Below are positions 1 to 64,000 of a stretch of DNA of 64,000 bases, in pieces. The stretch comes from Georgenia sp. M64 (GTDB lineage Bacteria; Actinomycetota; Actinomycetes; Actinomycetales; Actinomycetaceae). The notes beneath the pieces were generated by a model that saw only the letters and a program-made list of their open reading frames with translations, made no database searches and had not been told where the DNA came from. Position 1 is the first letter of the stretch. Every line of letters starts with the position of its first letter. Where the stretch lies: positions 3,072,599-3,136,598 of the forward strand of contig NZ_CP145809.1 in NCBI RefSeq assembly GCF_038049925.1, given 5' to 3'. The translations under genes and the position numbers were made by a program.

Positions 1-798
1 GTCGACGGCGAGCGCACGGAGCTGTCGGGCCGGGTGCTGGGGAACTGGGTGACCAAGGCGGCGAACCTCCTCGTCGAGGAGGCCGACGCCGGCCCTGGCA
101 CGGTGGTCGTGCTCGACCTGCCGGTGCACTGGCGCACGCTCGTGTGGGCGCTGGGCAGCTGGGTGGCCGGCGCGCAGGTCACACTGCCGTCCGAGGACCT
201 CCTCGAGGAGGACGAGGACGCCGACGCCCCGGACGTCGTCGTGACCTCACGACCCGGCGAGTCCCCGGGCGAGGACGACGCGGAGCTGGTGCTCGCCGTC
301 GCGCTCCCGGCGCTCGCGATGCGGTGGGACGGCGACCCGCTCGGCGCCAACGTCGTGGACGCCGCGGCCGAGCTGATGACCTTCGGCGACCAGCTGGGCT
401 ACGTCAGCGAGCCCGAGTCCACCGACCTCGCGCTCGTGACCGAGAACCTCGAGGTGACCTACGGCGACCTCGCCGGGTGGGCCACCGGCGCCGCCGAGGA
501 CGACGAGATCGACGCCGACGACGTCGACCTCGAGCCGGGGTACGAGGACGAGCTCGACTCGATCGGCGGCCCGGACGACGACGCGGCGGTGGTGCCCGCC
601 GAGGAGGACGACGTCGACGAGCCCGCGTCGGCCGCGCCGGTCCGGGCCCTGCTCGCGCCCGACGACGTCGCGGACCTCCTGGAGCAGGCCGTGCGCACCT
701 GGCACGGCGGCGGCTCGGTGGTGCTCGTCGAGCCCGGGGTGCCGGCGGACGTGCGGCGCCGGGTCGCCGAGGACGAGCGGGTGGACAGCCGCCTCTAG
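1..798 (+). CDS. TIGR03089 family protein (5' end missing)
   Basis: The reading frame is open from the first base, so the N-terminus lies outside the window; a GTG at 34 is probably internal. The visible part contains NWVTKAANLL, then VVVLDLPVHWRTLVWALGSW, typical of the actinobacterial TIGR03089 family, which resembles an N-terminal piece of an acyl-adenylate enzyme and has no established function. Unusual here is a strongly acidic stretch in the middle (about residues 165-205 of the visible frame, rich in Asp and Glu) that looks like an insertion. The stop codon TAG at 796-798 overlaps the stop of the convergent gene within the tetranucleotide CTAG. In other actinobacteria, as I recall, this family sits near LCP and rhamnose genes, which fits the locus. 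Family assignment is by recognition of motifs; role unknown. Confidence 0.75.
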   Translation, partial: VDGERTELSGRVLGNWVTKAANLLVEEADAGPGTVVVLDLPVHWRTLVWALGSWVAGAQVTLPSEDLLEEDEDADAPDVVVTSRPGESPGEDDAELVLAVALPALAMRWDGDPLGANVVDAAAELMTFGDQLGYVSEPESTDLALVTENLEVTYGDLAGWATGAAEDDEIDADDVDLEPGYEDELDSIGGPDDDAAVVPAEEDDVDEPASAAPVRALLAPDDVADLLEQAVRTWHGGGSVVLVEPGVPADVRRRVAEDERVDSRL

Positions 799-1382
799 AA
801 CTCCCACGCCGCCCGGGGGTCGGCGGCGTGGACGACGCGGCCGTGCGCGGTCGCCGAGTCCAGGACGACCAGGCCGCTGACCTCCTGACCGTCCTCGACG
901 AAGGGCGGGAGGAGCTGCTCCGCGTCGAAGCACGCGAACGACGACGCGGTCGCGACGAGCTGCTGGGTACGCCCGTCGGGCGCACGGATGACGAAGCTGC
1001 CGGCGTCGACACGGGCCGCGTCCTCGTCACTGCCGCCTGCGGCGAACAGCGCCGTCACCTCGGCGACGACGAAGTGGGCGAGCTCGGGCTCGGCCGTGGC
1101 GCCGCCCCGGGCGGGGCAGCTGGCCGCCACGGTGAGCGAGTCCACGGTGAGGGTGAGGACACCACCGTCCGGCGCGGCGACGTCGACCGGGGTGCCGAGG
1201 GGGACCGAAGGGGGCGAGGGCTGGTCGGTGGGCGGCGCGGTGGCCGTCGGCGGCGCGGCCGACCCGGACGTCGTGCCCGTCGGGGTGGCCGGGGGTCGCC
1301 CCTCGGGGCGTGCCGACAGGAGGACGACGACCACCACGAGCACGACGACGAGGGCGCCGAGCCCGACGGGCGTGCGTCTCAC
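795..1382 (-). CDS. secreted or membrane-anchored DUF4352-like protein, copy 2
   Basis: A 195-residue protein. The GTG start at 1382 overlaps the stop of the upstream gene as GTGA, so translation is probably coupled; longer upstream extensions would overlap that gene. Residues 1-28 are a hydrophobic segment after VRRTPVG, either an uncleaved anchor or signal peptide, followed by a Thr/Pro/Ser-rich linker (about 30-60). The globular part is paralogous to the preceding gene: both have a first Cys in (A/G)SCPxRG, a (H)F(L/V)V(V/A)(D/E)V strand, a second Cys in (A/W)(A/G)CF, then QLLPPFV and a C-terminal WEF. The two cysteines probably form a disulfide outside the cell. The fold resembles DUF4352-type immunoglobulin-like secreted domains, but this is a pattern match only. 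Function unknown. Confidence 0.7.
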   Translation of the reverse strand: MRRTPVGLGALVVVLVVVVVLLSARPEGRPPATPTGTTSGSAAPPTATAPPTDQPSPPSVPLGTPVDVAAPDGGVLTLTVDSLTVAASCPARGGATAEPELAHFVVAEVTALFAAGGSDEDAARVDAGSFVIRAPDGRTQQLVATASSFACFDAEQLLPPFVEDGQEVSGLVVLDSATAHGRVVHAADPRAAWEF

Positions 1383-2155
1383 CCGCCGAACTCCCACTCC
1401 CACCCGTCCGCGCCGAGCGGCCGGTAGACGAGCGTGCCCGAGGTGTGGGCCGTGTCGAGGACGACCTTGCCGGCCCCGTGCTCCGCGGGCCCGACGAACG
1501 GGGGAAGCAGCTGGGACATCTCGAAGCACCCCCACGACGCCGTCGTCGCCGTCCCGGCCTCGGTGACGCCGTCCGGCCCCACGATGCCGAACGCCTCCGC
1601 CCCGAGCGGCATGAAGCCCTCGCGGCCCTCGGCCACGGCGGCGAGGACGTCCACGACGAGGAAGTGCCCGTTCTCGGGCGGGACGGAGACCCCGCGGCCC
1701 GGGCACGAGCCGACGACAGCGATCTCGGTGACGGTGAGCTCGAACGCGGGGACGCCGTCGGGGCCCGTGAGCCCGGCGGGCTCGCCCACGGCCTTGACGA
1801 CGTTGCCGCGCCCGGAGAGGACGACCCGGTCGCCGGCGGGCTCCTCGGCGGCGGCGGGCAGGTCCGGTGCCGCCACCTCGGCCGCCCCGGGACCCGGGTC
1901 CGCCGTGGCCGGGGCGTCGGTGCGCTCAGGCGCCGCCGGGGCCGTCGCGGCCGGGGCGTCGGTGCGCTCAGGGGCCGCCGGGGCCGTGGCCGAGGCGTCG
2001 GTGGGCCGAGGGGCCGCCGGGGTCTCCGAGGACTGCGCGACCGCTGGGGCGTCCGTGGCCTCCGACGACTGCGTGGCGCCCTGGGCCGTCGCGCCCAGGG
2101 ACGCGCCCAGCACCGCTGCGGCCGCGATCCCTGCCAGGACCCTGGTGGTCACCAT
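1379..2155 (-). CDS. secreted DUF4352-like protein with Ala/Pro/Thr repeat linker, copy 1
   Basis: A 258-residue protein starting with MVTTRVLAGIAAAAVLGA, a clear signal peptide. Its ATG at 2155 overlaps the last bases of the upstream repeat-protein gene (stop at 2151-2149), and its own stop overlaps the GTG of the next gene, so the three genes form one translationally coupled unit. After the signal comes a low-complexity linker of about 100 residues containing 14-residue repeats (PERTDAPAATAPAA), encoded by 42-bp direct repeats at 1911 and 1953. The C-terminal 130 residues are the same domain as in the downstream gene, with paired cysteines, QLLPPFVG and a terminal WEWEF. The linker would let the domain reach through the wall. 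No enzymatic motif is visible. Confidence 0.72.
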   Translation of the reverse strand: MVTTRVLAGIAAAAVLGASLGATAQGATQSSEATDAPAVAQSSETPAAPRPTDASATAPAAPERTDAPAATAPAAPERTDAPATADPGPGAAEVAAPDLPAAAEEPAGDRVVLSGRGNVVKAVGEPAGLTGPDGVPAFELTVTEIAVVGSCPGRGVSVPPENGHFLVVDVLAAVAEGREGFMPLGAEAFGIVGPDGVTEAGTATTASWGCFEMSQLLPPFVGPAEHGAGKVVLDTAHTSGTLVYRPLGADGWEWEFGG

Positions 2156-3363
2156 CGCGTGAAGTCCCCCGTCGTGATGAGTGTGCCGCTGCTGCGGGCG
2201 TAGTCCTGCCACCGCTGGGTGGCCACGTACACCCACGCGGACGGCGCGTGGAGGGTGGGCCGCTGCGTGCGGTAGTAGTAGCGCTGGCTGTCCGGGGGCA
2301 GGGAGGGGTCGTAGAGCTCGTAGCGGTCCAGGCGGGCGATCATGTCCCAGTACGACGCGGACGGGAAGTCCATCAGCTCACCGACCGCGCCGTACTCCCC
2401 GGCGCTCGGGACCGCCCACGGGAAGGTGTAGCCGGGGATCATGTACAGGTCCATGTACGGCATCCGGGTGAGCTGCTCCCAGCTCGTGCGGCCCTCCACG
2501 AGGTAGTGGGCGCTCTGTCCGCTGCGCAGCGTCCCGTAGGTGAAGACGGGTGGCTGCGGGTCCGGTGCCGGGGCCGGCTCCGGCGCGGGTGGCGGTCGAC
2601 GCACCCCGAGGCCGGTGCCGCCGGCCGCGTCGAGACCGCCCGAGAAGGCGTGGTCGGAGTCCCGGCCGTAGGTCACCACCTTCTCGGCGATCGCCCCGCT
2701 GAAGGTGTTCTTGAGGTGGAACCGGTTCCCCCGGCGCACCGCCAGGGTGTCCACCCCGTCCCCGTCCCAGTCCCCCACCAGCACCTCGTCGTCCACGGTG
2801 CCGTACGACTGGGAGAAGTTCGCGATCGCCCCCGAGAACGTGTTCTTGAAGTGGTACCGGTTCCCCCGGCGCACCGCCAGGGTGTCCACCCCGTCCCCGT
2901 CCCAGTCCCCCACCAGCACCTCGTCGTCCACGGTGCCGTACGACTGGGAGAAGTTCGCGATCGCCCCCGAGAACGTGTTCTTGAAGTGGTACCGGTTCCC
3001 CCGGCGCACCGCCAGGGTGTCCACCCCGTCCCCGTCCCAGTCCCCCACCAGCACCTCGTCGTCCACGGTGCCGTACGACTGGGAGAAGTTCGCGATCGCC
3101 CCCGAGAACGTGTTCTTGAAGTGGTACCGGTTCCCCCGGCGCACCGCCAGGGTGTCCACCCCGTCCCCGTCCCAGTCGCCGACGAGCGCACCGTCGTCGG
3201 TCAGCCCGAAGGTCTGGTGGACGGTCGTCGGGGCGCCTGCCGGGTCGCTGCGGAAGTACTCGTTCCCGCTGCCGCCGATCTCCCCGCCCTTCGCCGCCGC
3301 CGGTCCTGCGCCCACGGACAGCACCAGGGTGAGGGCCGCGACGGCGACCAGACCGGTGCGCAC
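2149..3363 (-). CDS. secreted GDWDGDG-repeat protein with C-terminal gamma-glutamylcyclotransferase-like domain
   Basis: A 404-residue protein from the GTG at 3363, chosen because a Shine-Dalgarno GGAGAG lies 5-10 bases upstream and a signal peptide (VRTGLVAVAALTLVLSVG) follows at once. Residues 30-270 consist of 45-residue repeats, each with a VGDWDGDG loop (DxDxDG, an EF-hand-like calcium-binding signature as in FG-GAP/VCBS propeller blades) and a RRGNRYHFKNTFSG strand. Three repeats are identical at the DNA level. After a Pro-rich hinge the last ~125 residues begin with FTYGTLRSGQ and resemble the AIG2/GGCT fold (YGTLRxG), which in the cytosol cyclises gamma-glutamyl groups. An exported GGCT-like domain is unusual; its substrate is unknown and may be a wall component. 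First gene of a three-gene unit with the two DUF4352-like proteins. Confidence 0.75.
   Translation of the reverse strand: MRTGLVAVAALTLVLSVGAGPAAAKGGEIGGSGNEYFRSDPAGAPTTVHQTFGLTDDGALVGDWDGDGVDTLAVRRGNRYHFKNTFSGAIANFSQSYGTVDDEVLVGDWDGDGVDTLAVRRGNRYHFKNTFSGAIANFSQSYGTVDDEVLVGDWDGDGVDTLAVRRGNRYHFKNTFSGAIANFSQSYGTVDDEVLVGDWDGDGVDTLAVRRGNRFHLKNTFSGAIAEKVVTYGRDSDHAFSGGLDAAGGTGLGVRRPPPAPEPAPAPDPQPPVFTYGTLRSGQSAHYLVEGRTSWEQLTRMPYMDLYMIPGYTFPWAVPSAGEYGAVGELMDFPSASYWDMIARLDRYELYDPSLPPDSQRYYYRTQRPTLHAPSAWVYVATQRWQDYARSSGTLITTGDFTRW
2746..3150. repeat. three identical 135-bp tandem copies within the repeat-protein gene
   Basis: Copies begin at 2746, 2881 and 3016 and show no differences on reading. Partial, diverged copies flank them (2701-2745 and from 3151). 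Each encodes one 45-residue GDWDGDG module, so the array can gain or lose modules without breaking frame. Confidence 0.95.
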
Positions 3364-3488
3364 AGAGCTCTCCGTTCGGTGGTACGGCCGGCGGGCAGCC
3401 GGCCACGGCCAGGGTCGCAGACGAGGCGCCACCCCTCGGGCCCCCACGCCGACGTCGCTCGCGAGCCCGCGGCGCGCGACGGGTGATC

Positions 3489-4460
3489 TCAGCCGGCCGT
3501 GCCGAGGTCGTGGTCGACCATCGCGTGGACGATGTCGGTGAAGGTGGTGGTGGGGGTCCAGCCCAGGAGGTCGCGGGCCCGCGTGGCATCGCCGCACTGC
3601 TCGGCCGCGTCCGCCGGCCGGATCAGCTCGGGCGCGCTGACGGTGTGCGCCTGCCAGTCCTCGATCCCCACGTGCGCGAAGGCGGTCCGCACGAAGTCGG
3701 CGACCGAGTGCGTCTGGCCGGTGGCCAGGACGAGGTCCTCCGCGACGTCGTGCCGGACCGCCCGCACCATGGCGTCGACGTAGTCCGGTGCCCACCCCCA
3801 GTCGCGGCGCGCCTCGAGGTTGCCCAGGGTCAGGGTCCCGCCCCCGCTGCGGGCGATCTCGGCGACCGTCGTGCTGATCTTCCGCGCGACGAAGGTCGGC
3901 GGCCGGCGCGGCGACTCGTGGGTGTAGAGGATGACGGCGACGGCGTGCAGCCCACGGGCCCGGTAGATCCCCGTCATCCGGTGCGCGTAGGCCTTGGCCG
4001 CGCCGTAGGGGGAGACGGGCGCCAGCGGGAACGTCTCGTCCTGAGGGGCGCGGTCCGCCTGGCCGAAGATCTCCGAGGAGGAGGCCTGGAGGAACCGCAC
4101 GCCGCGCCCGGTGTCCTCCTGCACCGCCAGGGCGGCGTCGAGCAGCGCCGCGACCGACACACCGCTCACGACACCGGTGAGGGCGGGCTCCTCCCAGGAC
4201 CGGGCCACCGAGGAGATCCCCCCGAGGTTGTAGATCTCATCAGGAGCGACCTCGCGCACGAGCCCGGCGAGGCCGTCGAGGTCGGCCAGGTCGAGCCGGT
4301 GCGTCACGAGAGCGTCCGCGCCCGCCAGGGGCGCCTCGAGCAGTCCGTGGTCGGGGTGGAGGAGACCGTGGACCACGGTCCCCTCGGCCGCGAGGCGCTC
4401 GAACAGGTACGACCCGTCCTGACCCGCGACGCCCGTGACCAGGGCGACCCGCGGCGTCAT
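3489..4460 (-). CDS. GDP-mannose 4,6-dehydratase-family protein (second of a tandem pair)
   Basis: A 323-residue extended short-chain dehydrogenase. The ATG at 4460 overlaps the gmd stop as ATGA. Features seen: NAD(P)-binding [10 protein letters not shown] at 10-19, [12 protein letters not shown] at 78-89, the active-site SSSEIFG with Glu130, and the YxxxK pair Tyr152/Lys156 in SPYGAAK. Because the dehydratase Ser-Ser-Glu signature is kept, it looks like a second dehydratase rather than the reductase (RMD or GDP-fucose synthase) that normally follows gmd. It is clearly diverged from its neighbour, for example at residues 35-50 where the usual Arg-rich NADP contact segment differs. It may use GDP-4-keto-6-deoxymannose or another nucleotide sugar; the exact reaction is not settled by sequence. 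Confidence 0.8.
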
Positions 4461-5443
4461 ACCCGGGCCAGCTGCGCCTGTTCGCGCAGGTCGTTCTCGA
4501 CCATCATCTGCACGAGCTCGGTGAAGCGGACCTTCGGCTCCCAGCCCAGCTCCGCACGCGCCTTGGACGGGTCGCCGATGAGCAGGTCGACCTCCGCCGG
4601 GCGCATGAAGCGCGGGTCCTGCCTGACGTAGGGCGCCCAGTCCCCGAGCCCGGCGGCCTCGAAGGCGGCGTCGAGCAGCTCCTTGATGGAGTGGGTCTCC
4701 CCCGTGGCGATGACGTAGTCGTCGGCCTCCTCCTGCTGCAGCATCCGCCACATGGCCTCGACGTAGTCCCCGGCGAAGCCCCAGTCGCGCTTCGCGTCGA
4801 GGTTGCCCATGACGAGGTCGTCCTGCAGGCCCAGCTTGATGCGGGCGGCGGCGATGGAGACCTTGCGGGTGACGAACTCCGGGCCGCGGCGCGGGGACTC
4901 GTGGTTGAACAGGATCCCGGACGAGGCGTGCAGCCCGTAGGACTCCCGGTAGTTGATCGTCATGTAGTGCCCGAAGACCTTCGCGACGCCGTAGGGCGAG
5001 CGTGGCCACAGCAGCGTGCTCTCGCGCTGGGGCACCTCCTGGACCTTGCCGAACATCTCCGAGCTCGACGCCTGGTAGAACCGGATCCCGCTCATGTCGC
5101 CGCGCGAGTGCAGGCGGATCGCCTCGAGCATGTTCAGCACACCCTGGCCGGTCACGTCGGCGGTGACCTTGGCGTTCTCCCACGAGTACGCCACGTAGGA
5201 GATGGCCCCGAGGTTGTACACCTCGTCCGGACGCGAGTCCGAGAGCGCGCGCACCAGGGAGGACATGTCCGTCAGGTCACCGGTGAGCAGCCTCACACCC
5301 GGGACGGTCCGCTCGACGAGCTCCCGCTTGGGGTTGTTCTGCCCACGGATGAGGCCGAAGACCTCATAACCCTTGGCCAGCAGGAGCTCGGACAGGTACA
5401 ACCCGTCCTGACCGGTGATCCCGGTGATCAGCGCGCGCGTCAT
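4457..5443 (-). CDS. gmd: GDP-mannose 4,6-dehydratase
   Basis: A 328-residue protein that converts GDP-mannose to GDP-4-keto-6-deoxymannose in the cytosol, the entry to GDP-6-deoxyhexoses such as GDP-rhamnose, GDP-fucose or GDP-perosamine. Seen: cofactor loop [10 protein letters not shown] at 8-17, LIRGQ at 31-35, [12 protein letters not shown] at 77-88, catalytic SSSEMFG with Glu129, and Tyr151/Lys155 in SPYGVAK. A good Shine-Dalgarno (GAGGAA) lies five bases before ATG 5443. It is the first gene of a two-gene unit with the paralogue immediately downstream (4-bp overlap), and is divergent from the GT4 gene. No reductase or epimerase finishing the pathway is visible nearby. Confidence 0.92.
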
Positions 5444-5530
5444 GCGTATTCCTCGAATCGTCGGCGACGGACGCCCCAGCCTATCGGCCCGGCGACCTGG
5501 CCCCGCCTGCAGGTCCCGGGCCTGGAGCCG

Positions 5531-5545
5531 TACGATGCGCTGTCG
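5531..5545 (+). promoter_or_regulatory. leaderless promoter box TACGAT before GTG 5545
   Basis: TACGAT at 5531-5536 ends 8 bases before the GTG, and no Shine-Dalgarno lies between, so the transcript likely begins at or near the start codon. Confidence 0.6.
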
Positions 5546-6630
5546 TGGCAGGCACCGTCTTCATCACCCGGAAGTTCCCGCCCTCGGTGGGCGGGATGGA
5601 GACCCTCGCGAGCGACGTCTGGGCGACGCTCAGCGCGGGCGCCGCCACCCCGACCCACCTCATCGCCCACGGCGGCGCCAACCGGCTGCTGCCGCTGTGG
5701 CTGCCCGGCGCGACGATCCGGCTGGTCGCCCTCGTCCTGCGCCGCAAGGTCGACCTCGTCCTGACCGGCGACGTCGTCCTCCACCTCCTCCTCGCCCCCC
5801 TCCTGCGCCTGCTGGGGGTGCGGCACGCGACCATGGCGATGGGCAAGGACGTCGTCTGGAGCCCCGCGTGGTACCAGCGCGTCATCGCCCGGGTGCTCCC
5901 CCGCGCTCCCCACGTCCTCGCGATCAGCTCGGCGACCGCGGCGGCCGCCGTCGCCGCCGGCGCGCCCCCGGAACGGGTCGACGTCGTGCGCCTCGGGGTG
6001 GAGGACCCCGGCCTCGACGCAGCGGCCTCGCTGGCCGCGGCGGCGGAGCTGCGGGCCGCGACGGGGATCGGCGACGACGAGCTCGTCGTGCTCACCCTCG
6101 GTCGCCTCGTCCGGCGCAAGGGCGTGGTGTGGTTCCTGCGCTCGGTCGTCCCGCACCTGCCGGCGAACGTGGTCTACCTCGTCGCCGGCGACGGTGTGGA
6201 CGCCCCGCGCGCCCGGGCCGCCGTCGACGAGCTGGGCCTGGGTGACCGGGTCCGCCTCCTCGGCGCCGTGCCGGACGCCGAGCGGGAGCGGCTCATGCGC
6301 GGGGCCGACGTCTTCGTCCAGCCCAACATCCCCGTCGACGGCGACATGGAGGGCTTCGGGCTCGTCGCCGTCGAGGCGGCGATGCGCGGGTCGCTCGTCG
6401 TCGCCGCGAGCCTCGAGGGGCTGCGCGACGCCGTCGTCGACGGCGAGACCGGCCTGCTCCTGCCGCCGGGGGACCCCGCAGCGTGGAGCGAGCGGCTGAG
6501 CGCCCTCGCCGCCGACCGCACCGCGACCCGCGAGCTGGCCGCCCGGTTCCAGGTCCAGTGCCGCCGGCGCTACGCCCGGGAGAACATGGGCCGCGAGCTG
6601 TGCCAGGTGCTGGGCATCCCCGTTCGCTGA
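5545..6630 (+). CDS. glycosyltransferase family 4 protein
   Basis: A 361-residue GT-B fold glycosyltransferase. N-terminal [16 protein letters not shown] at residues 11-26 is the usual acceptor-side Gly-rich turn of GT4 enzymes; the C-terminal half carries LGRLVRRKG (about 188-196), [10 protein letters not shown], and the E(G)[10 protein letters not shown] signature of the donor-binding site (about 270-281), with a [12 protein letters not shown] loop. It probably adds a nucleotide-activated sugar to a lipid-linked or protein acceptor at the cytoplasmic face. The donor cannot be read from sequence; its place between gmd and rfbA suggests a deoxyhexose or mannose. The start is a GTG at 5545 with a leaderless-type box. 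Confidence 0.88.
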
Positions 6631-6736
6631 CCCCTCGGCGTCCGCCGGGCGCCGGGTCACCCCTGGCCCGGGAGCCTGACGGCGCCGGGGACACGTCGGG
6701 GCGCCGCCGCGGCCGGAGTTGCGACAGACTGTGCGG

Positions 6737-7606
6737 ATGCGAGGAATCATTCTGGCCGGCGGGTCCGGCACGCGTCTGCACCCGATCACCCTCGGCGTGA
6801 GCAAGCAGCTCGTGCCGGTCTACGACAAGCCGATGATCTACTACCCCCTCACGACCCTCATGCTCGCGGGGATCCGGGACGTGCTCGTCATCACCACCCC
6901 GCACGACGCCGAGTCGTTCCACCGCCTGCTCGGCGACGGCTCGCAGTTCGGCATCAACATCTCCTACACCGTCCAGGAGGTGCCCAACGGCCTGGCTCAG
7001 GCCTTCGTGCTCGGCGCCGACTTCGTCGGGGACGACAGCGCCGCCCTGGTCCTCGGGGACAACATCTTCTACGGCCCCGGCATGGGCCACACCCTCAACC
7101 GGTTCGGCGACATCGACGGCGGCGCCGTCTTCGCCTACCACGTCGCCGACCCCACCGCCTACGGCGTCGTGGAGTTCGACGAGAGCTTCACCGCGGTCTC
7201 GCTCGAGGAGAAGCCGGCACGACCGAAGAGCTCCTACGCCGTGCCCGGCCTGTACTTCTACGACAACGACGTCATCGAGATCGCCCGTGACCTCCAGCCC
7301 TCCGCACGGGGCGAGTACGAGATCACCGACGTCAACCGCGTCTACCTCGAGCAGGGCCGCCTCAAGGTCGAGGTCCTCCCCCGCGGCACCGCGTGGCTCG
7401 ACACCGGCACCTTCGACTCCCTGGCCGACGCCACCGCGTTCGTGCGCACCGTGGAGGCCCGGCAGGGGCTCAAGATCGGCTGTCCCGAGGAGGTCGCCTG
7501 GCGCCGGGGCTTCCTCGACGACGACGAGCTGCGCGAGCGGGCCGAGCCGCTGCGCAAGTCCGGCTACGGCGAGTACCTCATCGCACTGCTCGAGCACCGC
7601 ATCTGA
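6737..7606 (+). CDS. rfbA: glucose-1-phosphate thymidylyltransferase
   Basis: A 289-residue enzyme making dTDP-glucose from Glc-1-P and dTTP, the first step to dTDP-L-rhamnose. Seen: [18 protein letters not shown] at the N-terminus (nucleotide-binding signature), [50 protein letters not shown] and [14 protein letters not shown]; length matches the family. The ATG at 6737 is chosen because MRGIILAGG is the conserved N-terminus; an in-frame TTG at 6719 would add six atypical residues. No clear Shine-Dalgarno is present, and a CAGACT hexamer ends six bases before the ATG, so the mRNA may be leaderless. rfbD lies convergently downstream, separated by a hairpin. Confidence 0.95.
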
Positions 7607-7654
7607 CCGAGCGCCCGGGGGCACATCCCTCGAGGCGCTGGGAGCCGGACCATC

Positions 7655-7687
7655 GGCAGCCGACGGCTCGATGGGCGGTCGGCTGCC
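7655..7687. terminator. hairpin between convergent rfbA and rfbD
   Basis: Perfect 10-bp stem GGCAGCCGAC (7655-7664) / GTCGGCTGCC (7678-7687) with a 13-base loop, in the 98-bp gap between two convergent genes. No T tract follows, as is common in actinobacteria. Confidence 0.6.
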
Positions 7688-7704
7688 CGTGCTCGTCGCT
7701 GACC

Positions 7705-8553
7705 TCAGGGAGCGAGCACCGTCGGCGCCGCCGCGGCCCAGCGCTCCTCCCACGGCCCGATCGGGGCCACGCCCGCCGCGGTGAGGGCGTCGTGGCCGAG
7801 CACCGAGTAGGCGGGCCGGGGCGCGGGACGGACGAACGCGTCCGACGTCGTCTCCCTCACCATCGCCGGGTCCTTGCCGAGGGCCGCGACGATCGCCCGG
7901 GTGAACCCGTGCCAGGACACCTCCCCCGCGGACGTGCCGTGGTAGGTGCCCGACGGCGCCCCGGCCTCGACCAGGCGCACGACGAGGTCGGCGACGTCGG
8001 CGGTCCACGTCGGCTGGCCGACCTGGTCGGCGACGACCTGGAGCTCGTCGCGGTCCGCGGCGAGCCGGGCCATGGTCTTGGGGAAGCAGCCGCCGTGGGC
8101 GCCGTAGAGCCACGCCGTGCGGACGATGAGGTGGTCGGGGTTCTCCGCGCGGACGGCCCACTCGCCGGCCGCCTTGGTCCGCCCGTACGCCGAGCGCGGC
8201 GCCAGGGGGGCGTCCTCGGCGTACGGAGAGCTCGCCGCGCCGTCGAAGACGTAGTCGGTGGAGACCTGGACCATCCTCGACCCGGCCACGCGGGCCGCCC
8301 GCGCGAGCAGCTGCGGCGCGACCGCGTTGAGGGTGAAGGCCGGGGCCTCGGTGGTCTCGGCGTCGTCGACGGCGGTCCACGCGGCGCAGTTGACGACGAC
8401 GTCGATGTCGCGCACCGTCGCCTCCACCGCCGCCGGGTCGGTCACGTCGAGCTCGTCGCGGTCCGCCGCGCGCACCTCGTGACCGGCCTGCCCGAGCCGG
8501 GCCACCACGTCCGTGCCGAGCATGCCGCCCGCCCCTGTCACCAACCAGCGCAT
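7705..8553 (-). CDS. rfbD: dTDP-4-dehydrorhamnose reductase
   Basis: A 282-residue short-chain dehydrogenase that performs the last step of dTDP-L-rhamnose synthesis with NAD(P)H. Seen: MRWLVTGAGGMLGTDVV (cofactor loop), ELDVTDPAAV, VVNCAAWTAVDDAE at about 49-62, STDYVFDG at about 98-105, the SAYGRTKAAGE motif holding the catalytic Tyr and Lys, and RTAWLYG. Good Shine-Dalgarno GAGGGAGAG sits before ATG 8553. The gene is monocistronic here, on the opposite strand from rfbA and rfbC, so the four rhamnose genes do not form one operon in this genome. Confidence 0.95.
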   Translation of the reverse strand: MRWLVTGAGGMLGTDVVARLGQAGHEVRAADRDELDVTDPAAVEATVRDIDVVVNCAAWTAVDDAETTEAPAFTLNAVAPQLLARAARVAGSRMVQVSTDYVFDGAASSPYAEDAPLAPRSAYGRTKAAGEWAVRAENPDHLIVRTAWLYGAHGGCFPKTMARLAADRDELQVVADQVGQPTWTADVADLVVRLVEAGAPSGTYHGTSAGEVSWHGFTRAIVAALGKDPAMVRETTSDAFVRPAPRPAYSVLGHDALTAAGVAPIGPWEERWAAAAPTVLAP

Positions 8554-8582
8554 CGTCTCTCCCTCGTCGTCGGTCGTCCGCG

Positions 8583-8588
8583 AGGGTA
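8583..8588 (-). promoter_or_regulatory. candidate -10 box (TACCCT) for rfbD
   Basis: On the minus strand TACCCT lies about 30 bases before the rfbD ATG, leaving room for a short leader with a Shine-Dalgarno. No convincing -35 was identified. Confidence 0.35.
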
Positions 8589-8730
8589 TCCGGTCGGCCG
8601 GTCCCGCCCCGAACCGGTGGCCGCGCTGCCAGGATGAGCCCGCCTGTCCCGATCACGCCCGCCGTCCTCCGCTGCCCTCATCTGTGGGGGTAGTCTCGGG
8701 CCGCACCCCTGCCGCTCACCGGAGACACCC

Positions 8731-10653
8731 ATGCGCGCACCCCTTGCCCGGCTCGTCCTCGCGCTGCTGGTCGCGGCCGCGACGCTGCTCCCGGCACCCA
8801 CCGCCGGCGCCGCCACCGAGCGCTACCCCGTGCCCGCGTCCGGCGAGTGGGCGGTCGACGGCCGGGGCTGGGGCCACGGCCGGGGCATGTCCCAGTGGGG
8901 CGCCAAGGGCGCCGCCGAGGCGGGGCTGACCCACGCCCAGATCCTCGACTTCTACTACCCGGGCACCACCCTGTCCGCCCTGGGCAGCTTCCCGGGCACG
9001 ACGGCGAACCCGACCATCGGCGTGGGGCTGACCTCCCTCGGCCTGCTCAGGACCACCACGGTGACGCTGTGGACCCCGGCCGGCCAGGGGTCGGTGCGCG
9101 TCGAGGTCGTCGGCGGGGCGGGGGTGACGCTGGGCGCCGGCCGGCTCACCGTCACCAGGTCGGGTGACGACTTCACCGTCGTGCACGCCGCCACCGGCGC
9201 CCGGCACACCCTCACCGGCGCCGCTGTGCGCGTCTCCACCGCCGACGGCGTCGTCGTGGCCCGCAGCTCGACGACCGGCACCTGGTACCGCGGCTCCGTG
9301 CGGCTGGCGGACGTGTCGAGCGGCGACGACGCGTTCGACGTCGTCAACGACGTCCCGCTCGAGGAGTACCTGCGCGGCGTGGTCCCCCAGGAGATGCCCG
9401 CGTCGTGGAGTGCCCAGGCGGTGCGCGCCCAGGCGGTCGCCGCGCGCAGCTACATGCTCGCCGAGGGGCGGCGCACGGCCCGCTACGACACCTGCGACAC
9501 CACGGCCTGCCAGGTCTACGGCGGGCGGGCGACGGTGGACACCGACGGCCGCGTGATCACCCCCCGCGAGCACGCCCTCTCCGACGACGCCATCCGGGTG
9601 ACCGCCGGTCAGGTGCGCACGTACGGCAGCGCCGTGGCCCTGACGCAGTTCTCCTCGACCAACGGCGGCTGGTCGGTCGCGGGCGGGGCGAGCACCCCCT
9701 ACCTCGTCTCCCGCGCCGACCCCTACACGGGCACCGCGGCCGGGGACACCCGCACGGTCTGGTCGACCACGCTCAGCGCGACGACGGCGGCCCGCTACTG
9801 CCCGTCCGGCCAGACGCTCTCCGCCCTCCTCGTCACCGGCCGCGACGGCAACGGCGCGCTCGGCGGGCGCATCACCGGACTGTCCGTGGAGTGCAGCGGC
9901 GGCGTGCACGCCGTCCCCCGCGCGTCGTGGTCCCTGGGGATGCTCTCCCCCTGGTGGCGACCGCAGGACCCGCCGCACACGTTCTACCTCTCCACGACCT
10001 TCTCCTCCACCGCGGACATCGTCTTCGACGCCGGCTACGGCGACGACGCCGCCCTCGTCGGCGACTGGGACGGCGACGGCACCGACACCGTCGCGCTGCG
10101 CCGGGGCTCGACGTTCCTCGTCCGCAACTCCAACGACGCCGGCCCGCCCGACGTCACCTTCACCTACGGCCGCGCCGACGACGTGGTCCTCGTGGGCGAC
10201 TGGGACGGCGACGGCGTCGACACCCTCGCGGTGCGCCGCGGCGGCGAGTACCACGTGAAGAACTCGGTGACCTCCGGCGTCGCCGACGTCGTCGTGCGGT
10301 ACGGCCGCGCCGACGACGAGGTGCACGTCGGCGACTGGGACGGCGACGGCGTCGACACCCTCACCGTGCGGCGCGAGGCGGTCTACTACGTCAAGAACTC
10401 CCTCGAGGGCGGCCCGGCGGACGTCGAGGTGCGCTACGGGCGCCCCGACGACGTCGTGCTCACCGGCGACTGGGACGGCGACGGGGACGACACCCTCGCG
10501 GTGCGCCGCGCCAACGTCTACTACCTCGCCAACGCGCTCGAGGGCGGCGCGGCCGACGTCGTGGTGTCCTACGGGCGGGCCACCGACACCGTCCTCGTCG
10601 GGGACTGGGACGCCGACGGCGACGACACCCTCGGGGTGCACCGCAGACCCTGA
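8731..10653 (+). CDS. secreted SpoIID/LytB-domain protein with C-terminal GDWDGDG repeats
   Basis: A 640-residue secreted protein: signal peptide at 1-30 (MRAPLARLVLALLVAAATLL), then GRGWGHGRGMSQWGAKGAA, a signature of SpoIID/LytB proteins, and the SpoIID core around 205-270 with EEYLRGVVPQEMP and RAQAVAARSYML. SpoIID of Bacillus is a lytic transglycosylase cutting denuded glycan strands, and LytB-type domains enhance amidases, so a role in wall-glycan trimming is likely. From about residue 430 there are five 45-residue modules with GDWDGDG or GDWDADG loops (Gly444, 489, 534 and onward at 45-residue spacing), probably Ca-binding wall- or glycan-attachment modules. Same module as in three other proteins of the window. 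ATG 8731 has GGAGA upstream. It lies between rfbD and rfbC. Confidence 0.85.
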   Translation: MRAPLARLVLALLVAAATLLPAPTAGAATERYPVPASGEWAVDGRGWGHGRGMSQWGAKGAAEAGLTHAQILDFYYPGTTLSALGSFPGTTANPTIGVGLTSLGLLRTTTVTLWTPAGQGSVRVEVVGGAGVTLGAGRLTVTRSGDDFTVVHAATGARHTLTGAAVRVSTADGVVVARSSTTGTWYRGSVRLADVSSGDDAFDVVNDVPLEEYLRGVVPQEMPASWSAQAVRAQAVAARSYMLAEGRRTARYDTCDTTACQVYGGRATVDTDGRVITPREHALSDDAIRVTAGQVRTYGSAVALTQFSSTNGGWSVAGGASTPYLVSRADPYTGTAAGDTRTVWSTTLSATTAARYCPSGQTLSALLVTGRDGNGALGGRITGLSVECSGGVHAVPRASWSLGMLSPWWRPQDPPHTFYLSTTFSSTADIVFDAGYGDDAALVGDWDGDGTDTVALRRGSTFLVRNSNDAGPPDVTFTYGRADDVVLVGDWDGDGVDTLAVRRGGEYHVKNSVTSGVADVVVRYGRADDEVHVGDWDGDGVDTLTVRREAVYYVKNSLEGGPADVEVRYGRPDDVVLTGDWDGDGDDTLAVRRANVYYLANALEGGAADVVVSYGRATDTVLVGDWDADGDDTLGVHRRP

Positions 10654-10741
10654 GCGCCGCGGCTCGGGGTCCGCACCGCGTCAGGCGCCCCGCACCGCGC
10701 GGACGTGCCGGCCCCGCCCCGAACCGCCCGCCGGGCCGCAG

Positions 10742-10747
10742 TAGGGT
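10742..10747 (+). promoter_or_regulatory. candidate -10 box (TAGGGT) for rfbC
   Basis: TAGGGT about 38 bases before the rfbC GTG, leaving a ~30-base leader that contains the Shine-Dalgarno GAGAGGGAG (10771-10779). Confidence 0.4.
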
Positions 10748-10785
10748 GGGGGCCGTCGTCCGCCGCGTCCGAGAGGGAGTCCCCC

Positions 10786-11403
10786 GTGCAGTTCCGCGAG
10801 TTGAAGGTAGAGGGGTCCTGGGAGATCACCCCCAGGCAGTTCGCCGACCCCCGCGGGGTCTTCCTCGAGGTGTTCAAGGAGACCGCGTTCACCGAGGCGG
10901 TCGGGCACCCGCTGGACCTCAGGCAGGCGAACTCCTCCATCTCGGCCGCGGGCGTGGTGCGCGGCATCCACTTCGCCGACGTCCCGCCCTCGCAGGCGAA
11001 GTACGTCATGTGCCCCCGCGGCGCCGTCCTCGACGTCGTCATCGACATCCGCGTCGGCTCGCCGACCTTCGGCCAGTGGGACTCGGTCCTCCTCGACGAC
11101 GTCGACCGGCGCGCCATCTACATCTCCGAGGGCCTGGGCCACGCGTTCTGCGCCCTCGAGGACGGCTCGACCGTGGTGTACCTGTGCTCGGAGCCCTACG
11201 CGCCCGGACGCGAGCACGGCATCAACCCCCTCGACCCGGCCGTCGGGATCGACTGGCCCACGACGGCGCGTGACGGCTCCCCGCTGACCCTGCAGCTCTC
11301 GGAGAAGGACGAGGAGGCCCCCGGCCTGGAGGAGGCCCGTGACACCGGTCTCCTGCCGACCTACGCGGCCGTCCAGGACTACCTCGCCTCCCTGCGCGGG
11401 TGA
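10786..11403 (+). CDS. rfbC: dTDP-4-dehydrorhamnose 3,5-epimerase
   Basis: A 205-residue cupin-fold epimerase, third enzyme of dTDP-L-rhamnose synthesis. Seen: the conserved N-terminal ELKVEGSWEITPRQFADPRG, FKETAF, the catalytic base His62 in VRGIHFAD, KYVMCPRGAVLDVVIDIR, YISEGLGHAF, and the catalytic Tyr132 in VVYLCSEPY. GTG 10786 is chosen because it is preceded by a strong Shine-Dalgarno and begins at the family N-terminus; upstream in-frame codons are not conserved-looking. The stop overlaps the next gene (GTGA), so it is co-translated with a rhamnosyltransferase, a sensible pairing. Confidence 0.95.
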   Translation: MQFRELKVEGSWEITPRQFADPRGVFLEVFKETAFTEAVGHPLDLRQANSSISAAGVVRGIHFADVPPSQAKYVMCPRGAVLDVVIDIRVGSPTFGQWDSVLLDDVDRRAIYISEGLGHAFCALEDGSTVVYLCSEPYAPGREHGINPLDPAVGIDWPTTARDGSPLTLQLSEKDEEAPGLEEARDTGLLPTYAAVQDYLASLRG

Positions 11404-12332
11404 GCTCCCCGGGCGCGTCGGCGCCGGGCGCCGCCGGGGTCGTGGCGGTCGTCGTCACCTACCGCCCCGACGTCGCCCGGACCCGGTCCCTGCTCGCGGC
11501 GCTGGCCGCCCAGTGCGAGCACGTCGTCGTCGTCGACAACGGCTCGGCGGCGGGTGACCTGGCCGAGGCGTGCTCCTCGACGGGGGCGGAGCTGATCGCC
11601 CTGCCCCGTAACGAGGGCATCGCCCACGCCCAGAACGTCGGGATCGAGCAGGCGCTGGTCCTCGGCGCGCGGTTCGTGCTGCTGTCCGACCAGGACTCCA
11701 TGCCGGCGCCCGACATGGTCGGCCGTCTCCTCGACGGTTTCCGGCGGGCCACCGCCGCCGGGCGCCGGGTCGGCGCCGTGGGCCCGGTCTCCTCCGACAC
11801 CCGCTCGACGAGCGAGCAGATGGTCTACGTCACCCGCCGGTGGGGACCGCGCCGGGCCCGGCCCGAGGACGCGCGGGACGGGCTGGTCGAGGCGGCGTTC
11901 CTCATCGCCTCCGGGTGCCTCGTCACGGCGGAGGCCCTGGCGGCCGTCGGACCGATGAACGAGGCGTGGTTCATCGACCACGTCGACCTCGAGTGGGGGC
12001 TGCGCGCCCGCCGCCGGGGCTACGCGCTCCTCGCGGTGACCGACGCGCGGCTCGACCACGAGCTCGGCGACCGTCTCGCCCGGGTGCCGGGGCGGGCCCA
12101 GGAGGTCCACGTCCACGCACCTGTCCGCAACTACTACCTCGCGCGCAACACCGTCCTGCTCATCCGCTCCGGCCTCATGCCGCTCGCGTGGAGCGTCGGG
12201 TACGTGGTCTGGCTGGCGAAGTACGCCGCGTTCAACGTGGTGGCGGTCGCCCCGCGTCGCAGGCGCGCGGCGATGCTCGCCCGTGGCCTTCGTGACGGAC
12301 TCCTCGGCCGGACGGGGCCCCTGGGCGCCTGA
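11400..12332 (+). CDS. rhamnosyltransferase-like glycosyltransferase family 2
   Basis: A 310-residue GT-A transferase starting with GTG that overlaps the rfbC stop. Seen: VVVTYRPD at about 17-24, VVVVDNGSAA, NEGIAHAQNVGIEQA, LSDQDSMP (the DxD-type metal site), and the C-terminal GPMNEAWFIDHVDLEWGLRARRRGY, the arrangement found in the dTDP-rhamnosyltransferase family (TIGR01556-like). The end is hydrophobic and basic (about 265-300), suggesting membrane association. Coupling to rfbC supports dTDP-L-rhamnose as donor. The acceptor is unknown. Confidence 0.85.
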   Translation: MSSPGASAPGAAGVVAVVVTYRPDVARTRSLLAALAAQCEHVVVVDNGSAAGDLAEACSSTGAELIALPRNEGIAHAQNVGIEQALVLGARFVLLSDQDSMPAPDMVGRLLDGFRRATAAGRRVGAVGPVSSDTRSTSEQMVYVTRRWGPRRARPEDARDGLVEAAFLIASGCLVTAEALAAVGPMNEAWFIDHVDLEWGLRARRRGYALLAVTDARLDHELGDRLARVPGRAQEVHVHAPVRNYYLARNTVLLIRSGLMPLAWSVGYVVWLAKYAAFNVVAVAPRRRRAAMLARGLRDGLLGRTGPLGA

Positions 12333-12357
12333 CCGGCGCCGGCACACGCGAGCGGCC

Positions 12358-12373
12358 ACGCCGTCCGCGGCGT
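12358..12373. terminator. possible short hairpin after the rhamnosyltransferase gene
   Basis: ACGCCG-tccg-CGGCGT, a 6-bp stem 25 bases after the stop codon. Weak evidence given the high GC background. Confidence 0.3.
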
Positions 12374-12452
12374 CCCGGACCGGTGACCTCAGCCCCTTGT
12401 CCCGGTGACCACCGCGGCGGATCATGGTGGCACCGGGACGAAGGAGTCCGCC

Positions 12453-13844
12453 ATGGCCGCCGTGGCAAGGTCGATGCGAGGGGTGTTCGCCGGCGTCGTC
12501 GCGGGGGTGCTCCTGATGTTGCCGGGGATGACCGGCGCGGCGGCCGAGCCCGACCGTCAGGTCGTCACCCGCGGCGCCCAGTGGTTCGTCGCGGGCGGAC
12601 CGAGCTTCACGTACGGGCGCAGCGCGGACGTGCAGGTCATGGGCGACTGGAACGACGACGGCGTGCGCACCCCCGGGGTCTTCCGGGCCGGGACCTGGTA
12701 CCTGCGCAACACCCTCGGCTCCGGCGCGGCGGATCTCGTCGTCGCGTTCGGCCGGGCCGGTGACCGCCCGGTCGTGGGCGACTGGGACGGCGACGGGCGC
12801 ACCGGGATCGGCGTCGTGCGCGGCAGCACGTGGTTCCTGCGGGGCACCCCGACGAGCGGGGTCGCCGAGTCCAGCTTCCGCTTCGGCCGACCCGGGGACA
12901 CCGCCGTCACCGGGGACTGGGACGGCTTCGGCGGGGCCGGGATCGGCGTCGTCCGGGCCGGCGGGTGGTACCTGCGCAACACCCCCGACGGCGGCGGCGC
13001 GAGCATCTCCTTCGGCTACGGCATCCCCGGTGACGTGCCGGTCACCGGGGACTGGGACGACGACGGTCGCACGGGGATCGGCGTGGTTCGCGGGGCCACC
13101 TGGCACCTGCGCAACGTCGCCTCCACCGGTCCCGCGGACCTCGTGTCCATCTACGGCCGGTGCGGGGACGGCGTGCTGAGCACCCACGCCGCCCGGACGG
13201 AGGCGGGTGTGCCGCCCTCCCTCCGGGGCACGGAGTGGTCCGTCCTGCCCACGACCGAGCGCGTCGTCGCGCTGACCTTCGACGCGGGCGCGAACGCCGA
13301 CGGGATCCCCTCGATCCTGTCCACGCTCCGGGCCACGGGGACGCCGGCCACCTTCTTCCTCACCGGCGCGTGGACGCAGTCCTTCCCCTCGTTCGCCGCC
13401 GAGGTCGGCCAGGCCTACCCGGTGGGCAACCACACCCAGAGCCACCCGGACCTCACCACGCTTCCCGACGCCGACGTGCGGGGCCAGGTCACCTCGGCCG
13501 ACACGGCGATCCGCGCGTTCGCCGGCACCGATCCCCGCCCGTGGTTCCGCTTCCCGTTCGGGGCGCGGGACGCCCGGACGATCTCGCTGGTGAACTGCCT
13601 GGACTACGGCTCGGTCCGCTGGACCGTGGACACCCTGGGCTGGCAGGGCACGTCCGGCGGGCAGAGCGCCTCGACGGTGGTCAGCCGGGTGCTGGCGAAC
13701 CTGCGTCCGGGCGAGATCGTCCTCCTGCACGTCGGGTCGCACCCCACCGACGGCAGCACCCTCGACGCCGACGCCCTGCCGGCGATCATCCGTGAGGTCG
13801 AGGCGCGCGGGTACCGCTTCGTCGACCTCGACGACTACCGCTGA
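12453..13844 (+). CDS. secreted polysaccharide deacetylase (NodB fold) with N-terminal GDWDGDG repeats
   Basis: A 463-residue secreted protein; ATG 12453 is chosen for the AAGGAG Shine-Dalgarno and following signal peptide (about 1-31). Residues 50-235 hold four 45-residue modules with GDWNDDG, GDWDGDG, GDWDGFG (degenerate) and GDWDDDG loops at 64, 109, 154 and 199, each followed by WYLRN/WFLR strands. Residues 265-455 are a NodB-type deacetylase: TFDAG with Asp277, GNHTQSH with the zinc ligands His327 and His331, RFPFGARD, DTLGW, and LLHVG. The second Asp of the usual TFDD is Ala, a common variant. Likely removes acetyl groups from wall polysaccharide or peptidoglycan. Unlike the SpoIID protein, here the repeats come first. 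Confidence 0.87.
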   Translation: MAAVARSMRGVFAGVVAGVLLMLPGMTGAAAEPDRQVVTRGAQWFVAGGPSFTYGRSADVQVMGDWNDDGVRTPGVFRAGTWYLRNTLGSGAADLVVAFGRAGDRPVVGDWDGDGRTGIGVVRGSTWFLRGTPTSGVAESSFRFGRPGDTAVTGDWDGFGGAGIGVVRAGGWYLRNTPDGGGASISFGYGIPGDVPVTGDWDDDGRTGIGVVRGATWHLRNVASTGPADLVSIYGRCGDGVLSTHAARTEAGVPPSLRGTEWSVLPTTERVVALTFDAGANADGIPSILSTLRATGTPATFFLTGAWTQSFPSFAAEVGQAYPVGNHTQSHPDLTTLPDADVRGQVTSADTAIRAFAGTDPRPWFRFPFGARDARTISLVNCLDYGSVRWTVDTLGWQGTSGGQSASTVVSRVLANLRPGEIVLLHVGSHPTDGSTLDADALPAIIREVEARGYRFVDLDDYR

Positions 13845-13863
13845 GGTGGCGACCGGCCACCTC
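13843..13863. terminator. hairpin between convergent genes
   Basis: GAGGTGGC-gaccg-GCCACCTC, an 8-bp perfect stem overlapping the stop codon of the deacetylase gene and lying 17 bases before the end of the convergent flippase-like gene. Confidence 0.6.
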
Positions 13864-13879
13864 GGAACCGTTCGCCCCG

Positions 13880-14842
13880 CTACGGCTGGGCGGCACTCCC
13901 CGTCTTCTCGGGGTCCGCGACGGGGACCGCCCCGCCCCGGGCGAGGAGCAGCCCGACGGCGCCCAGGAGCAGGTCCGCGCCGGTGAGCAGCACCCGGCTG
14001 AGGAGGACGACGAGGACGACGGCACCGGTCCCGAGCTGGGTGGTGAGGACCGCCCCCAGGACCGCCTCGCGGATGCCCACCCCCGCCGGGACGACGAGCA
14101 CGAGGAAGCCGACGGTCCACGCGAGGGCGTAGCCCCCGGCGGCGAGGGCGTACGTCGCGGCCGTGAGGTCCATGCCGAGCGGGACCGCCAGGAGGCTCAC
14201 CTGGACGCCGGCGGTGAGCCAGGACAGCACCGACCAGAGGGCGGCGAGGGCGACGCCGCGGGCGCTGACGGGCTTCTCCAGCGGCGGCCGCCGGGTCAGG
14301 CGCAGCGCCAGGCCGAGGACCCGGTTGAGCACGGGCGGGGCGAGCAGGACGAGGAACGCCGGGAACGCCCAGCCCACCCAGCTGTACGCGGCCGCGTCCT
14401 CTCCGGGCGCGACGGCGATCGCGGCGAGGGCGAGCGCGCTGCCGGTGACGACGGAGACGAGCAGGGACACCGCCATGACGGAGACGGAGCGGCGGCGCGG
14501 GATGGCGTGGTCGGCGCCCATCTCCGCGGCGGCGAGGATGTTCCACACCCCGCCCGGGAGGTACTTGGCCACCTGGGAGACGAAGAACAGGGCGGCCGCA
14601 GACCGCAGGGACAGGGGCGAGCCCATGTCGGCGAGCACCACACGCCACGACAGCATCGTCATGACGACGAAGACGACGCTGACGGCCAGCGAGGCGGCGA
14701 GGGTCGCCGGGCCCAGCCGGACGGCCGCCGAGCTCACCTCCTCCCACTGGCTCGCCACCGCCCACACGGCAGCGGCGAGAGCCAGGAGCACGAAGCCCCG
14801 CCGCACCCAGCGCGAGCGCAGTGCCTCCACGACGCGTCCCAT
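13880..14842 (-). CDS. lysylphosphatidylglycerol synthetase TM-region / flippase-like membrane protein
   Basis: A 320-residue integral membrane protein with about eight predicted hydrophobic segments. The segment FFVSQVAKYLPGGVWNILAA (about 86-105) and GVGIREAVLGAVL (about 265-277) are the typical motifs of the UPF0104/LPG-synthase transmembrane family, whose members are thought to move or modify lipid-linked substrates. The ATG overlaps the preceding stop (TGATG), and it is the third gene of a GT2-GT4-flippase operon; a role with a polyprenyl-linked sugar is therefore plausible but inferred only from context. No soluble lysyl-transferase domain is present. Confidence 0.8.
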   Translation of the reverse strand: MGRVVEALRSRWVRRGFVLLALAAAVWAVASQWEEVSSAAVRLGPATLAASLAVSVVFVVMTMLSWRVVLADMGSPLSLRSAAALFFVSQVAKYLPGGVWNILAAAEMGADHAIPRRRSVSVMAVSLLVSVVTGSALALAAIAVAPGEDAAAYSWVGWAFPAFLVLLAPPVLNRVLGLALRLTRRPPLEKPVSARGVALAALWSVLSWLTAGVQVSLLAVPLGMDLTAATYALAAGGYALAWTVGFLVLVVPAGVGIREAVLGAVLTTQLGTGAVVLVVLLSRVLLTGADLLLGAVGLLLARGGAVPVADPEKTGSAAQP

Positions 14843-15996
14843 CAGCGACCTCCCCCGGCGCGCGGCCGGACGGCCTGGAGCGCCTCGACGACCGGGGCGG
14901 CGACGGCCGCCGGTGTGAACGCGCGCGCTGCGAGGTCCGCCGCCGCCCGGCGCCGTGCCGCGAGCTCCCCGGGGTCCGCCGCCAGCCGCGCGAGCGCGTC
15001 CGCGAGCGCCGTGGCGCTGCCCGGGGGCACGAGGACGGCGGCGTCGCCGAGGACCCGGCGCTGCGGGGCGGTGTCCGCCGTCACCACCGCGGTGCCGGCC
15101 GCGGCCCCCTGGTAGACCTTGTTGGGCACGACCCGCAGCGCCTTGCCGGAGGCGCCGAAGATCCCCAGGCAGACGTCGTGCGCGGCGACGACGGCCGGCA
15201 GCTCCGGCGGGTCGACCCAGGGCAGCCAGCGGACCTCGTCCAGGCCGGCCACGAGGTCGCGCACCTCGGCGGCGTCCTGACCGTCACCGACGAGGGTCGC
15301 GCGCACGGCCACGCCCCGCTCGTGCAGCAGGCGCAGGGCACGGCCGATGACGGGCGCACCCTGGAGCGGGGTGAACAGGCCGTAGAAGATGACCGTGAGG
15401 CGCCCGTCGGCCCCCTCCGGGGTGTCGACCCCGACCGCCCGGCCGGACGCCTGCGCGGCGGCGGCCGTGAACCACGCCGACGGCGCCCCCACGGGAGCGA
15501 CGACCGTGTCGGACCGCCGGCCGGCCGGCACCAGTGCGCGGTGCTCGTCGGTGTCCACGACGACGACGTCGGCGGCGGCGATCGCGGCGCGGTCGAGCAG
15601 GCCCAGCAGCCAGGTACGCACCCCGGTCGGGGTGCCGCGGTCGGTCGCGGTGGTCGCGGCGAAGACGAGGTGGTCCAGGACGACCACCGAGCGGGGGAAG
15701 AGGAGACGTGCGAGGAGGACGTCGAAGTGCCCGAGGTACCCGACGACGACGACGTCGGGCCGCGGCCACCGGCGCCGTGCCGCGACGGCCAGCCGGGCCC
15801 ACCGGGACAGGACCCGCGCGCCCAGGCCCGCGACCCGCCAGGGCTGCTGGAGCATGCGCACACGCTCGGCGGTGGACAGGCCGAGCGGGCGGACGAGCTC
15901 CGAGACGTCCAGGCCGTGCGCACGCATCCCGTCGAGGAGCACCTCGATCCTGGGGTGGCGCTGGGCGTCGTAGGTGCCGAAGCCCAGCACCCTCAC
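14842..15996 (-). CDS. glycosyltransferase family 4 protein
   Basis: A 384-residue GT-B glycosyltransferase. GTG 15996 overlaps the upstream stop as GTGA and gives the expected N-terminal strand VRVLGFGTYDAQRHPR. C-terminal donor-binding features: VIFYGLFTPLQGAPVIGRAL (about 216-235), LVGDGQDAAEVRDL, PNKVYQGAAAGTAVVT, and a VLVPPGS loop near the end. The SGKALRVVPNKVYQGAAAG segment replaces the classical EGFGL motif, as in some GT4/GT1 relatives. Second gene of the GT2-GT4-flippase operon; donor and acceptor unknown. Confidence 0.85.
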   Translation of the reverse strand: MRVLGFGTYDAQRHPRIEVLLDGMRAHGLDVSELVRPLGLSTAERVRMLQQPWRVAGLGARVLSRWARLAVAARRRWPRPDVVVVGYLGHFDVLLARLLFPRSVVVLDHLVFAATTATDRGTPTGVRTWLLGLLDRAAIAAADVVVVDTDEHRALVPAGRRSDTVVAPVGAPSAWFTAAAAQASGRAVGVDTPEGADGRLTVIFYGLFTPLQGAPVIGRALRLLHERGVAVRATLVGDGQDAAEVRDLVAGLDEVRWLPWVDPPELPAVVAAHDVCLGIFGASGKALRVVPNKVYQGAAAGTAVVTADTAPQRRVLGDAAVLVPPGSATALADALARLAADPGELAARRRAAADLAARAFTPAAVAAPVVEALQAVRPRAGGGR

Positions 15997-17138
15997 CGTC
16001 GGTGGACCGCTTCTCCCGCGGTCACGTGCGGCGCGGCGTCGCTCTCCCCGCCGGGGACGACGGTCTCCCCGGTGGCGGTGGTCGCGGGCCGGGCGCCGCG
16101 CACCGCGTCGGCGGGCGCCGCGGGAGCGTCCGCCGTCGCGGGCAGCGCGTGGCCGCCCGCGGGCCACAGGGCGGTGACGTCGGCGAGGACCTCGGCCGGC
16201 GGGCGGTACTGCATCTCCTTGAGCCTCTCGAGCGACTCCTCGAGCAGGACCCGGTTGGTGCGCTGGAGGTCGGCGATGACGAGCAGCGCGTAGCTGAGCA
16301 GGGCGCCGACGAGCATGGCCGTGCCGAAGATGAGCGACTGGACGTGACCGCCGGCGTCACCCATGAGCAGCAGGACCAGGTACCGCACGAACGGGATGAG
16401 CGCGGCCACGAGCATGATGGTGCCCAGGCCGCCCAGGACGATGTGCGGCTTGAACATGAGGTAGGAGCGGCTGATCGCCGTGCCCGACTTGAACATGTGC
16501 TGCCAGATGTTCTTGAACAGCCGCGACTCGCGGGTCTTGGCGTTGGTCGTCACCGGCACCGACGCGATCCGCAGCCGCTTGTTCCCCGCCTGGATGATCG
16601 TCTCCATGCAGTAGGAGAACTGCGTGACGACGTTGAGCCGGATGAGCGAGGCCTTGGAGTAGGCGCGGAACCCGCTCGCGGCGTCGGGCAGGTCCGTGCC
16701 CGCGGCGACGTTGACCACCTCGGACCCGATCTTCTGCATCGCCTTCTTGAACGGGGAGAAGTGGGCGATCTTCGAGGTCTGCCGGTCCGCGATGACGATG
16801 TCGGCCTCGCCCCGCACGATGGGCTGGACGAGGTCGGTGATCCGGGACTGCGGGTACTGGTTGTCGCCGTCGGTGTTGACGACGATGTCGGCGCCGTGGG
16901 CGAGGGCGTAGTCCACGCCGTCGCGGAACGAGCGCGCCAGACCCATGTTGCGGGCGTGCTGGACGATGTGCGTCACGCCGTGGGCCCGGGCGACCTCGAC
17001 GGTGCGGTCGGTGGAGCCGTCGTCGATGATGAGGATCTCCACCGCGTCGATGCCGGGGATCTCCCGCGGGATCGTCTCGAGGACCGACGGGAGGGTCTCC
17101 TCCTCGTTCAGGCACGGAACCTGGACGAACAGCTTCAT
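15993..17138 (-). CDS. polyprenyl-phosphate glycosyltransferase (DPM1-like GT2) with two membrane helices
   Basis: A 381-residue protein: GT-A domain at 1-225 with VQVPCLNEEETLP, LIIDDGSTDRT, NMGLARSFRDG, NTDGDNQYP (metal site) and AASGFRAYSK; then two transmembrane helices at about 240-268 and 275-298, and a disordered C-terminal tail of about 60 Ala/Pro/Gly-rich residues. Enzymes of this type transfer mannose or glucose to undecaprenyl or decaprenyl phosphate. It opens a three-gene minus-strand operon whose other members are a GT4 transferase and a flippase-like protein, consistent with making and moving a lipid-linked sugar. Confidence 0.88.
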   Translation of the reverse strand: MKLFVQVPCLNEEETLPSVLETIPREIPGIDAVEILIIDDGSTDRTVEVARAHGVTHIVQHARNMGLARSFRDGVDYALAHGADIVVNTDGDNQYPQSRITDLVQPIVRGEADIVIADRQTSKIAHFSPFKKAMQKIGSEVVNVAAGTDLPDAASGFRAYSKASLIRLNVVTQFSYCMETIIQAGNKRLRIASVPVTTNAKTRESRLFKNIWQHMFKSGTAISRSYLMFKPHIVLGGLGTIMLVAALIPFVRYLVLLLMGDAGGHVQSLIFGTAMLVGALLSYALLVIADLQRTNRVLLEESLERLKEMQYRPPAEVLADVTALWPAGGHALPATADAPAAPADAVRGARPATTATGETVVPGGESDAAPHVTAGEAVHRR

Positions 17139-17223
17139 GGACTCCTCGAATCGCTCGGTCGGCTCGTCGCGAGGGGCGCGACGACGGTGCCGGACGATCC
17201 GGACCGTCGCACCGACACAGCGA

Positions 17224-17229
17224 ATCCTA
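17224..17229 (-). promoter_or_regulatory. candidate -10 box (TAGGAT) for the GT2-GT4-flippase operon
   Basis: Read on the minus strand, TAGGAT lies about 85 bases before ATG 17138. A GAGGAG Shine-Dalgarno precedes the ATG, so this operon has a normal leader. Eleven bases (CGATTCGAGGA) just before this ATG are also present just before the gmd ATG. Confidence 0.35.
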
Positions 17230-17295
17230 CCGACTCGGCCCCGCCCGGCTCAGTCACGTCGCTCACACTCCGGCCGGCGGCGCCCGCTCGGCCGT

Positions 17296-17309
17296 TACCC
17301 TCGAGGGTG
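17296..17309 (+). promoter_or_regulatory. leaderless promoter box TACCCT before GTG 17309
   Basis: TACCCT at 17296-17301 ends 7 bases before the GTG; no Shine-Dalgarno lies between. Confidence 0.6.
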
Positions 17310-18934
17310 TGTCGCAGACTTCCTACCGCCGGACCGTCGCTGCGCTGACGGTGCTCCTGGGAGCGGTCATGGCGCTCTGGGCGGTCCTCACGCCCGGGTT
17401 CCGCGCGCCCGACGAGCCGCAGCACTACAACTCGGTCATGCGGGTCGCGACCGGCGGCGGCTGGCCCGCGCCGGGCACCGCGATGATCTCCGACGCCACC
17501 CTCATCGCCACCCGGGAGGCGGGTTTCAGCCGGCAGGACCAGGGCATCGGCATGTTCACCGCCTCGCTGCTGCCCCGGGGAACGCTCCAGGGCTGGGGTG
17601 CGGACTTCGTCGAGCTGCAGCCCTCCGACCCGGCCCAGCGGTCGGTGCTGGACCACACCGCGAACCTCCAGGACGAGATCGCGCCCAGCCACGACCAGAT
17701 GACTCAGCACCCGCCCCTCTACTACGGCCTCATGGGCGGGCTCGTCGCACTGCTCGGCGGTGACGGGTGGCGCTGGGACGTCCAGCTCCTCTTCATGCGT
17801 CTCGTCGACGCGTTCATCGCCATGTGGTCGGTGCCCCTCGTGGCAGCCACCGCCCGCCGCGTCGTCGGCTCGGCCACCGCCGGGGTCGTGGCCGGCGCCG
17901 GGGTCGTCGGGATCGGCCAGTTCGCGCACATCAACGCCGCCGTGACGAACGACTCGCTCACCACGGTCCTCGGGCTGGGGGTGACCTACCTCGCCGCCCG
18001 CGCCCTCACCGGCCGGCACACCACCGGGCTCGTGGTGGTCACGGGCGTGACGCTCGGGCTGGGCCTGCTCACCAAGGGCTTCCTCCTCGCCGCGATCCCC
18101 GTGGTCGCCCTCGCGTTCGTCCTGGGCAGGGCGGGCAACCCGCGGACGGGGCGGCGCTGGCTGTCGGCATTCGCGGCCCTCGCCGTGGCGTTCGTCGTCG
18201 GCGGCTGGTGGTGGGCGCGCAACCTCCTCGTCCACGGCACGCTCCAGCCGTCGGGCATGCCCACCCCCCGGATGGACTGGGGCGACCAGACCCCCACCGC
18301 GGTGGAGTTCGTGCCGGAGGCCTTCGAACGCCTCAACCGGTCGATCTGGGGCAACTTCGGCTGGCTCGAGGTGCCGCTGCCGTTCTGGCTCGAGATGACC
18401 CTCGGGATCCTCCTCGTCGTCCTCGTCGTCGCGGCCGTCGTGGTCCCCTCCCCCGAGCGTCGGCCCATGGCGGTCCTGCTCGTCCTGCCGGTCGGCACGC
18501 TCGCGGTCGTCATGGCCGGCTCGGTCGCCCACTACTCCTCCACCGGACTGTTCGGCGGCCTGCAGGGCCGCTACCTCTTCTCCGGTCTCGCGGCGATGCT
18601 CACCGCCGTGGCCTGGAGCCTCACCCGGGGGACGCGGCGGATCGCCCCGCGGTTCGTGCGCTGGCTGCCGCTGGCGTCGGTCGTGACGGCGCTGGCCCTG
18701 GCGGCCTTCTCGGTGGTGTGGGCGTTCCAGGCCTTCTACCAGCCCTATGACGGCTCCGTCTCCGACGCGGTCGTCCGGTGGGGGTCGTGGAGCCTGCTGA
18801 CGACGCCGTGGCTCGCCGTGACCGTCGTCGCGCCGGCCGTCCTCGGCGTCGCTGCCCTCGTGCTCGCCCGGCCCGGGGCACGGGCGGACGAGCCGCGCCC
18901 GGCGGGCGAGCTCGCCCTGCACCAGCGCGGCTGA
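17309..18934 (+). CDS. DUF2142/GT-C-like integral membrane protein
   Basis: A 541-residue membrane protein with ten or more hydrophobic segments. The first extracytoplasmic loop begins GFRAPDEPQHYNSVMRVA, the acidic (D)E-x-x-H signature shared by DUF2142 and GT-C glycosyltransferases that use polyprenyl-phosphate sugars; DQMTQHPPLYYGLMG (about 130-145) is the second typical loop. It is probably a glycosyltransferase working on the outer face of the membrane. It is a distant relative of the gene at 21189 and directly precedes an acyltransferase, all on the plus strand with separate leaderless-type starts. Donor and acceptor not known. Confidence 0.75.
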   Translation: MSQTSYRRTVAALTVLLGAVMALWAVLTPGFRAPDEPQHYNSVMRVATGGGWPAPGTAMISDATLIATREAGFSRQDQGIGMFTASLLPRGTLQGWGADFVELQPSDPAQRSVLDHTANLQDEIAPSHDQMTQHPPLYYGLMGGLVALLGGDGWRWDVQLLFMRLVDAFIAMWSVPLVAATARRVVGSATAGVVAGAGVVGIGQFAHINAAVTNDSLTTVLGLGVTYLAARALTGRHTTGLVVVTGVTLGLGLLTKGFLLAAIPVVALAFVLGRAGNPRTGRRWLSAFAALAVAFVVGGWWWARNLLVHGTLQPSGMPTPRMDWGDQTPTAVEFVPEAFERLNRSIWGNFGWLEVPLPFWLEMTLGILLVVLVVAAVVVPSPERRPMAVLLVLPVGTLAVVMAGSVAHYSSTGLFGGLQGRYLFSGLAAMLTAVAWSLTRGTRRIAPRFVRWLPLASVVTALALAAFSVVWAFQAFYQPYDGSVSDAVVRWGSWSLLTTPWLAVTVVAPAVLGVAALVLARPGARADEPRPAGELALHQRG

Positions 18935-18946
18935 CAGCGCTCGCGG

Positions 18947-19022
18947 CCCGGCGACGCTCCGTCTGCGGGCGGGCTCACGACCCGGCGACGCTCCGTCTGC
19001 GGGCGGGCTCACGACCCGGCGA
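18947..19022. repeat. 34-bp tandem repeat, about 2.2 copies
   Basis: Units start at 18947, 18981 and (partial) 19015 with period 34. Lies in the 135-bp intergenic gap before the acyltransferase gene; no coding potential noticed. Confidence 0.85.
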
Positions 19023-19057
19023 GACCGCGCCCGGATGCCGGTCCACGCGGACCGCCG

Positions 19058-19070
19058 TAGGATCCCGGGG
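19058..19070 (+). promoter_or_regulatory. leaderless promoter box TAGGAT before GTG 19070
   Basis: TAGGAT at 19058-19063 ends 6 bases before the GTG; no Shine-Dalgarno. Confidence 0.6.
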
Positions 19071-21121
19071 TGCCCGTGGACGTCGACCTCGCCCGTCCGG
19101 CGCACCCCCGTCCGGACCTCCCCGCCGCGCGCGCCGCGGTCTACCGTGCCGACATCCAGGGGCTGCGCTCCCTGGCGGTCCTCCTGGTGGTCGTCTACCA
19201 CGTCTGGCTCGGAAGGGTCTCCGGGGGCGTCGACGTCTTCCTCATGATCTCGGCGTTCCTCCTCACCGAGTCCTTCGTCCGCAAGGTGGAGGCGGGGCGG
19301 CCGCTGGAGCTCCTGGGCCACTGGGCGCACCGCTTCCGGCGCCTGCTGCCGGCCGCCGTCGTGACGATCCTCGGCACGGTCGCCGCCGTGCGGCTGCTCG
19401 CCCCGGCCTCCCGGTGGGAGGAGACGATCGACCAGGCGTGGGCGTCGCTGCTGTACGTCCAGAACTGGCTGCTGGCCTCCCGGTCGGTCGACTACTACGC
19501 CGCCGAGCACGCCACGGCCAGCCCGTTGCAGCACTTCTGGTCGTTGTCGATCCAGGGTCAGGTCTTCATCCTGTGGCCGATCCTCCTCGCGCTCGGCGCA
19601 TGGGTCAGCCGGCGCACCGGGTGGTCCTACCGCGGGGTCCTGGCGGTGACGTTCGGGACCGTCTTCGCCGCCTCGCTCGCGTGGTCGGTGGTCGAGACCG
19701 CCGCGAACCAGCCCTTCGCCTACTTCGACTCCAGGGCCCGCCTGTGGGAGTTCGCCGCCGGCTCCCTGCTGGCGCTGGCGCTGCCGCTCGTCCGTCTGCC
19801 ACGCGGGCTCAAGGTGGTGCTCGGGTGGGCCGGCCTGGCCGCACTGGTGGCCGTCGGGCTGGTGCTTCCCGTCGAACGGGCCTTCCCGGGCTACGTCGCG
19901 CTGTGGCCCATCCTCGCCGCTGGGTCCGTGCTCGCCGCCGGCGGCACCGGCACCGCGCTCGGCGCCGACCGGTTCCTCTCCTTCCGCCCGCTCGTCGCGC
20001 TCGGGAACAGCTCGTACGCCCTGTACCTCGTCCACTGGCCGATCCTCGTCCTCTACCTCGTCGCCACCGGCCGGGAGTCCGCCGGCCTGCTCGACGGGCT
20101 CGCGATCGTCGCGTCGTCGATCCTCCTGGCCGAGCTCGTCACCCGCGTCGTGGAGACGCCGCTGCGCCGGCTGTCCTGGGCGGAGCGCAGCCCCCTGCGC
20201 GGCGCCGTCGTCATCCTCGTGAGCCTGGCGCTCGTCGCTGCCCCGCTGACGTGGTGGCGCAGCGCCCTGGCGCAGGAGGCGGCGGAGGCCGCGGCCGCCG
20301 GCGCGCAGGACAACCCCGGCGCGGCCGCGCTCGCCGCCGACTACGAGCCGGCCGGCGACCCGGACGCCCCGACCGTCCCCCTGCCGGCCGACCAGCCCGA
20401 CTGGTTCGACCTCGAGCAGGAGTGCGAGGGGCGGTTCCGCCCGGACGAGGAGGCCCTGTCCGGCCGGTGCACCCAGAGCCCCGCCGTGGACGACCCGGAG
20501 CGGGTGGTCGTCGCCCTCGGCGACTCGCACACGCAGCAGTGGACGGCGGCGGTCGCACCGCTCGCCCGGGAGCGGGGCTGGCAGATCGTGTCCCTGCTCA
20601 ACGCCGGCTGCAACTTCGGCGACCCCACCCACTCCTCGCAGCCCGACCACTGCGCCGACTGGCTGCCGATGGCGTACGACTTCGTCGAGCAGCTCGGGCC
20701 GGACGCCGTGCTCACGATCGCGACCAACACCTACCCCAACGGCACCCCCGAGCGGGTCGTCCCGGGGTACGAGGAGACCGCGGCGCGCTTCACCGACGCC
20801 GGCATCGAGGTCATCGCCCTCCGGGACAACCCGCGCTTCACGTTCGACCCCTACGAGTGCGCCCTCGAGGAGGAGGACCCGACGGCCTGCTCGATCCCCC
20901 TCGAGGCCTCGATGGCGACGACGAACCCGGCCGCCTCGCTCGCCCGCACCCCCGGCGTGCACGTCCTCGACCTCACTGACCTCGTGTGCCCGGACGGCAC
21001 CTGTCCCGCCGTCATCGGGAACGTCTACGCGTACTTCGACAGCAACCACCTCACGACGACGTACCTCACCTCGCTCGCCCCCTCGCTCGAGGAACGGCTC
21101 CTCGCCTCCACGGGGTGGTGA
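19070..21121 (+). CDS. acyltransferase 3 / SGNH-hydrolase fusion (OafA/YrhL type)
   Basis: A 683-residue protein of the two-domain O-acetyltransferase type. Residues 25-400 are the multi-helix acyltransferase-3 domain with RADIQGLRSLAVLLVVVYHV (catalytic His in YHV), GGVDVFLMISAFL and RRLLPAAVV. Residues 460-683 are an extracytoplasmic SGNH domain with the Ser in VVVALGDSHTQQW (block I), an Asn in the TNTYPNG region and the Asp-x-x-His pair in DSNHLT. Such proteins move acetyl groups across the membrane to polysaccharides or peptidoglycan. In this locus the secreted polysaccharide deacetylase at 12453 could act in the opposite direction. Confidence 0.9.
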   Translation: MPVDVDLARPAHPRPDLPAARAAVYRADIQGLRSLAVLLVVVYHVWLGRVSGGVDVFLMISAFLLTESFVRKVEAGRPLELLGHWAHRFRRLLPAAVVTILGTVAAVRLLAPASRWEETIDQAWASLLYVQNWLLASRSVDYYAAEHATASPLQHFWSLSIQGQVFILWPILLALGAWVSRRTGWSYRGVLAVTFGTVFAASLAWSVVETAANQPFAYFDSRARLWEFAAGSLLALALPLVRLPRGLKVVLGWAGLAALVAVGLVLPVERAFPGYVALWPILAAGSVLAAGGTGTALGADRFLSFRPLVALGNSSYALYLVHWPILVLYLVATGRESAGLLDGLAIVASSILLAELVTRVVETPLRRLSWAERSPLRGAVVILVSLALVAAPLTWWRSALAQEAAEAAAAGAQDNPGAAALAADYEPAGDPDAPTVPLPADQPDWFDLEQECEGRFRPDEEALSGRCTQSPAVDDPERVVVALGDSHTQQWTAAVAPLARERGWQIVSLLNAGCNFGDPTHSSQPDHCADWLPMAYDFVEQLGPDAVLTIATNTYPNGTPERVVPGYEETAARFTDAGIEVIALRDNPRFTFDPYECALEEEDPTACSIPLEASMATTNPAASLARTPGVHVLDLTDLVCPDGTCPAVIGNVYAYFDSNHLTTTYLTSLAPSLEERLLASTGW

Positions 21122-21176
21122 CCAACCCCGCGGGGCACGACGAGCGGGTCGGTGTGGGGGTGCGACCTCGCCTCAC

Positions 21177-21189
21177 TAGGGTGGGCGGG
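21177..21189 (+). promoter_or_regulatory. leaderless promoter box TAGGGT before GTG 21189
   Basis: TAGGGT at 21177-21182 ends 6 bases before the GTG; no Shine-Dalgarno. Confidence 0.6.
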
Positions 21190-22652
21190 TGAGACCGTCA
21201 CCGACGCTGCCGGCCGACCCACGGCTGGCCCGGGGCGTCGTCGCCGTCCTCCTCGCGACCGCCGCGTCCGCCACCGCCGTCGCCCTCGCGACCCCCCTGT
21301 TCTCCTCGGCGGACGAGGCCGTCCACTTCGACCACGCCTATCAGGTGTGGCGAGGCACCCTGCCGGTCTTCGAGGACGGCGCGGTCGTGGACCCGCCCTT
21401 CGGGTTCGTAGCGCCGTGGCAGTGGACCGCCCAGCACCCGCCCCTCTACTACGCCCTGCTCGCGCCGGTCGTGGGACCGGTGACCGGGGCCGCCGGGTAC
21501 CTGCTTGCCGGGTACGGTGCCCGGGCGCTCAACGTGGGCATCGCCGTGCTCCTGGTCGCTGCGGTCATGTGGGCGACGGCGCAGGTCCTGCCCCGCCGGC
21601 CGCGCCTCGTCCTCGCCACCGGGGTCGTGGCCGCGTCGAGCACGTGGCTCATGCGTACCGGCGCGGAGATCTACAACGACAACTTCGCCGCCCTGTGGGC
21701 CACCGCACTCCTCGGCGTCACCGCGCGGGTGCTGCGCCTCGGGATGACGCCGGGGCGCACCGCCGCCCTCGCGGCCGTCGGCAGCGCCGGGATGCTCAGT
21801 CGTGCCGCGGTCGCCACCGTGCTCGCCGCGTGCCTGATCGCCGTCGTCCTGTCCGCCCTGCCCGGCGGGCGACGGGGCCGCTGGACGCGACTCCTCCGGT
21901 CCGCCGGCTGGGCGACCGGGATCGGAGCGACGGTCCTCGCGGCGGCACTGTGGTTCTACGTGCGCAACTACCGGCTGACGGGACGTTTCACCGGCGGTCA
22001 GCCGGAGTGGGGCCAGGAGGTCATGGGCCGGACCGAGCGCAGCCTGGCCGAGCTCGTCACCGACCCCGCCGGCTGGGTGCGGCTGGGGAAGCTCTTCGGT
22101 CACGGCCGGGCGTTCGACGCCGAGCTCCTCACGGTCGCCACGGTTGTCCTGCCCCTGCTGGTCGGCGTCGTGGTGCTGGTGCGGCGGCGGCGCGAGCACC
22201 CGCCCGGGCGAGGCGACGCCGGACCGCTGGCGCTCGTCGGTGCGACCACGGCGCTGGTCGTCCTCCAGCAGCTGCTCTACGCCACGGAGGGCGGGCAGCT
22301 CCACGCCCGCTACCTGCTGCCCGTCGCGGTGCCGGTCTTCCTCGTCCTGGCCGCCGGGCTCGCCGGTCTGCCCCGCGTGGGCGCGGCGGCCCTTGCGGTC
22401 TGGGCCCTGGTGGTCCAGGGCCAGCTCGGGACCTGGATGGTCGCGGCCGTCACCCGGGTGCCGGAGCCGGGGGACGCACCGACGTTCCCCGTCGCCGCGG
22501 TCGCCGTCCTGCTGCTCGGCTACGTCGCCGTCACCTTCGCGGTCCTCTCGGTGCGCGCGACCCCGTGGGTGGCGCCGGGACCGCCCAGGCACGTCCGGGC
22601 CGGGCGGTCAGCGCTGCCCTCACGCTCGCCGGAGCGGGTGCTCGCCACCTGA
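21189..22652 (+). CDS. GT-C-like integral membrane glycosyltransferase
   Basis: A 487-residue membrane protein with about ten hydrophobic helices. After the first helix the loop SSADEAVHFDHAYQVWRG carries the acidic DE-x-x-H signature seen in GT39/DUF2142-like proteins, and QWTAQHPPLYYALLAP matches the second loop of the gene at 17309. MRTGAEIYNDNFAALWA is the usual second luminal motif. Probably transfers a lipid-phosphate-linked sugar outside the membrane; the DPM1-like GT2 at 15993 could supply such a donor. Substrate not known. It ends convergently 49 bases from the RgpF/WbsX gene. Confidence 0.75.
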   Translation: MRPSPTLPADPRLARGVVAVLLATAASATAVALATPLFSSADEAVHFDHAYQVWRGTLPVFEDGAVVDPPFGFVAPWQWTAQHPPLYYALLAPVVGPVTGAAGYLLAGYGARALNVGIAVLLVAAVMWATAQVLPRRPRLVLATGVVAASSTWLMRTGAEIYNDNFAALWATALLGVTARVLRLGMTPGRTAALAAVGSAGMLSRAAVATVLAACLIAVVLSALPGGRRGRWTRLLRSAGWATGIGATVLAAALWFYVRNYRLTGRFTGGQPEWGQEVMGRTERSLAELVTDPAGWVRLGKLFGHGRAFDAELLTVATVVLPLLVGVVVLVRRRREHPPGRGDAGPLALVGATTALVVLQQLLYATEGGQLHARYLLPVAVPVFLVLAAGLAGLPRVGAAALAVWALVVQGQLGTWMVAAVTRVPEPGDAPTFPVAAVAVLLLGYVAVTFAVLSVRATPWVAPGPPRHVRAGRSALPSRSPERVLAT

Positions 22653-22701
22653 TGCAGGGCGAGCGGCGAGGCCGTGCGCCCGCGGGTTGCCGTCCCGGTC
22701 G

Positions 22702-24753
22702 TCAGCCGAAGGCGACGTCCCGGACGGCCTGGAGGTAGGTGCGCCCGGCCCGGTCGGTCGGCTCGAGGATCGCTCCCTCGGCCCACTCGTTCCACGCGTT
22801 GATGAACACCAGCCGCTCCTCCGGCGGCCGGTGCATGACGGCCGCGGCCGCCTGCGCCACCCAGCGCCGGAACGTGTAGGGGTTGGAGCCGTACCAGACG
22901 TCGGGCCGCCACTGGCGCCGCGCCGTGTTGTCGAAGTTGACCATGACGCCGGGGTTGACGCCGTCGGCGAGGGTGCGCAGCCGGGTCCGCGCCGCCTCGG
23001 CCAGCGCGCCGTAGCTCATGAGGTTGCCCCGGAACTGGGGCTGGAGGGCGAGCTTCTCCGCCGGTCCGGGCGCCCAGGGGAGGTTGTGCGGGGGGAAGCC
23101 CAGGGTGCCGTCGAGGCCGTGCTCGCGGAAGTTCGCGCCGATGCCGTCGAACTCCTCGGCCACGGCGACCGCCAGCACGAGGAGCTCGCCGACGCCCTCC
23201 TCGCGCGCCCGGCGCCGCCACGTCTCGAGCACGGCGTCGAAGTCGTCCATCTGTGCCGGCCGGTACACCGCCAGCACCGGACGGCCGCCGACGCGCAGGT
23301 AGCGGGGGTCCTTGAGGAAGGGCATGACGTCGTCGATGAAGGACTCGGCGGGGACGAGGTCGTAGTCCTGCCCGATGAGGATGTCGGAGGAGCGGCCGTC
23401 CCACCGGCGGGTCCAGTTCTCGTTGGCCCACATGATGCAGAACGGCATCGGCGTGTCGGACGCGAGGAGCCGCTCGATGGGCTCGGAGAGCAGTCGCTGG
23501 CCGGCGAACCAGTAGTAGTAGTACATGAACGCGGCGATGCCGTGCTCCCGCGCGAGGCGCGCCTGGGCCTCCCGGATCTCGTCGAGCCGCAGGTCGTAGA
23601 AGCCCAGCTCGCTGGGCAGCTTGGGCTGGTGGTGGCCACGGTAGACCGGCCGTGCCGCCGTCACGTTGGTCCACTCGGTGAAGCCCTTGCCCCACCACAC
23701 GTCGTTCTCCGGCGTCGGGTGGAACTGGCCCAGGTAGAACGGGACGAACCTCACGCCCGGGGTGCGGGGGGCGGCGAAGCGGTAGCGCTCCCAGCCCCCG
23801 GTGGGCGCGGCCGGGAGGGTGTCGGTCTCGGTGAGGGTCAGCCCCGCCTCCTCGGTGAGGATGCCGATGGAGCGCTCGATCGCGTGGGCGGTCGTGCCGT
23901 CGATCTGGCCGGCCTCGTCGTCGAAGTCGTCCGCGGTGAGGTTGAGCGCACGCAGCCCCTGCAGGACGAAGGCGCGGACCCAGTACATCGACCCGGCGGC
24001 GAAGCGGAGGGCGTCGTGGTCGACGTCGAGCTCGAGGCGGCGCAGCAGCTCGCGGGTGATCTGCTCGTCGGCGCCCCAGAACTCCTTGCCGACGATGTTT
24101 CCCGGGGCGGTGACCAGCCCCAGGTTCGGGTCGTCGGCGAAGGCGTCCAGGATGGCCGTGACCTCGTCCTGCCCGCCCACCAGGGAGGAGAGGAACTGGT
24201 CCTTCCACTCCCCGCCCGAGCCGCTGAGCTCGGCGTGCTCCTCGCGCCAGGCGCTCTTCTTGGTGTGCAGCTTCAGGACCAGCTCGTAGGGGTCGAGGAT
24301 GCCGGCGTTGACCACCTGGACCAGGGGGAAGATGTCGCGGCCGCGGTTCTCGACGTCGAAGAGGACGACGTTGCGCAGCCGGGGCAGGCCGTCGCGCGGG
24401 ACGGTGACCGTCTCGCCGGAGGCGTTGGTGACCACGAGGTCGAACTCGACCGGCAGCGCCGCGAGGCTCGCGAGGAGCTCGGGGAGGAGGTCGGCGTAGA
24501 AGACGTGGACGACGACGGCGATCTTCGCCGGGCTCTCCAGCGGCAGCTGGGGGTCCACCCGCCAGCTGTCCGGGTGGCCCGACGCCTTGCGGCCGGCCCC
24601 GCGGCGCAGCCAGGCGCCGAAGTCGACCGGGGAGACCGAGCGCGACCGGCCGGGGAGGGTGCCGTCCTCGAGGTAGGTGATGACGCCGGACTTGGCGATC
24701 ATCGAGTAGCGGGCCGCGCGCCGGCGCACGCCGGCGACCGTGATCTTGCGCAT
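22702..24753 (-). CDS. RgpF-type N-terminal domain fused to WbsX/GH99-like domain
   Basis: A 683-residue protein with two parts. Residues about 75-310 match the rhamnan-synthesis RgpF domain (VVVHVFYADLLPELL, NRGRDIFPLV, LKLHTKKS, AGSMYWVRA). Residues about 340-680 match the WbsX family (glycan-biosynthesis GH99-like): FVPFYLGQFHPTPENDVWW, GKGFTEWTNV, PSELGFYDLR, the tyrosine run MYYYYWFAG, MWANENWTRRWDG and INAWNEWAEG. This combination occurs in polysaccharide loci with Wzm/Wzt export; the reaction of WbsX domains is not well defined. Last gene of the five-gene export operon, 12 bases after the preceding stop. Confidence 0.85.
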   Translation of the reverse strand: MRKITVAGVRRRAARYSMIAKSGVITYLEDGTLPGRSRSVSPVDFGAWLRRGAGRKASGHPDSWRVDPQLPLESPAKIAVVVHVFYADLLPELLASLAALPVEFDLVVTNASGETVTVPRDGLPRLRNVVLFDVENRGRDIFPLVQVVNAGILDPYELVLKLHTKKSAWREEHAELSGSGGEWKDQFLSSLVGGQDEVTAILDAFADDPNLGLVTAPGNIVGKEFWGADEQITRELLRRLELDVDHDALRFAAGSMYWVRAFVLQGLRALNLTADDFDDEAGQIDGTTAHAIERSIGILTEEAGLTLTETDTLPAAPTGGWERYRFAAPRTPGVRFVPFYLGQFHPTPENDVWWGKGFTEWTNVTAARPVYRGHHQPKLPSELGFYDLRLDEIREAQARLAREHGIAAFMYYYYWFAGQRLLSEPIERLLASDTPMPFCIMWANENWTRRWDGRSSDILIGQDYDLVPAESFIDDVMPFLKDPRYLRVGGRPVLAVYRPAQMDDFDAVLETWRRRAREEGVGELLVLAVAVAEEFDGIGANFREHGLDGTLGFPPHNLPWAPGPAEKLALQPQFRGNLMSYGALAEAARTRLRTLADGVNPGVMVNFDNTARRQWRPDVWYGSNPYTFRRWVAQAAAAVMHRPPEERLVFINAWNEWAEGAILEPTDRAGRTYLQAVRDVAFG

Positions 24754-24765
24754 ACGTCTTCTCTC

Positions 24766-25590
24766 CTACAGCCAGTCGGACAGCTCGACGCCGAACCGGC
24801 GACGAACGACCTGGGCCGCGTTCTCGGCGCCGGGGGCGGTGGACGGGTCGTTGATGAGGGTGCGCTTGACGAACGGGAAGCCCACCGCGAGGAGCTGCTG
24901 CCAACCCGCCAGGGTGGGGTTCTCGGCGCCGACCCCGAGGTCGTTGGACCGGAACTGGGTGGACATGGAGTACCCGCCGCCGAAGCAGGTCCGGGTCAGG
25001 CCCACCTCGTAGCGGTGGACGACGTCCATCTTCTCCTTCTCCACCCGGACCTTGCGGAAGAAGGTGCGGAAGGGCGGCTCGGCCAGCACGCCGTCACGGA
25101 AGCCCACGAAGAAGCTCTGGATGTGGCGGCCGAGCTGGTAGGAGTCGGTGAGCGACCACACGTCGGTATGCCCGGTGTCGAACGCCTCGAGCAGGGGCGC
25201 GATCGGCGCGAACGGACCGGCCATGGAGTCGTTGGTGAGGATGACCCGCGGCAGGGCGGCCACCGCCGGGTAGCGGTCCAGGGCGACGGCCCACGAGCCG
25301 AAGTCGTAGCCGAGGTTCGGCCGGCGCAGGACCACCGTCGCCGCGGGCAGCTCACCCGGCCAGACGAGCGGCTCGGGCGACTCGCACGTGGAGACGACGA
25401 CGCAGCGGTACCCGCCGTCGTCGAGCTGGCGCACGAGCTCGAGGAGCGAGCGGGACATGACGTTCCCGCGCGAGTACTGGGCGACGAGCGCGGCCCGGCC
25501 GGTGGCGGTGACGTCCACGTCCGCGCCGTGCTCGACCGTGACCCGGTCGCCCACGACGTCCAGGACGAGCGGGCGGTCGGCCTTCCTCAC
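24766..25590 (-). CDS. rhamnan synthesis F family protein (RgpF-like)
   Basis: A 274-residue cytosolic protein. The GTG at 25590 overlaps the methyltransferase stop (GTGA), which fixes the start. Core features: LVAQYSRGNVMSRSLLELV, the Gly-rich RRPNLGYDFGSWAVAL, LTNDSMAGPF and WSLTDSYQLGRHIQSFFVGF, all hallmarks of the RgpF family first described in streptococcal rhamnose-glucose polysaccharide synthesis. The family is treated as glycosyltransferase-like (alpha-1,2/1,3-rhamnosyl side-chain or backbone transfer). It is part of the Wzm-Wzt-methyltransferase operon. Confidence 0.85.
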   Translation of the reverse strand: MRKADRPLVLDVVGDRVTVEHGADVDVTATGRAALVAQYSRGNVMSRSLLELVRQLDDGGYRCVVVSTCESPEPLVWPGELPAATVVLRRPNLGYDFGSWAVALDRYPAVAALPRVILTNDSMAGPFAPIAPLLEAFDTGHTDVWSLTDSYQLGRHIQSFFVGFRDGVLAEPPFRTFFRKVRVEKEKMDVVHRYEVGLTRTCFGGGYSMSTQFRSNDLGVGAENPTLAGWQQLLAVGFPFVKRTLINDPSTAPGAENAAQVVRRRFGVELSDWL

Positions 25591-26951
25591 TTCATCATCC
25601 CGCGCACCGCCCGCAGGGGGGCGGTCAGGCGCCAGGAGACCGACTTGCGCATGAGGTGGATCTGCTCCCAGCTCTCCAGGAGCCGGCCGTTGGTGCTGGC
25701 CACCTCGCTCTGCAGGGTGGACAGCGCGGTGCCGGTCTCCGCCAGCTGGGACTGGACCTGGCGCAACGCGGATCGGGTGCGGCGCAGCTCCTCGGCGGTC
25801 GGGTCGGCGGCCGCGACGGGAATCCCCGCCCCGGCGAGCTCGGCGAGCTCGGCCTCCAGCGCCTCGACCTCGGCGCGGGCGGCGTCGCGGGCGGCGATGA
25901 GGTCGAGCAGGTGGCCCTCCGCGGGACGGTCCACGCGCAGGTAGGCCGACGTCCCGGCCATCTCGCTGAAGGGCCGGAACCGCTCCTTCTTGTCCAGCAC
26001 GACGAGGGAGTCGTGCACGTGCACGGCGTCGAGGTGGGTGGCCCAGACGGTGGTGGCGTCCGCGCCGTCGGTGTGGTTGGCGTGGAGGTCGTCGAGGCGG
26101 TCCTTGACCCACTCGACGAACGTGCCGGCCCGCCCGCGTCCGCCCTCGTACTCGGGCCAGTAGGAGGTGTGGCAGTCCTCGACGAGCAGGACGCCGTCCT
26201 CGGCGAGGAGGGGGAACAGGGTCTCGACGGTGGTGCGCTGCTGGACCATGGTGTGGCCGCCGTCGTCGATGACGACGTCGAACGGGCCGTACCGGCCGTG
26301 GAGGCGGCGCAGGACCTCGGGGTCGGCCTGGTCGCCGAGCTCGACCGTGAAGCCCGGGCCCGCGGCCTCCTTGGCGGCCGGGTCGACGTCGAGACCGACG
26401 ACGGTGGCGTCCGGGCCGAGGTAGTGCTGCCACATGGCCAGCCCGCCGCCGCGGTAGACGCCGATCTCGAGGACGCGCACGGGACGGTCGCGGAACCGCT
26501 CGAGGTGGCGGTGGTAGGCGGGGAAGTAGTGGACCCACTTGTCGAGCGCCCCGCCCGAGCGGTGCGCCAGGAAGTAGGCGTACAGGGGGTTCGCGGAGAG
26601 CTCCTCGCTGCGGCCCGAGAGGTAGAACGCCGCCCGGTAGGCCTCGTTCACGAGGTCGTGGCCGAGGCCCTGGCTGCGCAGGGCCTCGCCGAGCTCCTGG
26701 GCGGCCTCGGCGTCGGTGCCGACGCCCTGCAGCGGTGCGGTCAGCTCCCGCCGTGCGTTCTCGTCGAGGTCGGCGGCGGCGAGTACCGCCTCGGCGGCGG
26801 CGCGGTCACCGGTGGCAAGCGCCTCGAGCGCCCGCTGGAGGGTGGGCAGGTCCAGCGCCCTGCTCGCGGGCGCGGTCCCGCCGCCGGCGGGGCTGGTCCC
26901 GCCGGTGGTGGCGGGCGTGGTCGCGCCGCCGGTGGTGGTCTCCTCGGTCAT
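25587..26951 (-). CDS. sugar O-methyltransferase with C-terminal coiled coil
   Basis: A 454-residue protein. The ATG at 26951 overlaps the ATPase stop as ATGA and has an AAGGGGAG Shine-Dalgarno; an ATG at 26993 is less likely. Residues 1-30 are Thr/Gly/Pro-rich; 30-120 are helical. Residues 155-335 form a SAM-binding domain with VLEIGVYRGGG (160-170), GLDVDP, FDVVIDDGGH (224-233) and LLVEDCHTSYWP (255-266). The IDDG(G/S)H plus VED-x-x-TSYWP pattern is that of metal-dependent sugar O-methyltransferases such as MycE/TylE. Residues about 348-432 are a heptad-like coiled coil, followed by SVSWRLTAPLRAVRG, a tail often found on glycan-assembly enzymes. Placed between the Wzt ATPase and RgpF genes, it may cap the polysaccharide. 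Confidence 0.82.
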   Translation of the reverse strand: MTEETTTGGATTPATTGGTSPAGGGTAPASRALDLPTLQRALEALATGDRAAAEAVLAAADLDENARRELTAPLQGVGTDAEAAQELGEALRSQGLGHDLVNEAYRAAFYLSGRSEELSANPLYAYFLAHRSGGALDKWVHYFPAYHRHLERFRDRPVRVLEIGVYRGGGLAMWQHYLGPDATVVGLDVDPAAKEAAGPGFTVELGDQADPEVLRRLHGRYGPFDVVIDDGGHTMVQQRTTVETLFPLLAEDGVLLVEDCHTSYWPEYEGGRGRAGTFVEWVKDRLDDLHANHTDGADATTVWATHLDAVHVHDSLVVLDKKERFRPFSEMAGTSAYLRVDRPAEGHLLDLIAARDAARAEVEALEAELAELAGAGIPVAAADPTAEELRRTRSALRQVQSQLAETGTALSTLQSEVASTNGRLLESWEQIHLMRKSVSWRLTAPLRAVRGMMK

Positions 26952-28210
26952 GCTCGGCTCCCCTTCGCTGCGATCGACGGTTCGGGGCTCCATCGCCCGA
27001 CGATACGGGTGAGGCCGGGCTCGGTCACCGCCCGGTCGGCCCGCACGATGAAGTCCTTCTCGCGGTCCGCGTAGTCGTAGGTGTGTCCCTTGGTGATGAG
27101 CGACGTGCTCACGGCGAACGTCCCGGGCTGGATGGGCAGGGTGTCGAGGTGGAAGTCGACGAAGCTGGGACCCTGCGGGAAGTCGTACGTGCGCCGCTCC
27201 TGCCCGGAGTTCGGGCCGGCGAGGGTCATGCCCGACTCGTGCACGAACGCCAGGCCGACCTCGACGTCGTGGACCGCCTCGCGGGCGTGGACGTGGACGC
27301 GGACGGTGCAGGCCTCGCCGGGGCTGACGATGGGCACCTCGGTGCCGTCAGGCCCGAGGATCTCGATGCTCTTCATCCGGACCTCGCCCGAACCCAGGCG
27401 CGGGACGGGGGCGAGGACCTCGGGCGCGTCGCCGTCCCCCGCCTCGTCGGCCTCCTCCTGCCGGCGGGCGAACTCCTTCTGGTTCACCGAGGCGAGGTAG
27501 CCGTCGATGACCTCGCGGACGTCGCCGACCATCTTGGGACGGCCGTGGTCGAGCCAGACGGCGCTGTCGCACAGGTCCGCGGCCAGGCCCAGGGAGTGCG
27601 TGACCAGGACGATGGTGGTGCCGCGCTTGCGCAGCTCGAAGAGGTAGTCGAAGCACTTGCGCTGGAACTCCTCGTCGCCGACGGCGATGATCTCGTCGAC
27701 GATGAGGATCTCCGGGTCGAGGGTGACGGCGACGGCGAAGCCGAGCCGGACGTACATCCCCGAGGAGTAGACCTTCACGGGCGAGTCGATGAACTCGCCG
27801 ATGTCGGCGAAGTCGATGATCTCGTCGATCGATGCCTCGATCTGCTTCTTCGTCAGGCCGAGGATCGCGCCGTTGAGGTAGATGTTCTCCCGCCCCGTGA
27901 GTTCGCCGTGGAACCCGGCGCCGAGCTCGAGGAGGGCCGAGACCCGGCCGTCGACGAGCACCCGGCCGGAGTTGGGCCGGTAGACGCCCGCGAGCACCTT
28001 GAGCATCGTGGACTTGCCCGAGCCGTTGTGGCCGATGAGGCCGAAGGTCGAGCCCCGGGGGACCTCGAAGCTGACGTCCTCGAGGGCGTGGAAGACGTGC
28101 TTGCCCTTGGCGGACCCGCGGACGAACCGCTCCTTGACGGTGTCCCGGCGCTCGTTGTGGATCGTGAAGGTCTTGCTGACGTTCTCGACCCTGATCGCGA
28201 CCTCGGTCAT
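26948..28210 (-). CDS. polysaccharide ABC transporter ATP-binding protein with C-terminal substrate domain (Wzt type)
   Basis: A 420-residue protein. Residues 1-245: ATPase with Walker A GHNGSGKST (60-68), the Wzt-typical ELGAGFHGELTGRENIYLNG (95-114), ABC signature YSSGMYVRLGFA (148-159), Walker B ILIVDE (168-173) and H-loop THSL (204-207). Residues about 275-405 are an extra beta-rich domain like Wzt_C (VRVHVHAREAVHDVEVGLAF), which in Gram-negative O8/O9a systems binds the modified non-reducing end of the finished chain. Family enzymes without this domain (TagH-like) are shorter. ATG 28210 overlaps the permease stop (ATGA). It powers export of the lipid-linked polysaccharide. Confidence 0.92.
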   Translation of the reverse strand: MTEVAIRVENVSKTFTIHNERRDTVKERFVRGSAKGKHVFHALEDVSFEVPRGSTFGLIGHNGSGKSTMLKVLAGVYRPNSGRVLVDGRVSALLELGAGFHGELTGRENIYLNGAILGLTKKQIEASIDEIIDFADIGEFIDSPVKVYSSGMYVRLGFAVAVTLDPEILIVDEIIAVGDEEFQRKCFDYLFELRKRGTTIVLVTHSLGLAADLCDSAVWLDHGRPKMVGDVREVIDGYLASVNQKEFARRQEEADEAGDGDAPEVLAPVPRLGSGEVRMKSIEILGPDGTEVPIVSPGEACTVRVHVHAREAVHDVEVGLAFVHESGMTLAGPNSGQERRTYDFPQGPSFVDFHLDTLPIQPGTFAVSTSLITKGHTYDYADREKDFIVRADRAVTEPGLTRIVGRWSPEPSIAAKGSRA

Positions 28211-29040
28211 ATCTGCTCCCCCAGGTCCCCGCCGCGGCGTCTGTACACGAGCGAGCCGAAGACGAGCGCGGCGCCCGTCCACAGTGCCACCGACACCCAC
28301 TGCGTCAGCGTGCCCGGGGTGAGGTCGTACACGAGCGCGCGGAAGAGGGTGATGAACTCCGAGATGGGGCTGAACTCCACGATCGCCCGCAGCGGGACGC
28401 CGCGCCAGGTCTCGGGCACGAACTCCGGGGTGTAGATGATCGGCGTGAGGTAGAAGAGCAGCTGCAGCGCCACCGCGACGAGGTGGGCGAGGTCGCGGTA
28501 GTAGACGTTGAGGATCGCGATGCCGGTCGCGACGGCGGAGGAGAACGCGACGAAGAGCACGAGCAGCGCCGGGACGAGCAGCCACGTCCACGACAGGTTC
28601 CCCAGGAAGAGCAGGACCACGAGCAGCAGGCCGAGCTCGATGAGGCTCTGGACCCCCACGGCCAGGCCCGCGCCGAGCACCGGCGCGTACGCGGGGAAGT
28701 AGATCTTCTGGAGCAGCCCGCCCGAGCCCAGGAGCCCGTTGATGCCGGCGTTGATGCTGGAGTTGAAGAACGACCACAGGGCGAGGCCGGCGAACAGCCA
28801 GACGGCGAAGATGCCCTCACGCCCGCTGCCGAGCGGGGGCGGCTGCATCCGGAAGACGATCGAGAAGATGATCGTGTAGATGCCCAGCGTCGCCAGCGGG
28901 ACGACCAGGGACCAGGCCCAGCCGAGCAGGGTCCCGTTGAACTTGGCCTTGAGGTCGCGTCTACCGAAGTTGTTGATGAGGTTCCACTGCCGCCAGATCG
29001 GGACGGCGGGGCGGATCTCCTGGCCGAAGGTCGCGCTCAC
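28207..29040 (-). CDS. polysaccharide ABC transporter permease (Wzm/ABC-2 type)
   Basis: A 277-residue inner membrane protein with six hydrophobic segments and the short N-terminal amphipathic region NLINNFGRRDLKAKFNGTLLGWAW, where RRDLKxKFxxTxLGxxW is the family hallmark. Paired directly with the Wzt-type ATPase by a 4-bp ATGA overlap. Together they would flip an undecaprenyl-diphosphate-linked glycan outward. First gene of the five-gene minus-strand operon (29040 to 22702); start is GTG 29040. Confidence 0.92.
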   Translation of the reverse strand: MSATFGQEIRPAVPIWRQWNLINNFGRRDLKAKFNGTLLGWAWSLVVPLATLGIYTIIFSIVFRMQPPPLGSGREGIFAVWLFAGLALWSFFNSSINAGINGLLGSGGLLQKIYFPAYAPVLGAGLAVGVQSLIELGLLLVVLLFLGNLSWTWLLVPALLVLFVAFSSAVATGIAILNVYYRDLAHLVAVALQLLFYLTPIIYTPEFVPETWRGVPLRAIVEFSPISEFITLFRALVYDLTPGTLTQWVSVALWTGAALVFGSLVYRRRGGDLGEQI

Positions 29041-29240
29041 CGCTCACCGCCGGCGCAGCCGTCGGTGGGGCCAGCGGTGCCCGTCGTCGGCCGCGGTCGT
29101 CCGCGCATCGAGTCGTCCTGCCTTCCGGTGCCAGTGCCACGTGGTGCGCCCGCGCCCGGACCAGGTGCTCCCTGGCGGGGGCCGGCGACAGACCAAGGTA
29201 GCAAGAGGATCCGCCCGGGTGCCCGGGTGTGCCGGAGGTC
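29041..29240. other. 200-bp intergenic region upstream of the export operon
   Basis: Separates the amidase stop from the permease start, both on the minus strand. A TACCTT hexamer (minus strand, 29200-29195) could be a -10 box for the operon with a leader of about 150 bases. I see no gene, repeat or riboswitch that I can support. Confidence 0.3.
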
Positions 29241-31715
29241 TCAGGGCACCGTGACGTCGCGGCACACGAATGGCTTGTGGCTGCCCTCCCCGACATTGGA
29301 GCCCGTTACGCACACCCGGTGGCGTCCGCTGTCGGCGGCCAGGGTGGCCGAGAACCCGTGGCGGGAGCCGAGGTGGGGGTAGACCCGCGCGACGTCGCCG
29401 CGCTCCCCGCTGGCGTAGAGGTGGCGGCCCCGACCGTCGACCGTCACCCACACGTACACCGGGGAGGTCGTGTCGGGGTCGATGGCCCAGCCGCTGAGGG
29501 CGATCCCGCCGTCGACGCCCGTGGCGCGCTCGAAGTTGCCGAACGGCGGGCCGCCGGTGACGGTCACGGTCCGGCAGCCGAGGGGACGGTGTTCACCGGT
29601 CCCGACGTTCGAGGCGGTCGCGCAGACCACGTGCTCACCGGGTGCGGCGAAGACCGTGCTGCGGAAGCCGTGACGGTCCCCGTAGGCCGGGTAGGTGCGG
29701 CCGACGTCGCCGCGGACCTGGTTGGCGTAGAGGTGGCGGCCCTGGCCGTCGACGGTGAGCCAGACGTACGCGGGCCCGGTGGTGTCGGGGTCGATGGCCC
29801 ACCCCTTGACCTCGATGCCACCGAGGGTCGGCGTGACCGACTCGAGGTTGCCGTACGGGTCGCCCTCGACGACGACGGTGCGGCAGCCGAGCGGCTGGTG
29901 GGTGCCCGCGCCGACGTTGGACGCGGTGGCGCAGACGACGTGGGCCCCCGGGCCGGCGTCGAACGTTCCGGTGTACCCGTGGTCCGGCCCGGCCCCGTAG
30001 GCCCGGTCGACGTCGGGGCGCGGGTCGTTGGCGTAGAGGTGACGTCCCTGGCCGTCGACGGTGACCCAGACGTAGATGGGCGAGGTGGTGTCCGGGTCGA
30101 TGGCCCAGCCCTCGATCCGCACACCGCCGCGAACCACGCTGACGCCGTCGACCATGCCGTAGGGGTTCCCCGTCGAAGGTGGTGCGGGGGCGGGCTCCGG
30201 CTCGGGCTCCGGGACGGGCGCGGAGGACGCCGCGATGAGGCGGGCGACCTGGTCCGAGAGGCCGGCGATGCGCCCGTAGATGTCGTTGCCGGGGCACGCG
30301 GTGCTCGAGACGTCCCGGTGGCCGAAGACGCGCGGCAGGTTCTTCCCGGCAGGCAGCGCGTAGGTGCCCGGGGAGATGATGCCGCTGGGGGTGGACATGT
30401 CGATCCCGGCCGGGCCGAACTTCCAGGCGATGACGTCGGCCATCTTGTCCAGGACGACCTGGGGGGCGTCGACCACGGTGTAGTCGCCCATCGCCGCGAT
30501 GCCGAGGGTGTTGGTGTTGGCCGGGGCGGCGTGCGCGCCGATCGTCATCTGCCCGTTCGTGGCGGCGAGCGAGCCGCGGCGGCCCTCGAAGACCTGGCCG
30601 TACTTGTCGACGAGGAAGTTGTAGCCGATGTCGCCCCAGTCGCGGGTGACCGCGTGGTAGTAGTAGATGCCCCGCACGATCGAGGCGGACTGACCGCTGG
30701 TGTAGGTGTTCGTGCCGGCGGTGTGGTGGACGACGGCGGCCTTGAGCTCGGAGTACTTCGGCTGCCACGTCATGAGGGACTCGTCCGCTCCCCAGCCGGC
30801 CCGGCTCACGACCGCCGGTGCCGGTACCGCGGTGGGCGCGACCGCACCGCTCACGGCCGGGGTGGTGACGGCAGCCGTCGTGGCCGCAACGGTCGGCGCA
30901 GACCCGCCGGTCACGGCTCCCGCCGCGGTGGCGACCGTCACAGCCGTGGTGCCGAGGGAGCGGAACGCCGCCGGCTCCGTCGTCGCCGTCGGCTCCTCGG
31001 TGGGCAGGACCTCGGGCTCGGCGGGCGAGTCGGTGATGACCTCGGTCGGCGGCGCCGGGTTCGCGGGCATGAGGCTGAGCTCGAGCCCGGCGGGCAGCTC
31101 GGCGGCGTCGCCGGAGACCTGGACCTGGACGGCCTCGGCGCCACCGGTGACGAAGGGGTCGGTGCCCGCGCGGCCCTCGGCGCTGCTGCCCGTCCGGACG
31201 GCCCCCTCCTCGACCTGGGTCTCGAGCCAGTCCGACCACACGCCGTCCTCGAGGACACGCAGGAACACCCGCGCACCGGAGGGCAGGGCGGCCCCGGCGT
31301 CCCAGGTCAGGCCGGCGACGAGGAACTCCTCGGTGTCCACCGGCGGAGTGAGCACCGCGATGTCGGCGGGGTCGGCGGCGGTGTCGGCCGGCAGCACGGC
31401 GGGCACCGCCGCCGCCTCCGGACCGGCGCCGGCCGCAGACAGACCCGCGGTCCCGATGGTGGCGTCGTCGCTCGACGTGCCCGTGGCGTCCTCGAGCTCC
31501 GCCACCCCCTGGGCGGCGACGGGGGTGAGGTCGCCGGCGGCGTCCGTGAGCGAGATCACCGTCACCGGCTCGGGCGCGGTGGTCGCCGCCGGGGCCGCGC
31601 CGAGCCCGCTCGGCGAGGCCGACGCAGGCTGGGCCGCACCGGCGGCCGGGACGACGAGCGCGCCCCCGACAAGGAGGGCAGCGACGGACAGGGCGGTGGG
31701 ACGACGAAAAGCCAT
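29241..31715 (-). CDS. secreted N-acetylmuramoyl-L-alanine amidase (PGRP) with three C-terminal repeats
   Basis: An 824-residue secreted protein with a signal peptide (MAFRRPTALSVAALLVGGAL). Residues about 40-290 are a low-complexity and beta-rich region found before PGRP domains of actinobacteria. Residues about 300-495 are an amidase_2/PGRP domain: SRAGWGADES, zinc ligands in VVHHTAG and in GHRDVSSTACPG, YNFLVD, EGRRG and TLGIAAMGDY. It would cleave the lactyl-alanine bond of peptidoglycan. After a Pro/Glu linker there are three repeats of about 103 residues, each with GWAIDPDTT, VTVDG(Q/R)GRHLYA, a GHR or DHG turn and two cysteines (VVCATASNVG...LGCRTV). These repeats differ from the GDWDGDG modules. 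They may bind the wall polysaccharide made by the adjacent genes. Confidence 0.88.
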   Translation of the reverse strand: MAFRRPTALSVAALLVGGALVVPAAGAAQPASASPSGLGAAPAATTAPEPVTVISLTDAAGDLTPVAAQGVAELEDATGTSSDDATIGTAGLSAAGAGPEAAAVPAVLPADTAADPADIAVLTPPVDTEEFLVAGLTWDAGAALPSGARVFLRVLEDGVWSDWLETQVEEGAVRTGSSAEGRAGTDPFVTGGAEAVQVQVSGDAAELPAGLELSLMPANPAPPTEVITDSPAEPEVLPTEEPTATTEPAAFRSLGTTAVTVATAAGAVTGGSAPTVAATTAAVTTPAVSGAVAPTAVPAPAVVSRAGWGADESLMTWQPKYSELKAAVVHHTAGTNTYTSGQSASIVRGIYYYHAVTRDWGDIGYNFLVDKYGQVFEGRRGSLAATNGQMTIGAHAAPANTNTLGIAAMGDYTVVDAPQVVLDKMADVIAWKFGPAGIDMSTPSGIISPGTYALPAGKNLPRVFGHRDVSSTACPGNDIYGRIAGLSDQVARLIAASSAPVPEPEPEPAPAPPSTGNPYGMVDGVSVVRGGVRIEGWAIDPDTTSPIYVWVTVDGQGRHLYANDPRPDVDRAYGAGPDHGYTGTFDAGPGAHVVCATASNVGAGTHQPLGCRTVVVEGDPYGNLESVTPTLGGIEVKGWAIDPDTTGPAYVWLTVDGQGRHLYANQVRGDVGRTYPAYGDRHGFRSTVFAAPGEHVVCATASNVGTGEHRPLGCRTVTVTGGPPFGNFERATGVDGGIALSGWAIDPDTTSPVYVWVTVDGRGRHLYASGERGDVARVYPHLGSRHGFSATLAADSGRHRVCVTGSNVGEGSHKPFVCRDVTVP

Positions 31716-31789
31716 GGGAGAGCGCCTCAGAACGACCTACGGGGAAGACAACACGGACCTTGGTAAGACCCGTGCCGTGCTCTCGACGG

Positions 31790-31801
31790 TACCGTGCAGA
31801 C

Positions 31802-31802
<1 letters not shown>
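31790..31802 (+). promoter_or_regulatory. leaderless promoter box TACCGT before ATG 31802
   Basis: TACCGT at 31790-31795 ends 6 bases before the ATG; no Shine-Dalgarno. Confidence 0.6.
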
Positions 31803-34184
<2,382 letters not shown>

Positions 34185-34194
34185 CCCGGCAGAC

Positions 34195-34230
34195 AGCGGC
34201 GCCGGGATCCCGCGGGATCCCGGCGCCGCT
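34195..34230. terminator. 36-bp perfect palindrome between convergent genes
   Basis: Two 18-base arms (34195-34212 and 34213-34230) are exact reverse complements with no spacer, starting AGCGGCGCCGGG. It lies just after the rfbB stop and just before the end of the convergent glycosyltransferase gene and is followed by TTTCGCT. Likely a bidirectional terminator. Confidence 0.7.
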
Positions 34231-34237
34231 TTCGCTC

Positions 34238-35086
34238 CTACCGCCGGGTCTCCAGCGCCGCCCGGGCCCGCAGCCCCAGCGAGATCGCCCCACGCAGGGG
34301 CGCGAGGTACCAGGCCGCGTAGCGCCGGTGCAGGTACAGCTCGGCGCTGCGGTGGTGCGCGAGGATCATCCGGGCGGGCTTCTCCCGCCAGCTCGCGCCC
34401 TGGTCGTGCACGACGACGGCGTCCGGGACGTAGACGTTCTCCCAGCCCGAGCGCCCCAGCCGCTCACCGAGGTCGACGTCCTCGAAGAACATGAAGTAGC
34501 TGGGGTCGAACCCGCCCACGGCGTCCAGGGCGGTCCGGCGCAGCAGCAGGCACGCACCGGAGAGCCAGCCCACGGGGTGCTCGGTGAGCAGGACCTCCTC
34601 CTGGCGCCGGTGGTACTGGCGCGTCCACGGGTTGCCGGGCCACACCCGCGCGAAGACGGCGTGGCCCGCCCCCTGGCGCAGCGACGGCACCGCGCGGGCG
34701 GAGGGGTAGACCGTGCCGTCGGTGTTGAGGATCTTCGGCCCGAGCGAGCCCGCCCGGCCGTGGCGCTCCCCCGCGGCCACCAGGGCGTCGAGCGAGCCCG
34801 GCTCCCAGACGATGTCGGGGTTGGCCACGACGACCCACGGGGAGTCGTCACCGGCGGACCCGAGGTTCGCGGCGGCGCCGTAGCCGAGGTTCCGTCCGGG
34901 GCGCAGGACCTCGGCGCCGTGGTCGCGGGACACCGCCTCGACCACCGTGTGGTCCGTGCCGTTGTCGACGACGACGAGGCGGACCGGCGCCGTGGAGGCC
35001 CCTCGCAGCGACCGCGCGAAGGACTCCAGCTCCGGCCCGGGGTTGAAGGCCACGGTGACCACGCGCACCGCCGTCGAGGGACTCAC
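34238..35086 (-). CDS. WbbL-like rhamnosyltransferase (GT2)
   Basis: A 282-residue GT-A transferase: VVTVAFNPGPELESF, RLVVVDNGTDHTVVE, NLGYGAAANLG, WVVVANPDIVWEPG (metal-binding Asp), GPKILNTDGTVYPSARA, GWLSGACLLLRRTALDAVGGFDPSYFMFFEDVDLGERL and HDQGASW. The MFFEDVDL segment is typical of WbbL/RfbF rhamnosyltransferases that put L-rhamnose on polyprenyl-diphospho-GlcNAc, the first committed step of wall-polysaccharide linker synthesis. Its location next to rfbB and the LCP genes agrees. Start is GTG 35086 with a leaderless-type box. Confidence 0.85.
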   Translation of the reverse strand: MSPSTAVRVVTVAFNPGPELESFARSLRGASTAPVRLVVVDNGTDHTVVEAVSRDHGAEVLRPGRNLGYGAAANLGSAGDDSPWVVVANPDIVWEPGSLDALVAAGERHGRAGSLGPKILNTDGTVYPSARAVPSLRQGAGHAVFARVWPGNPWTRQYHRRQEEVLLTEHPVGWLSGACLLLRRTALDAVGGFDPSYFMFFEDVDLGERLGRSGWENVYVPDAVVVHDQGASWREKPARMILAHHRSAELYLHRRYAAWYLAPLRGAISLGLRARAALETRR

Positions 35087-35099
35087 CCGGCCTAGCGTA
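35086..35099 (-). promoter_or_regulatory. leaderless promoter box TACGCT before GTG 35086
   Basis: On the minus strand TACGCT (35099-35094) ends 7 bases before the GTG at 35086; no Shine-Dalgarno. Confidence 0.55.
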
Positions 35100-35206
35100 G
35101 TGAGGGCCCGGGCGCGCCTGCGCTCCCGGCCCGGGCGGCGCCGCGGCGCAAGGAGGTGCCCGCTGCGACGTGAGGAGGGTCATGACCCCGCGGCGCGGCG
35201 CCGCCG

Positions 35207-35221
35207 TAGGATGTGATGCTG
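35207..35221 (+). promoter_or_regulatory. leaderless promoter box TAGGAT before GTG 35221
   Basis: TAGGAT at 35207-35212 ends 8 bases before the GTG; supports 35221 rather than the in-frame GTG at 35170 as the start. Confidence 0.55.
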
Positions 35222-36498
35222 TGCCCCGCCACGCCACGCGCCCGCCGCAGCGCCCGTCCGCCGTCGCGGACGGCGGCGCGCCCGTGGCGCCCCGGCACGC
35301 GGTGTCGCTCGACCCGCACCGGCGTCTGCGACGCCTCGGCGCCGGCGCCCTGGGGGTGGCCCTCTTCGCCGGGTCCGGCGCGGCCATGGCCTACAGCGAC
35401 ATGCAGGGCAACATCACCCAGCACGACATCACGGACCTGCTCGGCGAGGACCGGCCCTCGGCGACGGCGGAGGCCGCGCCGGTGGACCAGCGCGCCGGGG
35501 AGGCCATCAACCTCCTCGTCATGGGCTCCGACGTGCGTGAGGGCGACAGCGACGTCGACGGCGCCGGCGCCGCCGGCGTCGTGGCCGGGATGCGCTCGGA
35601 CACGACGATGATCGCCCACGTCTCGGCGGACCGCTCGCGGGTCGACGTCGTCTCCATCCCGCGCGACACCCTCGTCGACGTCCCCAGCTGCACCCTCCCC
35701 GACGGCACGACGACGCCCGAGCAGAGCGACGTCATGTTCAACTCCGCGTTCCAGACCGGTGGGCAGACCGGCGACGTCGGCGCCGCCGCGGCGTGCACGA
35801 TCCGCACGGTGGAGGACCTCACCGGCATCTTCATCGACGACTTCGTCGTGGTCGACTTCGCGGGTTTCACCCAGATGGTCGACGCCCTCGGCGGGGTGGC
35901 GATGTACGTCCCCGAGGACATCGACGACGCCGAGGCGGGGCTCCAGCTCGCGCAGGGCTGCCAGGTCCTCGACGGGACGGACGCCCTCGGGTTCGCCCGG
36001 GCGCGGAAGTCGATCGGTGACGGCTCGGACATCTCGCGCATCGGGCGTCAGCAGGAGCTCGTCGCGGCGATCGCCCGGGAGGCCCTGGGCAAGAACCTCC
36101 TCACCGACCTGCCGGCGCTCTACCAGTTCCTCGACGCCGCCACCTCGACCCTGACCACCGGGCAGTACATCGGCGGGCTGACCACCATGGCCGGACTGGC
36201 CAACTCCTTGCGCGGGCTCGAGGCCGGTGGGATCTCCTTCGCGACCATGCCGTTCGAGTGGGCCGGGCCCCGGGTGCGCCCCACCGTCGAGGCGGAGCAG
36301 CTGTGGGCCGCGATCGCGGCGGACGAGCCGATCCAGGCCACGCTGACGGGCACCGGCGAGACGCCCACCGAGGAGCCGACGGCGACACCGACGCCGGGCG
36401 CGACCACCGCGCCGGGGGCGGAGCCCACGACGCCGGCCGCCCCGACGTCCGCGCCGACGGCGGAGCCCACGCCGACGATCCCGGTGTGCACGAAGTAG
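35221..36498 (+). CDS. LCP (LytR-CpsA-Psr) family wall-polymer ligase
   Basis: A 425-residue protein with a cytosolic N-terminus, one transmembrane helix (about 41-60) and an extracytoplasmic LCP domain (about 92-350): INLLVMGSDVR, RSDTTMIAHVS, VSIPRDTLVDVP (Arg and Asp bind the pyrophosphate and metal), NSAFQTGG, VVVDFAGFTQMVDALGGV, and LGFARARKSI....ISRIGRQQ with the conserved arginines. The last 45 residues are Thr/Pro/Ala-rich. LCP enzymes transfer lipid-diphosphate-linked polysaccharides onto peptidoglycan, which is the final step of the locus. A second LCP gene follows 79 bases downstream. Confidence 0.9.
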   Translation: MPRHATRPPQRPSAVADGGAPVAPRHAVSLDPHRRLRRLGAGALGVALFAGSGAAMAYSDMQGNITQHDITDLLGEDRPSATAEAAPVDQRAGEAINLLVMGSDVREGDSDVDGAGAAGVVAGMRSDTTMIAHVSADRSRVDVVSIPRDTLVDVPSCTLPDGTTTPEQSDVMFNSAFQTGGQTGDVGAAAACTIRTVEDLTGIFIDDFVVVDFAGFTQMVDALGGVAMYVPEDIDDAEAGLQLAQGCQVLDGTDALGFARARKSIGDGSDISRIGRQQELVAAIAREALGKNLLTDLPALYQFLDAATSTLTTGQYIGGLTTMAGLANSLRGLEAGGISFATMPFEWAGPRVRPTVEAEQLWAAIAADEPIQATLTGTGETPTEEPTATPTPGATTAPGAEPTTPAAPTSAPTAEPTPTIPVCTK

Positions 36499-36577
36499 CG
36501 CGCCGGTCCGTCCAGGTGCAGGGCTTACGCTGTCCCCCGGCGGGCCGGACGTGGCGCACAGGACGAGGGGAGCACCG

Positions 36578-37855
36578 GTGAGCGAGAACTCGGGCGACCC
36601 GCGCCCGCCGAGCTTCCGCCCCGCCGCCCCCGGTCGTCGCCCGGACCCCTCCGGGGCCCGACCCGTGGGTGTGGGGGCCCAGCCCGCCGGCGCCGTCGGC
36701 GGCGAGGCGCAGCGGCCCGCCCACCCCCGCCGCACCGCCCGTCCCGACGTCCCCGTCCGGCGCACCTCGGTGCGCGGGGCTGCGCCGGACAGCCCGCCGG
36801 CCTACGCCCCCTCGCGGGCCGCCGCCCCGTCGTACGCCCCGGCTCCCGGGGCGGCGTCCCCACCGGGGCCCGCGCCCGCGCCCGGGCCGGACGCCCCGCG
36901 CCGCCCCGCCGGAGCTCGCCGGGGCCGGCGACGCCGCAGCCCGCTGGTGGTGCTGCTGCTCCTCCTCCTCGTGGTGCTGGTGGCGTGGCCCGTCGGCCTG
37001 GCCGTGTGGGCCGACTCCCGTATCCAGCACGTCGAGGCGCTCTCGAGCGCCGCCGACACCCCGGGCACCACCTACCTGCTCGCCGGATCCGACTCCCGCG
37101 CCGACGGTGCGGTCGCCGACGCCACCGAGGGCCAGCGGTCCGACACCATCATGATCATGCACGTGCCGGAGTCCGGCCCCACCGCCCTGGTCTCCCTCCC
37201 GCGCGACACGCTGGTGACCATCCCGGGCGTGGGCGAGAACAAGCTCAACGCCGCCTTCTCCCTCGGCGGCCCGCCGCTCCTGGTCGAGACCGTCGAGGGT
37301 CTGACCGGGCTGGGCGTGGACCACTACGTCGAGATCGGGATGGGCGGGGTCAGCAGCGTCGTCGACGCCGTCGGCGGGGTCGAGCTCTGCCTGGACTACG
37401 ACGTCGCCGACGAGCTCTCCGGCCTGACCTGGACCGCCGGCTGCGCGCAGGCCGACGGCGTCACCGCGCTGGCGTTCGCGCGCATGCGCTACGCCGACCC
37501 CAACGGCGACATCGGCCGCACCGAGCGCCAGCGACAGGTGGTCAGCGCCGTCGTCAAGGAGGTGGCCGAGCCCACCACCGCGCTCAACCCGGCCGCGCAG
37601 GTCCGCCTCGTCGAGGAGGGCACCGGCGCCCTCCTCACCGACCCCGGGACGGGCATCGTCGACCTCGGCCGGATGGCCCTGGCGTTCCGCGCCGCGACCG
37701 GGCCCGACGGCCTCGTCGGCACGCCGCCGATCGCCGACCTCGACCACCGCGCCGGGAGCCTCGGCTCGACGGTGCTCCTGGCCGACGGCGCCCCGGACTT
37801 CTTCGCACGCCTGCGCGACGGCGAGCTCACCGCCGAGGACCTCCAGGCCGGTTGA
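36578..37855 (+). CDS. LCP (LytR-CpsA-Psr) family wall-polymer ligase
   Basis: A 425-residue protein. GTG 36578 follows a strong GAGGGGAG Shine-Dalgarno. The first ~120 residues are Pro/Ala/Arg-rich and cytosolic, followed by one helix (about 125-147) and the LCP domain: TYLLAGSDSRADG, QRSDTIMIMHV, VSLPRDTLVTIPG, GENKLNAAFSLGG, VDHYVEIGMGGVSSVVDAVGGVE and LAFARMRYADPNGDIGRTERQRQ, including the arginines that hold the lipid head group. It differs from the upstream LCP in its long disordered head, so the two may serve different polymers. Confidence 0.9.
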   Translation: MSENSGDPRPPSFRPAAPGRRPDPSGARPVGVGAQPAGAVGGEAQRPAHPRRTARPDVPVRRTSVRGAAPDSPPAYAPSRAAAPSYAPAPGAASPPGPAPAPGPDAPRRPAGARRGRRRRSPLVVLLLLLLVVLVAWPVGLAVWADSRIQHVEALSSAADTPGTTYLLAGSDSRADGAVADATEGQRSDTIMIMHVPESGPTALVSLPRDTLVTIPGVGENKLNAAFSLGGPPLLVETVEGLTGLGVDHYVEIGMGGVSSVVDAVGGVELCLDYDVADELSGLTWTAGCAQADGVTALAFARMRYADPNGDIGRTERQRQVVSAVVKEVAEPTTALNPAAQVRLVEEGTGALLTDPGTGIVDLGRMALAFRAATGPDGLVGTPPIADLDHRAGSLGSTVLLADGAPDFFARLRDGELTAEDLQAG

Positions 37856-37903
37856 CCGCCGGGCGGCCGTGTGCCCGCGAGACGGGCCCGGTGCCTGCAC
37901 GAC

Positions 37904-37935
37904 GCGGCGCCCGCACCGAGGGGTGCGGGCGCCGC
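37904..37935. terminator. strong hairpin after the second LCP gene
   Basis: 14-bp perfect stem (37904-37917 with 37922-37935), loop GAGG, arm GCGGCGCCCGCACC. Lies between the LCP gene and the convergent secreted-protein gene. Confidence 0.75.
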
Positions 37936-37994
37936 GGGGTCCTGCTCGGACCTGATGGCTGGTCCGGCCGCGTCAGCGGGCGCCAGGTGCTGGT

Positions 37995-39599
37995 TCAGAA
38001 GGCCCGGTGGATCCCGAGGGTCTCGGTGCCGTCGCCGTCCCAGTCGCCGACCAGGCCGGTGTCGGTGGAGCGCTCGTAGGTCACGGTGCGGTCGGCCGCG
38101 CCGCCTGCGAGGCTGTCCCTCAGGTACCAGACGTTCGCACGCCGGACGCCGACGGTGGTGTCGCCGTCGCTGTCCCAGTCGCCCGCGAACGGCTCGTCGG
38201 TGGCCCGGCCGTAGCTGAAGACCACGCTCGCCGCGCCGCCCGTGAGGGTGTTCGACAGGTAGAAGGTCGACAGCCGGCGCACACCGGGGGTGTCGTCGCC
38301 GTCGCCGTCCCAGTCACCGGCCAGCGCCGCGTCGGTGGAGCGCCCGTAGGTGAGGGTCACGTCCGCCGCGCCACCGGTCAGGGTGTTCTTGAGGTACCAG
38401 GTGCTGCCTCGGCGCAGCCCGATGGTGTCCGTGCCGTCGCCGTCCCAGTCCCCCACGACGATCTCGTCGGTCGAGCGGCCGTAGCCGAAGACGATCTCGG
38501 GCACGCCGGTGGTGTTGGAGTTGCGCAGGAAGAACAGGTTCTCGTAGCGGTAGCCCGGCGTGGCGGTGCCGTTGCCGTCCCAGTCGCCCATGAAGACCTC
38601 GTCCTCGGGCAGGCCGTACTCGAAGAGCGTCGTCGCCGTGCTCCCGAAGTCGTCGGCGAGGAAGAACCCGGTCTGCTGGACGGGCTCGGGGAAGCTCGGC
38701 GTACCGAGCGCGATGTCGAGGACGGCCGTGCTGTAGTCCAGGACGTAGGGGACGTGGAGGGGTCCCTCGCCCTCCGCGTCGTCACCGAGCAGCGCGTCCT
38801 GGAGGAAGACCACCGACTCGAAGGGCACCGTGAAGATGAGCCGGTACCAGCCCACGCCCGGGTTCGCGACGCCGCTCGGGGCGCCCCAGTTGAAGCCGTA
38901 GATGAGCTTGCCGGAACCGTTGACCTCCGAACCCATGAGGATCTCGGGCACGACGACCTCGCTGTAGGTGCCCGTCTCCTCCTCGGCCTTGAGGATGGTC
39001 AGGGTCGCGCCCGGTGCGTAGACCATCGGCGCCAGCTCGACGGCGATGCCGTCGGTGCCGAAGAGCTCCTCACGCATCTCGCCCTCGAGCGAGATGACGT
39101 TGTAGCCCATCATGGGCTCGAACGCGGCGGGGTCGTGGGCGAAGAGGTTGACCTCGACCCGGATCGGCTGCGTGCCGGTGCCGGGGAAGGTGTGGCTGAC
39201 CAGGTTGTCGCTCCACTTGACGTCGGTGACGACCGGCTCGTCCGTCACCACCGTCCGGTCGGCACCCCACATGTCGGCGCCGAACTCCGGGTCGACGGTG
39301 CTGAGGTACGTGTCGGAGCCGACACCGGTGAAGTAGTCACCGTCCGGCACGTCGTCGCCGGGGAGGTCGTTGGTGTAGTCGGCGTTCCCGGTGGGCCCGG
39401 CCGGCACGGTGACGGGGTTGAACAACCCCGATGCGACGTCGTCGTCGGCAAGGATCACGGGCACGGAGAGGTTCTTCGTGCCCTCCTCCTCTTCCTCCTC
39501 GGGCGGCGCGGCCAGGGCGGCGCTGCCCCCGACGACTACCAGCGCGATCGCGGTGACCAGGGACGTCGTCCCGCGGCCCGCGCGCATGTGCACACTCAT
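37995..39599 (-). CDS. secreted protein of unknown function with C-terminal GDWDGDG repeats
   Basis: A 534-residue secreted protein: signal peptide about 1-30, then a poly-Glu run (EEEEEE). Residues about 40-305 are an unrecognised beta-rich region; visible stretches include VEVNLFAHDPAAFEPMMGYN, VELAPMVYAPGATLTI and WYRLIFTVPFESVVFL. Residues about 320-534 hold five 45-residue modules with loops GDWDGNG, GDWDGDG, GDWDGDG, GDWDSDG and GDWDGDG and WYLKNTLTGGAA-type strands, like those in the SpoIID, deacetylase and GGCT-like proteins. The N-terminal domain is therefore the candidate active or binding unit. GAAGGG lies 11-6 bases before ATG 39599; an internal ATG four codons later is possible. 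Confidence 0.75.
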   Translation of the reverse strand: MSVHMRAGRGTTSLVTAIALVVVGGSAALAAPPEEEEEEGTKNLSVPVILADDDVASGLFNPVTVPAGPTGNADYTNDLPGDDVPDGDYFTGVGSDTYLSTVDPEFGADMWGADRTVVTDEPVVTDVKWSDNLVSHTFPGTGTQPIRVEVNLFAHDPAAFEPMMGYNVISLEGEMREELFGTDGIAVELAPMVYAPGATLTILKAEEETGTYSEVVVPEILMGSEVNGSGKLIYGFNWGAPSGVANPGVGWYRLIFTVPFESVVFLQDALLGDDAEGEGPLHVPYVLDYSTAVLDIALGTPSFPEPVQQTGFFLADDFGSTATTLFEYGLPEDEVFMGDWDGNGTATPGYRYENLFFLRNSNTTGVPEIVFGYGRSTDEIVVGDWDGDGTDTIGLRRGSTWYLKNTLTGGAADVTLTYGRSTDAALAGDWDGDGDDTPGVRRLSTFYLSNTLTGGAASVVFSYGRATDEPFAGDWDSDGDTTVGVRRANVWYLRDSLAGGAADRTVTYERSTDTGLVGDWDGDGTETLGIHRAF

Positions 39600-39843
39600 G
39601 GTTCACACCCTTCATCTGCCCCGGGTCCTCTCGGGGCTGCCCGTAGTTGGGCGTCGTGGGACCGCACCCCACGGCGCGGCCGGCGGGCGTCCTCACCCGG
39701 CCGACCGGTCGTCTCACCTCCCCCGACAAGCGGTCGAAGCGGACCTCACACCCCAGTTGTATGGGGCATCTCCTCGTTCCCCAAGGGACCTACGTCTGCC
39801 CCGTCCACGCGCGGGCCGGGCGCGGGGGTGGTTGCCTGGACCC

Positions 39844-40260
39844 ATGACCCACGTCAACGACCCCGACGTCGTGCGCCGCCTGCTCACCACCCCGGCCCGC
39901 TGGGCGGTGGTGGGGCTGTCCCAGAACTCCGCGCGCACCGCCTACGGCATCGCCGCCTACCTCCAGGACCTCGGCATGGAGATCATCCCCGTCCACCCCA
40001 AGGCGGAGACCGTGCACGGCGCCCGGGGCTACGCGACCCTGGCGGAGATCCCCGGCGGCGTCGACGTCGTGGACGTCTTCGTCCGCTCCGAGCTCGCCGG
40101 CCCGGTCGTCGACCAGGCGGTCGCCGCCGGGGCGAGGGCGGTCTGGCTCCAGCTGGGGGTGGTCGACGAGGACGCCGCGAGGCGGGCGGCGGAGGCCGGG
40201 GTCGACGTCGTCATGGACACCTGCCCGGCGATCGAGGCCCCGCGTCTCCGCATCGTCTGA
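39844..40260 (+). CDS. CoA-binding domain protein (YccU-like)
   Basis: A 138-residue single-domain protein of the CoA_binding_2 family: RWAVVGLSQNSARTAYGIAAYL (Rossmann loop), IIPVHPKAETVHGARGYATLAEIPG, VDVVDVFVRSEL, VWLQLGVVDEDAARRAAEAGVDVVMDTCPAIE. The PxHPK and the terminal MDTCPAIE are family hallmarks. It binds CoA or a related nucleotide in the cytosol; the physiological role of the family is not established. ATG 39844 begins at the usual family N-terminus. It is apparently monocistronic. Confidence 0.85.
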   Translation: MTHVNDPDVVRRLLTTPARWAVVGLSQNSARTAYGIAAYLQDLGMEIIPVHPKAETVHGARGYATLAEIPGGVDVVDVFVRSELAGPVVDQAVAAGARAVWLQLGVVDEDAARRAAEAGVDVVMDTCPAIEAPRLRIV

Positions 40261-40279
40261 CCGGACCCGCCGCCGGGCG

Positions 40280-40301
40280 GCGGACGGGGTGTTCCGTCCG
40301 C
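40280..40301. terminator. hairpin between convergent genes
   Basis: GCGGACGG-ggtgtt-CCGTCCGC, an 8-bp perfect stem 20 bases after the CoA-binding gene; an overlapping CCGCCGCC/GGCGGCGG element lies just before it. Confidence 0.65.
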
Positions 40302-40354
40302 GTCGACCGTGCGGACGCGAGGCGGTGCTCCGTCCGCGAGGCCGCCGTGCGCCG

Positions 40355-41587
40355 TCAGACCGTCTGGGCGTTCCGGGCGGCCGGACGCTCCGCCTGGGGC
40401 GCACGCCGCAGCGCGGCCTCGACCCGGCGGCGCATCGGTGGTCCGACCCGCTTCTCGATCCGGTGGATGACCAGGGCGAGCATGACGCTGAGCGTCACGG
40501 CACCGGCGAGGACCACCCAGCGCCCGAGGTGGGCGGCGGTGAGGTCGATGAACCACCAGCCCCAGTACTCGTGGATGAGGTAGAGCGGGTAGGTCAGGGC
40601 GCCGGCGGGGACCAGCCACGCCCAGCCCAGCCTCTTCAGGGGAGTGAGCGCGATGGCCGCCACGGTGGCGAAGCAGCCGACCGTCAGCGCACCGAGCACC
40701 CACGGGTCCGGGGTGAAGACCGTGTTGGCGGTGAGGGAGGTCATCTGCCAGGTGACCGCGTGGTCGACGCCGAGGACGACGTTGCCCGCAAGGATCAGCC
40801 ACGGAGCGCGGGCGTGGCCCTCGCGGAAGATGAGGTAGAGCATCATGCCGCCCGCGAAGAACGGGGCGTACCCGTCGATCGCCAGGGCGGCCAGCGGCGC
40901 GATCCCGGCCTCGACCGCCACCAGCCCGAGCGCCGGCCACAGCGCGGCCACCCAGAGCAGGCGACGGCGGGTGATGCCCCAGGCGACGAGCAGGCCGACG
41001 AGGAGGTAGAACCGCAGCTCGGCGTACAGGGTCCAGTACACGCCGTCGACGTGGCGGACGCCGAAGAGCTCCTGGAGCATCGTGAGGTTGACCAGCGCCT
41101 CGCCGACGCTGATGTCCTTGCCCGCCGGCCACAGGAACAGCAGAAGGGTGGAGGTCGCGATCACCGCGAGCCAGTAGGACGGGAACAGGCGCGCCACGCG
41201 GGAGGCGACGACGTGGGGGAGGTCGCGGCCCCACGCCGTCATGAGGATGACGAAGCCGGAGATGACGAAGAACTGCTCCGGTCCGAGGGCGGCGTAGATG
41301 AGCACGGGACCGGTCTCGGGGAAGACCGCCCCGGGGTCGTCCCCCCACACCTGCGACCACCGGGCGGTGAAGTGGTAGAGCATGACGCCGACGGCCGCGA
41401 GCAGGCGCAGGCCGTCGAGCGCGTACAGGCGCGGGCGGTCCGTGGTCGAGGACCGGCCGCCCGCGGGCGGCTGCGCGCGGGACCCGGGCGTGTGCGCACG
41501 TTCTGGACGGCGCGAGGCCGCCTCCCGCGTCGTGCCTGACGGGCCAGGGACGCGCGGGGCCGCGGGGCGGAGGGTGTCGGTCATCAT
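40355..41587 (-). CDS. acyltransferase 3 family membrane protein
   Basis: A 410-residue protein with a disordered N-terminus (1-50) and about ten transmembrane segments. Seen: RLYALDGLRLLAAVGVMLYH with the catalytic His in the YHF context, GPEQFFVISGFVILM, RVARLFPSYW and SYPLYLIHEYWGWW-like C-terminal LTYPLYLIHE. No SGNH domain, unlike the enzyme at 19070. It probably acylates an exported sugar or glycan. Two adjacent ATG codons (41587, 41584) are equally possible starts. Monocistronic; no linked substrate gene seen. Confidence 0.87.
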   Translation of the reverse strand: MMTDTLRPAAPRVPGPSGTTREAASRRPERAHTPGSRAQPPAGGRSSTTDRPRLYALDGLRLLAAVGVMLYHFTARWSQVWGDDPGAVFPETGPVLIYAALGPEQFFVISGFVILMTAWGRDLPHVVASRVARLFPSYWLAVIATSTLLLFLWPAGKDISVGEALVNLTMLQELFGVRHVDGVYWTLYAELRFYLLVGLLVAWGITRRRLLWVAALWPALGLVAVEAGIAPLAALAIDGYAPFFAGGMMLYLIFREGHARAPWLILAGNVVLGVDHAVTWQMTSLTANTVFTPDPWVLGALTVGCFATVAAIALTPLKRLGWAWLVPAGALTYPLYLIHEYWGWWFIDLTAAHLGRWVVLAGAVTLSVMLALVIHRIEKRVGPPMRRRVEAALRRAPQAERPAARNAQTV

Positions 41588-41687
41588 CTCGACGGTAGGT
41601 CAGCCGTGGCCACCCCGCACCCGGAAGGTCACAGATGCATAACGTCGCCCGTGCCGCCGTCGGGCCCAGCGCGCTGCCGCCGCCCCG

Positions 41688-42179
41688 TCAGCGCACCTCG
41701 GTCAGGGCGCCGCTGGAGACGTCGTAGACGAAGCCGCGCACGGCGTCGCGGTGCGGGAGGAACGGGCTCGCGACGACGCGGGCGACGGACTGGCGGACGT
41801 CGGTCTCGAGGTCGGCGAACGCCTCCGCGGCCCACGGGGGCCGGATGCCGGTGTCGGCCTCCACCGACTGGCGGAAGTCGTCGTCGGTGAAGGTGAGCAT
41901 CCCGCAGTCGGTGTGGTGGATCAGCACGATCTCGCGGGTCCCGAGCAGTCGCTGGCTGATCGCCAGCGAACGCACGACGTCGTCGGTGACGGCGCCGCCG
42001 GCGTTGCGGATCACGTGGGCGTCGCCCAGGCTCAGGCCCAGGAGGGCCTGGGGGTCGAGGGGGGCGTCCATGCAGGCGACGACGGCGACCCGCCGGGCGG
42101 GTGGCAGCGGCAGGTCCCCACTGTCGAAGCGGGCGGCGTACTGCGCGGCGCCGGCCAGGAGCTCGTCGGTGACGCTCAT
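41688..42179 (-). CDS. beta-class carbonic anhydrase
   Basis: A 163-residue zinc enzyme interconverting CO2 and bicarbonate. Zinc ligands are visible: Cys36 and Asp38 in ACMDAPLD (the Asp-Arg-type partner is DAP here), His89 and Cys92 in IHHTDCGM, with NAGG at 59-62. The ATG at 42179 is preceded by GGAGAGGA and gives the family-like N-terminus MSVTDELLAGAA. It is shorter than classical beta enzymes (about 200), as for the Rv1284-like subgroup. Bicarbonate from it could feed the carboxylases encoded at 49377 and 55409, but there is no operon link. Confidence 0.9.
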   Translation of the reverse strand: MSVTDELLAGAAQYAARFDSGDLPLPPARRVAVVACMDAPLDPQALLGLSLGDAHVIRNAGGAVTDDVVRSLAISQRLLGTREIVLIHHTDCGMLTFTDDDFRQSVEADTGIRPPWAAEAFADLETDVRQSVARVVASPFLPHRDAVRGFVYDVSSGALTEVR

Positions 42180-42317
42180 GGTGGGTCCTCTCCCTCGCGG
42201 GCGCCCCGGTGGCGCCCGACGCGCCCAGCGTGGGCCCACGGGCCCGGGTGCGGACGGACGAGGTGCCCGCCGTACCGGATGGCGGACACCCGGACGGTGC
42301 GCCGCGGGCCCCGGCGC

Positions 42318-43301
42318 TCAGCCGATGCGGCGCGGACCCGCCTGCCAGGCCTCCCACGCGGACCGGATGATGTCCGTCAGGCCGTGCTCGGCCTTCCACG
42401 ACAGCACCTCGCCGATGCGGTCGGCCGCTGCGACGAGCTGGGGCGGGTCGCCGGCGCGACGGGCCTCGACCTCGGCGGTGACGTCGAGCCCGGACGCCCG
42501 CCCGATCTCGTCGACGACCTCCTTGACCGAGGCCCCCGTGCCGGTGCCGACGTTGAACACGTGCTCGGTCAGCTCGGCGTCGGAGGTGAGGTGGTCCATG
42601 GCGGCGAGGTGCGCCTGGGCGAGGTCGAGGACGTGGATGTAGTCGCGGATGCAGGTCCCGTCCGGCGTGGGGTAGTCGTCGCCGAAGATCTTCGGGCGGT
42701 CCCCGCGCTCGAGCCGGTCGAGGACCATGGGCACGAGGTTGAGCACGGCCGGGTCGCCGAGGTCGGGCCAGCCGGCGCCCGCGACGTTGAAGTAGCGCAG
42801 CGCGGTCCAGCGCAGCCCCCAGGCCCGTTCGCAGTCGGCCAGCAGCCACTCCCCCACGAGCTTGGTCTCGCCGTAGGGGTTGATGGGCCGGCACTCGACG
42901 TCCTCGCCCACGAGCTCCACCGGGGGCATCCCGTAGACCGCCGCGGAGGAGGAGAAGATCATGTTCCGCACCTCGGCGTTCTCCATCGCCGCGAGCACGT
43001 TGGCCAGCCCCCCGACGTTCTGCTGGTAGTACCAGGCCGGCCGGGCCACGGACTCCCCCACCTGCTTCCGGGCGGCGAAGTGGATCACGGAGGTGACCGC
43101 CCGCTCGGTCATCACCCGCTCGAGCGAGGTCTGAGCGCCGTCCCCGGCGACGTCGAGCTCGACGAGGGTGGCCGCGCCCACCCGGTCGGCCGCGCCGGTG
43201 GAGAGGTCGTCGACGACGACGACGTCCTCCCCGCGCTCGAGGAGGAGACGGACGACGTGGGCGCCGATGTAGCCGGCGCCGCCGATGACGAGGGTGCTCA
43301 T
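42318..43301 (-). CDS. galE: UDP-glucose 4-epimerase
   Basis: A 327-residue extended SDR enzyme interconverting UDP-glucose and UDP-galactose. Seen: MSTLVIGGAGYIGAHVVRLL, VVVDDLSTG, VIHFAARKQVGESV, YYQQNVGGLANVL, FSSSAAVYG and the catalytic NPYGETK, then RYFNVAGAG and GDDYPTPDGTCIRDYIHVLDLA, which is specific for GalE. Upstream is a PTS gene on the same strand, separated by a strong hairpin, so galE is probably transcribed on its own. It may supply UDP-Gal for surface glycans. Confidence 0.95.
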   Translation of the reverse strand: MSTLVIGGAGYIGAHVVRLLLERGEDVVVVDDLSTGAADRVGAATLVELDVAGDGAQTSLERVMTERAVTSVIHFAARKQVGESVARPAWYYQQNVGGLANVLAAMENAEVRNMIFSSSAAVYGMPPVELVGEDVECRPINPYGETKLVGEWLLADCERAWGLRWTALRYFNVAGAGWPDLGDPAVLNLVPMVLDRLERGDRPKIFGDDYPTPDGTCIRDYIHVLDLAQAHLAAMDHLTSDAELTEHVFNVGTGTGASVKEVVDEIGRASGLDVTAEVEARRAGDPPQLVAAADRIGEVLSWKAEHGLTDIIRSAWEAWQAGPRRIG

Positions 43302-43329
43302 GACCCGCAGCGTATCGGGGCAGGGGGAA

Positions 43330-43356
43330 GGGCCGGGACGCTCGGCGTCCCGGCCC
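43330..43356 (-). terminator. hairpin after the PTS EIIC gene
   Basis: GGGCCGGGACG-ctcgg-CGTCCCGGCCC, an 11-bp perfect stem between the EIIC stop (43398) and the galE start (43301). Confidence 0.75.
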
Positions 43357-43397
43357 CTCCGGTGCTCCCGCGCGGCAGGTGACCCGCCGCGCCGCGG

Positions 43398-44867
<1,470 letters not shown>

Positions 44868-44958
44868 CTCGGTTCCTCTCGGGCGGTCTCGCCGCCGTCG
44901 TCCGTGCAGCGCCGCACACCTCGCTGTGTCCGGCAGGATCGGTACAGACCGGACACGG

Positions 44959-44972
44959 TGGTCTGGACCAGT
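44959..44972 (-). promoter_or_regulatory. dre-like DasR operator upstream of EIIC
   Basis: Minus strand reads ACTGGTCCAGACCA, one mismatch from the DasR-responsive element core ACTGGTCTAGACCA. Lies 92 bases before the EIIC ATG and about 100 bases before the regulator start, between the divergent genes. Confidence 0.8.
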
Positions 44973-45064
44973 GGTGCACACTGAAGCCCTAACCTCGCGG
45001 GGTGTCAAGCATCACAGCGGCGTGGTGCACAATCGTCGGGCCGGACGCGGGGAGAGGGGGCACC

Positions 45065-45814
45065 GTGAAGCACACGACGGTGCGCGACTACCTCGAGGGG
45101 CTCGTCGAGCACCTCGAGCCGGGCTCGCGCATCCCCTCCGAGCGTGAGCTGTGCGAGCAGTTCGGCGTCTCGCGGATGACGGTGCGCCAGGCCGTCCACG
45201 CGCTCGTGGTGGCCGGCGTGCTGCAGCGGGTGCAGGGCCGCGGGACGTTCGTGTCCCGGCCCAGGGTGGACATGCAGCTGCGCCTGACGGCCTTCGACGA
45301 CGAGATGCGCCGCCGGCACATGTCCCCCAGCTCGCGGGTCCTGCGGGCCGACAGCCGCCCCGCCCCGGCCGAGGTGGCCGCCGCGCTGGAGATCACCGCG
45401 GGCGACGCCGTGTTCTACCTCTACCGGGTGCGCCTGGCCGACGGCGTGCCGATGTCGCTGGAGGAGAACTGGGCACCGGCGGCACTCCTCCCGGGCCTCC
45501 TCGAGCCCGCCCCGCCCAGCAGCCTCTACGCGGCCTTCCTCGAGCGCGGCTTCCCGCCCTCCTGGGGCGAGGACACCATCGAGGCCACGGTCGTGCGCGC
45601 CCCCGACGCCGACCTCCTCGGTCTGCCCGACGGCGGGGCGGGCCTGCGCATCACCCGGCGTACCTTCAGCTCCGACGTCGCCATCGGCTACAGCCGCTCG
45701 CTCTACCGCGGCGACCGCTACGCCCTCTGGGCGCCGGTGAGCCCACCCAGCCCGGCCCTGGCGCCCCCGCGCCGCGAGGCCCCGAACCGTCGAACCCCCA
45801 CGGGAGCGTCATGA
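45065..45814 (+). CDS. GntR/HutC-family regulator, DasR/NagR-like
   Basis: A 249-residue repressor. GTG 45065 follows GGGGAGAGGGG. Residues 1-65 are the winged helix (SRIPSERELCEQFGVSRMTVRQAVHALV), 70-80 linker RGTFVSRPR, and about 85-230 a UTRA effector domain including FYLYRVRLADGVPMSLEENW and the end motif GYSRSLYRGDRYALW, common to DasR/NagR proteins that sense glucosamine-6-phosphate or GlcNAc-6-phosphate. It is divergent from EIIC and overlaps EIIB (ATGA). Two dre-like sites flank it, so it most likely controls this PTS set. Confidence 0.9.
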   Translation: MKHTTVRDYLEGLVEHLEPGSRIPSERELCEQFGVSRMTVRQAVHALVVAGVLQRVQGRGTFVSRPRVDMQLRLTAFDDEMRRRHMSPSSRVLRADSRPAPAEVAAALEITAGDAVFYLYRVRLADGVPMSLEENWAPAALLPGLLEPAPPSSLYAAFLERGFPPSWGEDTIEATVVRAPDADLLGLPDGGAGLRITRRTFSSDVAIGYSRSLYRGDRYALWAPVSPPSPALAPPRREAPNRRTPTGAS

Positions 45815-46074
45815 AGGACGTCGGAGCCATCGTCGCGGCCCTCGGCGGCGTGGACAACATCCGCGAGATCGAGCCCTGCATCACCCGGCTGCGGGCGGAG
45901 GTGGACGACCCCGTCCGGGTCGACGAGCGCGCCCTGCGCGCGGCCGGGTGCCACGGCGTCCTGCTGCGCGGACGGGTGGTCCAGGTGGTCGTCGGACCGG
46001 AGGCGGACACCCTGGCGAGCGACCTCGAGGAGCTGACGTGGCGGCCCAGTGACGACCGGGGCCCGTCGGCTTGA
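45811..46074 (+). CDS. PTS EIIB component (glucose/GlcNAc type)
   Basis: An 87-residue cytosolic domain carrying the phospho-cysteine Cys23 in EIEPCITRLRAEV, the EIIB signature (CxTRLR), preceded by LGGVDNI. The ATG overlaps the regulator stop (ATGA), so it is translated with the repressor. EIIB takes phosphate from EIIA and passes it to sugar carried by EIIC. A free-standing EIIB is the NagF-type arrangement known from Streptomyces. Confidence 0.93.
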   Translation: MKDVGAIVAALGGVDNIREIEPCITRLRAEVDDPVRVDERALRAAGCHGVLLRGRVVQVVVGPEADTLASDLEELTWRPSDDRGPSA

Positions 46075-46100
46075 CACCCGTGGCAGGGCCACGATGTGAT
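46071..46100 (+). promoter_or_regulatory. candidate promoter for the EIIA gene
   Basis: TTGACA at 46071-46076 is a perfect -35, overlapping the EIIB stop; TGTGAT at 46095-46100 could be the -10 (18-base spacing). The dre-like site begins 3 bases later, so a bound repressor would cover the start of transcription. Confidence 0.55.
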
Positions 46101-46102
46101 GC

Positions 46103-46118
46103 ACTTGTCTGGACCACT
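46103..46118 (+). promoter_or_regulatory. dre-like DasR operator upstream of EIIA
   Basis: ACTTGTCTGGACCACT; its complement AGTGGTCCAGACAAGT resembles the dre consensus and shares the core GTCTGGACCA with the site at 44959-44972. Confidence 0.75.
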
Positions 46119-46163
46119 GCGCCGGCAACGAGGCCGCCGGCAGCCCCGAACGAAGGAGACGAC

Positions 46164-46202
46164 GTGGACGAGGCAGCAGCGACGAAGCGGACGCGCCGAT
46201 GA
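46164..46202 (+). CDS. 12-codon leader ORF coupled to EIIA
   Basis: GTG 46164 with AAGGAG five bases upstream opens a 12-codon frame (VDEAAATKRTRR) whose TGA (46200-46202) overlaps the EIIA ATG (46199-46201). No Shine-Dalgarno is placed directly before the EIIA ATG, so ribosomes probably reach EIIA through this ORF. Inference from sequence only; the peptide itself need not have a function. Confidence 0.5.
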   Translation: MDEAAATKRTRR

Positions 46203-46660
46203 GCGGCGTCGTCGTCGGCTCCCCGGTGCCGGGCACGGCGCTGGCCATGTCGGAGGTGCCGGACCCGGTCTTCGCGGAGTCGATCGTGGGACCTGGTGTC
46301 GCGGTGGACCCCCCGCGCGACGGGGACGTCGACGTCGTCGCCCCGTTCGAGGGCACGCTCGTCAAGCTCCACCCGCACGCGTTCGTCGTCCAGCATGCCT
46401 CCGGCCGTGCGGTGCTCGTCCACCTCGGCCTCGACACCGTCCAGCTCAAGGGTGAGGGCTTCACCCTCCACGCCGCCGAGGGCGAGAGGGTCACCGCCGG
46501 CCAGGTGCTCGTCACCTGGCGGCCCGGCGACATCGCCGAGGGCGGCCGCTCCCCGGTCAGCCCCGTCGTCGCCCTCGACACCGCACCGGGTGCGTTGAGC
46601 GCGCTCGTGGCGCCCGGCACCACCCTCGAGACCGGCGCCGCGCTCTTCGAGTGGGCCTGA
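46199..46660 (+). CDS. crr: PTS EIIA component (glucose type)
   Basis: A 153-residue phosphocarrier. Active-site His75 lies in AVLVHLGLDTV and the second conserved His60 in KLHPHAFVVQH. N-terminal VPDPVFAESIVGPGVAVDP is the family signature, so the ATG at 46199 is right even though it lacks its own Shine-Dalgarno. Phosphate flows from HPr to this protein and then to EIIB. It has its own promoter and operator and may also serve other EIIC proteins. HPr follows 121 bases downstream. Confidence 0.92.
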   Translation: MSGVVVGSPVPGTALAMSEVPDPVFAESIVGPGVAVDPPRDGDVDVVAPFEGTLVKLHPHAFVVQHASGRAVLVHLGLDTVQLKGEGFTLHAAEGERVTAGQVLVTWRPGDIAEGGRSPVSPVVALDTAPGALSALVAPGTTLETGAALFEWA

Positions 46661-46781
46661 CACCTCCGCGGTCCCGAGCCGCGCCCAGCCCACGCGGCGG
46701 CCCCCTGCCGCCGGTCCGGGCCACGCGCAGCCACGCGGCGGCGCCCTCATCCGCCCCTTCCGTCCCGACCCCAGGAGCACC

Positions 46782-47048
46782 ATGCCCCAGCGCAGCGCCG
46801 TCATCGCCTCGAGGGTGGGCCTGCACGCCCGCCCCGCCGCCGTCTTCGTCAAGGCGGCCGCCGCGACGGGGCTGGAGGTGACGATCGGCCGGCCCGGGTC
46901 CGAGCCGGTCGCGGCGGACAGCATGCTCGAGGTCATGACCCTCGGCGCCGGGCACGGCGACGAGGTGGTCCTCAGCGCCGAGGGCGACGGCGCGGAGCGG
47001 GCGCTCGAGGACCTCGCCGCCCTGCTGGCGACAGACCTGGACGCCTGA
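46782..47048 (+). CDS. ptsH: phosphocarrier protein HPr
   Basis: An 88-residue general PTS protein. His15 in GLHARPAAVFV is phosphorylated by enzyme I; Ser47 in AADSMLEVMTLGA is at the position of the regulatory serine of Gram-positive HPr. Preceded by CAGGAG before ATG 46782. Enzyme I is not in the window. It ends two bases from the convergent purE stop. Confidence 0.95.
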   Translation: MPQRSAVIASRVGLHARPAAVFVKAAAATGLEVTIGRPGSEPVAADSMLEVMTLGAGHGDEVVLSAEGDGAERALEDLAALLATDLDA

Positions 47049-47050
47049 CC

Positions 47051-47578
47051 TCAGGCCCCGAAGCCCACCCGCCCGCCGCGCTGGGCCCGCAGCCGGGCCC
47101 CCTTCTCCTGGGCCACCTGACGCAGGCCGTCCTGGAAGGTCACCATCTGCTCGCGCACGCCGGCGGCGCCCTCGCCCTCCCCGGCGCCGAGGATCCGGGC
47201 CGCCAGGAGGCCGGCGTTGCGGGCCCCGCCGATCGACACCGTCGCCACCGGCACCCCGGCGGGCATCTGCACGATCGAGAGCAGCGAGTCCATCCCGTCG
47301 AGGTGGCGCAGCGGCACCGGCACCCCGATCACGGGCAGGGGTGTCACCGAGGCGAGCATCCCGGGCAGGTGCGCGGCGCCACCGGCGCCGGCGACGATCA
47401 CCCGCAGGCCACGCTCGACGGCGGAACGCCCGTACTCGATCATCTCCAGCGCCATGCGGTGCGCGGAGACGACGTCCACCTCGGTCTCGACCCCGAACTC
47501 CGCGAGGACGTCGGCGGCCTCCTTCATCACCGGCCAGTCCGAGTCCGACCCCATGACGATCCCGACCACCGCACCCAT
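47051..47578 (-). CDS. purE: N5-carboxyaminoimidazole ribonucleotide mutase
   Basis: A 175-residue class I PurE, which moves the carboxyl group of N5-CAIR to give CAIR in purine synthesis. Seen: [40 protein letters not shown] and the closing AARILG. ATG 47578 has GGGAGG upstream and gives the family N-terminus. Its partner purK lies 1.8 kb to the right on the same strand, separated by two plus-strand genes, which is not the usual adjacent arrangement. Confidence 0.95.
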
Positions 47579-47676
47579 CGCTGCCTCCCGCCCGCCCGGC
47601 CGCCACGGCCGGTGCCGGCCACAGTCTCCCACGGCGACGTCTCGCCGGGCCGGGCGCGGTCACGCACACTGGTGAC

Positions 47677-48363
47677 GTGCAGACCACCCACCCGACCCGG
47701 CCGGCGACCGGTGTCCGCGCGGACGGCCGGCCCGGCTTCTGGACCCGGGCCGCGCACATCCTCGCCGTCCCCGGCGGGCGTGCGGCGCGCGCGGCCACCG
47801 ACGCGGTCGCCGTCGCCGGTGTCGTCAGTCTCGTCCTCGCGGCCGCGATGGGCCCGGTCGCCGTCGCCCTGTTCGCCCTGGTCCTGCTGGGGCTGACCGT
47901 CCCGCGGGTCCTGGGCGTGCCCGGGTGGCTCCAGGCCGCCTCGGGGACCGTCGTCGTCGTGGCCGCGTGGGCCGCCCTGCTGGGTCTGTACGAGCGGTGG
48001 TGGTGGCTGGACATCGCCGCGCACACCGCCGCGAACGGTCTGCTCGCCCTGTTCGCGTTCCGCCTCGTGGTCGCGGCCGGCCTGCTGCCGGGAACCGACG
48101 CGGCGGGTCGGGCCCGTGCAGGGGCGGTCCTGGTGACCGTGGCGCTGGGCGTGACCCTCGGCGTGGTGTGGGAGCTGGCCGAGTGGTTCGGCAACGCCTT
48201 CCTCGACGAGGGGATCCGGGTCGGCTACGAGGACACCCTGGGCGACCTCGTGGCCGGGGCCGCCGGCTCCGCGGCCGCCGGTCTGCTGCTCGCGCGCCGG
48301 CCCGCGGCGTCGCGGCGCGGGCTCTCGCGGCGCGAGCCCTCGCGGCGCCGGACCGCCCCGTGA
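47677..48363 (+). CDS. DUF2238-like membrane protein
   Basis: A 228-residue protein with about six hydrophobic segments. WWWLDIAAHTAANGLLA (about 107-123) and GVVWELAEWFGNAF...GYEDTLGDLVAGAAGSAAAG (about 166-205) carry the H and the acidic residues usual for DUF2238/YjdF-like proteins, whose function is unknown. The C-terminus is Arg-rich and cytosolic. GTG 47677 lacks a Shine-Dalgarno; CACACT ends 6 bases before it, so it may be leaderless. The stop overlaps the next gene (GTGA). Confidence 0.65.
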   Translation: MQTTHPTRPATGVRADGRPGFWTRAAHILAVPGGRAARAATDAVAVAGVVSLVLAAAMGPVAVALFALVLLGLTVPRVLGVPGWLQAASGTVVVVAAWAALLGLYERWWWLDIAAHTAANGLLALFAFRLVVAAGLLPGTDAAGRARAGAVLVTVALGVTLGVVWELAEWFGNAFLDEGIRVGYEDTLGDLVAGAAGSAAAGLLLARRPAASRRGLSRREPSRRRTAP

Positions 48364-49118
48364 GTGGCCCCGGCGGGTCGCTCGGCGCACCGGGCTCTGA
48401 GGTCGTCGTCAGCGTCGTCATCCCCGCCCGGGACGACGCCGTCGCCCTCGCCGTGTGCCTCGACGCCCTGGCCGTCCAGACGTCCGCGCCGCTGGAGGTG
48501 GTGGTCGTCGACAACGGCTCCACCGACGACACCGCCGACGTCGCCCGGTCCCACGGGGCGCGCGTGGTCCACGAACCGGTGCCCGGCATCCCGCAGGCGG
48601 CGTCGGCCGGCTATGACGCCGCCCGGGGCGACGTGATCGCCCGGCTCGACGCCGACTCCGTCCCGCCGCCGGACTGGGTGGCGCGGGTGGGTGCCGCGCT
48701 GGCCGGCGGCGCGGACGCCGTCACCGGCGTCGGGGTCTTCCACGACCTGCCGCGGGGCACGGCCCGCCTCACGGCGGCCGCCTACCTGGGGGCGTACTAC
48801 GTGCTCGGGCACGCGGCGCTCGGCCACCACGCCCTGTGGGGCTCGAACATGGCGTTCCGCCGCGAGGCGTGGCTGGAGGTGCGCTCGCAGGTCCACCGCG
48901 ACGACGCCGAGCTCCACGACGACATGGACCTCGCCTTCGTCCTGGGTCCGGGCCGCCGGGTCGTGCTGGACCGGCGGCTGGTGGTCGGCGTGTCCGGCCG
49001 GTCGGTGCGCGGCGGGGCGCAGCTCCGACGGCGGTTCCGCCGCCAGTTCCGCACGCTGGCCGTCAACTGGCGCACCGCCCCGCCGTGGCAGCGGTGGGCG
49101 GCGCGGCTGGCCGGCTGA
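48360..49118 (+). CDS. glycosyltransferase family 2 protein
   Basis: A 252-residue GT-A transferase beginning at a GTG that overlaps the upstream stop. Seen: VVVSVVIPARDDAVALAVCL, VVVVDNGSTDDTADVA, GIPQAASAGYDAARGDVIARLDADSVPPPDW (the DAD metal site), LWGSNMAFRREAW and HDDMDLAF. No membrane helix beyond a short hydrophobic patch. It may act with the DUF2238-like protein on a lipid substrate, but nothing in the sequence fixes donor or acceptor. The pair sits between purE and purK. Confidence 0.85.
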   Translation: MSGPGGSLGAPGSEVVVSVVIPARDDAVALAVCLDALAVQTSAPLEVVVVDNGSTDDTADVARSHGARVVHEPVPGIPQAASAGYDAARGDVIARLDADSVPPPDWVARVGAALAGGADAVTGVGVFHDLPRGTARLTAAAYLGAYYVLGHAALGHHALWGSNMAFRREAWLEVRSQVHRDDAELHDDMDLAFVLGPGRRVVLDRRLVVGVSGRSVRGGAQLRRRFRRQFRTLAVNWRTAPPWQRWAARLAG

Positions 49119-49163
49119 GCAGCGGGCTCGCCGGCTCAGCAGGGGGCACGCCTGCTGAGCGGC

Positions 49164-49363
49164 GACTCCGCGGGAAGCGGGACGAGTCAGCGGCTGCGGG
49201 GGTCCGACCTCGGCGCGCGGCCACGTGCTCGGCGCGAGGCCCCGAACTCGACGCACGGCCACGACCGGCGTGACTCCGCGGGAAGCGGGACGGGTCAGCG
49301 GCTGCGGGGGTCCGACCTCGGCGCGGAGCCACGTACTCGGCGCGGGGCCACGTGCTCGGCGCG
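49164..49363. repeat. intergenic direct repeats between GT2 and purK
   Basis: A ~54-bp unit starting GACTCCGCGGGAAGCGGGAC occurs at 49164 and 49272 (spacing 108, one mismatch seen). A shorter unit CCACGT(G/A)CTCGGCGCG occurs at 49221, 49329 and 49348. The whole 258-bp gap is low-complexity GC-rich DNA with no supported gene. Confidence 0.85.
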
Positions 49364-49376
49364 GACCCGCGCGGGG

Positions 49377-50594
49377 TCAGCGGTCGACGGTGTCCGGGTC
49401 GTCCGCGCCGGTCTCCTCCATGAGGGCGGCGTCGCCGCGCAGGAGCGCCACGGCCGCGTCGGCGGTGCGCCGCGCGTCCTCGAGCGTCGCACCGGTGACG
49501 GTCACGTGGCCGAGCTTGCGGCCCGGGCGCACCTCCTTGCCGTACAGGTGGACCTTCGCCTCGGGGTGGCGCGCCATGACCGCGGCGTAGGCCTCGCGCG
49601 GGTCGGCCAGGTGCGAGCCGAGCAGGTTGACCATGACCGCGGCCGGCGCACGGACCGAGGTGTCCCCCAGGGGCAGGTCGAGCACCGCGCGCAGGTGCTG
49701 CTCGAACTGGCTGGTCACCGAGCCCTCGATGGTCCAGTGACCGGAGTTGTGCGGGCGCATGGCGAGCTCGTTGACCACGAGCCGAGAGGAGCCGTCGTCG
49801 CCGTGGACCTCGAACATCTCCACCGCCAGCACCCCGACCACTCCGAGCCCGGTCGCGATGCGCTCGCCGATGGTCCTCGCCCGGTCGAGGGTCTCCTCGG
49901 AGAGGTCCGGCGCGGGCGCGAGCACCTCGGCGCAGATCCCGTGCTCCTGCACGGTCTGGACCACCGGCCAGGTGCGCACCTCGCCCGTGCCGTCCGGCCC
50001 GCCGCCCGGGCGACGGGCGACGAGGACCGCGAGCTCCTTGGTGAACGGCACCTTCTCCTCGGCGAGCAGGGCCTCGCCGGCGGCCAGAGAATCGAGCCAG
50101 TCCGCGGCCTCGTCGGCGGCATGGACGACGCGCACCCCCTTGCCGTCGTACCCGCCGCGGGCGGTCTTGACCACCACCGGCCAGCCGGTGGCCGCCCCGA
50201 ACGCGTCGAGCTCCGCGGCGTTGCGCACGGCGGCCCACGCCGGGCAGGGCGCGCCGAGCTCGGTGAGCCGGCGGCGCATGACGATTTTGTCCTGGGCGTG
50301 CACGAGGGCGTCCGGTCCGGGCCGCACGGGCACACCCTCGGCCTCGAGCTCGCGCAGCAGGTCGTTCGGGACGTGCTCGTGCTCGAAGGTGAGGACGTCC
50401 GCGCCCGCCACGAGCGAGCGGACGGCTGACGCGTCGCCGGCTGCGCCCACCGGCGCGTCGGGGACGACCTGCGCGGTGGCCACCGTGGGCGACTCCACGA
50501 GGACGCGCAGGTGCACGCCGAGGGCGATCGCCTGCTGCTGCATCATCCGGGCCAGCTGGCCCCCGCCCACGACTGCCACGATCGGTGCTCCCAC
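49377..50594 (-). CDS. purK: N5-carboxyaminoimidazole ribonucleotide synthase
   Basis: A 405-residue ATP-grasp enzyme that carboxylates AIR using ATP and bicarbonate. Seen: IVAVVGGGQLARMMQQQAIALG, TFEHEHVP, DKIVMRRRLTELGAPCP, VVVKTARGGYDGKGV (nucleotide loop), FTKELAVLVAR, VLAVEMF, VNELAMRPHNSGHWT and LPLGDT. GTG 50594 is close to the GTG of divergent gtrA, with only 34 bases between. An acidic short tail ends the protein. PurE follows downstream but not in the same operon. Confidence 0.95.
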   Translation of the reverse strand: MGAPIVAVVGGGQLARMMQQQAIALGVHLRVLVESPTVATAQVVPDAPVGAAGDASAVRSLVAGADVLTFEHEHVPNDLLRELEAEGVPVRPGPDALVHAQDKIVMRRRLTELGAPCPAWAAVRNAAELDAFGAATGWPVVVKTARGGYDGKGVRVVHAADEAADWLDSLAAGEALLAEEKVPFTKELAVLVARRPGGGPDGTGEVRTWPVVQTVQEHGICAEVLAPAPDLSEETLDRARTIGERIATGLGVVGVLAVEMFEVHGDDGSSRLVVNELAMRPHNSGHWTIEGSVTSQFEQHLRAVLDLPLGDTSVRAPAAVMVNLLGSHLADPREAYAAVMARHPEAKVHLYGKEVRPGRKLGHVTVTGATLEDARRTADAAVALLRGDAALMEETGADDPDTVDR

Positions 50595-50628
50595 GATGGG
50601 CGAGCCTATCCGCGGTTACCCTGAGGCG
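50595..50628. promoter_or_regulatory. 34-bp divergent promoter with two leaderless boxes
   Basis: For purK (minus) TAGGCT at 50608-50603 ends 8 bases before its GTG; for the GtrA gene (plus) TACCCT at 50617-50622 ends 6 bases before its GTG. The -35 region of each promoter must lie within the other gene's coding start. Confidence 0.6.
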
Positions 50629-51174
50629 GTGACGACGTTCCGCGGACAGGACGCCCCCGCGACCCCCGCGGGCACCGACCGCGCCGAGCCGGGACACCCC
50701 CGCACCGGCCTGCTCGGGCGGCTCCTGCGCGGTCAGAGCCTGCGCGCCTGGTTCGTCGAGCTGGTGCGCTTCCTCGCCGTCGGCGGCTCCGCGTACGTCG
50801 TCGACGTCGGGCTGTTCAACCTCCTGCGGTTCGGTCCCGGCGAGCTCCTCGGCGACAAGCCGCTGACGGCGAAGGTCGTCTCGGTCACCGTCGCGGTGGT
50901 CGTGGCGTGGCTGGGCAACCGGTACTGGACGTTCGCCGGCTCCCGGCAGTCCTCGCGCCGCCGGGAGCTGACGATGTTCGCCCTGGTCAACCTCGGCGGG
51001 ATGGCGATCGCCGTCGGTGTGCTCGCCGTGAGCCACTACGTGCTGGGGTTCACCTCCCCGCTGGCCGACAACATCGCGGCCAACGGGGTCGGGCTCGTGC
51101 TGGGCACCGCGTTCCGCTACGTGTGCTACCGCTACCTCGTCTTCACCGCCGACGGCGGCGCCGCCCCACGCTGA
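50629..51174 (+). CDS. GtrA family membrane protein
   Basis: A 181-residue protein with four transmembrane helices after a ~40-residue polar N-terminus. FLAVGGSAYVVDVGLFNLLRF and VVVAWLGNRYWTFAGSRQ...ELTMFALVNLGGMAIAVGV are the GtrA signatures. GtrA proteins are believed to help move polyprenyl-phosphate-linked sugars across the membrane. Its last 32 bases overlap the convergent histidine kinase gene. Confidence 0.9.
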   Translation: MTTFRGQDAPATPAGTDRAEPGHPRTGLLGRLLRGQSLRAWFVELVRFLAVGGSAYVVDVGLFNLLRFGPGELLGDKPLTAKVVSVTVAVVVAWLGNRYWTFAGSRQSSRRRELTMFALVNLGGMAIAVGVLAVSHYVLGFTSPLADNIAANGVGLVLGTAFRYVCYRYLVFTADGGAAPR

Positions 51175-52465
51175 CGAGCGCCCCCTGGGGCAGGACGACG
51201 TCGGGGTCGAGCGCGGCCGGGACGGCGTTGAGGAAGATCGTGAAGACGGGCGGGCGCCGCTGGCTCAGCTCGAGCCGGCCGCCGTCGGCGGCGACGAGGT
51301 CCCGCGCCAGGGCCAGGCCGAGGCCCGTGCCGGACCCGCCGGAGACGTGCTTGGTGAAGATGTCGGGGGCCAGCTCGTCGTCCACGCCGGGCCCGTCGTC
51401 GGAGACGTCGACGAAGACGCCCTTGCCGGTCGCGGTGGGCCGTGAGACCACCCTTGTGGTCCCCGCGCCGTAGCGCAGGGCGTTCTCCAGCAGCGTCGCC
51501 AGGACCTGGGCGAGCGAGCCCGGGGTGGCCAGGACGGCCAGGCCGGCCGCGTCGTCGAAGACGAGCTCGCGCTTGGCCTTCTTGAAGGTGCGGGCCCACT
51601 CCTCCCGCTGCTGCTCGAAGACGTCCCCGAGGTGGACCGCCTCGGTGGTGCCGCCGCCGGCGGAGCGGGAGGTGCGCAGCAGGTCCTCGACGACGCCGGT
51701 CAGGCGCTCGGTCTGCTCCAGCGCCAGGTGGGCCTCCTCGCGCACCTCGTCCTGCTCGCTGAGGGCCTCGATCTCCTCCAGGCGCATCGACAGGGCCGTC
51801 AGCGGGGTGCGCAGCTGGTGGGAGGCGTCGGCGGCGAACTGCCGCTCCGCGGCGAGGCGCCCGGCGAGCCGGTCGGAGGTGCGGGCGAGCTCGGCGGCGA
51901 CGAGGTCGATCTCCTCGATGCCGGTGGGCTTCATCCGGGGGCGCACCAGGCCCGAGCCGACCTGCTCCGCCGAGGCGGCGAGGTAGATCAGCGGCGCGGA
52001 GAGCTTGCGGGCCTGCCGCCGCGCCACCGCGAGGCCGACGGCGAACGCCGCGACGACGCCCGAGGCGACGAGCAGGACCACGCTGATCGAGCGCCAGCGC
52101 ACCTGCCACGCGTCGACGTCCATCCGCACGGTGGCGCCGGAGGGGGTGACCTGCAGGGACCGGACCACACGGTCGGTGAACACCGGCCCCGCGCGGTACT
52201 GCTCGCCGTCGGGCCCCTGGACGAGGATCCCGGCCTCGAGGTTGACGGTGCCGTCGACCCACGGCTCGAGCATCGAGTCGCTGAGCTCCTGGTCGTTGAC
52301 GAGGCGCCGCTCGATGGAGCGGCCCAGGGAGGACGCGCGCAGGTCGAGGGTGGAGCTCTCGGACTCCCACACGAGGATCGCCCCGAAGACGGCCATCGGG
52401 ACACCGAGGATGAGGACCGCCGCGGTGACCGCGACGAGGATCATCTGGGTCGCGCGGCGGCGCAC
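51143..52465 (-). CDS. two-component sensor histidine kinase
   Basis: A 440-residue membrane kinase: helix at 8-32, a short extracytoplasmic sensor region (33-125), helix at about 127-148, HAMP-like segment (150-205), HisKA with the phospho-acceptor His216 in ADASHQLRTPLTAL, and a C-terminal HATPase with LLENALRYG, DDGPGV and GGSGTGLGLALARDL. The signal is unknown. It lies 6 bases after the response regulator gene, so the two are co-transcribed from the regulator's promoter. Confidence 0.93.
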   Translation of the reverse strand: MRRRATQMILVAVTAAVLILGVPMAVFGAILVWESESSTLDLRASSLGRSIERRLVNDQELSDSMLEPWVDGTVNLEAGILVQGPDGEQYRAGPVFTDRVVRSLQVTPSGATVRMDVDAWQVRWRSISVVLLVASGVVAAFAVGLAVARRQARKLSAPLIYLAASAEQVGSGLVRPRMKPTGIEEIDLVAAELARTSDRLAGRLAAERQFAADASHQLRTPLTALSMRLEEIEALSEQDEVREEAHLALEQTERLTGVVEDLLRTSRSAGGGTTEAVHLGDVFEQQREEWARTFKKAKRELVFDDAAGLAVLATPGSLAQVLATLLENALRYGAGTTRVVSRPTATGKGVFVDVSDDGPGVDDELAPDIFTKHVSGGSGTGLGLALARDLVAADGGRLELSQRRPPVFTIFLNAVPAALDPDVVLPQGALVSVGRRRRRR

Positions 52466-52471
52466 GGGAGG

Positions 52472-53158
52472 CTAGCTCCCGGACGTCTCGAACCGGAAGC
52501 CCATCCCGCGCACGGTGGTGATGTACTTCGGGTCGTTGGCGTCGTCACCGAGCTTGCGGCGCAGCCAGGACACGTGCATGTCCAGGGTCTTCGTCGAGCC
52601 GGTGGGGTCCGTCCCCCACACCTCGCGCATGAGGGTCTCGCGGCCCACGACCGAGCCGGCGTCGCGCACGAGCACGCGCAGCAGCTCGAACTCCTTGGCC
52701 GTGAGGTGCATCTCGCGCGTGCCGCGGAAGGCGCGGTGCGCGGCGACGTCGACCCGCACGTCCTGGGCGACGAGCTCGTCCTCCTCCGTGACGTCCCCGC
52801 CCGCGCGGCGCAGCAGCGCCCGCACCCGCGCCAGGAGCTCGGCCAGGCGGAAGGGCTTGGTCACGTAGTCGTCGGCACCGGCGTCGAGGCCCACGACGAG
52901 GTCGACCTCGTCGGCCCGGGCGGTGAGGACGAGGATCGGCAGGGTCAGGCCCTGGTTGCGGATGTGGCGGGCGACGTCGAGGCCGTCCATGTCCGGCAGT
53001 CCGAGGTCGAGGACGACGAGGTCGACGCCGTTCGGCAGGTCGTCGATCGCGGCCTGGCCGGTGCCGTGGGGACGGACGTCGTACCCCTCCCGCCCGAGCG
53101 CCCGGGCCAGCGGCTCGGCGATCGCCGGGTCGTCCTCTACCAGCAGCACGTTAGTCAC
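52472..53158 (-). CDS. OmpR/PhoB-family response regulator
   Basis: A 228-residue regulator: receiver domain 1-115 with acidic pocket VEDDP (8-10), phospho-acceptor Asp51 in VVLDLGLPDMDG, Thr79 and Lys101 in VTKPF; and a C-terminal winged helix (about 130-225) with LTAKEFELLRVLVRDAGSVV, TLDMHVSWLRRKLGDD and ITTVRGMGFRF. First gene of the pair with the histidine kinase; targets not identifiable. Confidence 0.95.
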   Translation of the reverse strand: MTNVLLVEDDPAIAEPLARALGREGYDVRPHGTGQAAIDDLPNGVDLVVLDLGLPDMDGLDVARHIRNQGLTLPILVLTARADEVDLVVGLDAGADDYVTKPFRLAELLARVRALLRRAGGDVTEEDELVAQDVRVDVAAHRAFRGTREMHLTAKEFELLRVLVRDAGSVVGRETLMREVWGTDPTGSTKTLDMHVSWLRRKLGDDANDPKYITTVRGMGFRFETSGS

Positions 53159-53170
53159 GCCGTCATCGTA
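53156..53170 (-). promoter_or_regulatory. leaderless promoter box TACGAT for the two-component operon
   Basis: On the minus strand TACGAT (53170-53165) ends 6 bases before the GTG start at 53158; no Shine-Dalgarno. Confidence 0.6.
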
Positions 53171-53245
53171 GGACAGAACGTCAACAAAGGGTCAAGCCTT
53201 GCTCACCAGGTGGCGTCGTCGCAGGTCACAGGGGCGCGGCGCGCC

Positions 53246-53340
53246 CAGTGACGGGGTCTCAGGGCCGGCTCGGCCGGGCTCCCGGGCGCAGCTCGGCCGG
53301 GGCCTCGGACGCGAATCAGCCGGGCACCCCGGCGCAGCTC
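53246..53340. repeat. degenerate GC repeats downstream of the cyclase gene
   Basis: A unit resembling CGCAGCTC(G/A)(G/C)CCGGG occurs about three times, the last copy including the final codons and stop of the cyclase gene. The 180-bp gap holds this and the response-regulator promoter, nothing else that I can support. Confidence 0.55.
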
Positions 53341-54430
53341 AGCCGGGGACCCGGCGCAGCTCGTACGGCATGACCTGGCCCAGGCCCTGCAGGTCGGCGA
53401 CGTCGCGCGGGACCATCGTGTACCGGCGCGCGACAGGGGTGAGCGACATCGCCCGTGCGGTGTCCGGGTCCATGAGGATCGCACCGGGCGGGGCGACGTC
53501 GACCAGGCGCGAGGCGAGGTTGACCGTGGGCCCGAAGACGTCGCCGTTGCGCGAGAGCACCCCGCCCCACACCACGGCCGCCCGGACGGGCAGCATGTTC
53601 TCCTTCGCGTGCAGGGCCTCGATGAGGTCGACCGTCACCTCCGCCGCCGTCGGCAGGTCGTCGGCGACGTAGAGGATGGCGTCACCGATGGTCTTGACCA
53701 CGCGGGCACCGTGCGTGGTGATGACGTCGCGGGAGGTGTACTCGAAGGTCTGGACGAGGTCGGCGAGCGCGCGGGAGCCCAGCTCGGTCGACCGGCGGGT
53801 GTAGGCGACCATGTCCACGAACCCCAGCGCGCGCTGGAGGGGCAGGTGGAACGGGTCGGTGTCCGGCTGGCGCATCTCCGCCACCTCGGCCTCGGTGCGC
53901 ACCATGAGGGCTCCGAGCTGGCGGCGCCAGGCGTAGTTGAGCTGGGCCTGGAGGACGTCGACGATGCCGGGCAGCTTGTCGAGCACGACGAGCCGCGCCG
54001 AGACGTCGTCGAGCTCGAGGGTGCGGGCGGCGTGCTCGATGAGGGCCTCGGTCTGCCAGAGCACCAGCCGGTCGGTCATGTGGGACTGCGCACGCAGGAG
54101 CGAGATGACGGCCGTCATGTCGAGGCGGCCGTCGTCGACGAGCGCGGCCATCTCCTGCAGGGCGGCGACGTCGCCGTCACCGAAGAGGACGACGTCGTCC
54201 TGGACGTTGGGGAACGCCATCGCCTTCCAGAACGTCCGGGCGAGGTCCACCGACACCCCGGCCCGCTGCGCCAGCTCGATGATCGTGTACCGGGCAGGGC
54301 CGCCCAGGAGCTGGTCGAGGTGCTCGGCCACCGTGGAGGACGGCGCGCTGATCGAGCGCGCCTCGCCGATGTCGTCCGTCCGGTCCGGGACGGCCTCGGG
54401 CACGCCGCTCGTCCCTGGCTCGGTCGTCAC
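53339..54430 (-). CDS. class III adenylate cyclase with N-terminal regulatory domain (Rv1264-like)
   Basis: A 363-residue cytosolic protein. Residues about 35-135 form an all-helical domain (YTIIELAQRAGVSVDLARTFWKAMAF, DVAALQEMAALVDDGRLD, SLLRAQSHMTDRLVLWQ) like the Ad_Cy_reg domain that gives mycobacterial Rv1264 its pH control. Residues about 200-360 are the catalytic domain, with every canonical residue present: metal-binding Asp206 and Asp250 (FVDMVAYT, KTIGD), adenine-selecting Lys246 and Asp297 (GDVFG), and transition-state Asn304 and Arg308 (TVNLASR). It should therefore make cAMP as a homodimer. GTG 54430 has a leaderless-type box. No cAMP receptor in the window. Confidence 0.88.
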   Translation of the reverse strand: MTTEPGTSGVPEAVPDRTDDIGEARSISAPSSTVAEHLDQLLGGPARYTIIELAQRAGVSVDLARTFWKAMAFPNVQDDVVLFGDGDVAALQEMAALVDDGRLDMTAVISLLRAQSHMTDRLVLWQTEALIEHAARTLELDDVSARLVVLDKLPGIVDVLQAQLNYAWRRQLGALMVRTEAEVAEMRQPDTDPFHLPLQRALGFVDMVAYTRRSTELGSRALADLVQTFEYTSRDVITTHGARVVKTIGDAILYVADDLPTAAEVTVDLIEALHAKENMLPVRAAVVWGGVLSRNGDVFGPTVNLASRLVDVAPPGAILMDPDTARAMSLTPVARRYTMVPRDVADLQGLGQVMPYELRRVPG

Positions 54431-54442
54431 CGTCGCAGCCTA
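54428..54442 (-). promoter_or_regulatory. leaderless promoter box TAGGCT before the cyclase GTG
   Basis: On the minus strand TAGGCT (54442-54437) ends 6 bases before the GTG at 54430. Confidence 0.55.
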
Positions 54443-54473
54443 GCCCGCGACCCGGGCGGCACGTCGGCGGCCG

Positions 54474-55304
54474 TCAGCGAGAACGGACGTGGCTGACGTC
54501 CCCGGCGCGCACGGGCACCTCCCGGCCGTCCTCGGTGCGGACGAGCAGCGCCCCGTCGCCGCCCAGCGAGACCGCGGTGCCCTCGAGCCGCTCACCGCCC
54601 GGCAGGTCGACGGCGACCTCCTGCCCGAGCGTGGCGCAACGGGCGGCCACCTCGCCGGCGAGGGAGCCGGCGTCCCCGCCGGCCGCCTCCCACCGGTCCA
54701 GGAGGGCGACCAGGCGCCGGCCCACCGCGGCGAGGACGTCGTCCGGCGTCGTCGACGCGCCCTCGAGCGTGAGCGACGTCGCCCACGCGACGGGCAGCCC
54801 CGGACGCTCCTGCGCGACGTTGACCCCGATCCCCAGGACGACGGCGGGGGGCTGCCCGGGCACCACCTCGGCCAGGACGCCGGCCACCTTGCGGTCCCGG
54901 CCCCAGCCCGGCAGGTCCTCCTCGCCGGCGTCGACCACGACGACGTCGTTGGGCCACTTGAGCGCGACCCGGTGCCCCGCCGCGGTGCCGTCATGCGTGA
55001 GGACCTCCTCCACCGCCCGCAGGACCGCCAGGCCCGTGAGGAGCGTGACCCAGGCGAGATCCTCGGCGGGCACGCGCGGACGCACGAGCACCGAGGCGGT
55101 CAGCGCCTGGCCCGGGGGCGTGACCCAGGACCGTCCCGCGCGGCCCCGGCCCGCGTCCTGGGCGTCGGCCACGAGCACCGACAGGTGCGGCCACCGCCCG
55201 GGCTCGCGGGCGGCGGCCTCGCGCAGGTCGGTGCTGGTCGAGCCCGTGCGCGCGACGCGCACGGTCCGGGAGAAGGGGGCGGCGCCGTCGTCCATGGCCC
55301 CCAT
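54474..55304 (-). CDS. birA: biotin--[acetyl-CoA carboxylase] ligase
   Basis: A 276-residue ligase that attaches biotin to carboxylase carrier domains via biotinyl-AMP. Seen: [37 protein letters not shown] (the adenylate loop, GRGRxGRxW), [31 protein letters not shown] and a small C-terminal SH3-like domain. No N-terminal helix-turn-helix, so it is not a biotin repressor. ATG 55304 is preferred; ATG 55295 is close and possible. It is divergent from the acyl-CoA carboxylase beta gene, as in other actinobacteria. Confidence 0.93.
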
Positions 55305-55395
55305 GGAACCACCGGGGGCCGATTTGTGGGACCCGCACAACCACCTGGGTCCGAACACGCACATCCTGCCCAAGGAGGGGTGGAGGTCCGACAAC

Positions 55396-55408
55396 TACCC
55401 TCGGGGAC

Positions 55409-55409
<1 letters not shown>
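55396..55409 (+). promoter_or_regulatory. leaderless promoter box TACCCT before GTG 55409
   Basis: TACCCT at 55396-55401 ends 7 bases before the GTG; no Shine-Dalgarno. Confidence 0.6.
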
Positions 55410-57015
<1,606 letters not shown>

Positions 57016-57019
<4 letters not shown>

Positions 57020-57354
57020 CCACCACCCACGCGCGCCTCTCGGCCGCCACGCCCGAGGAGTTCTCCGGCGACGACGACACCGTCGCCGTCGCCCTGGCCG
57101 GCGCCGGGCCGGCCGGGGACGGTGCGCTGCCGGCCACCGCCGCGGTGCGCGTCGTGCACGGCGCACCCGACGAGGTCGAGCTGGCGGCGCTCGTCGCGGG
57201 CCTCGTGGCGGCCCGGGCGGCGGCCGCCGAGCTCGGCGGCCTGCCCGACGAGGGGGCCGAGCAGGTCCGTACCCGCTGGACCGACCGCGCCCGGCCGCTC
57301 GGGGCCGCCCACGCCCCCGGCCCTGGCGCGTGGCGCTGGTCGTTGCACCCCTGA
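57016..57354 (+). CDS. acyl-CoA carboxylase epsilon subunit
   Basis: A 112-residue protein. The GTG overlaps the beta-subunit stop (GTGA). The segment [26 protein letters not shown] (about 43-68) matches the actinobacterial AccE/PccE family, a small helix that stabilises the alpha-beta complex; the first ~40 residues are disordered and acidic and the end is WRWSLHP (a terminal W-rich motif is also typical). Role inferred from family and from its position. Confidence 0.87.
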
Positions 57355-57404
57355 TCGCGCCGGCACACGCCCCGCGCCACACCCTCACCTCCGCGCCCGC
57401 GCCC

Positions 57405-57488
57405 GCGCCCGCATCACGCCCGCATGCCCTGGCAGACCCCGCGCCCGCGCCCGCATCACGCCCTCATGCCCTGGCAGACCCCGAGCCC
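57405..57488. repeat. 42-bp direct repeat, two copies
   Basis: Copies at 57405-57446 and 57447-57488 differ at two positions. In the 224-bp gap between the epsilon subunit and the XRE regulator; not coding. Confidence 0.8.
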
Positions 57489-57516
57489 GCGCCGCACCAT
57501 CAAGCCGAAACTTCCA

Positions 57517-57531
57517 TCAGGACATTCCTGA
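57517..57531. promoter_or_regulatory. inverted repeat TCAGGA-cat-TCCTGA, candidate operator of the XRE-cupin gene
   Basis: Perfect 6-bp arms with a 3-base spacer, in a short AT-richer patch 62 bases before the GTG at 57579. Such spacing suits XRE-family dimers; autoregulation is an inference. Confidence 0.45.
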
Positions 57532-57566
57532 CAAGGTCTTCAGCCTGAGCTCATCGACGCCGGCCC

Positions 57567-57579
57567 TACGATGGTCGGG
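57567..57579 (+). promoter_or_regulatory. leaderless promoter box TACGAT before GTG 57579
   Basis: TACGAT at 57567-57572 ends 6 bases before the GTG; no Shine-Dalgarno. Confidence 0.6.
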
Positions 57580-58160
57580 TGGTCGAGGGGCGTGCACGGG
57601 CGGACGGCGTCGTCGCCCTCGGGTCGACGGTCCGCCGCGCCCGCCAGCGCCGGGCCCTGTCCGTGGAGCAGCTGGCCGCACGGTCCGGCGTCAGCGCCGG
57701 CTCGGTGAGCCAGCTCGAGCGGGGCCAGGGCAACCCCTCGCTCAGCACCCTCACCCGCCTCGCGGACGCCTTCGGCGTCACGGTCGTCACCCTCCTGCAG
57801 GACGCCGAGCACCGCGGCGAGCCGGTCGTCCGGGCCGACCACCGCACGCTCCTGGCGACCCTCGACCCGGAGCCGGGGTTCGTCCGCGAGCTCCTCACCC
57901 CCGACCTGCGGCTGCCGCTACAGGTCATCCGGACCGTCATGCCGCCGCGCTACTCCAACGAGGGCCGCCCGTTCCGGCACCTGGGGACGGAGTGCGCGCA
58001 CGTGCTCGAGGGTCGCCTCGACGTCGTCCTCGACGGCGTGCGGCACGAGCTCGGCGCCGGGGACACCATCACCTACGACTGCTCGCGCAGCCACTGGTGG
58101 GCCAACCCCGGCGACGAGCCCTGCGTGGTGCTCGGCGCGGTCACGCCCGTCGCGGGCTGA
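57579..58160 (+). CDS. XRE-family regulator with cupin sensor domain
   Basis: A 193-residue regulator: helix-turn-helix at about 12-66 (VRRARQRRALSVEQLAARSGVSAGSVSQLERGQGNPSLSTLTRLADAFGV) and a cupin_2 domain at about 110-190 with FRHLGTECAHVLEGRLDVVLDG and HELGAGDTITYDCSRSHWWANPGDEP. The class often controls amino-acid, polyamine or peptide use through a small ligand bound by the cupin. Nearby are DUF1028 and oligopeptide-transporter genes, plausible targets. Convergent with the DUF1028 gene. Confidence 0.9.
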   Translation: MVEGRARADGVVALGSTVRRARQRRALSVEQLAARSGVSAGSVSQLERGQGNPSLSTLTRLADAFGVTVVTLLQDAEHRGEPVVRADHRTLLATLDPEPGFVRELLTPDLRLPLQVIRTVMPPRYSNEGRPFRHLGTECAHVLEGRLDVVLDGVRHELGAGDTITYDCSRSHWWANPGDEPCVVLGAVTPVAG

Positions 58161-58217
58161 CCGGTCACGCCGCCGCGGAGCCACCCGGACCGCACGACGA
58201 CGAATGGCCGCGAGGTC

Positions 58218-58913
58218 TCACCAGCGCAGCTCACCGACCGTCCGCGCCTCGGGGACCACCGGACGGCCGCGGCGCTCCTCCTCGGCCTCGACCTCGGCGT
58301 GCCAGACTCCCAGCAGACGGCCGAGCTCGGCCACCGGGGCCGGGTGGTCGTCGACCCGCAGGTCGACCACCGCCACCGGCGGGGCGATGTCGGCGGCCTC
58401 GTTCGCGACGACGTAGAGCGCAGCGCTCTGGCGGCCACGGCGGTCCCCGCCGGCGCTCTCCCCCGCCCGGAGGGCGTCGACGAGCAGCTGCGGGAAGGAC
58501 GGCGTCGCCGCGGCGAGGTACGTGCCCTCCATCGCGTCGAGCACCTCCGGACCGGTGAGCAGGTTGCCGACGACGGCGTAAAGGGGCCCGTGGCGCCCGC
58601 CCGCCCAGGCCGAGCACCCCGGGCCGGTCCAGGTGGCGCTGCGCCCGGCGCCGTCGACGACGCCGAGCTGGCGGTGGTCGAACTCGGAGTCCTCCCCGCG
58701 CAGGACCTCCAGGACCTCGGCCGGGGCGACGCCCTGCCGGAGCAGCTCGAGGACCCGTGAGCGGAAGGTCCGGTTGGTGTAGGCCTGGGTCGCGAGCGCG
58801 CCCGCCCGGGGCGCGGCGGCCGGCACCACTGCCCCCACGGCGAGGGTCCGCGTGGCCGTGGCGACGCCGAGGTAGTGGCCGTCCGGGCTCAGCGCCACGA
58901 TCGAGAACGTCAT
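58218..58913 (-). CDS. DUF1028 family protein (Ntn-hydrolase-like)
   Basis: A 231-residue protein. The N-terminus MTFSIVALSPDGHYLGVATATRTLAVGAVVPAA...GALATQAYTN is the DUF1028 signature; if the initiator Met is removed, Thr2 would be the N-terminal nucleophile of an Ntn hydrolase. Other marks: VVDGAGRSATWTGPGC, GNLLTGPEVLDAM, GESAGGDRRGRQSAALYVV and VDLRVDDHPAPVAELGRL. The family is uncharacterised but is often near peptide transporters. Divergent from the oligopeptide ABC operon, with 126 bases between. Confidence 0.87.
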   Translation of the reverse strand: MTFSIVALSPDGHYLGVATATRTLAVGAVVPAAAPRAGALATQAYTNRTFRSRVLELLRQGVAPAEVLEVLRGEDSEFDHRQLGVVDGAGRSATWTGPGCSAWAGGRHGPLYAVVGNLLTGPEVLDAMEGTYLAAATPSFPQLLVDALRAGESAGGDRRGRQSAALYVVANEAADIAPPVAVVDLRVDDHPAPVAELGRLLGVWHAEVEAEEERRGRPVVPEARTVGELRW

Positions 58914-58969
58914 GTCACTCCCATGTCACAGTTGGGTGAACTCCATGAGACCGCCTTGCGCGCACCGGG

Positions 58970-58980
58970 TGTTGGCAACA
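58970..58980. promoter_or_regulatory. inverted repeat TGTTGGCAACA between DUF1028 and oligopeptide operon
   Basis: Perfect 5-bp arms around a single G, in the 126-bp divergent region, 60 bases before the substrate-binding protein start. Possible operator for either gene; not the same sequence as the repeat upstream of the XRE-cupin gene. Confidence 0.35.
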
Positions 58981-59039
58981 GACTGACGGAATCTTCACTG
59001 AGGCGAAGGTACCCCCGCCGCGACCGCAAGGAGCCCGCC

Positions 59040-60611
59040 ATGTCCCTCCACCACCCCCGCCGACGCCGGGTCATGCTCGGTGCCACCTTGGCCGCCACCG
59101 CCCTGCTCGCCGCCTGCAGCACCGGCGACGGGGTGGACGTGGACGGCTCCGGCGACGAGACCGGCGCGGCCGGCGGCGACGGCGAGGCGTCGGGTGAGGT
59201 CCTCGTCGCCGGCATCGCCGGCGAGCCCGACCAGCTCGACCCGCAGTCGACCACCTCCTACTTCTCCTTCCAGGTGCTGGAGAACGTCTTCGACACCCTG
59301 GTCGAGCCCGACGAGAACCTCGTCATGCAGCCGGCCCTGGCCGAGGACTGGGAGGTCAGCGACGACCAGCTCACCTGGACCTTCACCCTGCGTGAGGGCG
59401 TGACGTGGCACGACGGCTCCGACCTCACGGCCGAGGACGTCGTCTACTCCTTCAACCGGATCATCGACGAGAACCTCTCCAACTCCTGGCGCCTCTCCGC
59501 CGTGACGGGCATCGAGGCCCCCGACGAGCGCACGGTCGTCTTCACCGTCTCCAGCCCCTCGCCCAACCTCCTGGCGAACATCGGCGGCTTCAAGGGCATG
59601 GCCGTGGTCCAGCAGGAGAACGTCGAGTCCGGCGAGATCGGGACCGCCCCGGTAGGCACCGGACCGTTCGTCGTGGACAGCTACGCCTCGGGCGAGAGCA
59701 TCGACCTCACCGCCAACCCCGACTACTGGGGCGGCGCGCCCGAGGTCGCGGGCGTCACCTTCGAGTTCATCCCCGAGCCGACGACGGCGCTCGCCGCCCT
59801 GCAGTCCGGGGAGATCCACTGGACCGACAACATCCCGCCCCAGCAGGTGGCGAGCCTGACCGACGGCGAGGACGTCGAGCTCGGCCAGGTCGGCTCGAAC
59901 GACTACTGGTACCTCGCGCTGAACCAGGAGCGCGAGCCCTTCGGCGACGTCGACGTGCGCCGGGCGATCTCCTTCGCGATCGACCGCGAGGCCATCACCG
60001 AGGCGACGATGTTCGGCAACGCCACGGTCAACCAGACGGCGATCCCGGAGTCGAGCGACTGGTACACCGAGTACGACGGCTACACCCACGACCCGGAGCA
60101 GGCGCGCACCCTCCTGGAGGGGACGGGCGTGGCCGAGGGCGAGCTCACGATCGACCTCATGGTCGCCACCGACTACCCCGAGACCGTCCAGGCGGCCCAG
60201 ATCATCGCCAGCCAGCTCGACGAGGTCGGCATCGGCACGGAGATCCGCACCCTGGACTTCGGCACGTGGCTCGACGAGCAGGGCCAGGGCAACTTCGACA
60301 TGCTCATGATGGGCTGGCTCGGCAACATCGACCCGGACGACTTCTACTACGGCCAGCACCACTCCGAGGGCCAGAACAACTACCAGGGCTACGCCAACCC
60401 CGAGGTGGACGAGCTCCTCGACGCCGGCCGCACCGAGACCGACCAGGCCGCCCGCAAGGAGATCTACGACCAGGTCGCCACGACCGTCGCGGACGAGGCG
60501 AGCTACATCTACCTCTACAACCCCGACGTCGTGCAGGCGTGGTCGCCCGACGTGAGCGGCTACGAGGTGCGCGGCGACCGCGCGATCCGCTTCCGCGACG
60601 TCAGCCTCTGA
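59040..60611 (+). CDS. peptide ABC transporter substrate-binding lipoprotein
   Basis: A 523-residue family 5 extracellular solute-binding protein. Lipoprotein signal with lipobox LLAAC, lipidated Cys26; then an acidic linker. Domain marks: EPDQLDPQSTTSYFSFQVLENVFDTLVEPDENL, WTFTLREGVTWHDGSDLTAEDVVYSFNRI, GTGPFVVDSY, FGDVDVRRAISFAIDREAITE and the C-terminal DFYYGQHHSEGQNNYQGY. AAGGAG precedes ATG 59040. It would deliver oligopeptides or similar to the permeases encoded just downstream. Confidence 0.94.
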   Translation: MSLHHPRRRRVMLGATLAATALLAACSTGDGVDVDGSGDETGAAGGDGEASGEVLVAGIAGEPDQLDPQSTTSYFSFQVLENVFDTLVEPDENLVMQPALAEDWEVSDDQLTWTFTLREGVTWHDGSDLTAEDVVYSFNRIIDENLSNSWRLSAVTGIEAPDERTVVFTVSSPSPNLLANIGGFKGMAVVQQENVESGEIGTAPVGTGPFVVDSYASGESIDLTANPDYWGGAPEVAGVTFEFIPEPTTALAALQSGEIHWTDNIPPQQVASLTDGEDVELGQVGSNDYWYLALNQEREPFGDVDVRRAISFAIDREAITEATMFGNATVNQTAIPESSDWYTEYDGYTHDPEQARTLLEGTGVAEGELTIDLMVATDYPETVQAAQIIASQLDEVGIGTEIRTLDFGTWLDEQGQGNFDMLMMGWLGNIDPDDFYYGQHHSEGQNNYQGYANPEVDELLDAGRTETDQAARKEIYDQVATTVADEASYIYLYNPDVVQAWSPDVSGYEVRGDRAIRFRDVSL

Positions 60612-60625
60612 GCGGCACCTGAGCC

Positions 60626-61570
60626 ATGGCCTTCCTGCTCCGGCGCGCCGGGCACGCCCTCGTGGTGCTCGTCGGGGTGACGGTCGTCGTCTTCGCGATC
60701 GTCCACCTCGTGCCCGGCGACCCGGTCCGCATCGCCATGGGCACCCGGTTCGACCCCGAGGTCTACGAGGCGCTGCGCCGGGCCTCGGGGCTCGACCAGC
60801 CCCTGCCGCAGCAGTACCTCAGCTACGTCACCTCCGCGGTGACCGGCGACCTCGGCGTCTCCTTCCGCTCGGGGGAGCCGGTCACCCAGATCCTCCTGTC
60901 CCGGCTGCCCGCGACGTTGTCCCTGGCCGGCGTCGGGATCGTCGTCGCGCTGGCCATGGCGTTCCCGCTCGGCATCTGGTCCGCGCTCCACCACGGCAGG
61001 GCCTCCGACGCCGTCGTGCGGGCCGTGAGCCAGGTCGGGGTCTCCGTGCCGGACTTCTGGATGGGACTGCTGCTCATCCTGCTGTTCTCCTCCACCCTCG
61101 GCTGGCTCCCGCCGTCGGGGTACGTCCCCCTCACCGAGGACCCGCTCCAGTGGGCGCGACGGGTGGCCATGCCGGGCGTGACGGTCGGGCTGGTCGCCGG
61201 CTCGATCCTCACCCGCTACGTGCGCTCGTCGGTGCTGGAGTCGCTCAGCATGGACCACGTGCGCACGGCCGAGTCCAAGGGGCTGCGGCGGCGGGTGGTG
61301 CTCGGCCGGCACGTCGTGCGCAACGCGCTGGTGCCGGTCCTGACGATCACGGGCACGCAGCTGGCCACGATGCTGGGCGGGCTGATCGTCGTCGAGGTGG
61401 TCTTCGCCTGGCCCGGGCTCGGCCGGCTGGTCTTCGACGCCGTCTCCGCCCGCGACTACCCGCTCCTGCAGGGCGCGGTGCTCCTCATCGCGGCGATCTT
61501 CCTCCTCGTCAACCTCGTGGTCGACGTGCTCTACGCCCGCGTCGACCCACGGATCCGGGTGAGCTCATGA
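60626..61570 (+). CDS. oligopeptide ABC transporter permease (DppB type)
   Basis: A 314-residue inner membrane protein with six helices: N-terminal AFLLRRAGHALVVLVGVTVVVFAIVHLVPGDP, then GDLGVSFRSGEPV, the cytosolic EAA loop RYVRSSVLESLSMDHVRTAESKGL, and C-terminal FAWPGLGRLVFDAVSARDYPLLQG. Second gene of the operon, 14 bases after the binding-protein stop; its own stop overlaps the next permease (ATGA). Confidence 0.95.
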   Translation: MAFLLRRAGHALVVLVGVTVVVFAIVHLVPGDPVRIAMGTRFDPEVYEALRRASGLDQPLPQQYLSYVTSAVTGDLGVSFRSGEPVTQILLSRLPATLSLAGVGIVVALAMAFPLGIWSALHHGRASDAVVRAVSQVGVSVPDFWMGLLLILLFSSTLGWLPPSGYVPLTEDPLQWARRVAMPGVTVGLVAGSILTRYVRSSVLESLSMDHVRTAESKGLRRRVVLGRHVVRNALVPVLTITGTQLATMLGGLIVVEVVFAWPGLGRLVFDAVSARDYPLLQGAVLLIAAIFLLVNLVVDVLYARVDPRIRVSS

Positions 61571-62499
61571 CCACGACCGCCGCACCCGTCCCACCCGCGG
61601 GCCCGCCGGCCGAGCCCGCGGGCACCCCGGCCGCGCCGACGGCGGCCCGCCGCCCGTCCTGGCAGCGCTCGCTCGGCCGGCTCCTGCACCGGCCCGTCGC
61701 CGTCGCGTCGCTCGTCGTGCTCACCGTGGTGGTCGTCCTGGCCGTCGCCGGGCCGTGGCTCGCCCCCTACGGGGTCAACGACGTCGACGTCACCCGCGCC
61801 CTGCGCCCGCCCGGCGCCGAGCACTGGTTCGGCACCGACGAGCTCGGCCGCGACGTGCTCTCCCGGGTCGTCCTCTCCGCCCGGGTGTCCATGCTCGTCA
61901 GCCTCGTCTCGGTCTCCATCGCCCTCGTCGCCGGGGTCGGGCTGGGCCTCGTGGCCGGCTACTTCGGCGGCTGGCTCGACACCGTGATCATGCGCACGGC
62001 GGACGTGATGTTCGCATTCCCGGTCATGCTTCTCGCCATGGCCATCGTGGCCATCCTCGGGCCGGGCCTGACGACGGCGATGATCGCCATCGGGGTGGTG
62101 TACGTCCCGATCTTCGCCCGGGTCACCCGCGCCAGCGTCCTCAGCGTGCGCACCGAGCCGTACGTGCGTGCCTCCGTCTCGCTCGGGGCCCGGTCGGGTC
62201 GGATCATCCGTCGCCACGTCCTGCCCAACGTCACCGCGCCGATCATCGTCCAGACCTCCCTCTCGCTCGCGTTCGCGATCCTCTCCGAGGCCGCCCTGTC
62301 CTTCCTCGGCCTGGGCGTGCAGCCGCCGGACCCGTCGTGGGGGCGGATGCTCTACGACGCGCGGGCCTTCCTCGACCAGGCGTGGTGGATGAGCGTCTTC
62401 CCGGGGCTCGCGGTGTTCGTGACCGTGCTGTCCTTCAACCTCCTCGGTGACGCCCTGCGGGACGTGCTCGACGTGCGCGGCGGGGACGGGGGACGCTGA
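61567..62499 (+). CDS. oligopeptide ABC transporter permease (DppC type)
   Basis: A 310-residue permease whose ATG overlaps the previous stop, fixing the start. The first ~30 residues are Pro/Ala-rich. Marks: HWFGTDELGRDVLSRVVLSARVSM, a DppC hallmark; EAA loop VRTEPYVRASVSLGARSGRIIRRHVLPN; and ILSEAALSFLGLGVQPPDPSWG. It pairs with the DppB-type subunit. It overlaps the ATPase gene (TGATG). Confidence 0.95.
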   Translation: MTTTAAPVPPAGPPAEPAGTPAAPTAARRPSWQRSLGRLLHRPVAVASLVVLTVVVVLAVAGPWLAPYGVNDVDVTRALRPPGAEHWFGTDELGRDVLSRVVLSARVSMLVSLVSVSIALVAGVGLGLVAGYFGGWLDTVIMRTADVMFAFPVMLLAMAIVAILGPGLTTAMIAIGVVYVPIFARVTRASVLSVRTEPYVRASVSLGARSGRIIRRHVLPNVTAPIIVQTSLSLAFAILSEAALSFLGLGVQPPDPSWGRMLYDARAFLDQAWWMSVFPGLAVFVTVLSFNLLGDALRDVLDVRGGDGGR

Positions 62500-63542
62500 T
62501 GCCCGCCCTGAGCGTGAGCGACCTCCACGTCCGGATCGGCTCCGCGCACATCGTGCGGGGGGTGAGCTGGTCCGTCGAGCGCGGGCAGACCCTCGGCATC
62601 GTCGGGGAGTCCGGGTCCGGCAAGTCGATGTCCGTCCTGGCCGCGACCGGGCTGGTGGGCCCGCCCCTGGCGAAGGTCTCCGGCTCCGTCCTGCTCGACC
62701 GGCGGCCCGACGCCGGCCTCCCCGCCGAGGGGGCGGCCACCGGCGGTCGTGCGCGCGGCTCCGCGGCAGGCAGGTCCGCCCCACCCTCCGGGGACCTGCT
62801 GACCATGGGGGCCGAGGACCGCCGCCGGGTGCGCGGCCGGCGGATCGGGTTCGTCTTCCAGGACCCGGCCACCTCCCTCAACCCGATCCTCGACGTCGAG
62901 CGCCAGCTCACCGAGGGCCTCGAGGAGCACCTGGGCATGACGCGCCGCGCAGCACGGGGCCGCGCCCTCGAGCTCCTCGAGCTCGTGGGCATCCCCGACC
63001 CCGAGCGGCGGCTGCGCGCCTACCCCCACGAGCTCTCCGGCGGCATGCGCCAGCGCGTCATGATCGCCATCGCCCTGTCGTGCGACCCCGACGTCCTCAT
63101 CGCCGACGAGGCCACCACCGCCCTGGACGTCACGATCCAGGCCCAGATCATCGACGCCGTCCGCTCGCTCCAGGAGCGCCTGGGCACCGCGGTCGTGTGG
63201 ATCAGCCACGACCTCGCCGTCGTGGGCGGGCTCGCCGACGAGGTGGCGGTCATGTACGGCGGCCAGGTGGTCGAGCAGGCCGACGTCGTCACCCTCTTCC
63301 GCGAGCGCGCCCACCCCTACACCGCCGGCCTGTTCGCCTCGCGGCCCCACCTGGGCAGCCCCGAGGAGACCCTCACGACCATCCCCGGCGCCCCGCCCGA
63401 CCCGCGGCACCTCCCGCACGGCTGCGTCTTCTACGACCGGTGCACCGTCCGCGACGACCCCCGGTGCGCCACCGACCGCCCCGACCTCCTCGAGGTCGCC
63501 CCCGGTCACCTCGTCCGGTCCTTCTACGGAGGTGCCCGATGA
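62499..63542 (+). CDS. oligopeptide ABC transporter ATPase (DppD type)
   Basis: A 347-residue ATPase: Walker A GESGSGKSM (36-44, Met where Thr is usual), Q-loop FVFQDPATSLNP, signature ELSGGMRQRVMIAIAL, Walker B VLIADEAT and H-loop WISHDL, then the oligopeptide C-terminal region with three cysteines in CVFYDRCTV...RCA. Residues about 68-99 are a low-complexity Ala/Gly/Arg insertion between the first strand block and the Q-loop, not found in typical DppD. The start overlaps the permease stop. Confidence 0.93.
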   Translation: MPALSVSDLHVRIGSAHIVRGVSWSVERGQTLGIVGESGSGKSMSVLAATGLVGPPLAKVSGSVLLDRRPDAGLPAEGAATGGRARGSAAGRSAPPSGDLLTMGAEDRRRVRGRRIGFVFQDPATSLNPILDVERQLTEGLEEHLGMTRRAARGRALELLELVGIPDPERRLRAYPHELSGGMRQRVMIAIALSCDPDVLIADEATTALDVTIQAQIIDAVRSLQERLGTAVVWISHDLAVVGGLADEVAVMYGGQVVEQADVVTLFRERAHPYTAGLFASRPHLGSPEETLTTIPGAPPDPRHLPHGCVFYDRCTVRDDPRCATDRPDLLEVAPGHLVRSFYGGAR

Positions 63543-64000
63543 ACCAGGACCTGCTGCGCGTGGAGAACCTCCAGGTGCTCTTCCCCGTCCACGGCACCGG
63601 GCGGCGCGAGCGCCAGTACGTCCACGCCGTCGAGGACGTCTCGTTCACCCTCGGCCGGGGCGAGACCCTCGGGCTCGTCGGGGAGTCCGGCTCGGGCAAG
63701 TCCACGGTGGGCAACGCCCTGCTGCGGCTCGTCGAGCCGACCGCCGGGAGGGTGCTGCTCGAGGGTGAGGACGTCCTCACCGCCCGGGGCCGGCACCTGC
63801 GGGACCTGCGGCGGCGGATCGCCATGGTCTTCCAGGACCCCCTCGCCTCGCTCGACCCGCGCGCGACGGTCGCGGAGTCGGTGAGCGAGCCGCTGGAGAT
63901 CCACCGCCTGCACACGGGCCGGGCCCGGCGCCCCCGCGTGGCCGAGCTCATGGACCTCGTCGGCCTGCCCGACCGGTTCCTCGACCACTACCCCCACGAG
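63539..64000 (+). CDS. oligopeptide ABC transporter ATPase (DppF type), 3' end missing
   Basis: The ATG overlaps the DppD-type stop (ATGA); 154 residues are visible before the window ends. Seen: HAVEDVSFTLGRGETLGLVG, Walker A GESGSGKST (48-56), RLVEPTAGRVLLEGEDV, and Q-loop MVFQDPLASLDPRATV. The signature, Walker B and H-loop lie beyond the edge. With the DppD-type protein it would form the ATPase pair of the transporter. Confidence 0.93.
   Translation, partial: MNQDLLRVENLQVLFPVHGTGRRERQYVHAVEDVSFTLGRGETLGLVGESGSGKSTVGNALLRLVEPTAGRVLLEGEDVLTARGRHLRDLRRRIAMVFQDPLASLDPRATVAESVSEPLEIHRLHTGRARRPRVAELMDLVGLPDRFLDHYPHE

Follow-up and report, generated by a model that had tools for sequence, protein, structure and literature searches.

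Gamma-glutamyl cyclotransferases are known for the intracellular breakdown of glutathione and gamma-glutamyl amines, and the GGACT and GGCT enzymes are known as cytosolic, single-domain proteins. In the GGCT reaction, a gamma-glutamyl residue cyclizes to 5-oxoproline, its free alpha-amine attacking its own gamma-carbonyl. GGACT is known for L-glutamyl substrates, and its substrate class is gamma-glutamyl-epsilon-lysine, with the same bond as that of a Glu gamma-carboxyl on a Lys side chain. The GGACT site consists of Tyr7, Gly8, Thr9, Leu10, Ile50, Glu82, Tyr88, Tyr115 and Tyr143, according to the accessible part of one report (PMC2954230), and the accessible part of another names Glu82 as the acid/base (PMC7022552). 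Among the titles and abstract openings of the open-licence literature, we found no description of an exported bacterial GGCT.

A gene for a protein of this kind is present in the window, that is, the whole stretch of 64,000 nucleotides of Georgenia sp. M64 that was analyzed. Its features, with the basis of each assignment, are the following:

2149-3363, minus strand: gene for an exported GGCT-domain protein of 404 amino acids, GTG start at 3363, stop TGA at 2151-2149 (open reading frame translation and Pfam)
3292-3363, minus strand: signal-peptide-like N-terminus, residues 1-24, ending between AAA and KGG (sequence and hydrophobicity script)
2687-3198, minus strand: tandem GDWDGDG repeats (135-bp period, 3.8 copies, 96% matches)
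2152-2559, minus strand: GGACT/AIG2-like (PF06094) domain with the end of the linker, residues 269-404 (Pfam and PDB profile matches)
2317-2319, minus strand: codon of the predicted catalytic Glu349, E81 of the domain, in LDRYE (alignments to human GGACT Glu82)

The N-terminus of the GGCT protein reads VRTGLVAVAALTLVLSVGAGPAAA followed by KGG, and resembles a signal peptide both on visual inspection and in a simple hydrophobicity script. Behind it come four near-identical GDWDGDG repeats, a Pro/Ala linker and the C-terminal PF06094 domain; the part after the linker begins PVFTYGTLRSGQ and runs to the end of the protein. The PF06094 (GGACT) profile matched residues 273-401 over its positions 1-118 of 120 (E 3.3e-14, 53.9 bits versus a cut-off of 22.8), a score at which a chance origin of the sequence match is excluded. 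Thus, the earlier note, which had read the frame as carrying an export signal, GDWDGDG modules and a C-terminal GGCT/AIG2-like domain, was right on all of these points. The window protein is the sole PF06094 match in its own 4.18-Mb genome. An NCBIfam scan of the protein gave no credible match, and FG-GAP_3 (PF13517) stayed under its cut-off in it (17.3 bits versus 26.9). A promoter scan found none at the locus, and the single terminator-like site was on the opposite strand. The near-identity of the repeat units at the DNA level is a sign of recent tandem duplication.

To place the protein among its relatives, we searched for the domain in genomes of the same family and in samples of the order and class. 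Within the family, 32 of the 213 genomes had a match; by reading of the open frames, 24 of these carry a long protein with N-terminal modules and 8 a short, cytosolic-type match, two of the latter (G205 and G210) being classed by open-frame length only. The genus to which the window belongs has the gene in 3 of its 10 genomes in this set. The order sample had the domain in 12 of 396 genomes, five of them non-family genomes with an exported form (G223, G240, G284, G336 and G505), and the class sample in 31 of 394, mostly as short proteins from a single genus. The named relatives comprise Actinobaculum suis, a member of the Actinomycetaceae, A. massiliense, Neoactinobaculum massilliense and Flaviflexus massiliensis. 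The hydrophobicity script recognized a signal-like N-terminus in 23 of the 29 exported relatives; L087, L097, L099, L102, L103 (which is cut by a contig end) and L106 did not pass it. Besides GDWDGDG repeats, the Pfam modules on the exported relatives include SLH (L094, L110) and SH3_3 (L112), and FG-GAP_3 was clearly over its cut-off in L093, L098, L101, L108 and L110. Because of the export signal, the surface-type repeats and the SLH, SH3b and FG-GAP modules of the relatives, the extracellular, wall-side role suggested in the earlier note is well supported as far as location goes.

We next compared the domain with proteins of known structure. A profile of 17 exported domains, searched against the PDB, matched Escherichia coli YtfP best (1xhs, 6e-7), followed by PH0828 (1v30, 8e-5) and mammalian GGACT (2kl2, 1.2e-4; 1vkb, 1.5e-4), with weaker GGACT matches to 3jub (8e-4) and 3jud (3e-3). 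Both PDB profile alignments pair residue 349 (E81 within the domain) with Glu82 of GGACT, so that the catalytic Glu for which the earlier note had called is present. A 10-row profile including cytosolic members placed Y95 on Tyr88 and Y111 on Tyr115 of mouse GGACT, these equivalents being positions counted by hand from the printed alignment. In a 67-row alignment, Y8, G9, L11, D78, E81, Y95 and R97 are invariant in all 29 exported and all 38 other rows. The YG(T/S)L loop is YGTL in the window domain, with T at position 10 in 25 exported rows and S in the other 4, and the distal Tyr, Y111, is kept in 28 of the 29. Together, these alignments support the assignment of the window domain to the GGACT/AIG2 type with the whole predicted catalytic set: the YGTL loop, the catalytic Glu, the following Tyr-x-Arg and the distal Tyr each have an aligned counterpart in GGACT (A2LD1; 3jub, 1vkb, 2kl2). 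However, whereas the known enzymes are cytosolic and single-domain, the window domain is predicted to be exported, on surface modules and with a constant partner.

An AlphaFold model of the GGCT domain from a five-row alignment reached a mean pLDDT of 58.7. This poor model had no Foldseek match at E<=0.001, and in VIA-align it gave Z>=2 with 4 of 454 chains, all of them mammalian GGACT (3jud, 3jub, 1vkb and 3juc; Z 2.1-2.2). Because the model is too poor to prove the fold, the lack of stronger structural matches is uninformative, and membership of the family rests on the sequence profiles.

Next to the GGCT operon are rmlA, rmlC and rmlD, a glycosyltransferase gene and two genes of the GDP-mannose dehydratase family, together with genes for a SpoIID-domain protein and for a polysaccharide deacetylase. 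The GDWDGDG repeat family occurs at 14 places in the genome. Two of its carriers belong to the same rhamnose/GDP-sugar cluster, namely, the SpoIID-domain protein (8731-10653, plus strand; PF08486, E 7.3e-27), with C-terminal repeats, and the protein with the polysaccharide deacetylase domain (12405-13844, plus strand; PF01522). An exported 534-residue protein in the window (37995-39599, minus strand) also ends in GDWDGDG repeats, its N-terminal ~310 residues being without a Pfam match, and elsewhere in the genome the repeats are found on the protein at L156 (905-2836, plus strand), which we take to be subtilase-like from its GTSMAAPH motif. Compared with these actinobacterial FG-GAP/VCBS-like GDWDGDG proteins (SpoIID-domain, deacetylase and subtilase-like), the GGCT protein has the same repeats but a different enzyme attached to them.

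Among 20 neighboring proteins scanned at 7 other loci, wall or glycopolymer types comprised a nucleotidyl transferase and an LGFP protein at L091, LytR-CpsA-Psr and GT2 proteins at L093, and Amidase_2 and GT2 proteins at L104, and a neighbor at L110 is a surface protein with SLH and FG-GAP modules. No such types were present among the scanned neighbors of L096, L097 and L112; the pairing with wall-polysaccharide genes is thus not universal, which counts against the wall-tethered reading set out below. These surroundings bear on the possibility that the protein is a secreted scavenger or detoxifier, cutting external gamma-glutamyl peptides, such as glutathione or gamma-Glu-Cys, for nutrition or redox purposes. 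Its complete catalytic set would suit such a role, as would the animal-associated life of several gene-bearing relatives (Actinobaculum). However, the enzyme is not simply secreted but is carried on SLH, SH3b or FG-GAP modules, and wall-polysaccharide genes surround the locus in the window and at L091, L093 and L104. Among the neighbors that were scanned for other purposes, no transporter for gamma-glutamyl peptides was noticed; we regard scavenging as unlikely.

In a quick tree of 68 rows, a branch with SH-aLRT 94 sets the 29 exported rows apart from the others. Because the tree was midpoint-drawn, they are described here as one group and not as a rooted clade. The same branch separates them from E. 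coli YtfP (1xhs) and the cytosolic GGCT-like proteins of Streptomyces and Actinomycetaceae, which have the same catalytic residues (38 of 38 rows) but are short, with no export signal seen. The exported group has a C-terminal helix-strand extension of its own on the GGCT domain, and its domains diverge down to ~33% identity to that of the window. The extension, together with the free swapping of the amino-terminal modules, would be compatible with a non-enzymatic domain, that is, a GGCT fold serving as a binding or structural module in which conservation of the catalytic residues reflects ligand binding and not catalysis. We consider this quite improbable, since invariance of the catalytic residues across such divergence is an enzyme-like pattern.

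Beyond what the earlier note had described, the exported GGCT lineage has a constant exported partner of the MPT63 fold, the gene of which overlaps the end of the GGCT gene. In the window, two copies of this one exported family follow the GGCT gene on the same strand:

1379-2155, minus strand: partner gene A, exported MPT63-fold protein, ATG at 2155-2153 (profile match, hydrophobicity script and model)
795-1403, minus strand: partner gene B, second copy of the partner family, with a membrane-anchor-like N-terminus and a tentative start codon (profile match)

The GGCT stop and the ATG of partner gene A overlap by 7 nt, within ATGGTGA. To assess the generality of this arrangement, we searched with a partner profile built from four seeds, the two window copies, L087 and L089, so that the seed loci match by construction; the gene order is independent of the choice of seeds, even though these were drawn from loci in the set. 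The partner was paired with the exported GGCT in 28 of the 29 loci. In 20 it is the next gene downstream, with gaps of -53 to 168 bp, and in L095 it lies directly upstream. At L109, which is interrupted by the end of a contig, the partner is on the contig holding the rest of the domain (G052:C59). In the remaining six, L098-L103, the partner is fused to the C-terminus of the GGCT protein, with full-sequence E values of 6.3e-7 (L098), 5.3e-3 (L099), 3.0e-3 (L100), 8.4e-6 (L101), 3.6e-5 (L102) and 2.2e-5 (L103), the matches of L099 and L100 being weak on their own and counted as fused because they are colinear with L101-L103. Such natural fusions would predict contact between the two domains. 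The exception, L114, has no adjacent partner and only a very weak match elsewhere in the genome.

At E<=1e-5, the partner profile matched 22 of the 213 family genomes, 18 with and 4 without an exported GGCT; the other 6 of the 24 family genomes with an exported GGCT have the fused form. The GGCT is not a universal companion of the partner, since G086, G098, G100 and G199 have the partner without an exported GGCT, in the form of distant, stand-alone lipoproteins. In the order sample, 23 of 396 genomes matched the profile. Most of these matches were weak (1e-6 to 1e-21) and came from genomes that lack an exported GGCT; the five genomes with matches better than 1e-30 all have one. Distant partner-family lipoproteins stand alone, not beside a GGCT gene, at L135, L136, L137 and L144.

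Three partner proteins had no Pfam match at E<=0.1; in NCBIfam, the partner gave only weak, implausible matches far under the cut-off, and against PDB sequences there was no match. The model of partner A was good (pLDDT 90.5, pTM 0.85) and matched MPT63 (1lmi) with a Foldseek E of 6.7e-5 and a VIA Z of 11.4 (rmsd 4.0, 128 aligned). It also gave Z values of 11.1 with YxkC in an integrative YxkC-DacA model (9a4z), 10.5 with YcdA (4r4g) and 10.4 with YjhA (3cfu), against about 6 for unrelated rows; Foldseek E values for this group ranged from 6.7e-5 to 4.1e-3. On this model, the partner has the MPT63/YxkC/YjhA beta-sandwich fold. Because it lacks a Pfam or NCBIfam sequence match, we describe it as sharing an MPT63/DUF4352-like fold and do not file it as a member. 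Like the partner, MPT63, YxkC, YjhA and YcdA are all of exported or lipoprotein types; however, the partner is at best 12-14% identical to them and its family is defined by an invariant Cys pair. One of these cysteines is kept in 28 of 28 aligned rows and the other in 27 of 28, with one gap, and the pair would fit a disulfide.

MPT63-fold members include a well-known secreted Mycobacterium antigen, and to our knowledge the proteins of the MPT63/YxkC fold have no assigned function. DacA is a D-Ala-D-Ala carboxypeptidase. Since DacA is a peptidoglycan enzyme, one protein with the fold of the partner, YxkC, has been modeled on a peptidoglycan enzyme, as far as entry 9a4z indicates. The open-licence literature yielded no paper treating YxkC with DacA and nothing useful on MPT63/DUF4352.

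At the level of sequence, then, the lineage combines an export-type N-terminus, surface-type repeats, the complete set of predicted GGACT catalytic residues and near-constant pairing with a partner, and among these the predicted surface location and intact catalytic site are well supported. The best explanation, which we put forward tentatively at somewhat less than an even chance, is an exported, surface-tethered enzyme of the gamma-glutamylamine cyclotransferase type that works with the exported MPT63-fold partner. Through the repeats, the enzyme would stay attached to the wall of the cell that makes it. With Glu349 as the acid/base, a gamma-linked glutamyl residue would cyclize by attack of its free alpha-amine on its gamma-carbonyl, and the products would be 5-oxoproline and the free amine. 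For the partner, a role in docking the enzyme or in presenting its substrate is probable.

With regard to the substrate, the gamma-glutamyl bonds of ordinary peptidoglycan stem peptides, on which the earlier note had built its suggestion of wall activity, were set aside on chemical grounds. A cyclotransferase needs a free alpha-amino group as the nucleophile, and stem D-Glu cannot react because it is N-acylated, its amine being blocked by L-Ala. In interpeptide bridges, Glu is presumably gamma-linked to Lys, and such a Glu would be a chemically better substrate than stem D-Glu. The accessible part of one report gives an L-Lys<-L-Glu bridge for Beutenbergia, shared with Bogoriella and Georgenia (PMC3035217), and that of another gives Lys-Lys-D-Glu bridges for Varibaculum and others (PMC6113628). 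The D configuration of Glu in Varibaculum-type walls counts against a bridge substrate, set against the L-glutamyl substrates of GGACT. The likeliest substrate may nevertheless be Glu gamma-linked to the side-chain amine of Lys, in bridges that are uncrosslinked or already cut. We offer it as a proposal. In full, this proposal would have a wall-editing cyclotransferase, together with its MPT63-fold partner, strip bridge Glu from peptidoglycan Lys side chains as 5-oxoproline, a scheme that we regard as possible but doubtful.

In the alternative that the enzyme edits a wall glycopolymer, acting on the rhamnose- or mannose-derived polymer of the neighboring genes and freeing its amino sugars or amine substituents of gamma-glutamyl groups, much as BtrG removes a gamma-glutamyl protecting group, the adjoining rmlA, rmlC, rmlD, GDP-mannose dehydratase-family and glycosyltransferase genes would be accounted for, as would LytR-CpsA-Psr and GT2 at L093 and the amidase and GT2 at L104, but we found no known gamma-glutamyl decoration of such polymers and the neighborhood is not conserved at every locus, so that this is very improbable.

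Returning to the surface-tethered cyclotransferase, a lineage with intact predicted catalytic residues and a constant exported partner points to an extracellular gamma-glutamyl substrate, of which the envelope is the likeliest site. That an exported GGCT on surface-binding-type repeats is encoded alongside another exported protein suggests that the trimming or remodeling of the wall may include a new step. If bridge Glu is indeed removed, the enzyme would set which strands stay cross-linkable or would finish the turnover of bridges, and it would do so by intramolecular cyclization and not hydrolysis, a chemistry not counted among those of peptidoglycan-editing enzymes. Wall remodeling would then extend past hydrolases, transpeptidases and transglycosylases. 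The same reading, if true, would provide a function for one member of the widespread MPT63-fold exported proteins, and the pairing itself offers a handle on the MPT63/YxkC fold.

An origin of the exported GGCT from mobile elements was considered and rejected: there was no phage match, and the plasmid records numbered only three, all from Streptomyces with ordinary annotated gamma-glutamylcyclotransferase family proteins. One viral contig had a partial match (34% identity). A further candidate, L115 (5288-6784, minus strand), was dropped before the 29 exported relatives were counted, because it is apparently a cytosolic regulator and not exported; it is an unusual fusion in which a GGACT domain follows an ABATE domain and a zinc finger of the CGNR type (zf-CGNR), and in the tree it lies with the non-exported rows.
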